A program made the translations under genes and the position numbers. From the NCBI GenBank assembly GCA_027459705.1, contig DAIDHM010000222.1, positions 1 to 43,889 of the forward strand: a DNA stretch of 43,889 nucleotides, given 5' to 3'. Position 1 is the first letter of the stretch. Each line of letters starts with the position of its first letter. Below, piece by piece: positions 1 through 43,889 of this stretch. Origin of the DNA: Ktedonobacteria bacterium (GTDB taxonomy: Bacteria > Chloroflexota > Ktedonobacteria > Ktedonobacterales > JACDGC01). The notes below the pieces were generated by a model. That model saw only the letters and a list, made by a program, of their open reading frames with translations, did no database searches and was not told the origin of the DNA.

Positions 1-812
1 CCCCGCAGTTCACCCATGGCGGTTCGTAGCACACTCATGGTAACCTCAAGTTCGTACCCTACCCGTTCGGGGTCACTCTGTTGCAGTCGTTTCATAGCTT
101 CGAGTTTGACGGTTGCGAGCACCAGAGCATGGCCAACGGTATCATGCATCTCTCGAGCCAGATGCTCGCGTTCTTGGAGTATAGCGAGCTGTCGTTCCTG
201 TGCCGTTGTGCGTTCCAGTTGCGCGTGCGCGGTATGTAATTGTTCGTTGGCAACCTTTAATTGCTGAAGAATTTTCTCGCGTTCAAACCGTTGTCCGATT
301 AAGGCGGCGATTAAAATGCCAACAATGGCATAGACGACAATGGCCATTACGGTATAGCCGAAGTTAAACCAGTCTTGCCAGGATCCCGACGTCGGCCAGA
401 TCTGCCAGAAAAAGATCATCCCAAAAATTGGGAAACAGGCAAAGGGGATATTCCAGGGTATCTGTGTTAAGGCGATCGTTACCCCGAAGACGGTCCAATA
501 CAGTCCGGCGAAAGGTATCGCAATTCGCGCGAGATCGGTGACGAGTAACAGCATCAACAACCAGAAGATACTGAAATGGAGGAGGTAGCGCGGACGTGGA
601 AGGGTCAGGCGTTGATGCATGAGCGCGCGAAAACCAAACCAATTCACGAGAGCGAATGCAGCGACATTTCCCCAGAACCATAGGTTGAGAGGAAATTGGC
701 GCACATCTGGCATGGTCAACCAGGAGTTCCCGACCATCAAACAGAGATAGACATAGGTGACGCCTGCCCAGAAGAGGCCGATTCGGTTCACCATCTCCTG
801 CAATTTTCCCAT
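1..812 (-). CDS. Sensor histidine kinase, HisKA_3 type (C-terminus beyond window edge)
   Basis: This is the N-terminal 270 residues of a two-component sensor kinase; the gene runs off the left edge. I read one uninterrupted frame from ATG at 812, preceded by a GAGGAA ribosome site. Several hydrophobic segments in residues 10-165 indicate a multi-pass membrane sensor. A charged coiled-coil linker follows (about 170-215), then the dimerisation/phosphoacceptor motif REMHDTVGH, whose His is residue 223. That motif is typical of the NarL/DesK-like HisKA_3 family, which phosphorylates a LuxR-type response regulator. The ATPase domain and any partner regulator would lie outside the window. The ligand cannot be read from the sequence. 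It is divergent from the cation-efflux gene at 1046. Confidence 0.88.
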   Translation of the reverse strand, partial: MGKLQEMVNRIGLFWAGVTYVYLCLMVGNSWLTMPDVRQFPLNLWFWGNVAAFALVNWFGFRALMHQRLTLPRPRYLLHFSIFWLLMLLLVTDLARIAIPFAGLYWTVFGVTIALTQIPWNIPFACFPIFGMIFFWQIWPTSGSWQDWFNFGYTVMAIVVYAIVGILIAALIGQRFEREKILQQLKVANEQLHTAHAQLERTTAQERQLAILQEREHLAREMHDTVGHALVLATVKLEAMKRLQQSDPERVGYELEVTMSVLRTAMGELR

Positions 813-843
813 ACTTTCCTCTCGTTTACGGGTGTTGTGGAAT

Positions 844-872
844 TTTATACTTTTGCCTCATCTTTATATAAT
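844..872 (+). promoter_or_regulatory. Candidate promoter for the cation-efflux gene
   Basis: A perfect TATAAT lies at 867-872 with a weak TTTATA 17 bp upstream (844-849), in an AT-rich patch between the divergent kinase and transporter genes. The predicted leader to the ATG at 1046 would be long, about 165 nt. Several overlapping TATA-like words on both strands make the assignment uncertain. Confidence 0.35.
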
Positions 873-1045
873 GCACAGGCAATGCACTTGCGCTATAGTG
901 TGTCGTCAGCAACCGGTTTGAGGCAGACGCAGTTGCGGTATGCCGAGAAATCTCGACGAATGGCGAGTTTCGGTCGCGTGCCATTCCGGATCGTATGATG
1001 TTGCAAGGAAGTGTTGGGGTGAATCCAGGAAGTAGGAGCAACGTC

Positions 1046-1978
1046 ATGCCGCGTTTTCGATCCCCCGTTGTTTACCTACTGCTCTCGATCCTAGCGGCAG
1101 TTGTGACCATGGGACTGAAATTTGGCGGATATGCATTGACCGGGTCAGTCGGCCTCTTTTCCGATGCCGCCGAATCAGTTGTCAACCTGGTCGCAGCGCT
1201 AGTCGCCTTTTGGGCGCTGCGCATGGCCGCCAGACCGGCTGACGAGGACCATGCCTATGGGCATACCAAAGTGGAATATTTCTCGAGCGGCATAGAGGGA
1301 GCGCTGATTGTCTTCACTGCTCTGCTCATTGGCTGGACAGCGATCGAGCGCTTTCTCCATCCCCAACCAATTGAGCAATCAGGACTGGGAATATCACTGG
1401 CGATCTTCAGTGCTGGTATCAATGGATGTGTCGCCTGGATCTTGCAGCGCGAAGGTCGTCGCTTCCGCTCGATCACCCTGGAGGCCGATGGCCGTCATCT
1501 CATGACGGATGTCTGGACGACGACTGGCGTGGTGCTGGGCGTCCTCCTCGTGAGCGTGACCCACTGGCTCTTCCTCGACCCGCTGATTGCCTTGTTCGTG
1601 GCAGCGAATATTATCTGGACGGGCGTGCGCCTCGTGCGCATCTCTAGCCTGGGTCTGCTCGATACCGTGATTCTCTCGGCGGATCAGGCGATCATCGACG
1701 CGATTTTGCGGCGCTACCGTCAAGAAGGTATCGATTTCCATGCCTTGCGGACCAGGCAAGCTGGGTCGCGCAGATTTATCTCGATGCATGTCATCGTTCC
1801 AGGCGCCTGGACCGTGCAACAAGGACATGATCTCTGTGAAACCATCGAGCGCGAAATTCGGCGCGCCGTCACTGATTCCACCGTCTTCACCCACCTCGAA
1901 CCACGTGAAGATCCCACTTCATGGCAGGACGTACATCTCGACCGCGTGGATGATCAAGCAAACTTGCCATTTGTATAA
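1046..1978 (+). CDS. Cation diffusion facilitator (CDF) family efflux protein
   Basis: A 310-residue CDF transporter, a family that exports divalent metals such as Zn, Fe, Co, Mn or Cd using the proton gradient. Six hydrophobic segments are visible. The conserved SDAAES in the second segment (Asp40) and the HLMTD in the fifth (His151, Asp155) match the family's transport-site positions. A cytoplasmic C-terminal domain of about 95 residues follows. The ATG at 1046 is chosen because AGGAG lies 7 bp upstream; an in-frame ATG at 995 has no comparable site and would add 17 residues. Metal specificity cannot be assigned. The last coding bases form one arm of the perfect inverted repeat at 1943-2000. 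Confidence 0.9.
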   Translation: MPRFRSPVVYLLLSILAAVVTMGLKFGGYALTGSVGLFSDAAESVVNLVAALVAFWALRMAARPADEDHAYGHTKVEYFSSGIEGALIVFTALLIGWTAIERFLHPQPIEQSGLGISLAIFSAGINGCVAWILQREGRRFRSITLEADGRHLMTDVWTTTGVVLGVLLVSVTHWLFLDPLIALFVAANIIWTGVRLVRISSLGLLDTVILSADQAIIDAILRRYRQEGIDFHALRTRQAGSRRFISMHVIVPGAWTVQQGHDLCETIEREIRRAVTDSTVFTHLEPREDPTSWQDVHLDRVDDQANLPFV

Positions 1979-2000
1979 TGTTTGCTTGATCATCCACGCG
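1943..2000. repeat. Perfect 21-bp inverted repeat overlapping the CDF stop codon
   Basis: The arms at 1943-1963 and 1980-2000 are exact reverse complements, with a 16-nt loop that contains the CDF stop codon (1976-1978). The convergent DUF5667 gene ends 30 bp further on. Position suggests a bidirectional terminator, but neither side has a T-run and the left arm is coding sequence, so another role or a recent duplication is possible. Confidence 0.85.
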
Positions 2001-2029
2001 TTGCTAGCCGTTGGCGTGTCTGCTGTTCC

Positions 2030-3310
2030 TCAATGCGGCGGAAATCCGCCGGGAGGTGGAGTCCCGCAAAGCGGTGGTCCTCCCGCTGATGGTCCTCCCG
2101 GCGGTGGTCCTCCCGGCGGTGGTCCTCCCGGTGGTGGTGCCCCAGGCGGTGGCGGCCAACAAGGCGGTGGCGTTCCACCATCGTGATGATTATTCCCGTC
2201 GGTTGGCGAAACCGTGCCCGGTGGTTCGTCACCACCTGGATCGGGAGTAGCTTCAGATGGATTATTGCCCGGTATGGGAGTACCATGCATTCCATTGTCC
2301 GATTGGCCTGGTGGTTCGGAATTATCAACGTGAAGTTGAGTGATAGTAGTGTCGACTGCGGTCGCATCAGGATTCAACACCCCGACAGTAAATGGTAGTT
2401 CGGGTAATGCCGCCAGCATAGTATGGAACAGCGCGTTGTGGAAGTCGACGTGCTGATCGACGACTATCCCATTGATGACCAGTTGCGCACCTTCCTGAAT
2501 ATCTATGCCGGTAATTTCTATCTCAAACTGCTGTCCATAGATAGGATTGATGGCGACATAATTGAGCATGGGAGTTGTCACTCCAAGAGCTGCCAGGCGT
2601 CGTGTAAATCTGAGCTTTGTCATCCAATCACTGGCAGGCGCATATTGATGCAAGATTTGAATTTCATACGCGATATCAGTGCCGTACTGCTGTTGCAGGC
2701 GATCGTGTTGCGATCCTAACGGCACCTTCGCAATTGATCCACTGGCTTCTTCGCCACGGGTGTCTATGATCGCAAGCGCATCGGCTATGTCGCTATCACT
2801 ATGATGTGCCGTCACTTCTGTCGCCAGGCTCTGGATAGCATCGTGAAAATTATCCAGGCTTGTCCGTGCTTTCGTGACGGGGTCCGAGGCTTGCGCAACG
2901 CTGACATTTTGAGACCAGGCTTTGATTGGATAGAGCATCTCCCCGGGCACGCTATCCGCCGTGCCGCGCACGATCAGAAATGTCCCGATCGCCACCACGG
3001 ATGCAACGGCCGCAAGAAGCGATGTCACCACTCGCCTTCGCGGCCACATCCTCGTCAGGGGGCGGTCTTTCCACAACGGTCTGGTGTCCGTAGATAGTGC
3101 TGGCGTCGCGGCGCGGGCAAGCACCTGCTGGCGTAGGGCATCGTGAAAGTCGCGAGGAATGTCGATTTTTCTGAGCTCACGAATCTCTTCATAGCCTTTG
3201 AAAGCATCGCTCTCCGCACCTTTAAGGGGAATCGAAAATGGCCGTCCGCGCTGTGCCTGATCGATTCGGCGATCCAGGCGCTCGTGGCGGATGCGATCCT
3301 CAGGATTCAT
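2030..3310 (-). CDS. DUF5667 membrane protein, putative anti-sigma partner, with Pro/Gly-rich tail
   Basis: A 426-residue protein whose start codon overlaps the stop of the ECF sigma gene (TGATG), so the two are translationally coupled. The N-terminal 90 residues are charged and probably cytosolic. One transmembrane helix follows at about residues 94-115. After it comes a DUF5667 signature (SVPGEMLYPIKAW, about 120-132) and a helical extracytoplasmic domain. The C-terminus (about 340-426) is low-complexity, with PPPGG repeats and two cysteines. Known pairing of DUF5667 proteins with ECF sigma factors suggests an anti-sigma or sensor role; this is inference, since no classical zinc anti-sigma motif is visible. 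The tail is encoded by a 15-bp tandem repeat (2076-2150). Confidence 0.8.
   Translation of the reverse strand: MNPEDRIRHERLDRRIDQAQRGRPFSIPLKGAESDAFKGYEEIRELRKIDIPRDFHDALRQQVLARAATPALSTDTRPLWKDRPLTRMWPRRRVVTSLLAAVASVVAIGTFLIVRGTADSVPGEMLYPIKAWSQNVSVAQASDPVTKARTSLDNFHDAIQSLATEVTAHHSDSDIADALAIIDTRGEEASGSIAKVPLGSQHDRLQQQYGTDIAYEIQILHQYAPASDWMTKLRFTRRLAALGVTTPMLNYVAINPIYGQQFEIEITGIDIQEGAQLVINGIVVDQHVDFHNALFHTMLAALPELPFTVGVLNPDATAVDTTITQLHVDNSEPPGQSDNGMHGTPIPGNNPSEATPDPGGDEPPGTVSPTDGNNHHDGGTPPPCWPPPPGAPPPGGPPPGGPPPGGPSAGGPPLCGTPPPGGFPPH
2076..2150. repeat. 15-bp tandem repeat, five units, encoding PPPGG-type tail
   Basis: Five consecutive 15-bp units (2076-2090, 2091-2105, 2106-2120, 2121-2135, 2136-2150) read GGTCCTCCCGGCGGT with point changes in the outer units. 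The two central units are identical. On the minus strand each unit encodes one five-residue Pro/Gly repeat of the DUF5667 protein. The 15-bp period keeps frame, so copy number can vary without breaking the gene. Confidence 0.85.
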
Positions 3311-4104
3311 CAGTCATCCCCCTTTGGCGTACGGCGGGAGCGACCACGTCCATCTGAGTGGGATCGGATTTTTCCCAGGGTCACTGCCAATCGTTCAAGG
3401 CCACGAAATTGCAAGGCGCGAATGGCGCCAGGATTACGCCCCATTTCGCTCGAGATGACCTCAATACTCTGATCATCGATGAAGCGCGCAAAGATCACAT
3501 GCTGTTGGTCGCTCGGAAGGGTTGCCAAAGCGACACCCAGTTCGCCGATCTGCTCTCGCCATTCCTGAAGCGCGACCGGATCGCTTACCAGATCGGTCGC
3601 GGCGAGTTCGAAGTAGGCCATACTTTCTTCATCATAGCCTTGAGGAAGTGGCACCAGACGGGTATTCATCTGCGAAAGTAATTGGAGTCGTCTGACGATT
3701 TTAGCGTGGGCAATTTTAAAAATCCAGGCAAAAAATCCTGCTTCATGTGTAGTGCGCAAGTGAGAGATGTTCTCTACCATGGTCAGAAACACATCCGCGA
3801 CCACGTCCTCCACAATTTCCACCTGATGCAGGCGGGCCATGACATAGCGATAGACAGTGGGCAAAGCGCGCTCATAGAGCGTAGCCACCGCCTCAGGTTG
3901 TCGCTGGCGCGCGCGTTCGATGAGGAGTGCGAACTCCTGATTGGAAAAAAGATCTTGATCCGCCGTACGCAGTTCCTCCGCGTGCCACACCGCCTTCACC
4001 ATTCCGCACAGCCTTCGCTTCCACGTCGGTTGCGATGGATAGAGCGTCGGTGTCGACATTGCAGCGATAGTTCCTTGCCCAAATAGATATGATAAGCCAG
4101 ACAT
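3310..4104 (-). CDS. ECF-type RNA polymerase sigma factor
   Basis: A sigma-70 family factor of 264 residues. Region 2 is visible at about 75-145, including the block ERALPTVYRYVMARL and the DVVADVFLTM element. Region 4 is at about 190-245, with a helix-turn-helix around SIEVISSEMGRNPGAIRALQFRGLERL. Such factors direct polymerase to a small regulon and are usually held by a partner encoded next door, here the overlapping DUF5667 protein. The start is uncertain: ATG 4104 gives the longest form, while ATG 4059 (residue 16) has an AAGGA about 11 bp upstream and may be the real start. No self-promoter was recognised. Confidence 0.87.
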   Translation of the reverse strand: MSGLSYLFGQGTIAAMSTPTLYPSQPTWKRRLCGMVKAVWHAEELRTADQDLFSNQEFALLIERARQRQPEAVATLYERALPTVYRYVMARLHQVEIVEDVVADVFLTMVENISHLRTTHEAGFFAWIFKIAHAKIVRRLQLLSQMNTRLVPLPQGYDEESMAYFELAATDLVSDPVALQEWREQIGELGVALATLPSDQQHVIFARFIDDQSIEVISSEMGRNPGAIRALQFRGLERLAVTLGKIRSHSDGRGRSRRTPKGDD

Positions 4105-4315
4105 ATTCCAGGAACGATAATACCGTCATCTGACCGAGCGTGCAAGGAGCGGCCATACATTTGATCCAAATATCCTATCTGATCCACAATTCCCATCTCC
4201 CATCGCTGTACGTGGTTTCGCCCGGAGGTCAGCCTGTTTGGGTGACATGAGACGCATTCAGAACGCATGCATGTTTCGTCAGCGTCAGGTACATAGTGCT
4301 GTGTCGGATGCTGAT

Positions 4316-4345
4316 ATGACAGTGAGGTGAAAAATGTGCTATGCT
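4316..4345 (+). promoter_or_regulatory. Promoter for der, extended -10
   Basis: ATGACA (4316-4321), an 18-bp spacer and TATGCT (4340-4345) preceded by TG (4337-4338), giving the extended -10 TGCTATGCT. The predicted start is about 45 nt before the der ATG. The rest of 4105-4315 shows no gene or recognisable element. Confidence 0.6.
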
Positions 4346-4394
4346 GAGCACACATATCGTTGCACTGCGTAGTTCGCAAGAATAAAGGTCATCT

Positions 4395-5789
4395 ATGAAG
4401 CCGCTCGTCGCAATCGTTGGCCGCCCCAACGTGGGCAAATCGACTTTCTTCAACCGCATGATTGGAATGCCGGTCGCGATCGTTGAGGATCTGCCTGGTA
4501 CCACCCGGGATCGCATCTATGGCGACTGCGAGTGGAATGGGCGGCTCTTTACCTTGATCGATACCGGCGGATTGGAATTGGGCTCGACGGACAACATCGC
4601 CGTGCGTATCCGCGCGCAAGCCGAATTGGCGATGGTCGAAGCCGATGTGATCATTTTTTTGGTAGACGCGAACGATGGCGTCACACCCATGGATGAAGAG
4701 ATTGCCCAGCAGTTGCGCCGGGTCAAGAAGCCGATTGTGCTGGGGGTCAATAAAGCCGATAACGCCAAAGTTCGTGCTGCTGCCGTGGAATTTTATACCC
4801 TGGGCATGGGTGAACCAATCACTATCTCGTCGCGACAAGGTACTGGTACAGGAGATCTGCTGGATGCTATCACGCAGGCGCTCCCACCGGTGGATGGCGA
4901 AGCGGAACTTTCACCAGAGTTACCTAAAATCGCCATTCTTGGTCGTCCGAATGTCGGCAAGTCATCCCTGCTGAATGGCATTCTGGGGCAGGATCGCGCG
5001 ATCGTCAGCGATATACCTGGGACGACCCGTGACGCGACCGATACTGTGCTGACCTATGAAGGTCGGGAAATGGTCTTGATTGATACTGCTGGAGTGAGAC
5101 GGCGCGGTCGTATCGGCCAGGGTATTGAGAAGTATTCGGTCCTACGTTCGGAGCGCGCCATCGATCGCTGTGATGTCGGTCTCTTACTGATAGACGCGAC
5201 AGAAGGAGTCACAGCGCAAGATACACATATCGCGGGCATGATTAATGAACGCTACAAAGGGGTAGTGGTCGTCGTGAACAAGTGGGACGCGATCCGCGAG
5301 CAACGGGCGCAAATTGCTGCGGCCAATGAAGATCCGTTGCTTCCCATGCCCAAGACCACGCCGTTGGAGGCGGAATCATTTCGGGATGAGGTACGGGAGG
5401 CGCTCAAGTTTATCCCGTATGCTCCAATTATCTTCGCTTCGGCAAAGACTCGGTATCATGTCAACGCGATTATGGACGCGGCGCTGGAGATTTGGGAGAC
5501 GCGACAACAGCATGTCTCGACACCAAAACTCAATGAGGTGATCCGCGAGGCGGTTCTGCGGCACCCACCGGCGGCGATCAAGGGACGATCCCTTAAGATC
5601 TATTACATTACACAACCAGAGGTCAACCCGCCAACATTTGTCCTCTTTGTCAATGAGCAGGAGTTGGTGCACTTCGCTTACGAGCGCTATCTTGAGAACC
5701 AGATTCGACGCGTCTTCCCATACCCCGGTACAGCAATCAAGCTGGTCTTCCGCATGCGCCAAACGACTGACCGCCATGAAGAGACCTGA
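4395..5789 (+). CDS. der: Ribosome biogenesis GTPase Der (EngA)
   Basis: A 464-residue GTPase with the tandem G-domain layout unique to Der, which acts in maturation of the 50S ribosomal subunit and is generally essential. The first P-loop GRPNVGKS is near residues 9-16 and the second near 183-190. Both switch I PGTTRD motifs, both DT(A/G)G motifs and both NK(A/W)D motifs are visible. A C-terminal KH-like domain of about 110 residues contains the NPPTFVLFVN segment typical of the family. Length is normal. It appears monocistronic: the promoter is at 4316-4345 and the next gene has its own extended -10. Confidence 0.97.
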   Translation: MKPLVAIVGRPNVGKSTFFNRMIGMPVAIVEDLPGTTRDRIYGDCEWNGRLFTLIDTGGLELGSTDNIAVRIRAQAELAMVEADVIIFLVDANDGVTPMDEEIAQQLRRVKKPIVLGVNKADNAKVRAAAVEFYTLGMGEPITISSRQGTGTGDLLDAITQALPPVDGEAELSPELPKIAILGRPNVGKSSLLNGILGQDRAIVSDIPGTTRDATDTVLTYEGREMVLIDTAGVRRRGRIGQGIEKYSVLRSERAIDRCDVGLLLIDATEGVTAQDTHIAGMINERYKGVVVVVNKWDAIREQRAQIAAANEDPLLPMPKTTPLEAESFRDEVREALKFIPYAPIIFASAKTRYHVNAIMDAALEIWETRQQHVSTPKLNEVIREAVLRHPPAAIKGRSLKIYYITQPEVNPPTFVLFVNEQELVHFAYERYLENQIRRVFPYPGTAIKLVFRMRQTTDRHEET

Positions 5790-5849
5790 TCCAGGTCTAG
5801 CCAATGTGACGCAGTACCATGCAGATGCACTCCGCTTGTATCTGTATCA

Positions 5850-5858
5850 TGCTATAAT
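5850..5858 (+). promoter_or_regulatory. Extended -10 promoter for the FHA gene
   Basis: TGC followed by a perfect TATAAT (5853-5858) forms an extended -10. No good -35 lies at the expected distance. The predicted start is about 65 nt before the ATG at 5930. The same ten bases GCTATAATAG recur upstream of the aminotransferase gene at 22033-22042. Confidence 0.6.
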
Positions 5859-5929
5859 AGCGACGGCGGTCATATGGATGTCGCTGGAAGCGAGCCACGC
5901 CACGAACTCTTTTGCGGCAGGTGCGATTC

Positions 5930-7144
5930 ATGGAGGTTTGTCCTAACTGCGGCCGGGAAATTCGGTCCGGTGATAGATATTGTCTACACTGTGGCCAACG
6001 GCTACGTGCTTCGGTCCCAACCTGGGGACAGATGGCAGTCGCGGAGTCTGGCCCACGCGCGGAGGAGTATACTCAAGAAGATCGCGTGGCACACGCCACA
6101 GCACAAAATGAACACATGAGGCTGAATATGTCGAAACCACCGCGTTTCACGTGGAAAACTTCCGATGGCGTTGAACACGATTTTGATGTGACCGCCAATG
6201 AGATAGCAATTGGACGAGCGCCTACCTGCGATATCGTCCTTGCCGATGATCAGATGGTCTCGCGGCGACATGCGGTGATCCGCCGCCAGGGATCCACCTG
6301 CACCCTGGTCGATCTCGGGAGCAGCAATGGGACGCTGATCAATGGGGTCGAGATCCATGATGCGACCATTCTGAAGCAGCTGGATCGGGTCACGATTGGC
6401 GACCATGACCTCACATTTTATGAAGCCGCCGATGTGCCACAGCCGGTGGGGCCGAGTATCAGCCAACAGGCCACGATTGTGTCGAGCAATGGCACCGCTG
6501 GCCCTGTACCGCCTTCCATTTGGTCGCCACCACCACCGGTCGAACAGCCGGCTGCGTATACGCCACGCTCGTCGTTCGATATCTATACCGAGCAGGATAC
6601 CGGATCACTTGGCGTCGTGGAACAGGATTCAGGCACCTACACACAGTCCCACAACGGCAAAGAAGTCGCCCAGGATAGCTTTAGTTCGACGCATCAGGAC
6701 CAATTGACCTACAGTGCGACCTACCAGGGTTGGCAGACTCCATCGGCTCCTACGCCGATGGCGCAGTCGCCAGTTAGCCCCGATGTGCAAACACAACGTC
6801 AGGATGCCGCGGCGCTTCTCGCGACCATCAAGCAATTGCACGAACAACTCGAAGCTCAAGTGAGCCAGACTGACCAGAGTTCTTCGACCCTGCGCTCCGC
6901 CATTCAGGGAGTTCTGAGCCAGCTCGACGCCGCTCTCAACGCCGCGCACTCGGTCAGTCAACAGCAGACGATCGGGGACCTGCGGCAATTAGCGGAAAAT
7001 GTCGATCGCTCACCTCTGGTCGACCAGGTCGCTTCACTGGCCCGACGGGCCGGTGAAATCCGTGATGTCTTGAATGCCCACCAGGATCTGCTGAATACCC
7101 TGACACGGGTACGCCAGTCACTGGAGCAGATCATCTATAGTTAA
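5930..7144 (+). CDS. Zinc-ribbon and FHA domain protein
   Basis: A 404-residue protein. The N-terminus is a small zinc ribbon with two CxxC pairs (Cys4/7 and Cys18/21). A forkhead-associated domain follows at about 70-150, with the core motifs IGRAPTCDIVLADD, SRRHA and GSSNGTLING; FHA domains bind phosphothreonine. A Pro/Gln/Ser/Thr-rich linker (about 155-265) leads to a helical, coiled-coil-prone C-terminus (about 270-404). ATG 5930 is preferred over the in-frame TTG at 5912 because GGCAGG lies just upstream. The Ser/Thr kinase at 7769-8761 is an obvious candidate to phosphorylate a partner or the linker, but this is inferred from proximity. No transmembrane segment is seen. Confidence 0.85.
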   Translation: MEVCPNCGREIRSGDRYCLHCGQRLRASVPTWGQMAVAESGPRAEEYTQEDRVAHATAQNEHMRLNMSKPPRFTWKTSDGVEHDFDVTANEIAIGRAPTCDIVLADDQMVSRRHAVIRRQGSTCTLVDLGSSNGTLINGVEIHDATILKQLDRVTIGDHDLTFYEAADVPQPVGPSISQQATIVSSNGTAGPVPPSIWSPPPPVEQPAAYTPRSSFDIYTEQDTGSLGVVEQDSGTYTQSHNGKEVAQDSFSSTHQDQLTYSATYQGWQTPSAPTPMAQSPVSPDVQTQRQDAAALLATIKQLHEQLEAQVSQTDQSSSTLRSAIQGVLSQLDAALNAAHSVSQQQTIGDLRQLAENVDRSPLVDQVASLARRAGEIRDVLNAHQDLLNTLTRVRQSLEQIIYS

Positions 7145-7180
7145 TGCAAGCATTTAGGGGTTGGACTGGGGCAACCTGGA

Positions 7181-7229
7181 ACGCACATCTCCCGCGCAGT
7201 TGATTTTTTAGCGCGCGGGAGATGTGCGT
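7181..7229. terminator. Bidirectional hairpin terminator
   Basis: The arms 7181-7197 and 7213-7229 are exact 17-bp reverse complements with a 15-nt T-rich loop. It lies between the convergent FHA gene and the small membrane protein gene. There is no long T-run after the stem, so termination strength is uncertain. Confidence 0.7.
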
Positions 7230-7272
7230 GTGATGTCAGTTCACCCAAGGGAAACTGCAGGCAATTGCGCCT

Positions 7273-7566
7273 TCAGCGGACCCCAGCGAGATCGTGCTGG
7301 TGGGCGCCATTCTTGGCGGTCGGCGCGGTTGGATACATATAAAAGCGATCATCTTGCTTACGATACTGCTCGAAAAATTGGGTAGCATAGCGCACGCTTG
7401 AATCGAACAAGGTGGCGACCTTGTGAGCTGATTCACTCATGGTACGACCAGCCTGCGCTAATTGTTCGCGACCTTCTTCGCGAGACGCTTGATACGCGAT
7501 AAACGCGCCCGCGCTCAGCACGGTGACGCCAACAATGACGCGGCCAATAGGGAAACGCTTTTTCAT
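7273..7566 (-). CDS. Small single-pass membrane protein, YtxH-like
   Basis: A 97-residue protein of unknown function. Two to three basic residues (MKKR) precede a hydrophobic helix at about 8-27, giving an N-terminal anchor. The remainder is charged and amphipathic, with spacing reminiscent of small YtxH-type envelope proteins; this resemblance is weak. AGGA lies about 12 bp upstream of the ATG. It sits between the FHA gene and the kinase gene, on the kinase strand, about 200 bp downstream of the kinase, so it may share the kinase transcript. Confidence 0.6.
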   Translation of the reverse strand: MKKRFPIGRVIVGVTVLSAGAFIAYQASREEGREQLAQAGRTMSESAHKVATLFDSSVRYATQFFEQYRKQDDRFYMYPTAPTAKNGAHQHDLAGVR

Positions 7567-7768
7567 GAGAGAAAAGGGTCCTTTCGTTTTGCTTCCTCAG
7601 TGCCACATAATTGGCCATCGCGGCGGCGAGGTTCTCCGTGACACACACTTAGCATATCGTCGCGGTGTTGCCCAGAGAAGGGTCGCATGGCCGAAGATCG
7701 CGTGCTATGTGGTCACTGTCGGCGGGACCCCCATCGCGGTCATGGTCAAGCGCTGGGGTGGAACATCT

Positions 7769-8761
7769 CTATTCGCTTGGTGGGGGCAGAGGTAAATCGC
7801 TGACTTCCGACCAGCAGTCGTTCATTTCGATGCCTTCGTGGGCGGCGGCCCAGGTCAAGGCATCGCGTAACTCATTGGCAGAACGTAGTCGATCGCGTGG
7901 TTCACGGCGCAATGCGCGTAAGACCACCTCGTCGATGCTGGGCGGTATGTAGGGCGCGAGATCGCTCGGCACTGGTGGATCGACGAACATGCGCCGCGAG
8001 GCCGCCGCCAGAGGCGTCTCTGCGTCAAATGGCAGTTGGCCAGTCAATAACTCAAAGAACACGATCCCCAGGGCATAGACATCAGATTGCTTGCCACCCG
8101 ATTCCCCCAGGACCTGTTCGGGTGAGAGATAATCGGGAGTCCCTAATACCTGGCCGGTCTGAGTCAGTGAGGTGAGTGAGTTTCCCGCAATTTCGCGGGC
8201 GATGCCAAAGTCGGCCAATTTAGGCATTGTATGGCTTTCGAGGTCCAGGAGCAAGACGTTCTGTGGCTTGACATCGCGGTGGATGATGCCCAACGAATGC
8301 GCGGAAGCCAGCGCCGCAGCTAATTGGTCGATGATCGTGAGCACCCATGGCAGCGGACATGCACCAGTGCGTCGTACGAATTGCTTCAGTGTCGGCCCAT
8401 GAATATATTCCATACAGAGGAATTCGACAGGCTGTTCAGCATCAAAGAACCAGCCTCCCCACTCATCACTCGAAGGTGGGTCTGTAGAGCCAAAATCCAG
8501 GATGCGCACAATGTTTGGATGTCCAAGCATCGATGCGAGTCGAGCTTCACGCTGAAAGCGCTGGCGCGACGCGGGAACCAGCGGATGGTTCGTGCGTAGC
8601 ATTTTGAGAGCAACTATCTGACCAGTATGCAGATCGCGGCAGCGATACACAACAGCGGAGCCCCCTTGCCCGATACGCCGATCAATCTGATATCGCTCGG
8701 CGATCGGCGCCAAGGTCATTGGCATCGTCGTGGCGCTGGTCCCCTCGGCGCTCTGGCTCAT
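7769..8761 (-). CDS. Eukaryotic-like serine/threonine protein kinase
   Basis: A 330-residue soluble Hanks-type kinase. The glycine loop GQGGSAVVY, the ATP-binding lysine in VALKMLR, the catalytic loop IIHRDVKPQN, the DFG motif (LADFGIAR), the GTPDYLSPEQ activation-segment end and SDVYALGI are all present, so the enzyme should be active. Unlike PknB it has no transmembrane segment or PASTA repeats, and it ends about 20 residues after the kinase domain. ATG 8761 is chosen because GGGGAG lies upstream; the longer frame to 8890 has no ribosome site. Its neighbours include an FHA protein that could read its phosphorylation marks. Confidence 0.92.
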   Translation of the reverse strand: MSQSAEGTSATTMPMTLAPIAERYQIDRRIGQGGSAVVYRCRDLHTGQIVALKMLRTNHPLVPASRQRFQREARLASMLGHPNIVRILDFGSTDPPSSDEWGGWFFDAEQPVEFLCMEYIHGPTLKQFVRRTGACPLPWVLTIIDQLAAALASAHSLGIIHRDVKPQNVLLLDLESHTMPKLADFGIAREIAGNSLTSLTQTGQVLGTPDYLSPEQVLGESGGKQSDVYALGIVFFELLTGQLPFDAETPLAAASRRMFVDPPVPSDLAPYIPPSIDEVVLRALRREPRDRLRSANELRDALTWAAAHEGIEMNDCWSEVSDLPLPPPSE

Positions 8762-9023
8762 GCGCGCATCTCCCCTTGATCTTGGCTTGTGCCTTCCGCA
8801 TTGTACACAATTTAGCGTGAATGCGCTACCATACCAATCGAACGAGGAAGAAATGGGGGCGCGGTAATCGACAGCCTCTCCCCAGGTCACCTAGCATACC
8901 GTCAACGACCATCACGCACTATAGGCAATTTGGCGTGGTGGTATGTGGAACGGGGCAATTACGCGTACAATGCAACGAGAGGCATCCGTTCTGTAACAGC
9001 TCGCAAAGAACAGTGAGTGAGTA
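8762..9023. other. Gap between kinase gene and recA promoter
   Basis: No convincing gene is seen; short frames here lack ribosome sites and family resemblance. On the minus strand a TACAAT near 8805 could be the -10 of the kinase gene, but its -35 is weak. I see no clear LexA-type operator, although recA is commonly SOS-controlled. Confidence 0.4.
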
Positions 9024-9052
9024 TTGACAGCCCACCCTTAAAGTGGTACACT
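9024..9052 (+). promoter_or_regulatory. recA promoter
   Basis: A consensus TTGACA (9024-9029), a 17-bp spacer and TACACT (9047-9052), the latter preceded by TGG to give an extended -10. This is the strongest promoter in the window. The predicted leader to the recA ATG is about 115 nt. Confidence 0.8.
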
Positions 9053-9174
9053 TGTTCAATATTTCACTCTGTTCTCGAGACCCACCGCGTTGTCAGATTG
9101 GTGTCGCGCGAGATCTAGAGTGCGACCCACGACCAGCGGCCTGCAAGGCATGCTGAGAGGAGCAATAGGAAGCA

Positions 9175-11292
9175 ATGGCGACGACAGACAAGACATCCGC
9201 GGCCAGCGGCGAGCGGTTGAGCGAAAAAGATAAAGCACTCGACACCACCATGTCGCAGATCGAGCGCAAATTTGGCAAAGGGGCAATCATGCGGCTTGGC
9301 GAGTCAAGAGTCCGTTCAACGATTGGCTCGATCTCAACTGGATCGGTCGCATTGGATATCGCCCTGGGCATTGGCGGCATCCCACGAGGCCGGGTGACAG
9401 AGATCTTTGGCCCGGAATCTTCGGGCAAGACGACGCTTTGCCAGCATGTCATTGCGGCGGCACAAGCCGCGGGTGGGCGGGCGGCCTACATCGATGCTGA
9501 GCACGCTATGGACCCCAACTATGCTGAACGATGTGGTGTGGATGTCGCCAATCTCCTGATCTCGCAGCCAGATACGGGCGAACAAGCACTGGAAATTGCG
9601 GAGATGTTGGTCCGCAGTGGCGCGATCGACGTGATCGTGATCGACTCGGTAGCCGCATTGGTGCCGCGCGCCGAGATCGAGGGCGAGATGGGCGACGCTC
9701 ATGTGGGCCTGCAAGCACGTTTGATGAGCCAGGCATTACGCAAACTGACCGCGGCAATCAATAATACGAATACCTCGGTCATGTTCACCAATCAACTCCG
9801 CGAGAAAGTCGGGGTCATGTTTGGCTGTTTCCATTACGATGCCCGCGTGACACTGGCCGATGGCACAACCCAAAAGATTGGGCAGATTGTCAACCAACGT
9901 CTACCGGTCGAGGTGTTGTCCTATAACGAGGAGACCGGACAGATAGAAGTGCGCAAGGTGGTGAACTGGTTTGACAATGGGCGTACCGAGCATTTTTTGC
10001 AATTCGTAGTGGCTCATAATGAGGGCGATGGCAGGTCGACATTTGCCTGTACCCCGAACCATAAGCTACTGACTGATACAGGGTGGAAAGAAGCCGGTGA
10101 GATTCGTGCTGATGAAGCCCTGATCAGCAGCGTCAAGCATTATTTGACACCGCAACATTGGGACATAATCCGTGGTTCTCTCCTGGGCGATGGCTCTTTC
10201 CGGCGTATCAAGACCTTCAATACGCAGTTCCGAGTGGGACATGGATCCGCCCAGATCGAGTATGCAAAGTGGAAAGAAGGACTTTTTGAGGGCGTCATTG
10301 GTTGGCATGGGGTGAACTCGAAGCAGGGTTATAGTTTCGATACCATTCCTATGTACGAACTGACTGCATTTCGCGATACAAATTACAGCGGAACTGGTAA
10401 GGATCCCAGTATAGAGACCATCAATAGCTTGAATCCTCTCGCGCTCGCGATTTGGTATCTCGACGATGGAACGTTCGACGCGAGTCGCCAAAACCGCTGC
10501 TCTATTGCTTGTCAGGGTTTGCCGCTTGCCAAGCAAGAGATGCTCGTTGAGCGGTTAGGGGATATGGGTATTCCCGTAAACCTTACCGCGCGCGGTGGCA
10601 TCAATTTCAATATCGCAGCAACACGCATCTTTCACGAAATGATCGCACCTTATGTCCATCCTTCGATGGCGTATAAGCTATTACCAGAATTTAGGGGAAA
10701 GTTCCAGAGCCTCGACCTCAGCATTCTGCCGTATCGCAAACCGGTTGCGATGCCAATCATGCAAATATACGAGAAGCCGATGGAGGAGGATCGTTCGACC
10801 CATCGCTTCGATATCGAGATTGAGGGCAACCATACGTATCTCGTTGATCATGTGGTTGTGCACAATTCTCCCGAAACGACCACTGGTGGTCGCGCGTTGA
10901 AGTTCTATGCTTCGATCCGCCTCGACATTCGCCGGATCGACTCCATCAAGCAGGGCACAGAAGTTGTCGGATCGCGAGTCCGGGTGAAGGTGGTCAAGAA
11001 CAAAGTAGCGCCGCCGTTCCGTCAGGCGGAGTTCGACATCATGTTCAACGAGGGCATCTCCTTTGAAGGTGGCCTGATCGACCTTGGTCTGGAGATGGGT
11101 TTCGTCAAAAAGAGTGGCGCCTGGTTCCAATATGGTGACGTGCGGCTGGGCCAGGGTCGCGAGAACGCCAAAGACTTCTTGCGACAGAATCGCGATGTCG
11201 CGCAGAACCTGGACCACCAAATCCGGTCAGCCGCCACACCACCCAAGGCTATGGAGATTCCACAGGAAGAAGCCGAAGCGCTTGAGGAATGA
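9175..11292 (+). CDS. recA: Recombinase RecA precursor interrupted by an intein
   Basis: A 705-residue precursor. Residues 1-217 and 565-705 are RecA, giving a 358-residue mature protein after splicing. It is the strand-exchange protein of homologous recombination and the co-protease for LexA. The N-extein holds Walker A GPESSGKT (79-86) and the Walker B-like [10 protein letters not shown]. The C-extein starts [16 protein letters not shown], which continues GVMFG directly in ordinary RecA proteins. The intervening 347 residues are a self-splicing intein (separate entry). Loss of splicing would inactivate RecA, because the insertion falls in the conserved DNA-binding L2 region. An AGAGGAG ribosome site precedes the ATG. 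It is convergent with the TetR gene, with only 8 bp between stop codons. Confidence 0.97.
9826..10866 (+). mobile_element. RecA intein with LAGLIDADG homing endonuclease
   Basis: An in-frame 347-residue intein inserted between Gly217 and Ser565 of the precursor. The splicing residues are Cys1 at the N-terminus ([13 protein letters not shown]), a block B TPNH motif, the C-terminal VVHN with the terminal His-Asn, and Ser as first C-extein residue. Two LAGLIDADG motifs are present, GSLLGDGSF (Asp at precursor residue 339) and [10 protein letters not shown] (Asp430/431), so the endonuclease may be active. The site, after MFG and before SPETTTGG, corresponds to the position I recall for the Mycobacterium leprae RecA intein. 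Base composition looks slightly more AT-rich than the exteins by eye. Confidence 0.95.
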
Positions 11293-11300
11293 CACCATTC

Positions 11301-11882
11301 TCAGCTTTTCCCAGGCAGATCAATCCCATGCAGCAGTAATTGGCTGATTTCGACAGCGATTGTTTCTGTTGACTGGTGTTGATCTCCCTGGCTCCAGGTG
11401 GACGTGACGCCCAGAATAGCCCAGCTCCAGACCTGCGCGCAGAGGGCTCGTCGCTCTTCGCGCCAGGCTGTCAGCCGCAAGCGCAACCAGACGATCAAGA
11501 CTTGCTCAATCTCTACCTGCATGGTGGTTTCGAAGATCGGCTGCAGTTCTTGATCCGCGGGATGGCAGGGTTGATGGAACCGCCGCATGAATGCGCAGAT
11601 AGCTACGATCAAATGGCGCAGATGCACTTCTTGCGCTGGTAGCGCGAAAAATTTCGCGGAGACGTGTTCGCGAAACTCGTCGTGCAAAATCTGAGCAATC
11701 AGATCATATTTGTCCGCGAAGTGCGCGTAAAAAGTGACACGATTCACCGTCGCGCGATCCGCGATCTCCTGGATGGTGATGTCGCGAAACGGCTGGGATT
11801 GCATCAACTCCATGAACGCGTTGACGATGAGGCCGCGCGTCCGTACCACACGTGGATCCTCGGCATTTTTATGTAAAGTCAT
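11301..11882 (-). CDS. TetR-family transcriptional regulator
   Basis: A 193-residue regulator. The N-terminal helix-turn-helix is clear (TIQEIADRATVNRVTFYAHFADKYDL, split by the recognition turn), in the usual TetR position at about residues 30-60. The C-terminal ligand domain is poorly conserved, and its WSWAILGVTSTW helix resembles TetR_C_11-type domains. ATG 11882 is chosen over the longer frame to 11939 because GGGAGG lies about 12 bp upstream. It is divergent from the DoxX-like gene, and two palindromes occupy the shared promoter (12011-12061). This arrangement suggests it represses both itself and the DoxX gene. The effector is unknown. Confidence 0.88.
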   Translation of the reverse strand: MTLHKNAEDPRVVRTRGLIVNAFMELMQSQPFRDITIQEIADRATVNRVTFYAHFADKYDLIAQILHDEFREHVSAKFFALPAQEVHLRHLIVAICAFMRRFHQPCHPADQELQPIFETTMQVEIEQVLIVWLRLRLTAWREERRALCAQVWSWAILGVTSTWSQGDQHQSTETIAVEISQLLLHGIDLPGKS

Positions 11883-12010
11883 GGTGTGGCTAAACCTCCC
11901 AGTGCCGACACGGGTGAGTGAGGGCAATCTGCGCGACAAAATGGATGCTATGTCGCATACTCAACAGAGGTGCTCACTTGTCAGTTGTCAGAATTTCCGA
12001 TCTCAGTTAA

Positions 12011-12061
12011 AGTATAGACGACAAATGTCGTTTAGACAACGACTGTTGTCTCAAATATACG
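12011..12061. promoter_or_regulatory. Face-to-face tetR/doxX promoters with two palindromic operators
   Basis: On the minus strand, TTGTCT (12039-12034), a 17-bp spacer and TATACT (12016-12011) serve tetR. On the plus strand, TAGACA (12033-12038), 17 bp and TATACG (12056-12061) serve the DoxX gene. The two -35 boxes share bases. Palindrome A, ACGACAAATGTCGT (12018-12031), fills the tetR spacer. Palindrome B, AGACAAC-GACT-GTTGTCT (12034-12051), covers both -35 boxes and the doxX spacer. A dimer on each would block both promoters. Confidence 0.75.
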
Positions 12062-12077
12062 TGATCGGAGCGTAGCG

Positions 12078-12446
12078 ATGAACATCTTGTTGTGGGTTCT
12101 CCAGTCCTTGCTCGCAGTCGCGTTTCTGGCTTCGGGTTTAGCGAAACTGCTGATACCGCGCGCGCAATTGGCGAAACAGATGGGGTGGGTTGATGCCACA
12201 CCACATCCGATCGTACAGTTGATCGGCCTGTTAGAGGTACTGGGCAGTATTGGTCTCATCCTTCCTGGTATCACGCACATCCAGACCTGGCTGGTCATCG
12301 CGGCGGCGGCGGGGTTGGCAGTGACGATGATCGGCGCGATCGTCATCCATGTGGCTCGCAAAGAGGTCACTCGGATGGTGCCCGGTGTGGTCCTGTTCCT
12401 TCTAGCTCTCGTCGTGTTTATCGGTCGGCTCTCGGTAAAAATCTGA
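12078..12446 (+). CDS. DoxX-like family membrane protein
   Basis: A 122-residue protein with four hydrophobic helices (about 3-22, 45-62, 70-90 and 98-117), matching the DoxX/DoxX_2 family. The conserved FLASGLAKL after the first helix is typical. DoxX proteins are associated with quinone or thiol redox reactions in some systems, but the role of this branch is unknown. It is the divergent partner of the TetR gene and the likely main target of that repressor, a common arrangement for drug- or oxidant-inducible membrane genes. A CGGAG ribosome site lies about 11 bp upstream of the ATG. A strong hairpin terminator follows. Confidence 0.8.
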   Translation: MNILLWVLQSLLAVAFLASGLAKLLIPRAQLAKQMGWVDATPHPIVQLIGLLEVLGSIGLILPGITHIQTWLVIAAAAGLAVTMIGAIVIHVARKEVTRMVPGVVLFLLALVVFIGRLSVKI

Positions 12447-12483
12447 GATCACGCTGGTTATACGATTACGATCAGGAAAACCC

Positions 12484-12523
12484 ACAAAGCGCCTCGCCAG
12501 CTCATCCTGGTGAGGCGCTTTGT
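12484..12523. terminator. Bidirectional hairpin terminator
   Basis: A 17-bp stem (12484-12500 with 12507-12523, one G-T wobble) closes a 6-nt loop between the convergent doxX-like and pckG genes. It is flanked by ACAAAG/CTTTGT, so each strand ends the stem with a short T-rich stretch. Confidence 0.8.
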
Positions 12524-12538
12524 ACATAACCGTTGTAC

Positions 12539-14284
12539 TTATCCCAATCGTTGGATGAGCGCGGCCTGTTCGGCGCGCAGTTCCGGTGGGAGGTGGCTAC
12601 CGAAGGTGTTCAGAAAGGTGCCGATATCGTTAGCTTCAGTTTGCCATTCCGCCGCATCGATCTCAAGCAATGCGTTGACCTTTGCGGGATTGAGATCCAA
12701 CCCTGTCAGGTCCAGGCTCTCGGGTGAAGGGATCGCGCCGATTGCTGTCGAGATGGCCGTGGCGCGACCATGCACGCGATCCAGAATCCAACGCAAAACG
12801 CGGATATTCTCGCCATAGCCAGGCCAGAGGAACGAGCCGTCTGGTCCTTTGCGGAACCAATTCACATGAAAGATCTGTGGTGGATTGGGGATACGCTGCC
12901 CCATCTCTAACCAATGGCCGAAATAATCTGCCATGTTATAGCCACAGAAGGGGCGCATGGCCATGGGATCACGTCGGACGATGCCGACATCGCCCGTGGC
13001 GGCAGCCGTCGTCTCGCTGGCCATCGTGGCGCCAACAAAGACGCCGTGCTGCCAGGAAAACGCCTGATAGACGAGCGGCGCGACATGCGCTCGGCGTCCC
13101 CCAAAGAGGATTGCCGAAATGGGCACACCCTGCGGATCTTCCCAGTGTGGCGAGATGCTCGGGCACTGCGCCGCACTGGCAGTGAAACGCGCGTTAGGAT
13201 GTGCCGCCGGTCCGGCGGATGGATCCCATGGATGACCTTGCCAATCGATCAGACCGGCCGGCGGCGTAGCAGTCAATTTTTCCCACCAGGGTTCACCCTC
13301 GGGCGTCATGGCGACATTGGTGAAGATGGCATCATGGGTCGTCATCGCCAGCGCATTGTGGTTCGTTGCGTCATTCGTCCCTGGCGCCACGCCAAACATG
13401 CCTGCTTCGGGATTCATCGCCCAGAGTCGGCCATCTGGCCCGATACGCATCCAGGCGATGTCATCACCGACCGTCCAGACGCGGTAGCCCGCCTGAGAGA
13501 GCGGCGCGATGAGCATTGCCAGGTTGGTCTTACCACACGCGCTGGGGAAAGCCGCCGCCACATAAGTCACCTCGCCGCGTGGATCTTCAAGGCCGAGGAT
13601 CAACATATGTTCCGCCATCCAGCCTTCTTCATGCGCCATCCAACTCGCCAGACGGAGCGCCAGGCACTTCTTGCCCAGCAAAGCATTGCCACCATAGCCC
13701 GAACCCACGCTCCAGACCAGGCGTTCGTGTGGGAAGTGCAGGATGAAGCGGCGTTTAGGGTCCAGATCGCCCAGTGAATGTAGCCCCGGCGCGAACTCAC
13801 CAGTCTTCTGGAGGTGATCCAGCGCGACCTGGCCCATGCGCGTCATCAGCCGCATGTTCGCGACGACATAGGGGCTATCCGTCAGTTCTACGCCAACTTT
13901 GGCGAAGGGTGAGGCAGGCGTCCCCATCAGGTAGGGGACGACATACATCGTCCGGCCACGCATAGCATCCTTGAAAAGCCCGCGCGCCATGGTTTTGGCC
14001 TCGCCGGGTTCCATCCAATTATTCGTCACACCGGCCTGTTCTCGCTCGGGTGTGCAGATAAAAGTGAGATCCTCGGTGCGGGCGACATCACTCGGGTGGC
14101 TGCGATGCAGATATGCGCCGGGGTGGGTCCGCTGATTCAATTCAATGAAGGTGCCATCGCGCAACATCTCAGCCACGAGTTGATCATACTCTGCCTGAGA
14201 GCCATCGCACCAGCGGACGCGATCGGGTCGTGTCATCTCGGCACATTCATTGACCCATCGCTCTAAATCTTGCGTTCCGGCCAT
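12539..14284 (-). CDS. pckG: Phosphoenolpyruvate carboxykinase (GTP)
   Basis: A 581-residue GTP-dependent PEP carboxykinase, which converts oxaloacetate and GTP to PEP, CO2 and GDP, the first committed step of gluconeogenesis. The P-loop FPSACGKTN (about 245-253), the metal-binding VGDDIAWM, the substrate-side NNWM and RPFCGYN motifs, and FHVNWFRK are present; these distinguish the GTP class from the ATP class (PckA). Length is close to the usual 600. GGGAGG precedes the ATG by about 11 bp. No promoter was clear in the upstream 378 bp. In context it would support growth on rhamnose-derived lactate or other gluconeogenic carbon. Confidence 0.97.
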
Positions 14285-14566
14285 CCCAGTGAACCTCCCA
14301 AATCATAGCGTTGTCACGCACGCGACGCCGCTGTTGTCCTACGGCTTTGTAGGGTCAGGTCGTACTCATGCTACGAAGAAAACCTGTAGCCAGTTGTCAC
14401 GAATTGAATGTAACATCGTATGCGGAGCGCCGCAAGTGGGGAGACGAGCTTCGGATTGCTTTCAGGATATTCCCGACGTTTCAACCGGAGGGTCGCTGAC
14501 GCTCTCGCCAATATGGCACGGTGGAGGGGAAAGGCATAATCCAGGCATGACTTTGGTTGGGGGAGC
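14285..14566. other. Gap upstream of pckG
   Basis: An intergenic stretch between divergent pckG and the FAD oxidoreductase. A 106-codon plus-strand frame crosses it but overlaps the pckG start and has no family resemblance or ribosome site. No operator or clear pckG promoter was found. Confidence 0.4.
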
Positions 14567-14596
14567 CTGACGTGGTAATGGTGCGCGTGCTATGCT
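14567..14596 (+). promoter_or_regulatory. Promoter for the FAD oxidoreductase gene
   Basis: CTGACG (14567-14572), 18 bp, then TATGCT (14591-14596) preceded by TGC, the same extended -10 word (TGCTATGCT) and spacing as the der promoter. The leader to the GTG start is about 60 nt. Confidence 0.55.
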
Positions 14597-14662
14597 GCAT
14601 CATAGGGCTGGGACTCAGGATGTCTTTGGCGAGCGTTATGGCTGTGGGCGGAAGAGGCTAGT

Positions 14663-15943
14663 GTGGAGACTGCGATTTTAGGGGCAGGGCCAGTCGGCTT
14701 GACCCTGGCCATGCGCCTGGCGTTGGCAGGCCAGCACGTCACGCTGATCGAACGCGAGCAACATCCCGGCGGGCTGGCAGCGGGCTTCCCGGTTGGCCAG
14801 GTCTGGTTGGATAAATTTTACCATCACCTCTTCACGACAGACAACGCGATTCTCGATCTGATCCGCGCGGTTGGACTGGATGGCGACCTGGCATGGGAGA
14901 TGCCCGATACCAGCTTATTTATCCACGGCCGATCGTACCGATTGGACAGTCCGCGGTCGGTGATGGAATTCAGCGCGCTCCCCGTTTGGGATCGCCTGAG
15001 GATGGGCATCGCACTGGGGATGCTGCGCTATGCACCCAGCGTCCGTCCCTTCGAACGCACCTATGCAGATGCCTGGTTGCGGCGCTGGATGGGTCGTCAG
15101 GCTTATGAGACAGCCTGGAAACCACAATTGGTGGGCAAATTTGGCGAGCACGCCAGCGAAATCTCGCTGGCATGGATGTGGGCGCGCACCCACGATCGCA
15201 GTCTCCGCCTTGGCTATCTCAAGGGTGGCTTCCAGCGCCTCTATGATCGATTGGCGGCGATCATCGCGGATCTGGGTGGGGATCTGCGTTTTGGCGCAGC
15301 GGTTCAGGGAATCACGCGCGTCCGGGATGGCCGACTACGCGTCACCACTGCGGATGGGCAAGAGGTGGTCGCGCAACGTGTCATCTCCACCCTCCCAACT
15401 CGCGTCACCCTCGACCTCATGCCTTTCACGCCTACCTATTATCGGACGTATAACACGACGCGTGCCCTGGGTGCCCATAGCCTCGTCCTGTCGCTGGATC
15501 GGCCGCTGAGTCCGGTTTACTGGCTGGCCATTTGTGATCCGGGTTATCCTTTTCTGGTGGCCGTTGAGCATACGAATATGATCGCGGCGTCAGAGTATAG
15601 CGGCCGTCATTTGCTCTATCTTGGAGCATATCTCCCCATGCGCCATCCACGCTTTCACCAGAGCAAAGAGCAAGTCCTCGAAGAGTATCTGCCTGCTTTA
15701 CAACGCATCTATCCGGGTTTCCGGCGCGCTGCGATCCAGGAATCCTGGATGTTTGCTGCGCCCTATGCCCAACCCATCGTCACTCCTGGCTATCGCGAGC
15801 GCATTCCGCCGCACACGACCCCTATCCCTGGTCTTTATCTGGTCAATATGTTTCAAGTCTATCCCCATGACCGGGGCCAGAACTACGCGGTCGCGATGGC
15901 CGACGCATTCGCTCGCGACCTATTGCGGCGCGAGGAACCTTGA
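14663..15943 (+). CDS. NAD(P)/FAD-dependent oxidoreductase, protoporphyrinogen oxidase-like
   Basis: A 426-residue flavoprotein. The N-terminal dinucleotide-binding fold is clear: GAGPVGLTLAMRLALAG with the acidic ribose ligand in LIEREQHPGGLA. The overall pattern resembles the amine oxidase/protoporphyrinogen oxidase group, including a C-terminal FAD-contacting segment (PIPGLYLVNMFQVYPHDRGQNYAV). Such proteins often act on lipids, carotenoid precursors or nucleotide sugars; the substrate cannot be named here. The start is GTG at 14663, preceded by GGAAGAGG. It is convergent with the P450 gene, 20 bp between stops, and has its own promoter. No haem-pathway genes are nearby, which argues against calling it hemY. 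Confidence 0.82.
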   Translation: METAILGAGPVGLTLAMRLALAGQHVTLIEREQHPGGLAAGFPVGQVWLDKFYHHLFTTDNAILDLIRAVGLDGDLAWEMPDTSLFIHGRSYRLDSPRSVMEFSALPVWDRLRMGIALGMLRYAPSVRPFERTYADAWLRRWMGRQAYETAWKPQLVGKFGEHASEISLAWMWARTHDRSLRLGYLKGGFQRLYDRLAAIIADLGGDLRFGAAVQGITRVRDGRLRVTTADGQEVVAQRVISTLPTRVTLDLMPFTPTYYRTYNTTRALGAHSLVLSLDRPLSPVYWLAICDPGYPFLVAVEHTNMIAASEYSGRHLLYLGAYLPMRHPRFHQSKEQVLEEYLPALQRIYPGFRRAAIQESWMFAAPYAQPIVTPGYRERIPPHTTPIPGLYLVNMFQVYPHDRGQNYAVAMADAFARDLLRREEP

Positions 15944-15963
15944 TCGGCATTGTCCAGCCGCGT

Positions 15964-17115
15964 TTATGCTGCTGTGAAGGTGATGGGCAGCGATTCGACG
16001 CCAAAGACAATGTTGCCACCCAACGCCCGCAATGGTGTTGTTGTGACACGCTGCCATGTTGCCAGCCGTTCCACGATTGCGCTCAGCGCGATCCGTGCCT
16101 CCAGCCGCGCCAGCGGCGCGCCCAGGCAGAAATGGATGCCATGACCAAACGCGAGATGACGATTTGGGGCACGATCCAGCAGAAACGTGTCAGGATCAGG
16201 GAATTGCGCAGGATCGCGGTTGGCTGATCCGATCCACGCGACCACCATACGATCCGCCGGGATAGTTTGGCCACTCAGCTCCACGGGGTGTTTGGTGACT
16301 CGGGACATCGATTGGACGGGGGATCGATACCGTAATACTTCTTCAACAGTACTGGGGATCAATTCCGGTGTCGCCCGTAGTGTCGCGATAATGGATGGAT
16401 GTTCCGCGAAGCAGAGCATGGCATTGCCGATCAAATTTGTGGTCGTCTCATTGCCCGCAATCAGGAGCAGAACGCAAAATCCAAGTAATTCAGACGAAGT
16501 GAGCCGCTCACCCTCGTCCTCGCTTTCCAGCAATTCGGAGATCAGATCCGCGCGTGGTTCGGCCCGCCGTAGATCGATCATCTGCTGAAAATAGCTGATC
16601 ATCTCGAAGTACCAGTTGGGGCCAAGTCCTGGAACCGTGCCACCATGAGCGCCTTGCACGATGGCGTCTGACCATAGTTTGAAAAAATGGCGGTCAGTCG
16701 TGGGGACGCCGAGCAGCTCGGCGATGATGATGACGGGCAGCGGGATGGCAAAATCATGGATGACGTCCATCTGGCCCTGGGGCATGACTCCGTCCAGTAG
16801 TTCTTGCGTGATGGCCGCGATGCGCGGCTCTAATCCCGCGACAGATCGCGGCGTGAAAGCCTGCGTGACCAGCGCGCGCAATTGGCGATGACGCGGCGGA
16901 TCCAGGCTGATGATGCTATTGGCGAGCGGCCCTTCGTTGCGGCCACGCTGCGAAGAGAAGTTATCGAAATCTGTCAGCACACGCTCCACATCATCGTACC
17001 CAAAGACATGCCATGCTTGTCCGCCCGCCGTGGACAGTACTGGGCTGGTTGCTCGCAGATGGGCATAGGTGGCAAAAGGATGGAGTGGATCGGGCTGAGC
17101 TGTAACTGGAAGCAT
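15964..17115 (-). CDS. Cytochrome P450
   Basis: A 383-residue soluble bacterial class I-type P450. The haem-ligand motif FGHGIHFCLG (Cys near residue 330), the I-helix oxygen-activation motif AGNETT, the K-helix EEVLR and a DPPRHRQLR block after the C-helix are intact. It would hydroxylate or otherwise oxidise a hydrophobic substrate using electrons from a ferredoxin and reductase, neither of which is in the window. ATG 17115 is chosen because AAAGAGG lies about 10 bp upstream; a frame extending to 17193 has no such site. It is divergent from the C39/BtrH-like gene at 17343. Substrate is unknown. Confidence 0.93.
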   Translation of the reverse strand: MLPVTAQPDPLHPFATYAHLRATSPVLSTAGGQAWHVFGYDDVERVLTDFDNFSSQRGRNEGPLANSIISLDPPRHRQLRALVTQAFTPRSVAGLEPRIAAITQELLDGVMPQGQMDVIHDFAIPLPVIIIAELLGVPTTDRHFFKLWSDAIVQGAHGGTVPGLGPNWYFEMISYFQQMIDLRRAEPRADLISELLESEDEGERLTSSELLGFCVLLLIAGNETTTNLIGNAMLCFAEHPSIIATLRATPELIPSTVEEVLRYRSPVQSMSRVTKHPVELSGQTIPADRMVVAWIGSANRDPAQFPDPDTFLLDRAPNRHLAFGHGIHFCLGAPLARLEARIALSAIVERLATWQRVTTTPLRALGGNIVFGVESLPITFTAA

Positions 17116-17281
17116 GGGTGTAGCCTCTTTCGTGATGTCGAGAGTGGAGAGATACTTGTATATTACCGCATCTGCTGGGAATTTTGGAAGCATCCGCTGA
17201 TTTCGTCATCCGGCAAGGCGCGTAGCTTCATGGTATCCCCCACCCTGTGACTGACTGCCGCTTCTGATGAAACAGAGAGAA

Positions 17282-17287
17282 TATAAT
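17282..17287 (+). promoter_or_regulatory. Candidate -10 for the C39/BtrH-like gene
   Basis: A perfect TATAAT 56 bp before the GTG start, with no convincing -35 at 16-18 bp. It is the only good -10 word in the P450/BtrH-like intergenic region (17116-17342). Confidence 0.4.
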
Positions 17288-17342
17288 CAACGAGATCTCT
17301 GTGCCACTGGCGGCACAGACACACAACACAGGAGGACGCACC

Positions 17343-18272
17343 GTGACGATCCCTATGGTCCCATTTGAAGGACATATGAGCTACTGTCTGACTCGTTCGC
17401 TGGCAATGGTACTGGCCTATCGCGGACATACGTATGCGGTACCCTGGCTCGAATGCGTCAGTGGCGAACCATTTGGCTTCGCCTATATCCGCGACAAGCG
17501 GCGATTTTTTGCGATCAATGGCTATGTTTACCACGAAGCCGGACAACACCTCTTGCGCACCTTGAACTTTGATTTCACTTTCAGCGGTTCGCCAGATCAG
17601 GGAGCAGCGCTGGATGCGTTGCGGGCGGCGCTGGCGGATGGCCCGGTGGCGGTGGGCATGCTTGATATGGGCTATCTCACCTACTTTCCGGATCACGCGA
17701 TGTTGCGCGGCGCCGATCATGCCATCGTCGTACTGGCTCTGCAACCAGATTGCGTCATCGTCCACGATCCCGCTGGCTTTGCCGCCGTCCCTTTGCCGTT
17801 GGACGATTTCTGCGCGGCATGGCAACGAGATATCTATACCGGGAAACCATTTGGATTATGGCGCATTGGCGCGCAGACCAGGCCGCCGACTGACGCAGAG
17901 GTCTGGGCACGGACCCTGGCCCGCGCGCGCGCAAACTTCGCCCTCACCACAGAGACGCTCCCGGATGGCACGGTGATTTTGTATGGCCCGGAAGGCATGC
18001 GCACATTGGCGGAAGATTTCCGTGCGGTGGCCACCCCGGAATTGGGCAGCCTCCCGTTCTTCAACTGGCGCGTATCCGCGCAGCGCTGCCTCGACAGCGC
18101 TTTTTACATCCGTGATCGGCTCCCCGTCGCCGCCGCCATTCGCTGGGAAGAATGCCAGCTCTATGGCATGCTGCAACAGGCTTCCTCCGCGCGCAACTAT
18201 GCCGTATTGCCCGAGTTGCTGGAACGCCTCGCTGAGCAAGAAACCAATTTCATTGCCGCTCTGAACGAGTAG
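17343..18272 (+). CDS. BtrH/peptidase C39-like protein
   Basis: A 309-residue protein resembling the BtrH_N/DUF4872 group, which has a papain-like C39 fold. BtrH itself acts as an acyltransferase in butirosin biosynthesis. The likely catalytic residues are Cys15 in SYCLTRSLAMVLAYRG, His126 in GADHAIVVLAL and Asp142 in VIVHDPAG. The C-terminal half is helical, and its function is unknown. The start is GTG 17343, preceded by GGAGG at 7 bp; a longer GTG at 17301 has no ribosome site. It may cleave or transfer an acyl or peptidyl group, but no carrier protein or peptide substrate gene is beside it. The next gene, a shortened Rossmann protein, is 200 bp downstream on the same strand. Confidence 0.7.
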   Translation: MTIPMVPFEGHMSYCLTRSLAMVLAYRGHTYAVPWLECVSGEPFGFAYIRDKRRFFAINGYVYHEAGQHLLRTLNFDFTFSGSPDQGAALDALRAALADGPVAVGMLDMGYLTYFPDHAMLRGADHAIVVLALQPDCVIVHDPAGFAAVPLPLDDFCAAWQRDIYTGKPFGLWRIGAQTRPPTDAEVWARTLARARANFALTTETLPDGTVILYGPEGMRTLAEDFRAVATPELGSLPFFNWRVSAQRCLDSAFYIRDRLPVAAAIRWEECQLYGMLQQASSARNYAVLPELLERLAEQETNFIAALNE

Positions 18273-18472
18273 GATACTGCGCAGGCAGCCGCAATATTGT
18301 CCACCCGCAGGAGGTAAGCTGGACGCACTGGTCACGCAACTGATCAAGCGAGAAAGTCATGCAGCGATCTTCGCCACCGAGAAATTTGGGGCATGCACTC
18401 ATCGTGTAAAAATGGACTGGCATAGGGCGCATTATGCGCATAGGCTGGCGCCAGGAGATAGAGGAGGGGGAA

Positions 18473-19021
18473 ATGCAACCGCAAATATCGACAGCGAAGT
18501 CATTAGCGGGGCAGGTGGCCCTGGTCGTCGAGGGGGGTCGTGGATCTGCCGCGACGGTCGCCCTGGCACTCAGCGCGGCCGGGGCGTCGTTAGCATTGCT
18601 GGCGCCGGAAAGTTGCGAAGTGTTGACGGTGGCGACCATGGCGCGGACCCAGGGTGTTAGGGCTTTGGGATTGACGGCGCATCTGGACGATACGGAATCG
18701 GTCGCGGAGGCGTTGGCGACTCTCCAGGATTCCCTTGGCCCAATCACCATCTTCGTCCATCGTCGCACGGACGATGCCATAGCTCAGGTCATAGTTCCGG
18801 AACTCCAGGCGGCAGGCGCGAGGGGTCGGTTGATCATCCTCGCGCCGTCAGATCCCGCCACGGCCGTGGCAGCGCTCGCCGGGCGGCCGCCACCTGTCGG
18901 CGTTGCGCTGAGCGGCGATCTGACGCCCAGCGCGCTGGCGCATTGGACGCTGGCGATCTGTGGGGAGGATGGGGCGCGCTGGCATGGCGCGATCATCACC
19001 CCTGCGATGATCGCGGAATGA
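18473..19021 (+). CDS. Shortened SDR-like Rossmann protein, probably non-catalytic
   Basis: A 182-residue protein that reads like the first two thirds of a short-chain dehydrogenase. After LAGQVALVVEGGRGSAATVALALSAAG, where SDRs have TGxxxGIG, the beta-alpha pattern continues (LALLAPES, ALGLTAHLDDTESV, GPITIFVH). The catalytic Tyr-x3-Lys is absent and the protein is about 70 residues shorter than a normal SDR. The glycine motif is also altered. AGGAGG lies immediately upstream of ATG 18473; the longer frame to 18434 has no such site. It could be a degenerate paralogue, a regulator or an accessory subunit. It follows the BtrH-like gene on the same strand. Confidence 0.6.
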   Translation: MQPQISTAKSLAGQVALVVEGGRGSAATVALALSAAGASLALLAPESCEVLTVATMARTQGVRALGLTAHLDDTESVAEALATLQDSLGPITIFVHRRTDDAIAQVIVPELQAAGARGRLIILAPSDPATAVAALAGRPPPVGVALSGDLTPSALAHWTLAICGEDGARWHGAIITPAMIAE

Positions 19022-19093
19022 CGGAAGGTCGCGGGAAGGTCTGTACCACCGAAACGTCGGGCTCTGCCAATCTGAGCAAACAAGCGGCAGCAG

Positions 19094-19123
19094 TTGACGA
19101 ACTCATGCTGTCCGTGATACACT
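19094..19123 (+). promoter_or_regulatory. guaB promoter
   Basis: TTGACG (19094-19099), 18 bp, then TACACT (19118-19123) preceded by TGA. The start of transcription would be near 19130, leaving a leader of about 210 nt before the guaB ATG, unusually long for this window. Confidence 0.65.
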
Positions 19124-19129
19124 CTCTGA

Positions 19130-20836
<1,707 letters not shown>

Positions 20837-20863
20837 TTGCGCGGTCTGACAGAAGCGGTTTGC

Positions 20864-20893
20864 AGCGCTCTGGAGGTAACACTCCGGGGCGCT
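20864..20893. terminator. guaB terminator hairpin
   Basis: A 12-bp stem with two G-T wobbles and a 6-nt loop, followed on the plus strand by TTCT. It lies between guaB and the convergent DUF5946 gene. Confidence 0.6.
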
Positions 20894-20942
20894 TTCTCCA
20901 TGCTGGCAACACTGGTATTCTCTGGACCGCCCGCCTGAAATT

Positions 20943-21533
20943 TCAAGCTTGGATGTTCCGTGCCCAGTCCGCGACGGTCGCGTGGTACTGCTCCCAGGCT
21001 TGCCACGTCGTTTCTGCCCAACGCCAGGCGAGGGCCTGATGCTCAGCCGCCGGAAGTTCTGATTGCGCTGGATGGTCCGGTGCCAACTCACAGATACTTG
21101 CCAGATCGGCGATAGTCAGCGGCCCCAGAGTCGGCGGTGGATCGAGCCAGCGATACTCGCGCTGGGCGGCGAGTTGCATGAGTGCCAACACCTGACGCTC
21201 GGGGCGGTGCTGGATGATTTCCCAGTAGATGCCCATCAGATGCACCGCGACCGATTGGACCGCTTGTCGTTCCGGCACACCTGGATGTTGGACCATGTAC
21301 ACATTGGTAGTGAGGGTGCGCAACGATCGTAGAGCCGGGTCAGCCATATGACGTGCCTGCACGGTACCAAACAACCACCAGCATCCGGGGACGGTGCCGA
21401 TATAACGGTTGGCGGGCATGAGGGCAACATCTACTTGAGGAATCAATGCTTTACAACTGGGACAGTATGCCTGTGACTGCATCGCGTCCTGTGTTGGAAT
21501 TGCCACGTCAATCACTCCGCGATCTTTGAGCAC
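20943..21533 (-). CDS. DUF5946 family protein
   Basis: A 196-residue protein of the uncharacterised DUF5946 family. Near the N-terminus it has YCPSCKALIP, a CxxC pair that may bind metal, then GCWWLFGTV, TTNVYMVQHPG and QSVAVHLMGIYW, blocks that recur in that family. A Trp/Ala/Glu-rich helical C-terminus follows. No function is known to me. The annotated start is a GTG at 21533; ATG 21482 (residue 18), with AGGA close upstream, is a credible alternative. It lies 64 bp downstream of the zinc-ribbon gene and probably shares the palindromic promoter at 21868-21897. Confidence 0.7.
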   Translation of the reverse strand: MLKDRGVIDVAIPTQDAMQSQAYCPSCKALIPQVDVALMPANRYIGTVPGCWWLFGTVQARHMADPALRSLRTLTTNVYMVQHPGVPERQAVQSVAVHLMGIYWEIIQHRPERQVLALMQLAAQREYRWLDPPPTLGPLTIADLASICELAPDHPAQSELPAAEHQALAWRWAETTWQAWEQYHATVADWARNIQA

Positions 21534-21597
21534 AATGAAGACCTGCGCGTGGCCATGTCAAATGAGATGTAGGATTGTCGGGATCGATCCGGTCTGT

Positions 21598-21789
21598 TCA
21601 GGCCTGACGGGGCCGTGAGCACGGCACAGCATCCGTCAAGCGATCGACACGATATCGCAGGCATTTTTGACATACCCAGCATTTGTCGGAAGGAGCTTGC
21701 TGGAAGCGCGTCTGGTGTCGACAGCGCGGGCATGTACAGACATAGGCGTTCGTGTCGTGGGTCGATTTTTTCTGCTCTGTTGTCATCAT
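21598..21789 (-). CDS. Small zinc-ribbon protein
   Basis: A 63-residue protein with two cysteine pairs (CTCPRC and CWVCQKC) about 18 residues apart, the geometry of a zinc ribbon. The N-terminus is polar and the C-terminus basic. Its function is unknown; it may bind nucleic acid or a protein partner. ATG 21789 has CGGAG 8 bp upstream and is preferred to an in-frame TTG at 21807. It is the first gene after a strong promoter with a palindromic operator, with a leader of about 75 nt, and precedes the DUF5946 gene on the same strand. Confidence 0.6.
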   Translation of the reverse strand: MMTTEQKKSTHDTNAYVCTCPRCRHQTRFQQAPSDKCWVCQKCLRYRVDRLTDAVPCSRPRQA

Positions 21790-21867
21790 TGATTCATCTC
21801 CGTCCAAACTGAACAGCTTAGCACGCGTGGTGTTTTCAGCGCCGCTCGCGATTGGATGCTCTCTTAC

Positions 21868-21897
21868 AATATTAGGTCACCCTAATATTTTTGTCAA
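21868..21897 (-). promoter_or_regulatory. Strong promoter with embedded palindromic operator
   Basis: On the minus strand, a perfect TTGACA (21897-21892), a 17-bp spacer and TAATAT (21874-21869). A perfect 9-bp inverted repeat, AATATTAGG-N4-CCTAATATT (21868-21889), covers the -10 box and most of the spacer, so a bound dimer would block polymerase. The half-site TTAGG resembles DtxR/IdeR-type iron boxes, but the spacing differs and no such regulator is in the window. Confidence 0.7.
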
Positions 21898-22015
21898 GAG
21901 GGATTGCACCGGCTGAGATGCGTCTGTGAGGTCCGGGGATGGGCCTCGCCAGGGTAACCGAAATCAAACGGTGACGCGCATCGGAAGTTCATGCGCAGCA
22001 AGTCGCGGCAGCCCC

Positions 22016-22040
22016 ATTGGCATGGCCAATAGGCTATAAT
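22016..22040 (+). promoter_or_regulatory. Promoter and palindrome upstream of the aminotransferase
   Basis: TATAAT at 22035-22040 sits in the word GCTATAATAG, also present before the FHA gene. Five bases upstream of the -10 is a palindrome ATTGGC-ATG-GCCAAT (22016-22030), which occupies the spacer region and could be an operator. No good -35 is visible. The leader to the ATG would be about 70 nt. Confidence 0.5.
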
Positions 22041-22116
22041 AGCTGGTGGTAAGAATAATGAAACCTGGCGTGCGGATGGTTGAATGTGGCCGACGACGCC
22101 GGAAGGTGGGCGAGAG

Positions 22117-23316
22117 ATGGCAACAGACACGACAGAGACAAGCGCTACAGTCCGACGAGACTATCTCGCGGAACGTGTCCGCAAGGTCAAGCCTTCGGGT
22201 ATTCGCCGTTTCTTCGATATCGCGGCTTCTATCCCTGATATGATCTCATTGGGAGTCGGCGAACCTGATTTCACGACACCGGAACATATCCGCGAGGCGG
22301 GCATCGCGTCGATCCGCGCGGGGCAGACGCACTACACCTCGAACTATGGCACGATCGAATTGCGACGGGCAATCGCCCACGAACTGGCGATGCGTTATGG
22401 ATTGACCTATGACCCAACGAATGAAATAGTCGTGACCGTGGGGGTCAGCGAGGCGGTGGATCTGGCGTTGCGAGCCCTGATCGACCCCGGCGACGAGGTA
22501 TTGACGCCTGATCCTGGCTATGTCGCTTATGAAGCAGGGATTATCTTCGCGGGTGGCGTCCCGGTCCCCGTGCCGACGCTCGCCGCCGAAGGTTTCGAGC
22601 CTCAGGCAGCGGCCTTTGCCAGTCGCATCACCGCGCGTACCAAGGCAATTCTGATTGGTTCGCCGAATAACCCCACTGGCGCGGTGATCTCGCGCGAGCA
22701 GATGGAGGGGATTGCGGCGCTGGCACAGGAACACGATCTGATCGTCATCAGCGACGAAATTTACAGCCGCTTGATCTATGGCGTCGATCACATTGCCTTC
22801 GCATCCCTGCCAGGGATGCGTGATCGCACCATTACCCTCAATGGCTTCTCTAAAGCCTACGCGATGACCGGCTGGCGCGTGGGGTATGCTGCCGCGCCCA
22901 AGGCTATCCTGGAAGCAATGCTGAAGATCCATCAATATACTATCATGTGCGCTCCCACCGATGCCCAGGCCGCCGCGTTGCAAGCGCTGGAACATGGCGA
23001 GCCGGATGTGAACGAGATGGTGGCCGAGTATACCCGGCGCCGCACGCTGATCGTCAATGGCCTGAATCAGTTAGGTCTCCCATGCCACGAGCCAAAGGGG
23101 GCCTTCTACGCATTTCCCCGCATCGACCACCTGGGGATGGACGCCGACACGTTCGTTGAACGGCTTATCCAGGAGGAGCATGTCGCGGTCGTCCCTGGTG
23201 ACGCCTTTGGCGAAAGTGGCGTCGGCCACATCCGCTGTGCGTATTGTGTGGCGTATGACCGGCTGGAAGAAGCACTGGACCGCATTGGACGCTTTGTGGC
23301 CAGACACCGCGGATAG
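22117..23316 (+). CDS. Class I/II pyridoxal-phosphate aminotransferase
   Basis: A 399-residue fold-type I aminotransferase. Characteristic elements are GVGEPDF near the N-terminus, the cofactor-contacting Asn in SPNNPTGAV, Asp and Tyr in VISDEIYSRL, the PLP lysine in LNGFSKAYAMTGWRVGY, and the substrate-carboxylate Arg near the C-terminus (HIRCAY). This pattern fits the aspartate/aromatic aminotransferase subgroup Ig, but the amino donor cannot be fixed from sequence. ATG 22117 is preferred over the frame to 22084 because AAGGTGG lies upstream. It is transcribed alone from the promoter at 22016-22040 and faces rhaB across 141 bp. Confidence 0.92.
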   Translation: MATDTTETSATVRRDYLAERVRKVKPSGIRRFFDIAASIPDMISLGVGEPDFTTPEHIREAGIASIRAGQTHYTSNYGTIELRRAIAHELAMRYGLTYDPTNEIVVTVGVSEAVDLALRALIDPGDEVLTPDPGYVAYEAGIIFAGGVPVPVPTLAAEGFEPQAAAFASRITARTKAILIGSPNNPTGAVISREQMEGIAALAQEHDLIVISDEIYSRLIYGVDHIAFASLPGMRDRTITLNGFSKAYAMTGWRVGYAAAPKAILEAMLKIHQYTIMCAPTDAQAAALQALEHGEPDVNEMVAEYTRRRTLIVNGLNQLGLPCHEPKGAFYAFPRIDHLGMDADTFVERLIQEEHVAVVPGDAFGESGVGHIRCAYCVAYDRLEEALDRIGRFVARHRG

Positions 23317-23457
23317 AGAGTCACAGCTTTCCGCGACCCGCCACCCGCAACAACGATGGCTTCCCGAGCTCGGCTTGCGTCCTCGCAGGTGCCCGACATG
23401 TGGGAACGCCGAAATGGTTGCGGGTCAGTGCGGTCTGGAGCATGGTGACGGATGGCG

Positions 23458-24954
23458 TCAACGCAGCGCGTTGAAGTGCGCCAGCGCATCCTGCCAGGAA
23501 GCTCGTTGTGTCGGTTGAGGTTCGAAGCGCTCCACCTCGGCGTATTGGGCAATCAAGCGCACATCGGCGAGCGAACCAAGCTCACCGAGGCCGACGAACT
23601 GCATCAATGCATTGCCAAGCGCGGTCGATTCAGCGGGGCCAGCCATCACCGGACAGCCCAGGCAATCCGCCAGCCACTGATTCATGAGCCGGTTGCGCGA
23701 TCCCCCACCCAAGACATGGATCATCTGATATGATGCGCCCGTCAGATCGGCGATTTCGCCGAATATCTGCGCCGAACGCAGCACGAGGCTTTCCATGATG
23801 CCGCGGGCGATGGCTGGTGGCGAAAGCTCAGTGCCAGACCATGTCACACCGCGTTCTCTAAGATTGCCCATGATAGTGGCGGGCATGTCGTCAGGCGCGA
23901 GGAAGCGGGGATCGTCGGGTTCGATGATGCCAACAAAGGCGGGTTCTCGTGCCGCCGCTGCCAGGATCTCCCCATATTCCCACGTGTCGCCCCGCTCTCG
24001 CCAGGTCCGGAGACACTCCTGCAGGAGCCATAATCCCATGACATTTTTCAAGAATCGGGTGGTGCCAAAAATCCCGCCTTCATTGGTGCAATTTGCTGCC
24101 AGCGCAGCAGGGGTCAGCACGGGCGTCGCGAGTTCGACACCGACCAGAGACCATGTTCCCGAACTGATATAGCCCCAGGTGGGGCTCGCCATGCCTGACA
24201 TTGCCAGTGTAGGTACGGCGGCGATAGCGCTCCCCGTATCATGGGTCGCGGGCGCGATAATGTGCGCCATGCCGATCTCGGCCTGAATCGCCGGTGCGAC
24301 TACCCCCAGATCTGTGCCTGGTTCGATAATTGGCGGCAGGAACCCTGTTGGCAATTCCAGGGCGGCCAAGAGTTCGGTCGCCCAGTCACGCGTGTTTGGA
24401 TTCCAGCATTGGGTAGTGCTGGCATTGGTTCGCTCCGCAACGAGATCGCCACCGAGCCAGGCATGGAGGAGATCGGGAATCAGCAACATCCGATGAGCGG
24501 AGGCCAGATCGCCGGGTAAACAGCGTTCTTGAGCTTCCAGTTGATAGAGCGTATTGAATGGCAAAAATTGCGTCCCGGTCTGGGCATAGATGCTCGCGCG
24601 GGGAATGCGCGCCAAAACGCGCTCCATCGCGCCATCGGTGCGATGATCACGATAGGCGTATGGCAAACCGCGTAGCAGCCCAAATTGATCCACCAGGCCA
24701 TAATCGATGGCCCACGAATCAATGCCAACACTGTCTAGTATGCCGTTGGCCGCTGTCTTCGCGCCGCGTAGTCCCGCGAGAATCTCTTGCCAGAGTTGTG
24801 GGAGGTTCCAGAAACGATGGCCCCGGATGAAGACGGGGCGATTGGGGAAGCGATGGATCTCTTCGAGCGTGCATCTCCCCCCGTCGAAGCGTGCCAGCAT
24901 AACCCGTCCACTCTCCGCACCGAGATCAACCGCCGCCACCGTGCGCGATGCCAT
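23458..24954 (-). CDS. rhaB: Rhamnulokinase
   Basis: A 498-residue FGGY-family sugar kinase that phosphorylates L-rhamnulose at C1. The phosphate-1 motif AVDLGAESGRVML is at the N-terminus. SVGIDSWAIDYGLVD, the substrate-region block YRDHRT and the C-terminal adenosine motif HVLGGGSRNRLMNQWLADCLG are present, and the AESGR and WAVDYG-type motifs are characteristic of rhamnulokinases within the FGGY group. AGAGGAA lies about 8 bp before the ATG. It is the last gene of the minus-strand rhamnose cluster, 72 bp after the aldolase/dehydrogenase gene. It makes the substrate of RhaEW. Confidence 0.95.
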   Translation of the reverse strand: MASRTVAAVDLGAESGRVMLARFDGGRCTLEEIHRFPNRPVFIRGHRFWNLPQLWQEILAGLRGAKTAANGILDSVGIDSWAIDYGLVDQFGLLRGLPYAYRDHRTDGAMERVLARIPRASIYAQTGTQFLPFNTLYQLEAQERCLPGDLASAHRMLLIPDLLHAWLGGDLVAERTNASTTQCWNPNTRDWATELLAALELPTGFLPPIIEPGTDLGVVAPAIQAEIGMAHIIAPATHDTGSAIAAVPTLAMSGMASPTWGYISSGTWSLVGVELATPVLTPAALAANCTNEGGIFGTTRFLKNVMGLWLLQECLRTWRERGDTWEYGEILAAAAREPAFVGIIEPDDPRFLAPDDMPATIMGNLRERGVTWSGTELSPPAIARGIMESLVLRSAQIFGEIADLTGASYQMIHVLGGGSRNRLMNQWLADCLGCPVMAGPAESTALGNALMQFVGLGELGSLADVRLIAQYAEVERFEPQPTQRASWQDALAHFNALR

Positions 24955-25026
24955 GCGATGCTTCCTCTCCGCCGCCTATCGGCTACCTGTTGATGCGCCC
25001 TCAGAGATCCGCCAGCCCGACCACGA

Positions 25027-27150
25027 TTAGCGCGGATATGCTGCGGGTACGCCACCATCGACATTCAATATGTTGCCCGTGCTCTTGGGAGCACGAGTTG
25101 GTGATGCAAAGAATGCGACCGCTTCCGCGATGTCATCCGGGTAGATATTGACCCCAAGGGTAGTGCGTTTGCGATACACTTCGTCCAGTTGATCTGGGGC
25201 GACCCCATAGGTTGCTGCGCGCTCGGCGCGCCAGGAACTGTCCCAGATGCGCGAGCCAGCGAGAACCGCATCGGGGTTGACCGTATTGACGCGGATGCCG
25301 TCGGCGCCGCCTTCCTCGGCCAGGCAACGCGCGAGGTGCACCTCCGCGGCTTTGGCGGTGGAATAGGCCGCGGCATTCTTGCCCGCCACCAGGGCATTTT
25401 TACTCGCGACAAAGACGAGATTGCCACCGCGCCTTTGCTGACGTAAGACGCGAAAGCCCTCGCGCGCCACCAGAAAATAGCCAGTTGTGAGCACATTCCA
25501 ATTGCGATTCCACATGGCGAGCGAGGTCTCGGTGATCGGCGCGCTGGAGGCGAGACCGGCGTTGTTGACAATCACATCGAGACCGCCGAATGCCAGGGTC
25601 GCCTGCGCGAAAGCCGTCGCGACACTCGCTTCATCGGTGACATCCATGCGGACTGCCACCGCTCGGCCAGCGCCAAATTTCGTGTTGATCGCCTCCGCCA
25701 CGCGCTCGGCCCCCTCCAGATCGATATCCGCCAGGACGACCTGCGCCCCATCGCGTGCCACACGCCGCGCGATGGCGGAGCCGATGCCGCCCGCTGCGCC
25801 GGTCACGAGCACGATATGCCGCGCAAACTCGCGCTCTGGGGGGGCTAATTGCAATTTATACTGCTCCAATGGCCAGTACTCTACAGCATAGCTCTCGGCG
25901 GCGGTCAGCGAGATAAAGCCACCACAGGCCTCAGCTCCCGCCATTACCGCGATGGCCCGATGGTAGAGTTGGGCCGCCACATCCGCCATAGCGGCATCCT
26001 TGCCGGTGGTCAGCATGCCAACTCCAGGGATCAGGATGACTCGCGGATGAGGATCGCTGACCGCATCGGCTGCCCGATAGACTGGGGTTGCCGCGTCAGG
26101 ATCGAGATCCTGTTCGGCGTTGGCTGCCAGGTAGGTCCGATATTGTTCGACGTAGCTGGCGACTTCGCTTTCGAGGGCTGCAACAAGGGCGTCCACGCCT
26201 TGTGAGGGTTCCCAGTCGACCAACAACGGCCACGGTTTGGTATGGACGAGATGATCGGGGCAAGCCGCGCCGATCTTGGTAAGTCTCGGCGCGTCCATGC
26301 TGCCAATAAATTCCAACAGATCCGCGCTATCCTCGAAATGCAGGATCTGGTGACGATCGGCACTGACCAACCCGCGTAATGTCGGGGCGATTGCAGCGGC
26401 GACCCGCGCTCGATCTTGGGCATCCAGTGCCGCTACCCGGGATCCTCCGAACAGTTGTCGCGCGGGCTGGCGGGCGATGTGAGCAGCGACGAAGGATTTT
26501 GCCTGGTCGATGGTCGCCAGGGTCGTCGCAAAGCATTCGGCATCGGTCGCGCCCCAGGTAATAAGTCCATGTTTTGCCAGAATAACCAGGCGAGCGTGTG
26601 GCGCTGCGCGGACGGCAAGTGCCACTTCGCGCGCCAGGCCGAAGCCAGGGCGGCGATAGGGAATCCAGATCAGGGCGTCGCCAAAGCAGGCGCGTGCTAA
26701 CCGTTCGCCATCGGCCGCGCAGGCAAAAAAATTGGTCGCATCGGCGTGCGTGTGGTCGATATGGTTGAAGGGGAGGAAGGCATGGAGTAGTGTCTCAATC
26801 GATGGGCGCGGGCGGGCGGGTTCAAAAAAACAATGGGCGAGATACTCGACCATCTCGCTATCACTCATCCGCTCGCGTGCCAACAAGGGCGTGAGATCAT
26901 CGAGATAGAGGCCGGTGAACGATGCCGCTGTCACGGTTGCCAGGTCAGAACCAGATCCTTTCACCCAGAGTACGCGTGACGGTCGTCCGCGAAAATCTAC
27001 CGCGTCAGCTTTGGCGGAAGTATTCCCACCGCCCCAGTTGCAGACGGTACGGTCAGCGCCGAGACGGCGAGATCGCGTCACCAACTCTTCAAGGGGGGAA
27101 AGCCTGGCTGTCGCGTCGGCGCCGTTCGGCGCGTTACTCTCATTCTGCAT
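25027..27150 (-). CDS. rhaEW: Bifunctional rhamnulose-1-phosphate aldolase / lactaldehyde dehydrogenase (RhaEW)
   Basis: A 707-residue fusion. The N-terminal part (about 10-370) is a class II aldolase domain: metal-ligand histidines in HIDHTHAD and HGLITWG fit zinc-dependent cleavage of rhamnulose-1-phosphate to DHAP and L-lactaldehyde. The C-terminal part (about 435-707) is a short-chain dehydrogenase with VTGAAGGIGSAIARR, NNAG and the catalytic YSTAK, expected to oxidise lactaldehyde to L-lactate with NAD+. Equivalent fusions are known in Chloroflexus and Bacillus. The ribosome site GAGGAG overlaps the rhaM stop 13 bp upstream, so the two are tightly coupled. Both active sites look intact. 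Confidence 0.95.
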   Translation of the reverse strand: MQNESNAPNGADATARLSPLEELVTRSRRLGADRTVCNWGGGNTSAKADAVDFRGRPSRVLWVKGSGSDLATVTAASFTGLYLDDLTPLLARERMSDSEMVEYLAHCFFEPARPRPSIETLLHAFLPFNHIDHTHADATNFFACAADGERLARACFGDALIWIPYRRPGFGLAREVALAVRAAPHARLVILAKHGLITWGATDAECFATTLATIDQAKSFVAAHIARQPARQLFGGSRVAALDAQDRARVAAAIAPTLRGLVSADRHQILHFEDSADLLEFIGSMDAPRLTKIGAACPDHLVHTKPWPLLVDWEPSQGVDALVAALESEVASYVEQYRTYLAANAEQDLDPDAATPVYRAADAVSDPHPRVILIPGVGMLTTGKDAAMADVAAQLYHRAIAVMAGAEACGGFISLTAAESYAVEYWPLEQYKLQLAPPEREFARHIVLVTGAAGGIGSAIARRVARDGAQVVLADIDLEGAERVAEAINTKFGAGRAVAVRMDVTDEASVATAFAQATLAFGGLDVIVNNAGLASSAPITETSLAMWNRNWNVLTTGYFLVAREGFRVLRQQRRGGNLVFVASKNALVAGKNAAAYSTAKAAEVHLARCLAEEGGADGIRVNTVNPDAVLAGSRIWDSSWRAERAATYGVAPDQLDEVYRKRTTLGVNIYPDDIAEAVAFFASPTRAPKSTGNILNVDGGVPAAYPR

Positions 27151-27163
27151 CGTCGCGTTCTCC

Positions 27164-27478
27164 TCAATCGAGATGAAATTGTTCCGGAAGCAGCGCTGGG
27201 AACAAGGTGACAGGATCCACCGTGCGGATCAAAATGTCCTGCATATAGGTTTCCCAACGCGCCGCGATTTCACTGGTAGCCAACGCTGCGCGGTAACGTT
27301 CAAGGTCCTCGACTTCCAGGTAGGCGAAAAGCGTCGTCCCTGCGCGGAATATCGAGTAATTGTGCGCGCCGGCCGCTCGCAGTTCTGCCAGCATCGCTGG
27401 CCAGATGGCCTGGTGGCGTCGGCTATATTCTTCCTCTGTACCAGGTTTGATAGTCATCAAAAAGGCGATCCGCTGCAT
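27164..27478 (-). CDS. rhaM: L-rhamnose mutarotase
   Basis: A 104-residue protein of the RhaM family, which interconverts alpha and beta anomers of L-rhamnose and feeds the isomerase. The hallmark FLMTIKPGTEEEYSRRH, then IWPAM with the catalytic His nearby, NYSIF and the ETYMQDIL segment are present, and length is standard. The Shine-Dalgarno region is weak (GAAGAAGGG), suggesting lower translation than its neighbours. It lies 103 bp after rhaI and 13 bp before rhaEW, inside the rhamnose operon. Confidence 0.95.
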   Translation of the reverse strand: MQRIAFLMTIKPGTEEEYSRRHQAIWPAMLAELRAAGAHNYSIFRAGTTLFAYLEVEDLERYRAALATSEIAARWETYMQDILIRTVDPVTLFPALLPEQFHLD

Positions 27479-27581
27479 CTTGATCCCGAGCCCTTCTTCG
27501 TCCTGTGGCGCTGTGCCAATGAGGTATTGTTCCTAGCATGTCAATATGGCGGTTAACAGCACATGCAGAGTGAGTATGGCC

Positions 27582-28814
27582 TCAGGCGTCGGGGTAGCCC
27601 GCGCTGACCGTGACTGAGCTTCGCTCGTGCGCGATACGTTCGGCATAGCCACTGGCCCGGAAGGCCGCTATGGGATCCATCGGGCGACCTGAGCGCCGAC
27701 GAACCTCCGCCAACAGTGGCCGCACGTCAGTCTCGTAGGCATCCTGCAAGATGCGATACCCTCCCAATACATCGTTGGCTAGCTGAGCCTGGCGCAATGC
27801 TGCGCGATCAACCAGAAGCGCTTTCGCATAGGCGACCTGAATGTTCAGCACGCTCTGGATCATCGCCTCAATCTTGGGTTCGATGTTATGTGACTGGTCG
27901 ATCATATAGGCGATGTGGCTGGCATTGGCGACACCATCGGCGGCTGCGCCGACAATCTCATGAAAAATTCTAAAGAGTTCATAGGGGTTGTGTGATCCGA
28001 CGATGAGGTCATCATCCGCATATTTGCGGTCATTGAAATGGAAGCCGCCAAGGCGCCCTTCGTCCAGTAATTGCGCGACGATCTGCTCGATGTTGGTACC
28101 CTGAGCATGGTGGCCGGTATCGACCAGGACCTGCGCGCGGGGCCCAAGTTTTTGGGCCATCAAGAGCGCGGTGCCCCAATCAGGGAGATCCGTGGCATAA
28201 AACGCGGGCTCGAAAAATTTATACTCAATGAGGAGTTGCATATGTTCGGGCAGGGCAGCGTAAATGATGTGCAACGCATCGATCAAACGGTGGCGGCGGC
28301 TACGCAGATCGTCCTGGCCAGCATAGTTGGTGCCATCGGCGAGCCAGAGGCTGATGAGGTCTGAACCGACGTCGCGGCCAATCGCAATGCAGTCCAGCAC
28401 GTGCGCTACGGCCCGCTGGCGGATGGCGCTATTGGGGTGACAGAGACTGCCGAGACGGTAATCATCATCTTGAAAGAGATTAGGATTGATGGCACCAATA
28501 CGAATCCCCAACGTTTCGGCGGTGCGGCGTGCCGCGGCCCAGTCGCTGGTCTGATCCCAGGGGATGTGCAGTGCCAGGGTAGGACAGGCGCCGGTGACCC
28601 GTTGCACTTCGGCAGCGTCGGCCATTTTTTCGGCGAGATTACGCGCCGCACCGGGCCAGGGGAAGACCTTGAAGCGCGTGCCGGAATTGCCATAGCCCCA
28701 GGATGGCGTCTCGATTGCCAGGTGTTGTACTGCCGCGACTATCTCATCGAGCGATTGCTGTCGCTGTGCGAGGGTCGATTGCAGTTGGCTCAGTGCACGC
28801 TCGTCGTCAGCCAT
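27582..28814 (-). CDS. rhaI: L-rhamnose isomerase (RhaI type)
   Basis: A 410-residue TIM-barrel isomerase that converts L-rhamnose to L-rhamnulose, related to the xylose isomerase fold. Metal-ligand segments are recognisable: LLIEYKFFEPAFY, VLVDTGHHAQGTN and GGFHFNDRKYADDDL. The sequence follows the Streptomyces/Pseudomonas stutzeri-like RhaI type and not E. coli RhaA. AAAGGA lies about 10 bp upstream of ATG 28814. It is the first structural gene after the strong promoter at 28919-28965 and is probably co-transcribed with rhaM, rhaEW and rhaB. The short gaps of 103 and 13 bp hold no clear terminators. Confidence 0.93.
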   Translation of the reverse strand: MADDERALSQLQSTLAQRQQSLDEIVAAVQHLAIETPSWGYGNSGTRFKVFPWPGAARNLAEKMADAAEVQRVTGACPTLALHIPWDQTSDWAAARRTAETLGIRIGAINPNLFQDDDYRLGSLCHPNSAIRQRAVAHVLDCIAIGRDVGSDLISLWLADGTNYAGQDDLRSRRHRLIDALHIIYAALPEHMQLLIEYKFFEPAFYATDLPDWGTALLMAQKLGPRAQVLVDTGHHAQGTNIEQIVAQLLDEGRLGGFHFNDRKYADDDLIVGSHNPYELFRIFHEIVGAAADGVANASHIAYMIDQSHNIEPKIEAMIQSVLNIQVAYAKALLVDRAALRQAQLANDVLGGYRILQDAYETDVRPLLAEVRRRSGRPMDPIAAFRASGYAERIAHERSSVTVSAGYPDA

Positions 28815-28918
28815 GCGCGTATGGTCCTTTCAGTGCGAAGACATGCTCTTCACCGCCGCAGCGTCAACGCCGCTCCAGGTCTGGCAGCAAGCATGCCAGG
28901 TCCGACCCATCTGAGAAT

Positions 28919-28965
28919 TGAAACGTTTCATTTACCAGTATACTGAGTGATGCGTGGTCTGTCAA
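28919..28965 (-). promoter_or_regulatory. Rhamnose operon promoter with LacI-type operator
   Basis: On the minus strand, a perfect TTGACA (28965-28960), a 17-bp spacer and TATACT (28942-28937). The palindrome TGAAACGTTTCA (28919-28930), with the central CpG typical of LacI-family operators, begins about 6 bp after the -10, covering the transcription start. The adjacent LacI-family gene is the obvious regulator. This is a textbook roadblock arrangement. Confidence 0.85.
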
Positions 28966-28984
28966 GTGGGTGGCGCCTGGCGTA

Positions 28985-29974
28985 TCATCCAGCGGAGTGG
29001 CGAATGATAAGTTCAGGACGATAGATAATCTGTTGGTGCTCGTGGGGATTGGTCAATTCATGCATGAGGAGGCGGGCAGCGCTGTAGCCCAGTTCATACT
29101 TCGGTTGGCGGATCGTCGTCAATGGCACAGCTTGCATCGCTGCCAGATCGATATCGTCATAGCCTATCACCGCAATGTCTTGGGGAACGCGCACGCCAAG
29201 TTGGCTGAGGCCAAACATCATGCCGATTGCCAAAAAATCGTTGCCGCAGAAGAGGGCGCGCGGATGCGGCCCATTGCAGATCTGGGCCGCCAGCTCCACC
29301 CCAGCGTGCGCATTGACGGCCTGTGCTTCGTAGAGCACGATGGCTTTTTCAGGATCTAATCCATGCTCAAGGGCCGCCTGGCGAAGGCCAAGCAAGCGAT
29401 CGGCATATTGGCGCGTTGTCAGCGGCCCATGTATATAGCCGATCGATGGATGTCCCAGACTCAGGAGGTAGTCGCCGGCCAGCTTCCCTCCCAACATGTC
29501 GTCAACCGCGACAGAACAGACCTCCGTGCCACCTGAGCTATCCAGCAAGACGATCGCTGTGCCACGCTGGCGCAATTGCTCGATTGCTTCGAGCGTCGTG
29601 CTGATCGGGGTGATCAGGATGCCGGCGACGCGCTGTTCCTCGAGCGTGCGGAGGTAAACATCTTCTTTGACGGGCGCGCTATCTGAATTACAGAGGATGA
29701 CACTGAATCCATATTCGCTGGCCGCATCCTCTACGCCGCGAGCGACTTCGGTGAAGAACGGGTTGGCCACGTCGAGCACAACTAACCCGAGCGAGCGCGT
29801 CTTACCCACGCGCAACTGCCGGGCGGATCCATTGGGCACAAATCCCAGCGTCTCGATTGCCTGTAACACACGGGCGCGCAGTTCCGCGGAAACGCGCTCT
29901 GGATGATTGATAACATGAGAAACAGAGCCTAGCGAGACACCAGCTAGCCGCGCGACATCGTGCATTGTGGGCAT
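28985..29974 (-). CDS. LacI-family transcriptional regulator, probable rhamnose repressor
   Basis: A 329-residue LacI/GalR regulator. The N-terminal helix-turn-helix MHDVARLAGVSLGSVSHVIN and hinge are standard, followed by a periplasmic-binding-protein-like effector domain (LGLVVLDVANPFFTEVARGVED, then the C-terminal IGYDDIDLA and TTIRQP blocks). It lies directly upstream of the rhamnose operon and its operator at 28919-28930, so it is probably the rhamnose-responsive repressor, with rhamnose, rhamnulose or a phosphate as inducer; this is inference. The nearest GGAGG is 17-19 bp from the ATG, too far for strong initiation, which would keep repressor levels low. Confidence 0.9.
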   Translation of the reverse strand: MPTMHDVARLAGVSLGSVSHVINHPERVSAELRARVLQAIETLGFVPNGSARQLRVGKTRSLGLVVLDVANPFFTEVARGVEDAASEYGFSVILCNSDSAPVKEDVYLRTLEEQRVAGILITPISTTLEAIEQLRQRGTAIVLLDSSGGTEVCSVAVDDMLGGKLAGDYLLSLGHPSIGYIHGPLTTRQYADRLLGLRQAALEHGLDPEKAIVLYEAQAVNAHAGVELAAQICNGPHPRALFCGNDFLAIGMMFGLSQLGVRVPQDIAVIGYDDIDLAAMQAVPLTTIRQPKYELGYSAARLLMHELTNPHEHQQIIYRPELIIRHSAG

Positions 29975-30280
29975 AGGGTCCGTGGTTGACGCCTCCTCAG
30001 ACTACGATCCGCATGATTGTGTTGATCCCCGGCCGGCAGACACGCACCGTGAACCGACTTGCGGCGATGCGCCTACATGAGACACATCATACCCGCATTA
30101 TACTGTATCGAACGTGCTCAAGCATCCTACTGGGCGTAGTAGCTGGAAGAACGCTTCTTTCTCCTGGTCCTTATGCCGATGCCAAGCTCGTGGGGTGGCC
30201 ATTCGTGATAAACCACGACCATCTTCAGGGGAGTGAGATGTGCACTACGGGGGATGTGTCTTTTTCATAGGAAAGGCAAG
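29975..30280. other. Gap between lacI-type gene and phosphatase gene
   Basis: No gene is supported. Possible elements are a minus-strand TATAAT at 30097-30102 with a weak -35 (for the LacI gene) and an inverted repeat TCGTG-ATAAAC-CACGA at 30203-30218. Confidence 0.35.
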
Positions 30281-30287
30281 GATTCAA

Positions 30288-30296
30288 TGGTACGAT
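30288..30296 (+). promoter_or_regulatory. Extended -10 for the phosphatase gene
   Basis: TGG-TACGAT, identical to the word before the GH15 gene (36563-36571). No -35 is visible. The predicted leader includes the GTCGAC repeats at 30318-30356. Confidence 0.4.
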
Positions 30297-30317
30297 TGCA
30301 ACGAATTTAACGATGTC

Positions 30318-30356
30318 GTCGACTCCCTTATTGTCGACTCCCTTATTGTCGACAAT
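30318..30356 (+). repeat. 15-bp tandem repeat with three GTCGAC hexamers
   Basis: GTCGACTCCCTTATT occurs twice in tandem (30318-30332, 30333-30347), then GTCGACAAT follows. The last copy forms a 12-bp palindrome ATTGTCGACAAT (30345-30356). The repeat lies in the presumed untranslated leader of the phosphatase gene, 25-60 bp before its ATG. Confidence 0.8.
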
Positions 30357-30380
30357 CTTCAAGTATGGAGGTTCCTGGAG

Positions 30381-31088
30381 ATGTTTCGCCGTCATTCACG
30401 CGCGCCCGTTGGACACTTGTTTGGCCGCGATCTCGAGCATGATGCGCATCGTGGCCTGCGCAAATTCGTTCTCATACGTCATGGTCAGACTGACTTCAAT
30501 GTGCAGCATCGATTGCCAGGCCAACTGCCGGGAATTCCATTGAATGCGGAAGGTCAGCGCGAAGTGGCTGCAACCGCCGCGAGTCTCCGCGATCTGCCGC
30601 TCTCCGCGATCATTGCATCACCACTGGAACGGACGATGGCAACTGCTGCCGCAGTAAATGTGGGTCGCGGTCTGGAGATTCGCCAGGATCGCGATTTGTT
30701 GGATACCGACTATGGTCCTTTCAGTGGTCAAGACTATCTCAATTTAGATAAAACCGATCGCCAATGGCAACGCTTCACTCAGGATGCGAGTTTCTCACCC
30801 AAGGGCGTAGAATCCTTCGCCGATGTGCAGCGGAGAGCGGTGCGCGCCACAGAACGCTGGCGTCAGGCGCCAGATGTGGGTGAATGGGTAGCAATGGTGA
30901 CGCACGCTGACCTGGTCAAGATGATCGTCGCGTACTATACCGGAATTCCGCTCAGTCGTGTTCCTCTTTTCAATATGGACAATGCGTCGATATCATTGTT
31001 GGTCTTCCACGTTGATCCACGGACGCCACCGCATATCCTGAGCTTCAATTGGACATCGCCAGCAGCCTGGATCACGAGTGTGAAATAG
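30381..31088 (+). CDS. Histidine phosphatase (phosphoglycerate mutase-like) family protein
   Basis: A 235-residue member of the histidine phosphatase superfamily. The phosphoacceptor motif is LIRHGQTDFN near residues 30-39, with the second catalytic His in VTHADLVKMI and the ASPLERTMATA block. The sequence fits the small broad-specificity phosphatases (CobC/GpmB-like), and the substrate is not predictable. ATG 30381 has GGAGG 9 bp upstream; a longer frame from 30240 runs through the tandem repeat and is unlikely to be translated. It is convergent with the glycerate kinase gene across a pair of hairpins. Confidence 0.87.
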   Translation: MFRRHSRAPVGHLFGRDLEHDAHRGLRKFVLIRHGQTDFNVQHRLPGQLPGIPLNAEGQREVAATAASLRDLPLSAIIASPLERTMATAAAVNVGRGLEIRQDRDLLDTDYGPFSGQDYLNLDKTDRQWQRFTQDASFSPKGVESFADVQRRAVRATERWRQAPDVGEWVAMVTHADLVKMIVAYYTGIPLSRVPLFNMDNASISLLVFHVDPRTPPHILSFNWTSPAAWITSVK

Positions 31089-31115
31089 CGAACGTAACCC
31101 ACTGAACGCGCGTGG

Positions 31116-31220
31116 CGTGGCACCGTGTGAGCATATATAGCACTCACCCCACTGTGCCACGTCCTCCTGTGGTGGCATCATCGCCTGGTACAGGGTGGGA
31201 CCCTCCCGCATCAGGCGATG
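31116..31220. terminator. Two hairpins between convergent genes
   Basis: Hairpin 1 pairs CGTGGCAC (31116-31123) with GTGCCACG (31154-31161), and GTGAG/CTCAC pairing inside lengthens it. Hairpin 2 pairs CATCGCCTG (31179-31187) with CAGGCGATG (31212-31220), with a small GC stem inside. Neither is followed by a T-run, so they are weak or processing-type ends. Confidence 0.5.
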
Positions 31221-31232
31221 GCGCGCTGCATA

Positions 31233-32609
31233 TTACCAGGCGAAGAGCAGGAGCAGGTCATTGACGTTGGTCTCGGTGGGGCCGGGTTTGAGCAGATCGT
31301 CCAGCGCGGCGAAGAACGGGTAGGCATTGTTGGCCTCGAGGGCATCATCCAATCGCAACCCGAGCGCCTGAGATCGCGCGAGCGTCGCGCCAGTGACGAC
31401 CGCGCCCGCCGCGTCTGTAGGCCCATCTCCGCCATCCGTCGCCAAAGCAATCAATGCCACGCGCGATGTTCCCGCCAGGTCGCGGATAGCGCCAAGCGCC
31501 AGTTCCTGGTTGCGCCCACCGTGGCCATGACCGCGTAACGTAACCGTCGTCTCACCACCCAGGATCACGCAGGCCGGGCGATCGACGGGCTGCCCATGCT
31601 CCGCCAGATCGCGCAAGATAGCCGCGCCAACCCGGCCGATCTCGCGCGCCTCGCCCTGAAGGTAGGTCGTGAGGATCAGAGTGTGCCAGCCTAGCACGCG
31701 AGCACGGCGGGCGGCGGCGCGCGCCGCTTGCGCAACATCGCCGATGATCACGTTGGTGATTTGGGCGCAGCGTGGATCATTCGGTTTCAATGTTTCGGGC
31801 GCCGCGCCAGCGCTACCCTGGGCAAGATACGCGCGGATCGCGGCAGGCACCCGATAGACTAACTGGTAACGCGCGAGGATCGCCGTGGCGTCAGCGAAGG
31901 TCGAGGCATCTGGCACGGTCGGCCCAGAAGCGATGGCGTCGAGCGGATTCCCCACGACATCCGAAAGGATCAGGGTCAGGACGCGCGCCGTACCTGCCAA
32001 ACGCGCCAAACCGCCACCCTTCACACCATCCAGATGGCGGCGTAGCGTATTGATCTCGTGGATTGCCGCGCCCGAAGCCAACAGGTCAGAGGTCAGGGTT
32101 TGGAGGTCTGCCAGCGTGACGCCCGTGGGAGGCAAAGTCATCAACGCCGAGCCACCGCCCGAGATCAGCGCCAGGACGAGATCCTCCGCAGCGGCGCGCG
32201 CCAGCATTGCCGCCACCGCTTGCGCCGCCGCGACGCTTTGTGCATCTGGGACGGGGTGTCCGGCGTCGAAGATTGTCATGCGTGGCAGCGCGGTGTCGCC
32301 AACTTGATATCCATGCTTGGTGATGACCACACCGGCCGCCACGCGCTCCTCCAGAATCGCCAGTGCCGCCGCCGCCATCGGGACGCTCGCTTTGCCAACT
32401 GCTACCAACCAGATCCGCCCGGTGGCAGTCAGTGGCAACACGTGGTCGCCCGCGTGCACGCCATCGTCGTCGACACGCAGCCAGCGGCGTACCGCGTTGC
32501 CCGGATCAACGGCTTCCAGCGCTGCCGCCATGATGTCCGCTGCCGCCTCGCCCCAGGGTTCGCCGCGCAGCGTCGACGTCATGAGCGATTCCATTGGAAT
32601 CTCTGGCAT
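31233..32609 (-). CDS. Glycerate 2-kinase (MOFRL/DUF4147 family)
   Basis: A 458-residue protein of the GckA/TtuD family, which phosphorylates D-glycerate to 2-phosphoglycerate. The N-terminal DUF4147 domain contains VAVGKASVPMAAAAL, VLALISGGGSALM, INTLRRHLDGVKGGGLA and LSDVVGNPLDAIASGPTVPD. The C-terminal MOFRL domain contains LGGETTVT, GGRNQELALGA and ATDGGDGPTDAAGA. AAGGGGAA precedes the ATG. It is downstream of the permease gene but separated by a strong terminator at 32666-32712. The pair could serve glycolate or glycerate use (glycolate to glyoxylate to glycerate), but the intermediate enzymes are not in the window. Confidence 0.92.
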   Translation of the reverse strand: MPEIPMESLMTSTLRGEPWGEAAADIMAAALEAVDPGNAVRRWLRVDDDGVHAGDHVLPLTATGRIWLVAVGKASVPMAAAALAILEERVAAGVVITKHGYQVGDTALPRMTIFDAGHPVPDAQSVAAAQAVAAMLARAAAEDLVLALISGGGSALMTLPPTGVTLADLQTLTSDLLASGAAIHEINTLRRHLDGVKGGGLARLAGTARVLTLILSDVVGNPLDAIASGPTVPDASTFADATAILARYQLVYRVPAAIRAYLAQGSAGAAPETLKPNDPRCAQITNVIIGDVAQAARAAARRARVLGWHTLILTTYLQGEAREIGRVGAAILRDLAEHGQPVDRPACVILGGETTVTLRGHGHGGRNQELALGAIRDLAGTSRVALIALATDGGDGPTDAAGAVVTGATLARSQALGLRLDDALEANNAYPFFAALDDLLKPGPTETNVNDLLLLFAW

Positions 32610-32665
32610 GGCCGTTCCCCTTTCGTTTCAGAGCGTTTTTGCCTATGTAATCATACGACAAAAAT

Positions 32666-32712
32666 ACGCCCCACGCGCGCGCCTGGATGTCCAGGATGCG
32701 CGCGTGGGGCGT
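32666..32712 (-). terminator. Intrinsic terminator of the permease gene
   Basis: A perfect 15-bp GC-rich stem (32666-32680 with 32698-32712) with an inner 6-bp stem CCTGGA/TCCAGG. On the minus strand it is followed at once by TATTTTT. It lies 18 bp past the permease stop codon. Confidence 0.9.
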
Positions 32713-32729
32713 CAGGCTTGCGGCCTGGA

Positions 32730-34487
32730 TCAGTGGGGGATGACCCCTGGAAAGACATAGGCCTGCAGGAGCGCCAGAATGCCCATCAAGGCGGCGAGGA
32801 TGACGCTGGGCCAGAAGGTGCGGCGAACGACCATGAATTCCTTACCACGCAATTCAGTCGTAGAGACGCCTGTCGTCACATTCTGCGGTGAGATCATCTT
32901 TGACATGACGGCGCTGGACGAGTTCGTCCCGGCCATCAAGATCGGGCTAATGCCGATCTTTTTCGCGGTGATGGCCTGCAATGGGCCGAAAAGGGCGTTG
33001 CTGGAAGTATCGCTACCCGAGAGGAAACAGGCTAACCAGCCAATGAACGCGCCGACGAAGGGAAAAATACCCCCCACCTGCGCCAGGTAGTTGCCTTCCG
33101 TATTGGCAATGCCTGAGAAATTGAAGACATTGGCCAGCCCGATGATCAAGACGACTGTCAGGATGGGGAAGGCGAGCTGCTGCCACGTTCGCGCCAGGGC
33201 GCGGCCGACCTGGTTGGGTGTCGCCAATAATCCGACTGAGGTCAGCACCAATGCCGCTAGAATCGCTGTACCGGTGCCTAAAGGTTGGAAGGTCTGCACG
33301 ACCGCCAATGGTTTCGTGGCGCCTGGATTAAAGATCAACGCGTTGAGATCTGGCCATTTGATAACCTGTTGTTGAATCACCGAATACTTCAGGAAGATCC
33401 AGGTGATCACGACGACGCTGACCAGGACCCACGGTAACCAGGCCTGGATCGCCTGGCCGAAGTTCGGTCGTGCTTCGCTCTCGCTGGCCAGCGCGGTCCC
33501 CCCACTGGCCATGGCCAGCGATGCGCCACCGGAAGCCGCGTCAGCGCGGGTCGCTGCCAGCGCGCCAGCAGGCACCGGACCACCATGGCTGCCCATCGCG
33601 CCGCTCGCGCCACCAACTTCCTGAAAATGCGCGCGATACTGTTCGGTATCGCTGGGCTTGTAGACCTGGACGAACGCGATGGTCAGAATCAGTGAGACCA
33701 ACGCCGCCAGCACATCCGGCAATTCTGGCCCCACGAAGTTAGAGATCGTGAACTGCGTCAGAGCGAATGAGCCACCCGCGACCAGTGCGATTGGCCAGGC
33801 GGTGCGCAATCCCTTGAAACCGGAGACCATGACAATTCCCAGGAACGGCAAGAAGAGCGCGAAGAGCGGCAACTGGCGTCCGACCATCGCTGAAAAGAGA
33901 ATCGCGGGGGTCTTCGTGCCGAGGGCGGTATTGACCACCCCCTGCAAGGTCGTGATGGGGACGCCCAGCGCGCCGAACGCGACCGGTGCGGTATCGAAGA
34001 TCAGCGTCAGGACGACGGCTTCCAATGGCGCGAAGCCCAGGCTGATCAGCAGCGCGCTGCCAATGGCGACGGGCGTGCCGAAGCCAGCGATACCTTCCAA
34101 GAGCGCGCCGAAGCTGAAGCCGATCACCAGGAGTAAGATGCGGCGATCGGGTGGCACGTTGTGCACCATCCAACGGCGGAAGAGGTCGAATTTGCCGGTC
34201 TGGACCGTGATGTTGTAGAGCCACATCGCGGCGAAGACGATGTACATGATGGGGAATAGCGCGAAGAAGAAGCCGTAGCCCGCCGCGCTGGCGGCATCCT
34301 GGAGCGGCATGCCCCAGCCAAGGATGGCGCAGAGGAGACCAACGATGAGGCCAGCACCGGCTGCCTGCCAGGCAGGTCGCCGCACGATGCCCATCAAGAC
34401 TAACACGGTTGCGACGGGCAAGAGGCCAATCAAGAACGAGATCAGGCTGGAACCAGCGACGGGATATAAGAGACGATGAAATGGCAT
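32730..34487 (-). CDS. L-lactate permease family transporter (LldP/GlcA type)
   Basis: A 585-residue polytopic membrane protein with roughly 12-14 hydrophobic segments. Family blocks include FSFGALLEGIAGFGTPVAIGSA (split across the conserved Gly-rich turn), FLSGSDTSSNALFG and the NVTTGVS segment. Members import L-lactate, D-lactate or glycolate with protons. A polar Gly/Ala/Ser-rich loop of about 60 residues (near 300-350) is longer than usual. ATG 34487 has GGGGGG just upstream and is preferred over 34514. It is transcribed from the promoter at 34653-34682 and ends at a strong terminator. It may also export lactate made by RhaEW, which is inference. Confidence 0.93.
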   Translation of the reverse strand: MPFHRLLYPVAGSSLISFLIGLLPVATVLVLMGIVRRPAWQAAGAGLIVGLLCAILGWGMPLQDAASAAGYGFFFALFPIMYIVFAAMWLYNITVQTGKFDLFRRWMVHNVPPDRRILLLVIGFSFGALLEGIAGFGTPVAIGSALLISLGFAPLEAVVLTLIFDTAPVAFGALGVPITTLQGVVNTALGTKTPAILFSAMVGRQLPLFALFLPFLGIVMVSGFKGLRTAWPIALVAGGSFALTQFTISNFVGPELPDVLAALVSLILTIAFVQVYKPSDTEQYRAHFQEVGGASGAMGSHGGPVPAGALAATRADAASGGASLAMASGGTALASESEARPNFGQAIQAWLPWVLVSVVVITWIFLKYSVIQQQVIKWPDLNALIFNPGATKPLAVVQTFQPLGTGTAILAALVLTSVGLLATPNQVGRALARTWQQLAFPILTVVLIIGLANVFNFSGIANTEGNYLAQVGGIFPFVGAFIGWLACFLSGSDTSSNALFGPLQAITAKKIGISPILMAGTNSSSAVMSKMISPQNVTTGVSTTELRGKEFMVVRRTFWPSVILAALMGILALLQAYVFPGVIPH

Positions 34488-34652
34488 TGTACCCCCCAAT
34501 GACGGATGTCTCAACGATAGCTACAACGCGTTTCTGATCAAGCTACTTTGCCTGATAGATGAGTAAATCCGTGTTTCATCGTGCACTGCCATGCGGCGCT
34601 GTGCCACCACCTTTCGCGCCAACGACCTCCAGGAAGCATACTTATGGTGTCT
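34488..34652. other. Leader of the permease gene
   Basis: About 160 nt of untranslated leader for the permease gene if the promoter at 34653-34682 is used. No small gene or clear riboswitch was recognised; short frames here have no ribosome sites. Confidence 0.4.
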
Positions 34653-34682
34653 ATTAAACAAGGGTACGAGCGATCCTGTCAA
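34653..34682 (-). promoter_or_regulatory. Promoter for the lactate permease gene
   Basis: On the minus strand, a perfect TTGACA (34682-34677), an 18-bp spacer and TTTAAT (34658-34653). The divergent lipA promoter starts 21 bp away. Confidence 0.7.
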
Positions 34683-34703
34683 GATGATCGCTATCCCCCA
34701 TCC

Positions 34704-34733
34704 TTGCGGACGGGGGAGGAATGCTGGTACAAT
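34704..34733 (+). promoter_or_regulatory. lipA promoter, extended -10
   Basis: TTGCGG (34704-34709), 18 bp, and TACAAT (34728-34733) preceded by TGG. The -35 lies within a hairpin CCCCCATCC-TTGC-GGACGGGGG with one wobble pair. Confidence 0.65.
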
Positions 34734-34834
34734 GCGGGAAGTATCCGGTGGTATCCCCGGCATTCGGGGGAGATGATCGTGGTTGCGGCTTGCCCGCTGG
34801 ATGGGTCGCGGCCAGATGAGTTGAGGAAAGCACA

Positions 34835-35719
34835 ATGGTCATGGTTCCGCAGCGGCGCCCGGATTGGCTGAAGGTGCGCGCTCCAGGTGGAGAGAATTAC
34901 GAAGCGCTGAAAAAATTGATGCGCTCCAAACAATTACATACCGTGTGTGAAGAGGCCCGCTGCCCGAATATGGGCGAATGCTGGGCTCACAGCACGGCCA
35001 CCTTTATGATCCTGGGAAGTGTCTGCACACGCAGTTGCGGCTTCTGCGCCGTCGCCACCGGCCGTCCCCAGGCCCTGGACTGGGAAGAGCCACGGCGGGT
35101 CGCCGAAGCGGTCACTCAGATGGGATTGCGGCATGTCGTGGTCACTTCGGTCAATCGCGACGAAATGCAAGATGGGGGCGCTGGTCTCTTTGCTGCGACA
35201 ATACGCTGGATCCGCCGCCTGAACCCTGAAACATCCATCGAGGTGCTGACGCCAGATTTCAAGGGCAATCAGGATGCCTTACGGGTGGTTATCGAAGCGC
35301 GCCCCAATATCTTCAATCATAATGTCGAGACGATCAGTCGGCTATATAAGCGCGTACGCCCACAAGCAATCTATACGCGCTCCCTTCAGGTGCTGACCTG
35401 GGCGAAGGAGATGCGCGCCGATATGCCCGTGAAGTCTGGCTTCATGCTCGGGCTGGGCGAGACACGCGATGAAGTGATCCAGCTGTTGAGCGACCTGCAC
35501 GACCATCACGTCGATATTGTCACTATCGGCCAATACTTGCGCCCCAGCTTCGATCACCTGCCTATCGAGCGCTATGTAACGCCCGAAGAATTCGCAGAGT
35601 ATGCCGCGATTGGCAAAGCAATGGGGATTCCGCATGTGCAAGCTGGACCGCTGGTGCGCAGTTCGTACCATGCCTGGGACCAGGCGAAGATCGTCGCGCC
35701 GGAGAGCGTGGCGCAATAG
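34835..35719 (+). CDS. lipA: Lipoyl synthase
   Basis: A 294-residue radical-SAM enzyme that inserts two sulfurs into protein-bound octanoate to make lipoyl groups for pyruvate and 2-oxoglutarate dehydrogenases. The auxiliary cluster motif CX4CX5C (Cys38, Cys43, Cys49) and the radical-SAM motif CX3CX2C (Cys64, Cys68, Cys71) are complete. The C-terminal RSSYHA, whose first serine ligates the auxiliary cluster, is also present. GAGGAAA lies before the ATG. Unlike many genomes there is no adjacent lipB. A hairpin at 35738-35776 ends the gene. Confidence 0.98.
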   Translation: MVMVPQRRPDWLKVRAPGGENYEALKKLMRSKQLHTVCEEARCPNMGECWAHSTATFMILGSVCTRSCGFCAVATGRPQALDWEEPRRVAEAVTQMGLRHVVVTSVNRDEMQDGGAGLFAATIRWIRRLNPETSIEVLTPDFKGNQDALRVVIEARPNIFNHNVETISRLYKRVRPQAIYTRSLQVLTWAKEMRADMPVKSGFMLGLGETRDEVIQLLSDLHDHHVDIVTIGQYLRPSFDHLPIERYVTPEEFAEYAAIGKAMGIPHVQAGPLVRSSYHAWDQAKIVAPESVAQ

Positions 35720-35737
35720 GTGTCGCGCATAAATGAC

Positions 35738-35776
35738 AGAAAGAGCCAGTCGGAACAAATCCAACCGGCTCTTTCT
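35738..35776. terminator. Bidirectional terminator between lipA and the CxxC gene
   Basis: AGAAAGAGCC (35738-35747) pairs with GGCTCTTTCT (35767-35776), and further imperfect pairing lies inside. Both strands leave the stem through a T-rich TCTTTCT, giving a reasonable bidirectional terminator. Confidence 0.8.
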
Positions 35777-35796
35777 CTATTGTGCTGCTCTCCAAC

Positions 35797-35985
35797 TTAT
35801 TGCAGAGTGTAATGCGACTTGTGGTAGTACACCATGCCTTTATTGACTACTTTGACCGGAAGCAGTTCTTTATACATGATGCGTTGGCCGCACTTCGCGC
35901 ACGTGCGCTCCGTCAGATGATCGCGGTCATCGCGTTGCGCCAATGAAGCACGCGCCGTCTTAGAAAGTTCGCCCTTTTTTGCCAT
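35797..35985 (-). CDS. Small CxxC protein of unknown function
   Basis: A 62-residue basic protein. The N-terminus MAKKGELSKTARAS is lysine-rich. A single CxxC (CAKCGQ) at about 29-32 is followed by the aromatic, basic tail KGMVYYHKSHYTLQ, in which two His residues could complete a metal site. AAAGGA lies 8 bp upstream of the ATG, and extended -10 words lie at 36011-36019 and 36056-36064, so it looks like a real, expressed gene. It resembles small zinc-binding ribosome-associated proteins in size and charge only; no function can be assigned. Confidence 0.65.
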   Translation of the reverse strand: MAKKGELSKTARASLAQRDDRDHLTERTCAKCGQRIMYKELLPVKVVNKGMVYYHKSHYTLQ

Positions 35986-36010
35986 TGTTGTTATCCTTTG
36001 CTATGGTCCG

Positions 36011-36064
36011 AGTGTAGCACCGGGACCAGGTTGGGCCGCGAAATGCTGCATTCATAGTATAGCA
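36011..36064 (-). promoter_or_regulatory. Two extended -10 candidates for the CxxC gene
   Basis: On the minus strand, TGC-TACACT (36019-36011), about 25 bp before the gene, and TGC-TATACT (36064-36056). Both lack strong -35 boxes. Either would give a short leader. Confidence 0.5.
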
Positions 36065-36085
36065 CATAGTCGCCGGGAACGCTAC

Positions 36086-36526
36086 ATGTCCTATGCTCGT
36101 ATGGATGAGGGCCTTTGGCACATCGCAGAGCCTATATACGCTAAACTCCGTCTTCCGCCAGACGCGGGCACGCTAAGTCTTCAGGAGCTTTATCTTCAGT
36201 ATGCGAATACGGACGGACGGGTGGGTCACACGACGGCGGTGGGGACATTTCGGGAGGTAGGCGATGCCAGCCCTTCGAAGTGCCACGACATGGCGGGGAA
36301 TGTATGGGAGTGGACGAGTAGTCGCTATAATGCATCTGGCTATCAGACGAATGCCCAATTGGATGATCTCCTGGATACGACGGCACAGCGTGTCCTCCAC
36401 GGGGGATCATTTAAGGATATCTTCCGGCGCGCTCGCTCGGCCGCTCGTTACGAATGCGACCCGGATTTCTACGGAAATAACATTGGCTTTCGGGTCGCGC
36501 GGGGCGCCTTGACGAGCACGCGCTGA
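36086..36526 (+). pseudogene. C-terminal fragment of an FGE/SUMF1-domain protein
   Basis: A 146-codon frame matching only the C-terminal half of the formylglycine-generating-enzyme-like (SUMF1) domain. It shows the core CHDMAGNVWEWTSSRYN, then RVLHGGSF and the terminal ARSAARYECDPDFYGNNIGFRVAR. A complete domain needs about 230-260 residues, and no matching N-terminal half is found in the 100 bp upstream. The upstream ribosome site is mediocre (CGGGAAC). It is therefore probably a truncated remnant, although a short domain protein remains possible. It has no sulfatase or kinase neighbour. Confidence 0.6.
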
Positions 36527-36541
36527 CTCGCTGCCCTACTC

Positions 36542-36571
36542 TTGCTTCTCAAAGAGTCAGGATGGTACGAT
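36542..36571 (+). promoter_or_regulatory. Candidate promoter for the GH15 gene
   Basis: TTGCTT (36542-36547), 18 bp, and TACGAT (36566-36571) preceded by TGG. The extended -10 is the better half of the signal. The leader to the ATG would be about 65 nt. Confidence 0.45.
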
Positions 36572-36642
36572 GGTCTCACAATTGGGCGAGGTCTGGGGCA
36601 TCCCGGCCAGCATAAGCAACCAGAGTTGTGGGAGGAAGCAAT

Positions 36643-38985
36643 ATGCCATCCTGGCGTCTTGGTCGAAGGCGGACTATGATGATCGCACTGACGGGGATGG
36701 TGGTGCTGATCGCGCTCGCCATCGCCCTGATTCCACGCCAACCGGCTTCTGTGATTGCTCCCGAGTCCGTCGGTCCCGCCACCGACGGCCCGGGAGCGAC
36801 CTCCTATAACGATCTGGGGCGGAAGGATTGCCTGGGCACTGCCGCCACGCGGGCCTCCAAAGTCTGGTTTACGGTCGCGGGCGGCGTCCTCAGCGATGTC
36901 TACTATCCGACGATCGATAATACCAATGTAAAAACTCTGCGCTTCATCGTGACGGATGGCAAGACCTTCACCGATCTGCAGGGTCGTGATACGACCTATA
37001 CGGTCAGCAATCCTGATGGGCAAGCCCTGGATTGCCAGGTGGTGACGACCGCCAAGAGCGGCGATTATCGCTTGACCGTCGATTATAGTGTGGACCCCGG
37101 CAACGATGTGATCCTGATGCGTGTGCATTTCACGGCGCTGCGTGGTTCTATCGCGAACTATAAGCTCTATGTGCGGTTCCATCCACTGATCAATGGCAAT
37201 GGTGGCGGCGGATCTACGAATATCGGCGGTGATACCGGGATCATTGATGGGTCAACCGGTCACGCCATTCCCGTTGCCTTTGATACGCATACCCAATCAC
37301 TGGCGACTAATCGTACGTATGCCACACCCGTCTTTAGTGCGTTGGACGCCACCAGTCCTCTGGGCGCGGTGACCAATGGGTTCGCGGGCATGCCCAGCGA
37401 TGGGTTAGCCCAGATCACCGCGCACCACCAGGTCACCAAACTCTATGCCACCGCTGTCAATGGTGACATCACGCAGACCGCGGCGATCGCGCCCACTGCC
37501 AGTGGGCAATTCACCCTGGCCCTCGGATTTGGTGAGACCCAGACGGCTGCGGTCACTGCGACGTCCAGCGCGCTGGCAGTCGATTACACCACGCTGCAGC
37601 AACAGTATAATGACGGTTGGCATGCGTACGACAGCACGCTTCGCGCGCCGCCTCCAACGTTTGCCGGAGTCTCCGCCAGCGAGTGGCAGACACTGGTCAA
37701 TCAATACTATTACAGCGCAAATGTCCTGAAAGCGTCAGAAGATAAGACCTTTCCTGGCGCCATCGTCGCCAGCCTCGCCGCGCCCTGGGGCCAGTCGGTC
37801 CCCGCCAACGACCAGGCGGATAGCTTCTTTGGATCATATCGCGAAGTCTTTGCTCGCGATCTATATGAAGCCTGGACGGGCTTTTATACGGATGGCGATC
37901 TCCAGACGGCGCGCGACGCGGTCCTCTTCCTCTTCGACGCCCAGCAGCAGCCCGGCGGGCCAATGCCGCGCAATAGCCTCCTGAATGGCCTGGCGGCGCC
38001 GGACACGGGCGGCGAACAACTCGACGAGACCAGCTACCCCATCCTGATGGCTGATCAGATGGGCATGACCGACGCGGGATTCTATCAAGTACATATCAAA
38101 CCCGCTGCAGACTTCCTGGTCCGCAATGGCCCGGCTTCCGGGGTGGAACGCTGGGAGGAACAGAACGGGTATTCGCCCTCGACCATTGCCGCCGAGATCG
38201 CTGGACTGGTCGCCGCCGCGGATATCGCGCGCATCAATGGCGACACTGCCAGCGCCCAGACGTACCTGGCTACCGCCGACGCCTTCCAACGCGGTGTCAA
38301 AGGGTGGACAGTGACGACCACTGGCCCACTCGCCGCACATCCCTACTTCATTCGCGTCTCCAAGACGGGTGACCCCAACCTGCTGTATGCTTATGATCTC
38401 GGCAATGGCGGCCTGACCCAAGATCAGCGGGCGGTGGTCGATGCTGGTTTTCTGGAACTGGTCCGGCTCGGCGAGTTTCCCGCCAATGATCCAGATATCA
38501 TACAGTCGCTGCCTGTCATCGACCAGCATCTCGAAATCATGACCCCAAGTGGCCCCGGCTGGCTGCGCTATAATGGCGATGGGTATGGCGATTCTACTGC
38601 AACTGGCGCGCCATGGGCGCCCACGGGTACTGGCACCGGCCATGTCTGGCCCGCTCTCACGGCGGAGCGCGGCGAATATGACCTGGCCGCGGGCGATCCT
38701 GCCACGGCCATCACGTTGCTGATGACGATGAAAAACTTCGCGTCTGGCGTCGGTCTCATACCTGAACAGGACTGGGATGCCCCAAATTTCCCCGCTTCGC
38801 CGTACATTGCGAATCCTATGATCGCGTCCATTGGTTTCCATGATGGTCAACCCGCCGGATCTGCGGCGCCTTTGACCTGGGCTATGGGGGCGTATGTGCG
38901 CTTGATGGCGGACACGTTCAGTGGAAAATTGCTGGAACAGCCAGCCATTGTCTATGACCGCTATGTCGCGGGCAGACAGGGCTAA
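36643..38985 (+). CDS. GH15 glucodextranase/glucoamylase-like exported enzyme
   Basis: A 780-residue glycoside hydrolase. A basic N-terminus (PSWRLGRRRT) and a hydrophobic helix at about 12-32 indicate export or a membrane anchor. The N-terminal beta-rich domain (about 45-320, LGRKDCLGTAATRASKVWFTVAGG onward) resembles the glucodextranase N-domain. The (alpha/alpha)6 catalytic domain (about 340-770) has the acid Glu in WEEQNGYSPS (Glu505/506) and the base Glu in ALTAERGEY (Glu675). The enzyme should release glucose from alpha-glucans such as dextran or starch. ATG 36643 has GGGAGGAAG just upstream. No sugar transporter is adjacent. Confidence 0.93.
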   Translation: MPSWRLGRRRTMMIALTGMVVLIALAIALIPRQPASVIAPESVGPATDGPGATSYNDLGRKDCLGTAATRASKVWFTVAGGVLSDVYYPTIDNTNVKTLRFIVTDGKTFTDLQGRDTTYTVSNPDGQALDCQVVTTAKSGDYRLTVDYSVDPGNDVILMRVHFTALRGSIANYKLYVRFHPLINGNGGGGSTNIGGDTGIIDGSTGHAIPVAFDTHTQSLATNRTYATPVFSALDATSPLGAVTNGFAGMPSDGLAQITAHHQVTKLYATAVNGDITQTAAIAPTASGQFTLALGFGETQTAAVTATSSALAVDYTTLQQQYNDGWHAYDSTLRAPPPTFAGVSASEWQTLVNQYYYSANVLKASEDKTFPGAIVASLAAPWGQSVPANDQADSFFGSYREVFARDLYEAWTGFYTDGDLQTARDAVLFLFDAQQQPGGPMPRNSLLNGLAAPDTGGEQLDETSYPILMADQMGMTDAGFYQVHIKPAADFLVRNGPASGVERWEEQNGYSPSTIAAEIAGLVAAADIARINGDTASAQTYLATADAFQRGVKGWTVTTTGPLAAHPYFIRVSKTGDPNLLYAYDLGNGGLTQDQRAVVDAGFLELVRLGEFPANDPDIIQSLPVIDQHLEIMTPSGPGWLRYNGDGYGDSTATGAPWAPTGTGTGHVWPALTAERGEYDLAAGDPATAITLLMTMKNFASGVGLIPEQDWDAPNFPASPYIANPMIASIGFHDGQPAGSAAPLTWAMGAYVRLMADTFSGKLLEQPAIVYDRYVAGRQG

Positions 38986-39012
38986 GCTGCGAATGGGTCA
39001 GGATACGGTAAT

Positions 39013-39038
39013 GCCACAGTCCAGTGCAGCACTGTGGC
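39013..39038 (+). terminator. Hairpin after the GH15 gene
   Basis: GCCACAGT (39013-39020) pairs exactly with ACTGTGGC (39031-39038), 28 bp after the GH15 stop. No T-run follows. The rest of 39039-39256 shows no gene or clear promoter for the acetamidase. Confidence 0.5.
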
Positions 39039-39256
39039 GTAGCTATGCCGGGCGGTGGCAGCTTGATCGGCCACGCGTACCATTGCGCGCAGTGTCTGCA
39101 CCTGGCGTGGCGGCTCCGTTGCACTGGCAATGGGCGGGCGAATAAGACCGGTCAATATGTCAGTGACCCTGCTGGTCGACCTGCTACGCGTCGCGAACGA
39201 AATGACGAGCTTTTCGAGACATTGTTGTCCGAAATAACGTTGAAAGGACTATCGCC

Positions 39257-40201
39257 ATGCACCCTCATCCCGCCACCATCCACGTTGCCCGTGCCCAGCA
39301 CCATTTGCGCTGGGACAACAGCATCCCGCCAATCCACCACGTCGCTTCGGGCGCGGTCATCGAATTTGACTTGCTGGACGCCGCCAATGGCCAGATTGGC
39401 CCCGATGCGACCGTCGCCGCGATCGAGACGCTAGATTTCGGCCAGGTGGATCAGGTGAACGGGCCAATCTTTGTCACGGGCGCGGAACCCGGCGACACGC
39501 TGCAGATCGATCTGTTGGATCTGCAGCCTGCCGACTGGGGGTGGACGGCGATCATCCCGGGTTTCGGGCTGCTGGCCGATGAGTTCACCACCCCAGCGTT
39601 GAAGATCTGGCGGTTATCCAATGGCTGGGCAGACTTCGCCCCTGGCATTCGCATTCCGCTGGCGCCATTTTGTGGAGAAATTGGTCTGGCTCCCGGCGCT
39701 GCTGGCGCGCTCTCGACGATCCCACCTTACCGTCATGGGGGCAATATGGATACCAAGCATCTGACCAGTGGTGCCACGCTCTACCTGCCCGTCGAAGCGC
39801 CGGGCGCGCTCTTTTCGTTGGGCGATGGCCACGCCGCGCAGGGTGACGGCGAGGTATGTGGCACGGCAATTGAAACGCCGATGCGCGCTACGGTCCGCCT
39901 CACAGTCCGCAAAGATCTGTCGATCAATGCGCCGCAGTTTCAGACAGGTGGTCCGCTGACGCCACATACGAACACCGCGCCGTATTATGCGACGGACGGC
40001 ATCGGCCCCGATCTGCTGGAGGCGGCGCGCGATGCTATCCGGCATATGATCACCCACCTGCAGCGCGCCTATGGCCTCAGTCGCGCGGACGCTTATATGC
40101 TCTGCAGCGTCGCGGTGGATCTGAAACTTGCCGAGGTGGTAGATGCTCCGAACTGGGTGGTCAGCGCATTTCTGCCACTGAGCATCTTCGGCGAGCGGTG
40201 A
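39257..40201 (+). CDS. Acetamidase/formamidase family protein
   Basis: A 314-residue amidase of the FmdA/AmdA family, which hydrolyses short amides to carboxylate and ammonia. Characteristic segments are WDNSIPPIHHVASGAVIEFD, VTGAEPGDTLQIDLLDL, PLAPFCGEIGLAP, PPYRHGGNMDTKHL, the LGDGHAAQGDGEVCGTAIE block and the terminal ADAYMLCSVAVDL. Length is normal. AAAGGA lies about 9 bp upstream of the ATG. It could supply nitrogen from formamide or acetamide, but substrate cannot be fixed. It is convergent with the flagellin gene, with 157 bp between stops. Confidence 0.93.
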   Translation: MHPHPATIHVARAQHHLRWDNSIPPIHHVASGAVIEFDLLDAANGQIGPDATVAAIETLDFGQVDQVNGPIFVTGAEPGDTLQIDLLDLQPADWGWTAIIPGFGLLADEFTTPALKIWRLSNGWADFAPGIRIPLAPFCGEIGLAPGAAGALSTIPPYRHGGNMDTKHLTSGATLYLPVEAPGALFSLGDGHAAQGDGEVCGTAIETPMRATVRLTVRKDLSINAPQFQTGGPLTPHTNTAPYYATDGIGPDLLEAARDAIRHMITHLQRAYGLSRADAYMLCSVAVDLKLAEVVDAPNWVVSAFLPLSIFGER

Positions 40202-40279
40202 TGTGGCCACACGGTCGCCCGGCGATGGCGCAAGGCCGCCGCGCATCGCGCCATGACGACAGCGCGCCGCCCCGGCCGC

Positions 40280-40299
40280 CACGCGGTGGTTTCCGCGTG
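40280..40299. terminator. Short hairpin between acetamidase and flagellin genes
   Basis: CACGCGG (40280-40286) and CCGCGTG (40293-40299) flank a 6-nt loop in a GC-rich convergent intergenic region. It has no T-run and could serve either gene. Confidence 0.4.
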
Positions 40300-40358
40300 A
40301 TGACCAGAGCGGCGCGCTGCCAGTGGGTTATGCGCCGCGAACATCGGCCAAGCCGACG

Positions 40359-43300
40359 TTATTGCAGCAACTTCAGCACCATCTGAGGCATCTGGTTGGC
40401 CTGCGCCAGGACGGAGATACCAGCCTGCATCAGGATGGAGTTTTTGGTCATATTGACCGTCTCCGCCGCGACATCGACATTCATGATGCGCGATTGTGCC
40501 GCTGCCAGGTTCTGCGACCCGACCTGTAAGTTCGAGATCGTATCTTGCAGGCGGTTCTGGATGGCGCCCAGCGCCGCGCGTTGCAGCGAGACGGTGTTGA
40601 TCGCGGTATCGATCGTCGTGATCGCTTTCTGCGCGTTGGCCTGGCTCGTCACATCCAGCCCGGCGTAAGCGACCGCATTGGTGACGATGGTATCGTTCGA
40701 CCCCATGACCGCCGCCGCTGAGCCCTGGCTGGTGATCGTCGTGGCGCCGCTGCCAACGCTGCCGGCGGAACCGTAAGCGCCGAAGTTGGCGTTCATCGTC
40801 ATCGTCCCCGCGCCGAGCAGCGCCGAGGTCTGACCATTGACCAGCATCGCCGATCCACCCAGGTTATGGCTGACGTTCGTGCTATCTGTATACTGCAATT
40901 GCAGCAGGTTCGTGCCCGTGCCGCCATTGGCCGAGGAAGCCGTCGCGACGAAGTTGAACAAATCGCCGACAGCGGCCTGGTTCTGGTTGGCCTGCGCCGG
41001 ATCCGCGGTGAACGTCAGCCCATTGCCGATGTTAAACGTGGTCTGGGTATAGGCCGAGCCAGGCGTCGTGTTGGCATTGATCGTGGAGCCATAGGTCTGG
41101 CCGCCATTGGTCGAGACCTGGACGCCCGTCACATTGCCATACGTATCAACCGTCGCCACTTTGATCTGGTACTGCTGGTTCGACGTGCCAGTATAGGTGC
41201 CACTGACCGCCGCCTGTTCCGCGCCGAGGTTGGTCGAGGCGGTGACGTTGTTGGGCGTAACCATCGTCGGGCTGAGGTTAATGCCCATCGTGTCTTTGTT
41301 CGTGGCCGCCGAAGCCGCGCCCGTGGTCATGTTGCTCAGGCTAACGGTATAGGTCGAGAGCACATTATCCCCGGCACTGAACGTCGTGCCACCCGCCGCG
41401 TTGTCATAAATCGAGACCTGGGCGGTTGCCGCATTGGTCGACGAGTTGACATTGACGTTGGCGAGCACGATGTTATAGGTCTTGCCGTCGACACCCGTCA
41501 CCTGGATCGCCGCGTTTCCGGTGATATTGCCATTCGTCAGGGTGTTACTCGAGGTCGACAACTGTACGGAGTTGGTATTGCTTGGCGCCGTCTGTGTGCC
41601 CAGGCCATTATAGCCCAGATCCAGATACACGGATGCACCCGAAGAGGCCTGCGACAATTGTAGCAACACCGAACCAGAGCCGAGACCAACCAGCGATTGC
41701 CCGGATGACAACCCACCAGTCATCGCAGACTGGCTCGCGGCTTCATACGTCGCCGATCCCCCCATGGTCACCGCCGCAGTAGCGCCACTGGTGGTGCCAA
41801 AAGACGTCGCGGCAGTGCCAGAGAGAGCCGCGCTCTGACCCTGGGTCGCGGGAGTCAGGTTGCTCGTAACAGCGTAATACCCGGTGCCAGCCGCGCCGAT
41901 ACCGGTGGCAGCCGCGCTGACGGAGAGCGTCAAGCCCATGACTGTCAGTGTTTTTGCCGTGTTGTTGATCACATACTGACTTGAATCAAGCGTCACGCCT
42001 CCGATTTTGACACCCGTGACGGTTGTGGTCGTGATGCCTGCAGCAGTGGTCAATGCACTGGCGACGTTCAGGGAGATGGCGCCTGCCAAAGAGCCGGTGT
42101 AGGTACCAGAGACGGAGAAGCTACTGGTATCGGCTGGAGTCGTGGTATCTTTGACACCTTGCAGGCCAATATTGGTGCTGGTGCCCGCCGCACCGGTGCT
42201 GTTCGTGCCACTCGTCGCCTGGAAACCGAAGATGTCGCCGATGGCAGGGGCGACCATATTGGTGGGCGCCGGGAAATTCAGCGTCAATCCACTATCGGTA
42301 CTCGAGCCAGCGCCGGTCGAGGCCTGGTTGACTTTGAAAGAATAGGTGCCATTGGCTAACAAAGTCGCGGTGCCATTGGCCCATGAATTCCCACCATCGG
42401 TCGAGTACTGGATCTGGTTGATCTGGTTGGGGTTGTTCGAGCTGATGCCGGTGACCTTGATGAGGTAATTCGTCGGAGTGGATGACGTGCCCACAAAGGC
42501 ACCCGCGACATTCAGCTGCTCGTTGCCGGTGTTCTGTCCGGCCGTTACCGCCGTCGTTCCCGTCGTATTCGCGACTGAGGTGAACGTAAAGGCCGCGCCG
42601 GTCAGTACATTGGACGCGAAGGTGTTGCTCGTCGTGGTGTTCGAGGTTGCCAGGGTGAACTGGTCACCAATCTGGGGGCCAACGGCACCATTGGTAAAGG
42701 AGGTCAGTAAAGTTCCGGTCGTCGTCCCGGCGTGGGTCGCATCATTAAACGTGACGCCGCCGATCGAGAACTGGTACGTGCCATTCGACTGCTGCACACC
42801 ATTGATGGTTGTCCAGGCAGTCGAAGAACCCACCTGAGCTTGAATCTGAGTGATCTGTTTGCCATCAGCGCTCAACCCGGTGACACGCGCGTTAATCGCG
42901 GTGGTCACGTTGAGGGTGTCGCCAGTGACTGCCGAGGCAATGGTTGACGCACCTGAGACACTGCCAGTGCTGGCGGAAGAGAGCGTTTCAGTGCCAATAT
43001 TCGTCCCCTGGCTGGAGCCGGTGGAATTAACGCCAACCGCATTGGCCAGCGATCCAGCGGCGAGCTGGGTCGAATTCACAGTATAGTTGACCCCATTGGT
43101 GTAGCCGCTGCCCACCGCGCTGAGGCTCTGGATGTTGGCATTATTCTTGGTGGCGCTGACACTGGCGCCATTGCCGGCGACACCCAGCGTGGAGGCATCC
43201 ATCGCGCTGATCGAGAAGCTCATGTTCTCGCCCGCGTTGGCGCCAATCTGCAGGGTCTGGCCCGCGAAGCCACCGGCCAGCAGGTTCTTGGTATTGAAGG

Positions 43301-43691
43301 TCGTCGTGTTAGAGATACGCGAAAGCTCCGAGGCAAGTTGATTGATCTCGGACTGAATGGCGACGCGGTCGGTCTGGGTGTTCGTATCGTTGGACGACTG
43401 CACCGCCAGTTGGCGCATGCGCTGCAAGATCGACTGGGTCTGCTGCAGTGCGCCTTCCGCGGTCTGGACGAGCGATATGCCGTCCTGCGCGTTCTGTACG
43501 GCCTGGTTCAGACCGTTGACCTGGGCGTTCAGCTTCTGGCCAATCGCCAGACCGGCGGCGTCATCGGCGGCGCTATTGATGCGCAAGCCTGACGAGAGCC
43601 GTTGGAAGGTTGTCGACTGAGCCGTCGACGTTGCCATCAAGTTGCGCTCGGCATTGAGGGCATTGATGTTGGTGTTGATGTAGAATCCCAT
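40359..43691 (-). CDS. fliC: Giant flagellin
   Basis: An 1110-residue flagellin, more than twice the usual size. The conserved N-terminal D0/D1 (residues 1-150: GFYINTNINALNAERNL, QRLSSGLRINSAADDAAGLAI) and C-terminal D1/D0 (about 1010-1110: LQRAALGAIQNRLQDTISNL, SRIMNVDVAAET, SVLAQANQMPQMVLKLLQ) polymerise into the filament core. About 860 residues between them are Ser/Thr/Gly/Asn-rich and would be surface-exposed. Three diverged copies of a module ending in GDxFxF or GDQFTL occur near 42890-42645, 42460-42217 and 41160-40945. GAGGAGG lies upstream of the ATG at about 14 bp spacing. No other flagellar gene is present in the window. Confidence 0.95.
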   Translation of the reverse strand: MGFYINTNINALNAERNLMATSTAQSTTFQRLSSGLRINSAADDAAGLAIGQKLNAQVNGLNQAVQNAQDGISLVQTAEGALQQTQSILQRMRQLAVQSSNDTNTQTDRVAIQSEINQLASELSRISNTTTFNTKNLLAGGFAGQTLQIGANAGENMSFSISAMDASTLGVAGNGASVSATKNNANIQSLSAVGSGYTNGVNYTVNSTQLAAGSLANAVGVNSTGSSQGTNIGTETLSSASTGSVSGASTIASAVTGDTLNVTTAINARVTGLSADGKQITQIQAQVGSSTAWTTINGVQQSNGTYQFSIGGVTFNDATHAGTTTGTLLTSFTNGAVGPQIGDQFTLATSNTTTSNTFASNVLTGAAFTFTSVANTTGTTAVTAGQNTGNEQLNVAGAFVGTSSTPTNYLIKVTGISSNNPNQINQIQYSTDGGNSWANGTATLLANGTYSFKVNQASTGAGSSTDSGLTLNFPAPTNMVAPAIGDIFGFQATSGTNSTGAAGTSTNIGLQGVKDTTTPADTSSFSVSGTYTGSLAGAISLNVASALTTAAGITTTTVTGVKIGGVTLDSSQYVINNTAKTLTVMGLTLSVSAAATGIGAAGTGYYAVTSNLTPATQGQSAALSGTAATSFGTTSGATAAVTMGGSATYEAASQSAMTGGLSSGQSLVGLGSGSVLLQLSQASSGASVYLDLGYNGLGTQTAPSNTNSVQLSTSSNTLTNGNITGNAAIQVTGVDGKTYNIVLANVNVNSSTNAATAQVSIYDNAAGGTTFSAGDNVLSTYTVSLSNMTTGAASAATNKDTMGINLSPTMVTPNNVTASTNLGAEQAAVSGTYTGTSNQQYQIKVATVDTYGNVTGVQVSTNGGQTYGSTINANTTPGSAYTQTTFNIGNGLTFTADPAQANQNQAAVGDLFNFVATASSANGGTGTNLLQLQYTDSTNVSHNLGGSAMLVNGQTSALLGAGTMTMNANFGAYGSAGSVGSGATTITSQGSAAAVMGSNDTIVTNAVAYAGLDVTSQANAQKAITTIDTAINTVSLQRAALGAIQNRLQDTISNLQVGSQNLAAAQSRIMNVDVAAETVNMTKNSILMQAGISVLAQANQMPQMVLKLLQ

Positions 43692-43716
43692 TGCCTGTAC
43701 CTGGCCTCCTCTGCCT

Positions 43717-43844
43717 AGGGCATAATGCCCTGGCGTCCTGGGGCGCGCGTCTGAGCGCTGGCTCCTCCATACGCCGACGTCATCGCCATACTGCCACGAC
43801 GCGCGTCGTCATGTGCGCGCCGCGCCGCGACGTTCATGTCGCGG
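43717..43844. repeat. Three palindromes upstream of the flagellin gene
   Basis: AGGGCAT-A-ATGCCCT (43717-43731) lies 26 bp before the flagellin ATG. ACGACGCGCGTCGT (43796-43809) is a perfect 14-bp palindrome. CCGCGAC-GTTCAT-GTCGCGG (43825-43844) is a hairpin. All lie in the flagellin promoter/leader region. I see no clear sigma-28 promoter. They may be operators or leader RNA structures. Confidence 0.6.
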
Positions 43845-43889
43845 TGGCGGGGAGTTGGTGTGTTACTGCACCCCGCACGATACTGCATC

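Follow-up and report, generated by a model that had tools for sequence, protein, structure and literature searches.

The window, by which we mean the whole stretch of 43,889 nucleotides that was analysed, contains a promoter overlaid by a palindrome, with two genes to its left on the minus strand and an aminotransferase gene to its right on the plus strand. The features of the locus, in order of position, are:

20943-21482, minus strand: gene for a DUF5946 protein of 179 amino acids (ATG at 21482; alternative GTG start at 21533)
21598-21789, minus strand: gene for a 63-amino-acid Cys-rich (zinc-ribbon-like) protein (ATG at 21789 with GGAG upstream, read by eye)
21868-21889, no strand assigned: palindromic operator AATATTAGG-N4-CCTAATATT (read directly and scanned, 0 mismatches)
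21869-21874, minus strand: -10 hexamer TAATAT, which is one half-site of the palindrome (read and scanned)
21872-21885: operator core TTAGG-N4-CCTAA, a DtxR/IdeR-type half-site or single-dimer box (from the sequence and the consensus in an excerpt of PMC8464063)
21892-21897, minus strand: -35 hexamer TTGACA (promoter scan)
22084-23316, plus strand: divergent class I/II aminotransferase gene (domain match)

On the minus strand the promoter reads TTGACA-AAAATATTAGGGTGACC-TAATAT with a -35/-10 spacer of 17, and the palindrome AATATTAGG-TCAC-CCTAATATT is a perfect 9-bp inverted repeat with a spacer of 4. A preliminary description of this DNA had reported these two hexamers at 17-bp spacing overlaid by a perfect 9-bp inverted repeat, and direct reading and scans confirmed the arrangement. 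TAATAT lies inside the palindrome, an overlap with the -10 of the kind described for IdeR-repressed genes. At up to 3 mismatches the palindrome was the single match in the window, and 100 shuffles gave none. A search of 21000-22400 against Rfam returned no riboswitch and two sub-threshold chance matches only.

According to the same description, the half-sites bear only a loose resemblance to iron boxes. The IdeR/DtxR box has been described as a 19-bp TTAGGTTAGSCTAACCTAA, with a proposed redefinition to a 14-bp TTAGGNNNNCCTAA that is bound by one dimer, as stated in the excerpted text of PMC8464063. Because the core in the window equals this published 14-bp consensus with 0 mismatches, that assessment is wrong; it is also contradicted by the occurrence of the same layout before a DtxR-type regulator gene of the same genome and before metal-uptake genes of relatives, both described below. 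The window site has two CCTAA repeats spaced by N4, rather than the four repeats of the full 19-bp two-dimer palindrome. We ran the genome-wide palindrome search that had been proposed, and the 18-bp form TATTAGG-N4-CCTAATA occurred once in the whole genome at 0 mismatches. The exact core TTAGG-N4-CCTAA likewise has 1 copy in the 4,614,150-base genome. With up to 1 mismatch allowed, the core had 14 genomic sites and the reversed control pattern 135, about ten times as many, so that core sites are rare in this genome. Most of the 13 sites with one mismatch lie inside ORFs; the site on contig C61 is a clear promoter site, and that at C48:333 falls between ORFs without promoter context.

The two leftward genes differ in how well they can be assigned. 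The DUF5946 assignment was borne out by Pfam (PF19371, E 1.5e-25, 90.8 bits against a gathering cut-off of 28). The 63-amino-acid protein had been called a zinc-ribbon protein, a label that rests solely on the pattern C-x-C-P-x-C...C-x-x-C-x-x-C; the Cys pattern is present, and searches of Pfam and NCBIfam gave no family match. Base composition by codon position was like that of its neighbours for the DUF5946 gene and less clear for the 63-amino-acid ORF. With the two possible DUF5946 starts, the gap between the genes comes to 64 or 115 bases, and a terminator scan listed none between them. Across 32 aligned DUF5946 members, for which 31 of the 33 other loci were taken and L009 and L040 left out, C8, C11, C35, H67 and T124 are invariant. 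The invariant residues suggest a Cys3His metal site in DUF5946, and since three Cys and one His are invariant a metal-linked role becomes directly testable. The predicted fold of the DUF5946 protein is a confident model (pLDDT 89.4); Foldseek found no match to it in the PDB at an E of 0.001 or better, and the best VIA-align hit (Z 5.5) was a designed helical protein and uninformative. Elsewhere in the window, a gene for an FGGY-type sugar kinase adjoins a class II aldolase/short-chain dehydrogenase fusion gene (23458-27150), and a gene for a BtrH_N-domain protein (17301-18272) adjoins a cytochrome P450 gene (15964-17193, minus strand); the latter two possibly form a small biosynthetic locus.

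The zinc-ribbon protein gave weak matches in only 3 of 60 other genomes, two of them with internal stops, and the DUF5946 protein gave 4 weak matches only in 60 relatives. A scan of genome contigs for conservation of the gene pair found nothing. The preliminary description had proposed a profile of the pair, to count against it if the two genes were never neighbours elsewhere; the profile was run, and 0/33 other DUF5946 loci had a small Cys4 ORF upstream, so that among these loci the objection holds. The core box, perfect or with 1 mismatch, was also found upstream of DUF5946 at 0/33 other loci, and the DUF5946 family is therefore not generally behind the box. Our literature searches found no paper on DUF5946, no prior link of these genes to a DtxR/IdeR-type box, and nothing for Ktedonobacter together with DtxR.

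We sought the regulator in the same genome. A search for DtxR-type regulators gave 4 matches, 3 of them above the family cut-off, the best being a protein encoded on contig C61 (hereafter the C61 regulator). It matches Pfam Fe_dep_repress (PF01325, 3.2e-18), Fe_dep_repr_C (PF02742, 2.4e-32) and FeoA (PF04023, 3.7e-5), and so has the N-terminal wHTH, the dimerisation domain and the SH3/FeoA-like C-terminal domain of iron sensors. Its best PDB match is the DtxR-family iron-dependent repressor 7b1v (1.7e-37), and among solved structures IdeR and DtxR are its nearest relatives. Of the core sites with up to 1 mismatch, 14 in all, one falls in the leader of the C61 gene, where TTGACG-N17-TAATAT is overlaid by TTAGGGTATGCTAA in the register of the window site, the right half-site forming the -10. 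The combined pattern TTGAC-N7-TTAGG-N5-CTAATAT occurs exactly in this genome at the window site and the C61 leader only. With this same promoter-operator before its own gene, the regulator probably represses itself. The box was present in 5/30 regions upstream of C61 orthologues, being kept in 4/4 strong orthologues of family f1 (G000, G001, G002 and G004) and in G007 of another family. The other 25/30 regions had no box, and autoregulation is therefore not general.

The metal to which the C61 regulator would respond was approached through its ligands. At DtxR numbering it has Glu10, His79, Glu83, His98, Cys102, Glu105 and His106, all but the first being retained from DtxR. Of the primary-site ligands as listed in excerpts of PMC4805248 and PMC10317159, Cys102, Glu105 and His106 are kept and Met10 is replaced by Glu. 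The excerpt of PMC10317159 states that selectivity for Fe2+ is raised by the sulphur ligands Met10 and Cys102, in whose place MntR proteins have Asp or Asn, and Glu. Because of the Glu at the Met10 position, both Fe and Mn are possible for the C61 regulator, and the genes that follow the box in relatives speak mainly for iron, which is probably its metal. The second DtxR-type gene, on contig C81, adjoins an Nramp-like ORF (read by eye) and has no such box upstream, which makes C61 the likelier iron sensor. The C61 regulator is thus likely the cognate iron sensor and C81 likely a manganese sensor.

To place the promoter-operator in a wider frame we used a phylum sample of 400 genomes, 47 of them in this order and 353 outside it. 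In a count of exact rows made by hand, TTGAC-N7-TTAGG-N5-CTAATAT had 21 exact copies, found in 15/47 genomes of the order and 0/353 others; at up to 2 mismatches the pattern was present in 92/400 genomes. A strong C61 orthologue was present in 15/15 genomes with an exact site, and the order genomes lacking one (G003, G005, G010, G012 and G029) had 0 exact sites in 5/5 cases, so that the co-occurrence of box and regulator across the order is consistent but small. The half pattern TTAGG-N5-CTAATA has few exact copies in seven close genomes and recurs at the regulator gene in four of them, G000, G001, G002 and G004. When five genomes were searched for the longer pattern at 2 mismatches, most of the sites fell within ORFs, and we discarded them as chance matches. 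The preliminary description had named a palindrome both unique and not conserved as grounds for refutation; this objection does not stand, since the box is found again at the regulator gene and in relatives. Since the box recurs and the pair is not conserved, the proposed regulation would be old and shared and the gene pair lineage-specific.

The genes behind the box were then identified for 40 fetched sites, 14 of the 19 exact sites outside this genome and 26 with 1-2 mismatches, taking as target the longest ORF on the same strand that begins no more than 420 bases from the -35 (at L218, the second). Eight of the 14 exact sites precede metal-uptake genes. By kind, the targets at exact sites are an FTR1-type permease at 5/14 (one by a Pfam scan, the others by likeness judged by eye), a canonical FTR1, an Nramp and a periplasmic binding protein (Peripla_BP_2) at 1/14 each, a small Cys-rich protein at 3/14, a protein kind without Pfam match at 2/14 (one scanned), and a transporter-like protein, for which no Pfam scan was made, at 1/14. 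The 26 sites with 1-2 mismatches precede 9 metal- or oxidative-stress-linked genes, 4 for small Cys-rich proteins and 13 that are other or unclear. The 9 comprise cupredoxin-imelysin (4) and one each of Nramp-like, FTR1-like, Fe/Mn superoxide dismutase, PepSY_TM and Zip, 4 of these assignments having been scanned and the rest made by eye from likeness to the scanned ones. In relatives, therefore, the box stands before iron-uptake genes of the FTR1, cupredoxin/imelysin, Peripla_BP_2 and Nramp kinds, and in G001 three TTAGGGTACCCTCATAT copies lie between divergent FTR1-type permease and cupredoxin genes (L121, 4925-5060). In the genome of the window, neither of the two full promoter-operators precedes an uptake gene, and an FTR1 search in 8 genomes gave matches in 3, none of them this one.

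Several targets are less readily named. In G038, G039, G040, G042, G043, G044 and G046 the box precedes a protein of 76-108 amino acids with a common Cys/His pattern (L197, L198, L201, L218, L219, L220 and L221); the member scanned had no Pfam match. The 63-amino-acid protein of the window gave no convincing alignment with this family, and we therefore claim an analogy of position and not homology. An exact box also precedes a protein of 377-384 amino acids starting MS[N/D]FCFGIEHEVAF (L199 and L200; G009 and G013), of which one member was scanned with no Pfam match. A second box was found upstream of a DUF6421-like gene in G004 (L119:5475-6848) and G002 (L118, right end), where it is positioned upstream of the likely promoter and not over it. 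The match to DUF6421, at 24.5 bits, is just below the Pfam cut-off of 25. The protein has HEWSH-22-E, which fits HE/DxxHx(21-23)E, given in an excerpt of PMC12614342 as the motif of the Fe/pterin enzyme PolE. The orthologue in the genome of the window (L156, 67% identity) has no box upstream.

Alignment of the box promoters revealed a further element downstream. We aligned 45 promoters, consisting of the 40 fetched sites and five regulator-gene sites (loci L188-L227 and L058-L061). A conserved AGTCGGATAT, outside the search pattern at an offset of +40 to +49 from the TTGAC start, was present at up to 3 mismatches in 26/45 promoters, while other offsets averaged 0.175, a comparison in which the promoters are not independent, since they come from related genomes. 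With ATATCYKAGT it makes up an inverted repeat centred 19 bp downstream of the box, which may be another dimer site or the operator of a different regulator. The C61 regulator gene has the AGTCGGATAT element with 1 mismatch. At 21848-21857 in the window it is absent (8 of 10 mismatches), and the window promoter therefore has the core switch only.

Taken together, these observations make it very probable that the palindrome is a DtxR/IdeR metal box through which a metal-loaded dimer of the C61 regulator, probably carrying iron, represses the zinc-ribbon and DUF5946 genes. At the level of sequence, the comparison of genomes establishes the layout of the promoter-operator and the fact that it recurs, and shows that the regulator is encoded and that metal-uptake genes follow the box in relatives. 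The box would be of the 14-bp single-dimer type, with one half-site serving as the -10 of a near-consensus sigma-70 promoter. With Fe2+ (or Mn2+) the C61 regulator would bind as one dimer and block RNA polymerase, keeping both genes silent in metal-replete cells. As iron falls the dimer would leave, a leftward transcript spanning the two genes would be made, and both proteins would presumably serve metal handling at low iron. Because the dimer would cover the -10 region, the two genes should be on only when iron is short. The earlier proposal of a strong promoter overlaid by an operator before two uncharacterised genes, hence a conditional unit, is supported. Against a reading in terms of iron only stand the Glu at the Met10 position and the Nramp, Zip and superoxide dismutase genes that are also behind boxes. 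Against the metal box itself stand the two full promoter-operators of this genome, neither of them with an uptake gene behind it, the failure to find FTR1 here, the boxes of G002 and G004 that lie upstream of the likely promoter, the missing AGTCGGATAT element in the window and the lack of conservation of the gene pair.

The missing element bears on an alternative that we consider unlikely, namely that a different regulator, for instance one of TetR or MarR type or the C81 protein acting as a manganese sensor, uses the palindrome as its operator, and that the likeness of the palindrome to an IdeR half-site is convergent. A second DtxR-type protein is indeed encoded beside an Nramp-like ORF, the window site is without the flanking element of most sister promoters, and its centre is unlike the commonest centre; but the C61 gene and metal-uptake genes of relatives have the same box upstream, in a matching register, and the C81 gene itself has none. 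It is highly improbable that the divergent aminotransferase gene (22084-23316, plus strand), rather than the leftward pair, is the main target of the operator: the palindrome sits in the shared intergenic region, but about 195 bases from that gene's start, with a TATAAT (22035-22040, by eye) much closer, and it is the minus-strand -35 and -10 that fit the palindrome in the register of the regulator-gene promoter. We give almost no weight to a plus-strand terminator or RNA hairpin with a stem followed by TTTTT, which would account for the plus-strand RNA folding at -11.7 kcal/mol (z -5.28) and the run of T that follows, since any perfect palindrome folds, the terminator scan does not list it, no plus-strand gene ends nearby (IMPDH ends at 20836), and the counterpart box at the regulator gene is an imperfect hairpin.

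Returning to the metal box and its proposed binding by the C61 regulator, we tentatively suggest, as a reading that is possible without being the likelier outcome, an order-wide iron response from promoters in which a single-dimer half-site is fused to the -10 in one constant register, usually with a second element (ATATCYKAGT ... AGTCGGATAT, interlocked, centred 19 bp downstream). The window would then show this switch placed on a lineage-specific pair of small Cys/His metalloproteins, both of which could be low-iron metal carriers or iron-sparing substitutes, in parallel to an apparently unrelated small Cys-rich protein that is boxed in 7 sister genomes. On the main reading, DUF5946 gains a physiological condition to test, iron shortage.

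As judged from its sequence, the switch is of a known kind, a DtxR/IdeR-type box over a -10, and the genes under it were previously unlinked to it in the literature searched. The main surprise is that a one-dimer half-site in a fixed register is apparently used consistently across the order, and that DUF5946 and small Cys-rich proteins seem to be linked to the box. IdeR-type regulators have been proposed to use half-sites too, in a role that the excerpt of PMC8464063 describes as still to be investigated, and the half-sites found here, which appear to be working operators of an order-wide metal regulon, are natural test cases for that question. As in IdeR/DtxR systems, the genome has a gene for a DtxR-type regulator, and the operator lies over the -10 region; IdeR-repressed genes likewise have boxes that cover the -10, the start site or both (PMC10317159, excerpt). 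In contrast to the 19-bp two-dimer box, the window has a one-dimer half-site only, which doubles as the -10 hexamer in a register common across the order, and the C61 regulator has Glu in place of Met10. In PgMntR, as described in an excerpt of PMC4805248, a carboxylate takes the place of Met10 and the Cys at 102 is present, the same mix of Mn- and Fe-type ligands as in the C61 regulator. PgMntR has Asp and twin FeoA domains, whereas the C61 regulator has Glu and one weak FeoA match, and its best sequence matches are IdeR and DtxR.

Follow-up and report, generated by a model that had tools for sequence, protein, structure and literature searches.

Giant flagellins are known from Oceanospirillales such as Bermanella marisrubri and Oleibacter marinus, where they form thick filaments; in the part of that study considered here, giant flagellins with internal repeats are already described, and Chloroflexota are absent from the list of phyla encoding them (PMC6248924). 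The flagellin analyzed in this work belongs to Ktedonobacterales (Chloroflexota) and resembles the Oceanospirillales proteins in exceeding 1000 aa and in combining an ordinary core with a central insert that includes a duplicated region and extra inserts. However, in a comparison by description with the same part of that study, the repeated DE region of the Oceanospirillales proteins matched annotated flagellins only, whereas the module described below also occurs in FlgL and FlgK and, in other Chloroflexota, in FlgE.

An outer domain common to both junction proteins is represented by D2 of FlgL and FlgK (Xanthomonas FlgL; Burkholderia FlgK, 4UT1), which is a beta-sandwich (PMC6155364). The module is likewise common to the two junction proteins, but it differs from D2 in extending into flagellins, in being repeated, and in having an Asp-box. 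In the outer-domain sheath flagellins (E. coli H7/H6, Achromobacter, and Sinorhizobium meliloti), the outer domains touch each other and produce a surface layer, a feature common in soil bacteria (PMC8931119). In contrast to these proteins, the module is known here from sequence and models, and it has no sequence match to solved flagellins. A limited literature search did not find a repeated Asp-box module common to flagellin, FlgL, FlgK, and FlgE.

The giant flagellin gene

The window, by which we mean the whole analyzed stretch of 43,889 nucleotides, is an entire contig (C139) from a 4.6-Mb MAG of 245 contigs. The flagellin of 1110 residues proposed in the sequence-only reading, which named no strand, is encoded by one open frame on the minus strand with the following features:

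40359..43691, minus strand: giant flagellin gene, 1110 aa, open frame with ATG start
43705..43712, minus strand: Shine-Dalgarno-like sequence AGAGGAGG, 13 nt upstream of the ATG
43269..43679, minus strand: N-terminal part of the filament core, residues 5-141 (Flagellin_N, PF00669, E 5.5e-44, complete)
40365..40622, minus strand: C-terminal part of the filament core, residues 1024-1109 (Flagellin_C, PF00700, E 1.9e-26, complete)

The two ends of the filament core, already described as conserved from the letters of the sequence, are thus both complete and above the cut-off, and the 860-aa centre between them has no Pfam match and consists of 44% Ser/Thr/Asn/Gln. At 1110 aa, and 1295 aa in a relative, with expanded central regions, both proteins lie above the 1000 aa by which giant flagellins are recognized. 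We conclude that the ORF is a genuine, intact giant flagellin of a Ktedonobacterales MAG.

That the gene is an artefact of assembly, or a chimera joining several genes, is very improbable; the sequence-only reading had raised this concern as misassembly. The gene lies 198 nt from the contig end in a MAG of many contigs, which could point to such an error, but the frame is intact, both flagellin ends are present, no tandem DNA repeats were found in the gene, and the 1295-aa relative has three modules of the same type in an independent MAG (L045/L005). A large central insert is also characteristic of the flagellinolysins, or proteolytic flagellins (PMC5595980); unlike these, the giant flagellin has no metalloprotease motif. 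The check for zinc protease motifs revealed no HExxH and just two histidines in 1110 aa, and a protease domain in the centre was rejected on this basis, in agreement with the initial expectation.

Modules and Asp-boxes of the central region

Profile searches resolved the following elements in the centre:

42651..42905, minus strand: diverged module 0, residues about 263-347, ends GDQFTL, no Asp-box
42216..42527, minus strand: module 1, residues 389-492, ends GDIFGF, from profile searches
42381..42404, minus strand: Asp-box STDGGNSW, residues 430-437, fits the published consensus (PMC2716378)
41910..42125, minus strand: companion beta region, residues 523-594, counterpart of residues 723-790 in the 1295-aa relative
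40944..41225, minus strand: module 2 (last), residues 823-916, ends GDLFNF, modelled alone
41091..41114, minus strand: Asp-box STNGGQTY, residues 860-867, fits the same consensus

The first profile was built from ten hand-picked module sequences, and later profiles omitted the proteins under test. The profile from FliC2, FlgL, and FlgK scored 81.5 bits for residues 823-916 and 36.3 bits for residues 389-492; the corresponding scores of the FlgL/FlgK-only profile were 68.7 and 32.6 bits, and flagellin-only profiles matched the FlgL and FlgK modules at 29-60 bits. No profile match was obtained in 500 shuffles of the centre. Module 0 reached 17.9 bits with a flagellin profile excluding it and 25.8 bits in the phylum search, and only 9.2 bits with the profile of all collected modules; its 67.6 bits in the own-genome search are not independent, as that profile contained module 0. 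By these sequence comparisons, the modules at residues 389-492 and 823-916 are certain, and the module at residues 263-347 is probable.

The repeated surface domain of about 860 residues suggested in the sequence-only reading is therefore revised. The modules do repeat, but the centre is not one repeat: the three modules together account for approximately 285 of the 860 central residues, with Ser/Thr/Asn-rich stretches in between, and BLAST of the giant flagellin against itself gave nothing beyond the trivial alignment. The three diverged modules ending in GDxFxF were recovered, two of them strongly, whereas module 0 is weak and departs from the motif.

The STDGGNSW and STNGGQTY segments, initially taken as Ig/adhesin-like turns, are present as described but are reassigned to Asp-boxes by their fit to the consensus (S/t)-X-(D/n)-X-G-X-(T/s)-(W/f/y) (PMC2716378). 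At least two such matches occurred by chance in 17 of 10,000 shuffles of the centre. A full Asp-box is present in 22 of the 32 collected modules, and a few others have a shortened form; the full motif is missing from several modules and is therefore not essential. A sialidase-type beta-propeller was considered and rejected, with one Asp-box per ~95-aa module, a distance of 430 residues between the two boxes, and a single small beta domain in the model. The sialidase matches in PDB were also rejected as resting on the Asp-box, the blade spacing being wrong for a propeller.

The module may resemble the Ig-like/jelly-roll domains with a single Asp-box, such as the sulfite oxidase dimerisation domain, the chitobiase C-terminal domain, and the reelin subrepeats, in having one hairpin per beta-sandwich-sized domain and in weak profile matches, whereas the hosts of those domains are unrelated to flagella (PMC2716378). 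In Pfam, module members gave matches to reelin subrepeat B, the chitobiase C-terminal domain, the Mo-co oxidoreductase dimerisation domain, and bacterial Ig-like; these are low-scoring and all marginal, and were taken as leads. Of the two functions envisaged in the sequence-only reading, the Asp-box identity and these matches would favor stacking over adhesive repeats.

An adhesive or ligand-binding arm, whose modules would bind carbohydrate or other soil surfaces and whose giant size would aid attachment, is in our judgement unlikely. The Ser/Thr/Asn/Gln content of the centre and the presence of sialidases among Asp-box proteins are in line with such an arm, but in propellers the Asp-box is described as structural, with ligand binding highly unlikely (PMC2716378), and no carbohydrate-binding family matched the module above the cut-off.

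The AlphaFold2 model of the full-length protein was poor (mean pLDDT 44.8); the better-predicted blocks of its centre match the positions of the three modules, and the beta strands of module 0 have pLDDT 64-79 across residues about 261-310. The last module (823-916) modelled alone, from a 13-row alignment, is predicted to be all beta (pLDDT 88.9, pTM 0.80). The prospect of a disordered centre with no repeated fold, which would have spoken against the earlier reading, thus does not apply to the modules. Foldseek comparison of this single-module model with PDB gave nothing significant (best E 0.87), and neither FlgK nor FlgL was among the matches. The best fold match to a viral model was A0A411CVZ4 (E 0.009, TM 0.69), followed more weakly by Bacillus phage G gp178 (TM 0.51), whose sequence did not significantly match the module profile. 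The gp178 gene (L082:7643-9382, plus strand) is recorded as a putative head structural protein, and the start of the protein reads as tail-sheath-like. The module matched no named family above the cut-off in Pfam, NCBIfam, or PHROGs and has no clear relative in the viral contigs, plasmids, and phages.

Sharing of the module and its possible role

When the own MAG was searched in full, modules were identified in FliC (three), the second flagellin FliC2 (639 aa; two), FlgL (511 aa; two), and FlgK (one), with only two other matches (E 0.3-0.6); the module is absent from FliD and FlgE of this genome. The same module constitutes much of the outer part of FliC2, FlgL, and FlgK and is shared between flagellins and junction proteins. 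It is a different motif from Flagellin_IN (PF07196), a short motif of hook-associated proteins and flagellins, which was matched in the own-genome FliD and gave no match in the giant flagellin.

In a search of 400 Chloroflexota genomes, each of the six family members had the module, and five further genomes gave a match. From reading their sequences, two of these five matches are FlgE hook proteins and one is a secreted Ig-like-domain protein; the other two are weak. In a scan of genome contigs, five loci were detected, which belong to three MAG assemblies and apparently all come from this family. FlhA is complete in four family members, so that the export gate exists, and no complete gene was found elsewhere in the order among the sampled genomes. 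This pattern points to a flagellated family within an order otherwise without complete FlhA in the sampled genomes.

In the two FlgE proteins of other Chloroflexota (L055:814-2376, minus strand; L057:874-2415, plus strand), one module is located in the outer part. The secreted protein (L056:1-2913, plus strand), also from other Chloroflexota, has repeated Ig-like domains, a Pro/Thr-rich tail, and one module with STDGGATY. The flagellins of L047/L048 are 45-67% identical to the flagellin of this Ktedonobacterales MAG, and the name in their record title, Proteobacteria bacterium (Centralia_MAG_675), looks wrong.

The occurrence of a related module in a non-flagellar secreted protein is a further point for the adhesive arm, but the module is also found in FlgK and FlgL, which are present in few copies at one junction and would be a poor site for an adhesin. 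The same patchy occurrence, in FlgE of two other Chloroflexota and one secreted protein, could instead reflect neutral bulk, that is, a beta domain that inserts readily, spreads from one axial gene to another with no matched packing role, and adds size that is tolerated. The differing module numbers among relatives, as well as flagellins of the same phylum (G058) in which the module was not seen, agree with this explanation, which we nevertheless hold to be improbable. In the own genome, the module is confined to FliC, FliC2, FlgL, and FlgK, and the identity pattern described next would not be expected for unconstrained bulk unless exchange was recent.

When FlgL is compared with the shorter flagellins, the outer regions share 35-49% identity over about 150-230 aa (up to 130 bits), compared to 28-38% for the N-terminal core (at most 69 bits) and at most 33% for the C-terminal core (21-38% for the cores overall). 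The giant flagellin and the own-genome FlgL share 38% identity over 119 aa in the outer region and 33-36% in the core. The excess of outer over core identity is therefore clear for the shorter flagellins only, and the contrast is small for the giant flagellin. A separate best-pair comparison picks maxima, which we counted against the best explanation. Gene-to-gene exchange or a tighter constraint on the modules could account for the outer-over-core likeness.

In a tree of 29 modules, the last modules of the flagellins and FlgL formed one group against the others (support 92/96); this first/last grouping was set after viewing a first tree, and its support is thus descriptive. The FlgL and FliC groupings were natural before seeing any tree, and trees with all FlgL modules or all FliC modules forced together were rejected (p 0.0049 and 0.0004, respectively).

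We consider it somewhat probable that the outer arm of the giant flagellin is a structural layer of stacking modules that is matched across the hook-filament junction. The protein combines a normal D0/D1 filament core with an outer arm that contains three ~95-residue beta modules, of which two have an Asp-box. These modules would project outward and pack against those of neighboring subunits, and the Asp-box hairpin may brace the contacts between modules. FlgK, FlgL, and the filament would then present matching outer surfaces, with a thick layer that extends from the hook-filament junction over the filament. We infer a mechanical rather than enzymatic role, such as a stiffer or thicker filament for movement in soil films. 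The modules would have been duplicated inside genes and passed or shared between flagellin and junction-protein genes.

Several published observations bear on this structural layer. In FlgK, FlgL, and FliC alike, D2 is exposed on the surface at the junction (PMC12221982). FlgL and FlgK have been proposed to touch each other through quasi-homotypic D2 contacts (PMC6155364), and outer-domain contacts give rise to sheaths on filaments of soil and intestinal bacteria (PMC8931119). Combined with the module sharing, these three studies make a structural coat the likeliest reading. Also counted in favor of this explanation were the dimer of sulfite oxidase and the rod of reelin (PMC2716378).

More tentatively, the Asp-box module might be a common flagellar coat that is copied among flagellin, FlgL, and FlgK genes (elsewhere also hook genes) and held by selection for packing, so that conservation of the outer domain exceeds that of the core between paralogues. 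The outer domains of flagellins are generally viewed as a part of the filament that is free to vary and changes rapidly. The presence of one domain in the filament and both junction proteins provides a testable case for outer-domain spread and junction matching.

Surroundings and upstream sequences

The giant flagellin gene is isolated at the contig end, and its two neighbors are non-flagellar, encoding an acetamidase/formamidase (39257-40201, plus strand) and a glucodextranase-like GH15 protein (36628-38985, plus strand). The sequence GGCAGAGGAGGCCA is also present upstream of both related giant flagellin genes. A simple sigma-28 pattern gave no match upstream of the flagellin genes. Both short-flagellin genes (L046 and L049) have a common stretch like CTCAAGTTT...GTGTTACCCATGACGATAC within approximately 100 nt upstream of the start, which by eye is sigma-28 promoter-like and was not seen upstream of the giant genes. 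In the N-terminal core (43269-43679, minus strand), ILQRMRQLAVQSSNDTN is retained at residues about 88-104, and it is close to the stretch that the animal receptor TLR5 recognizes in other flagellins.
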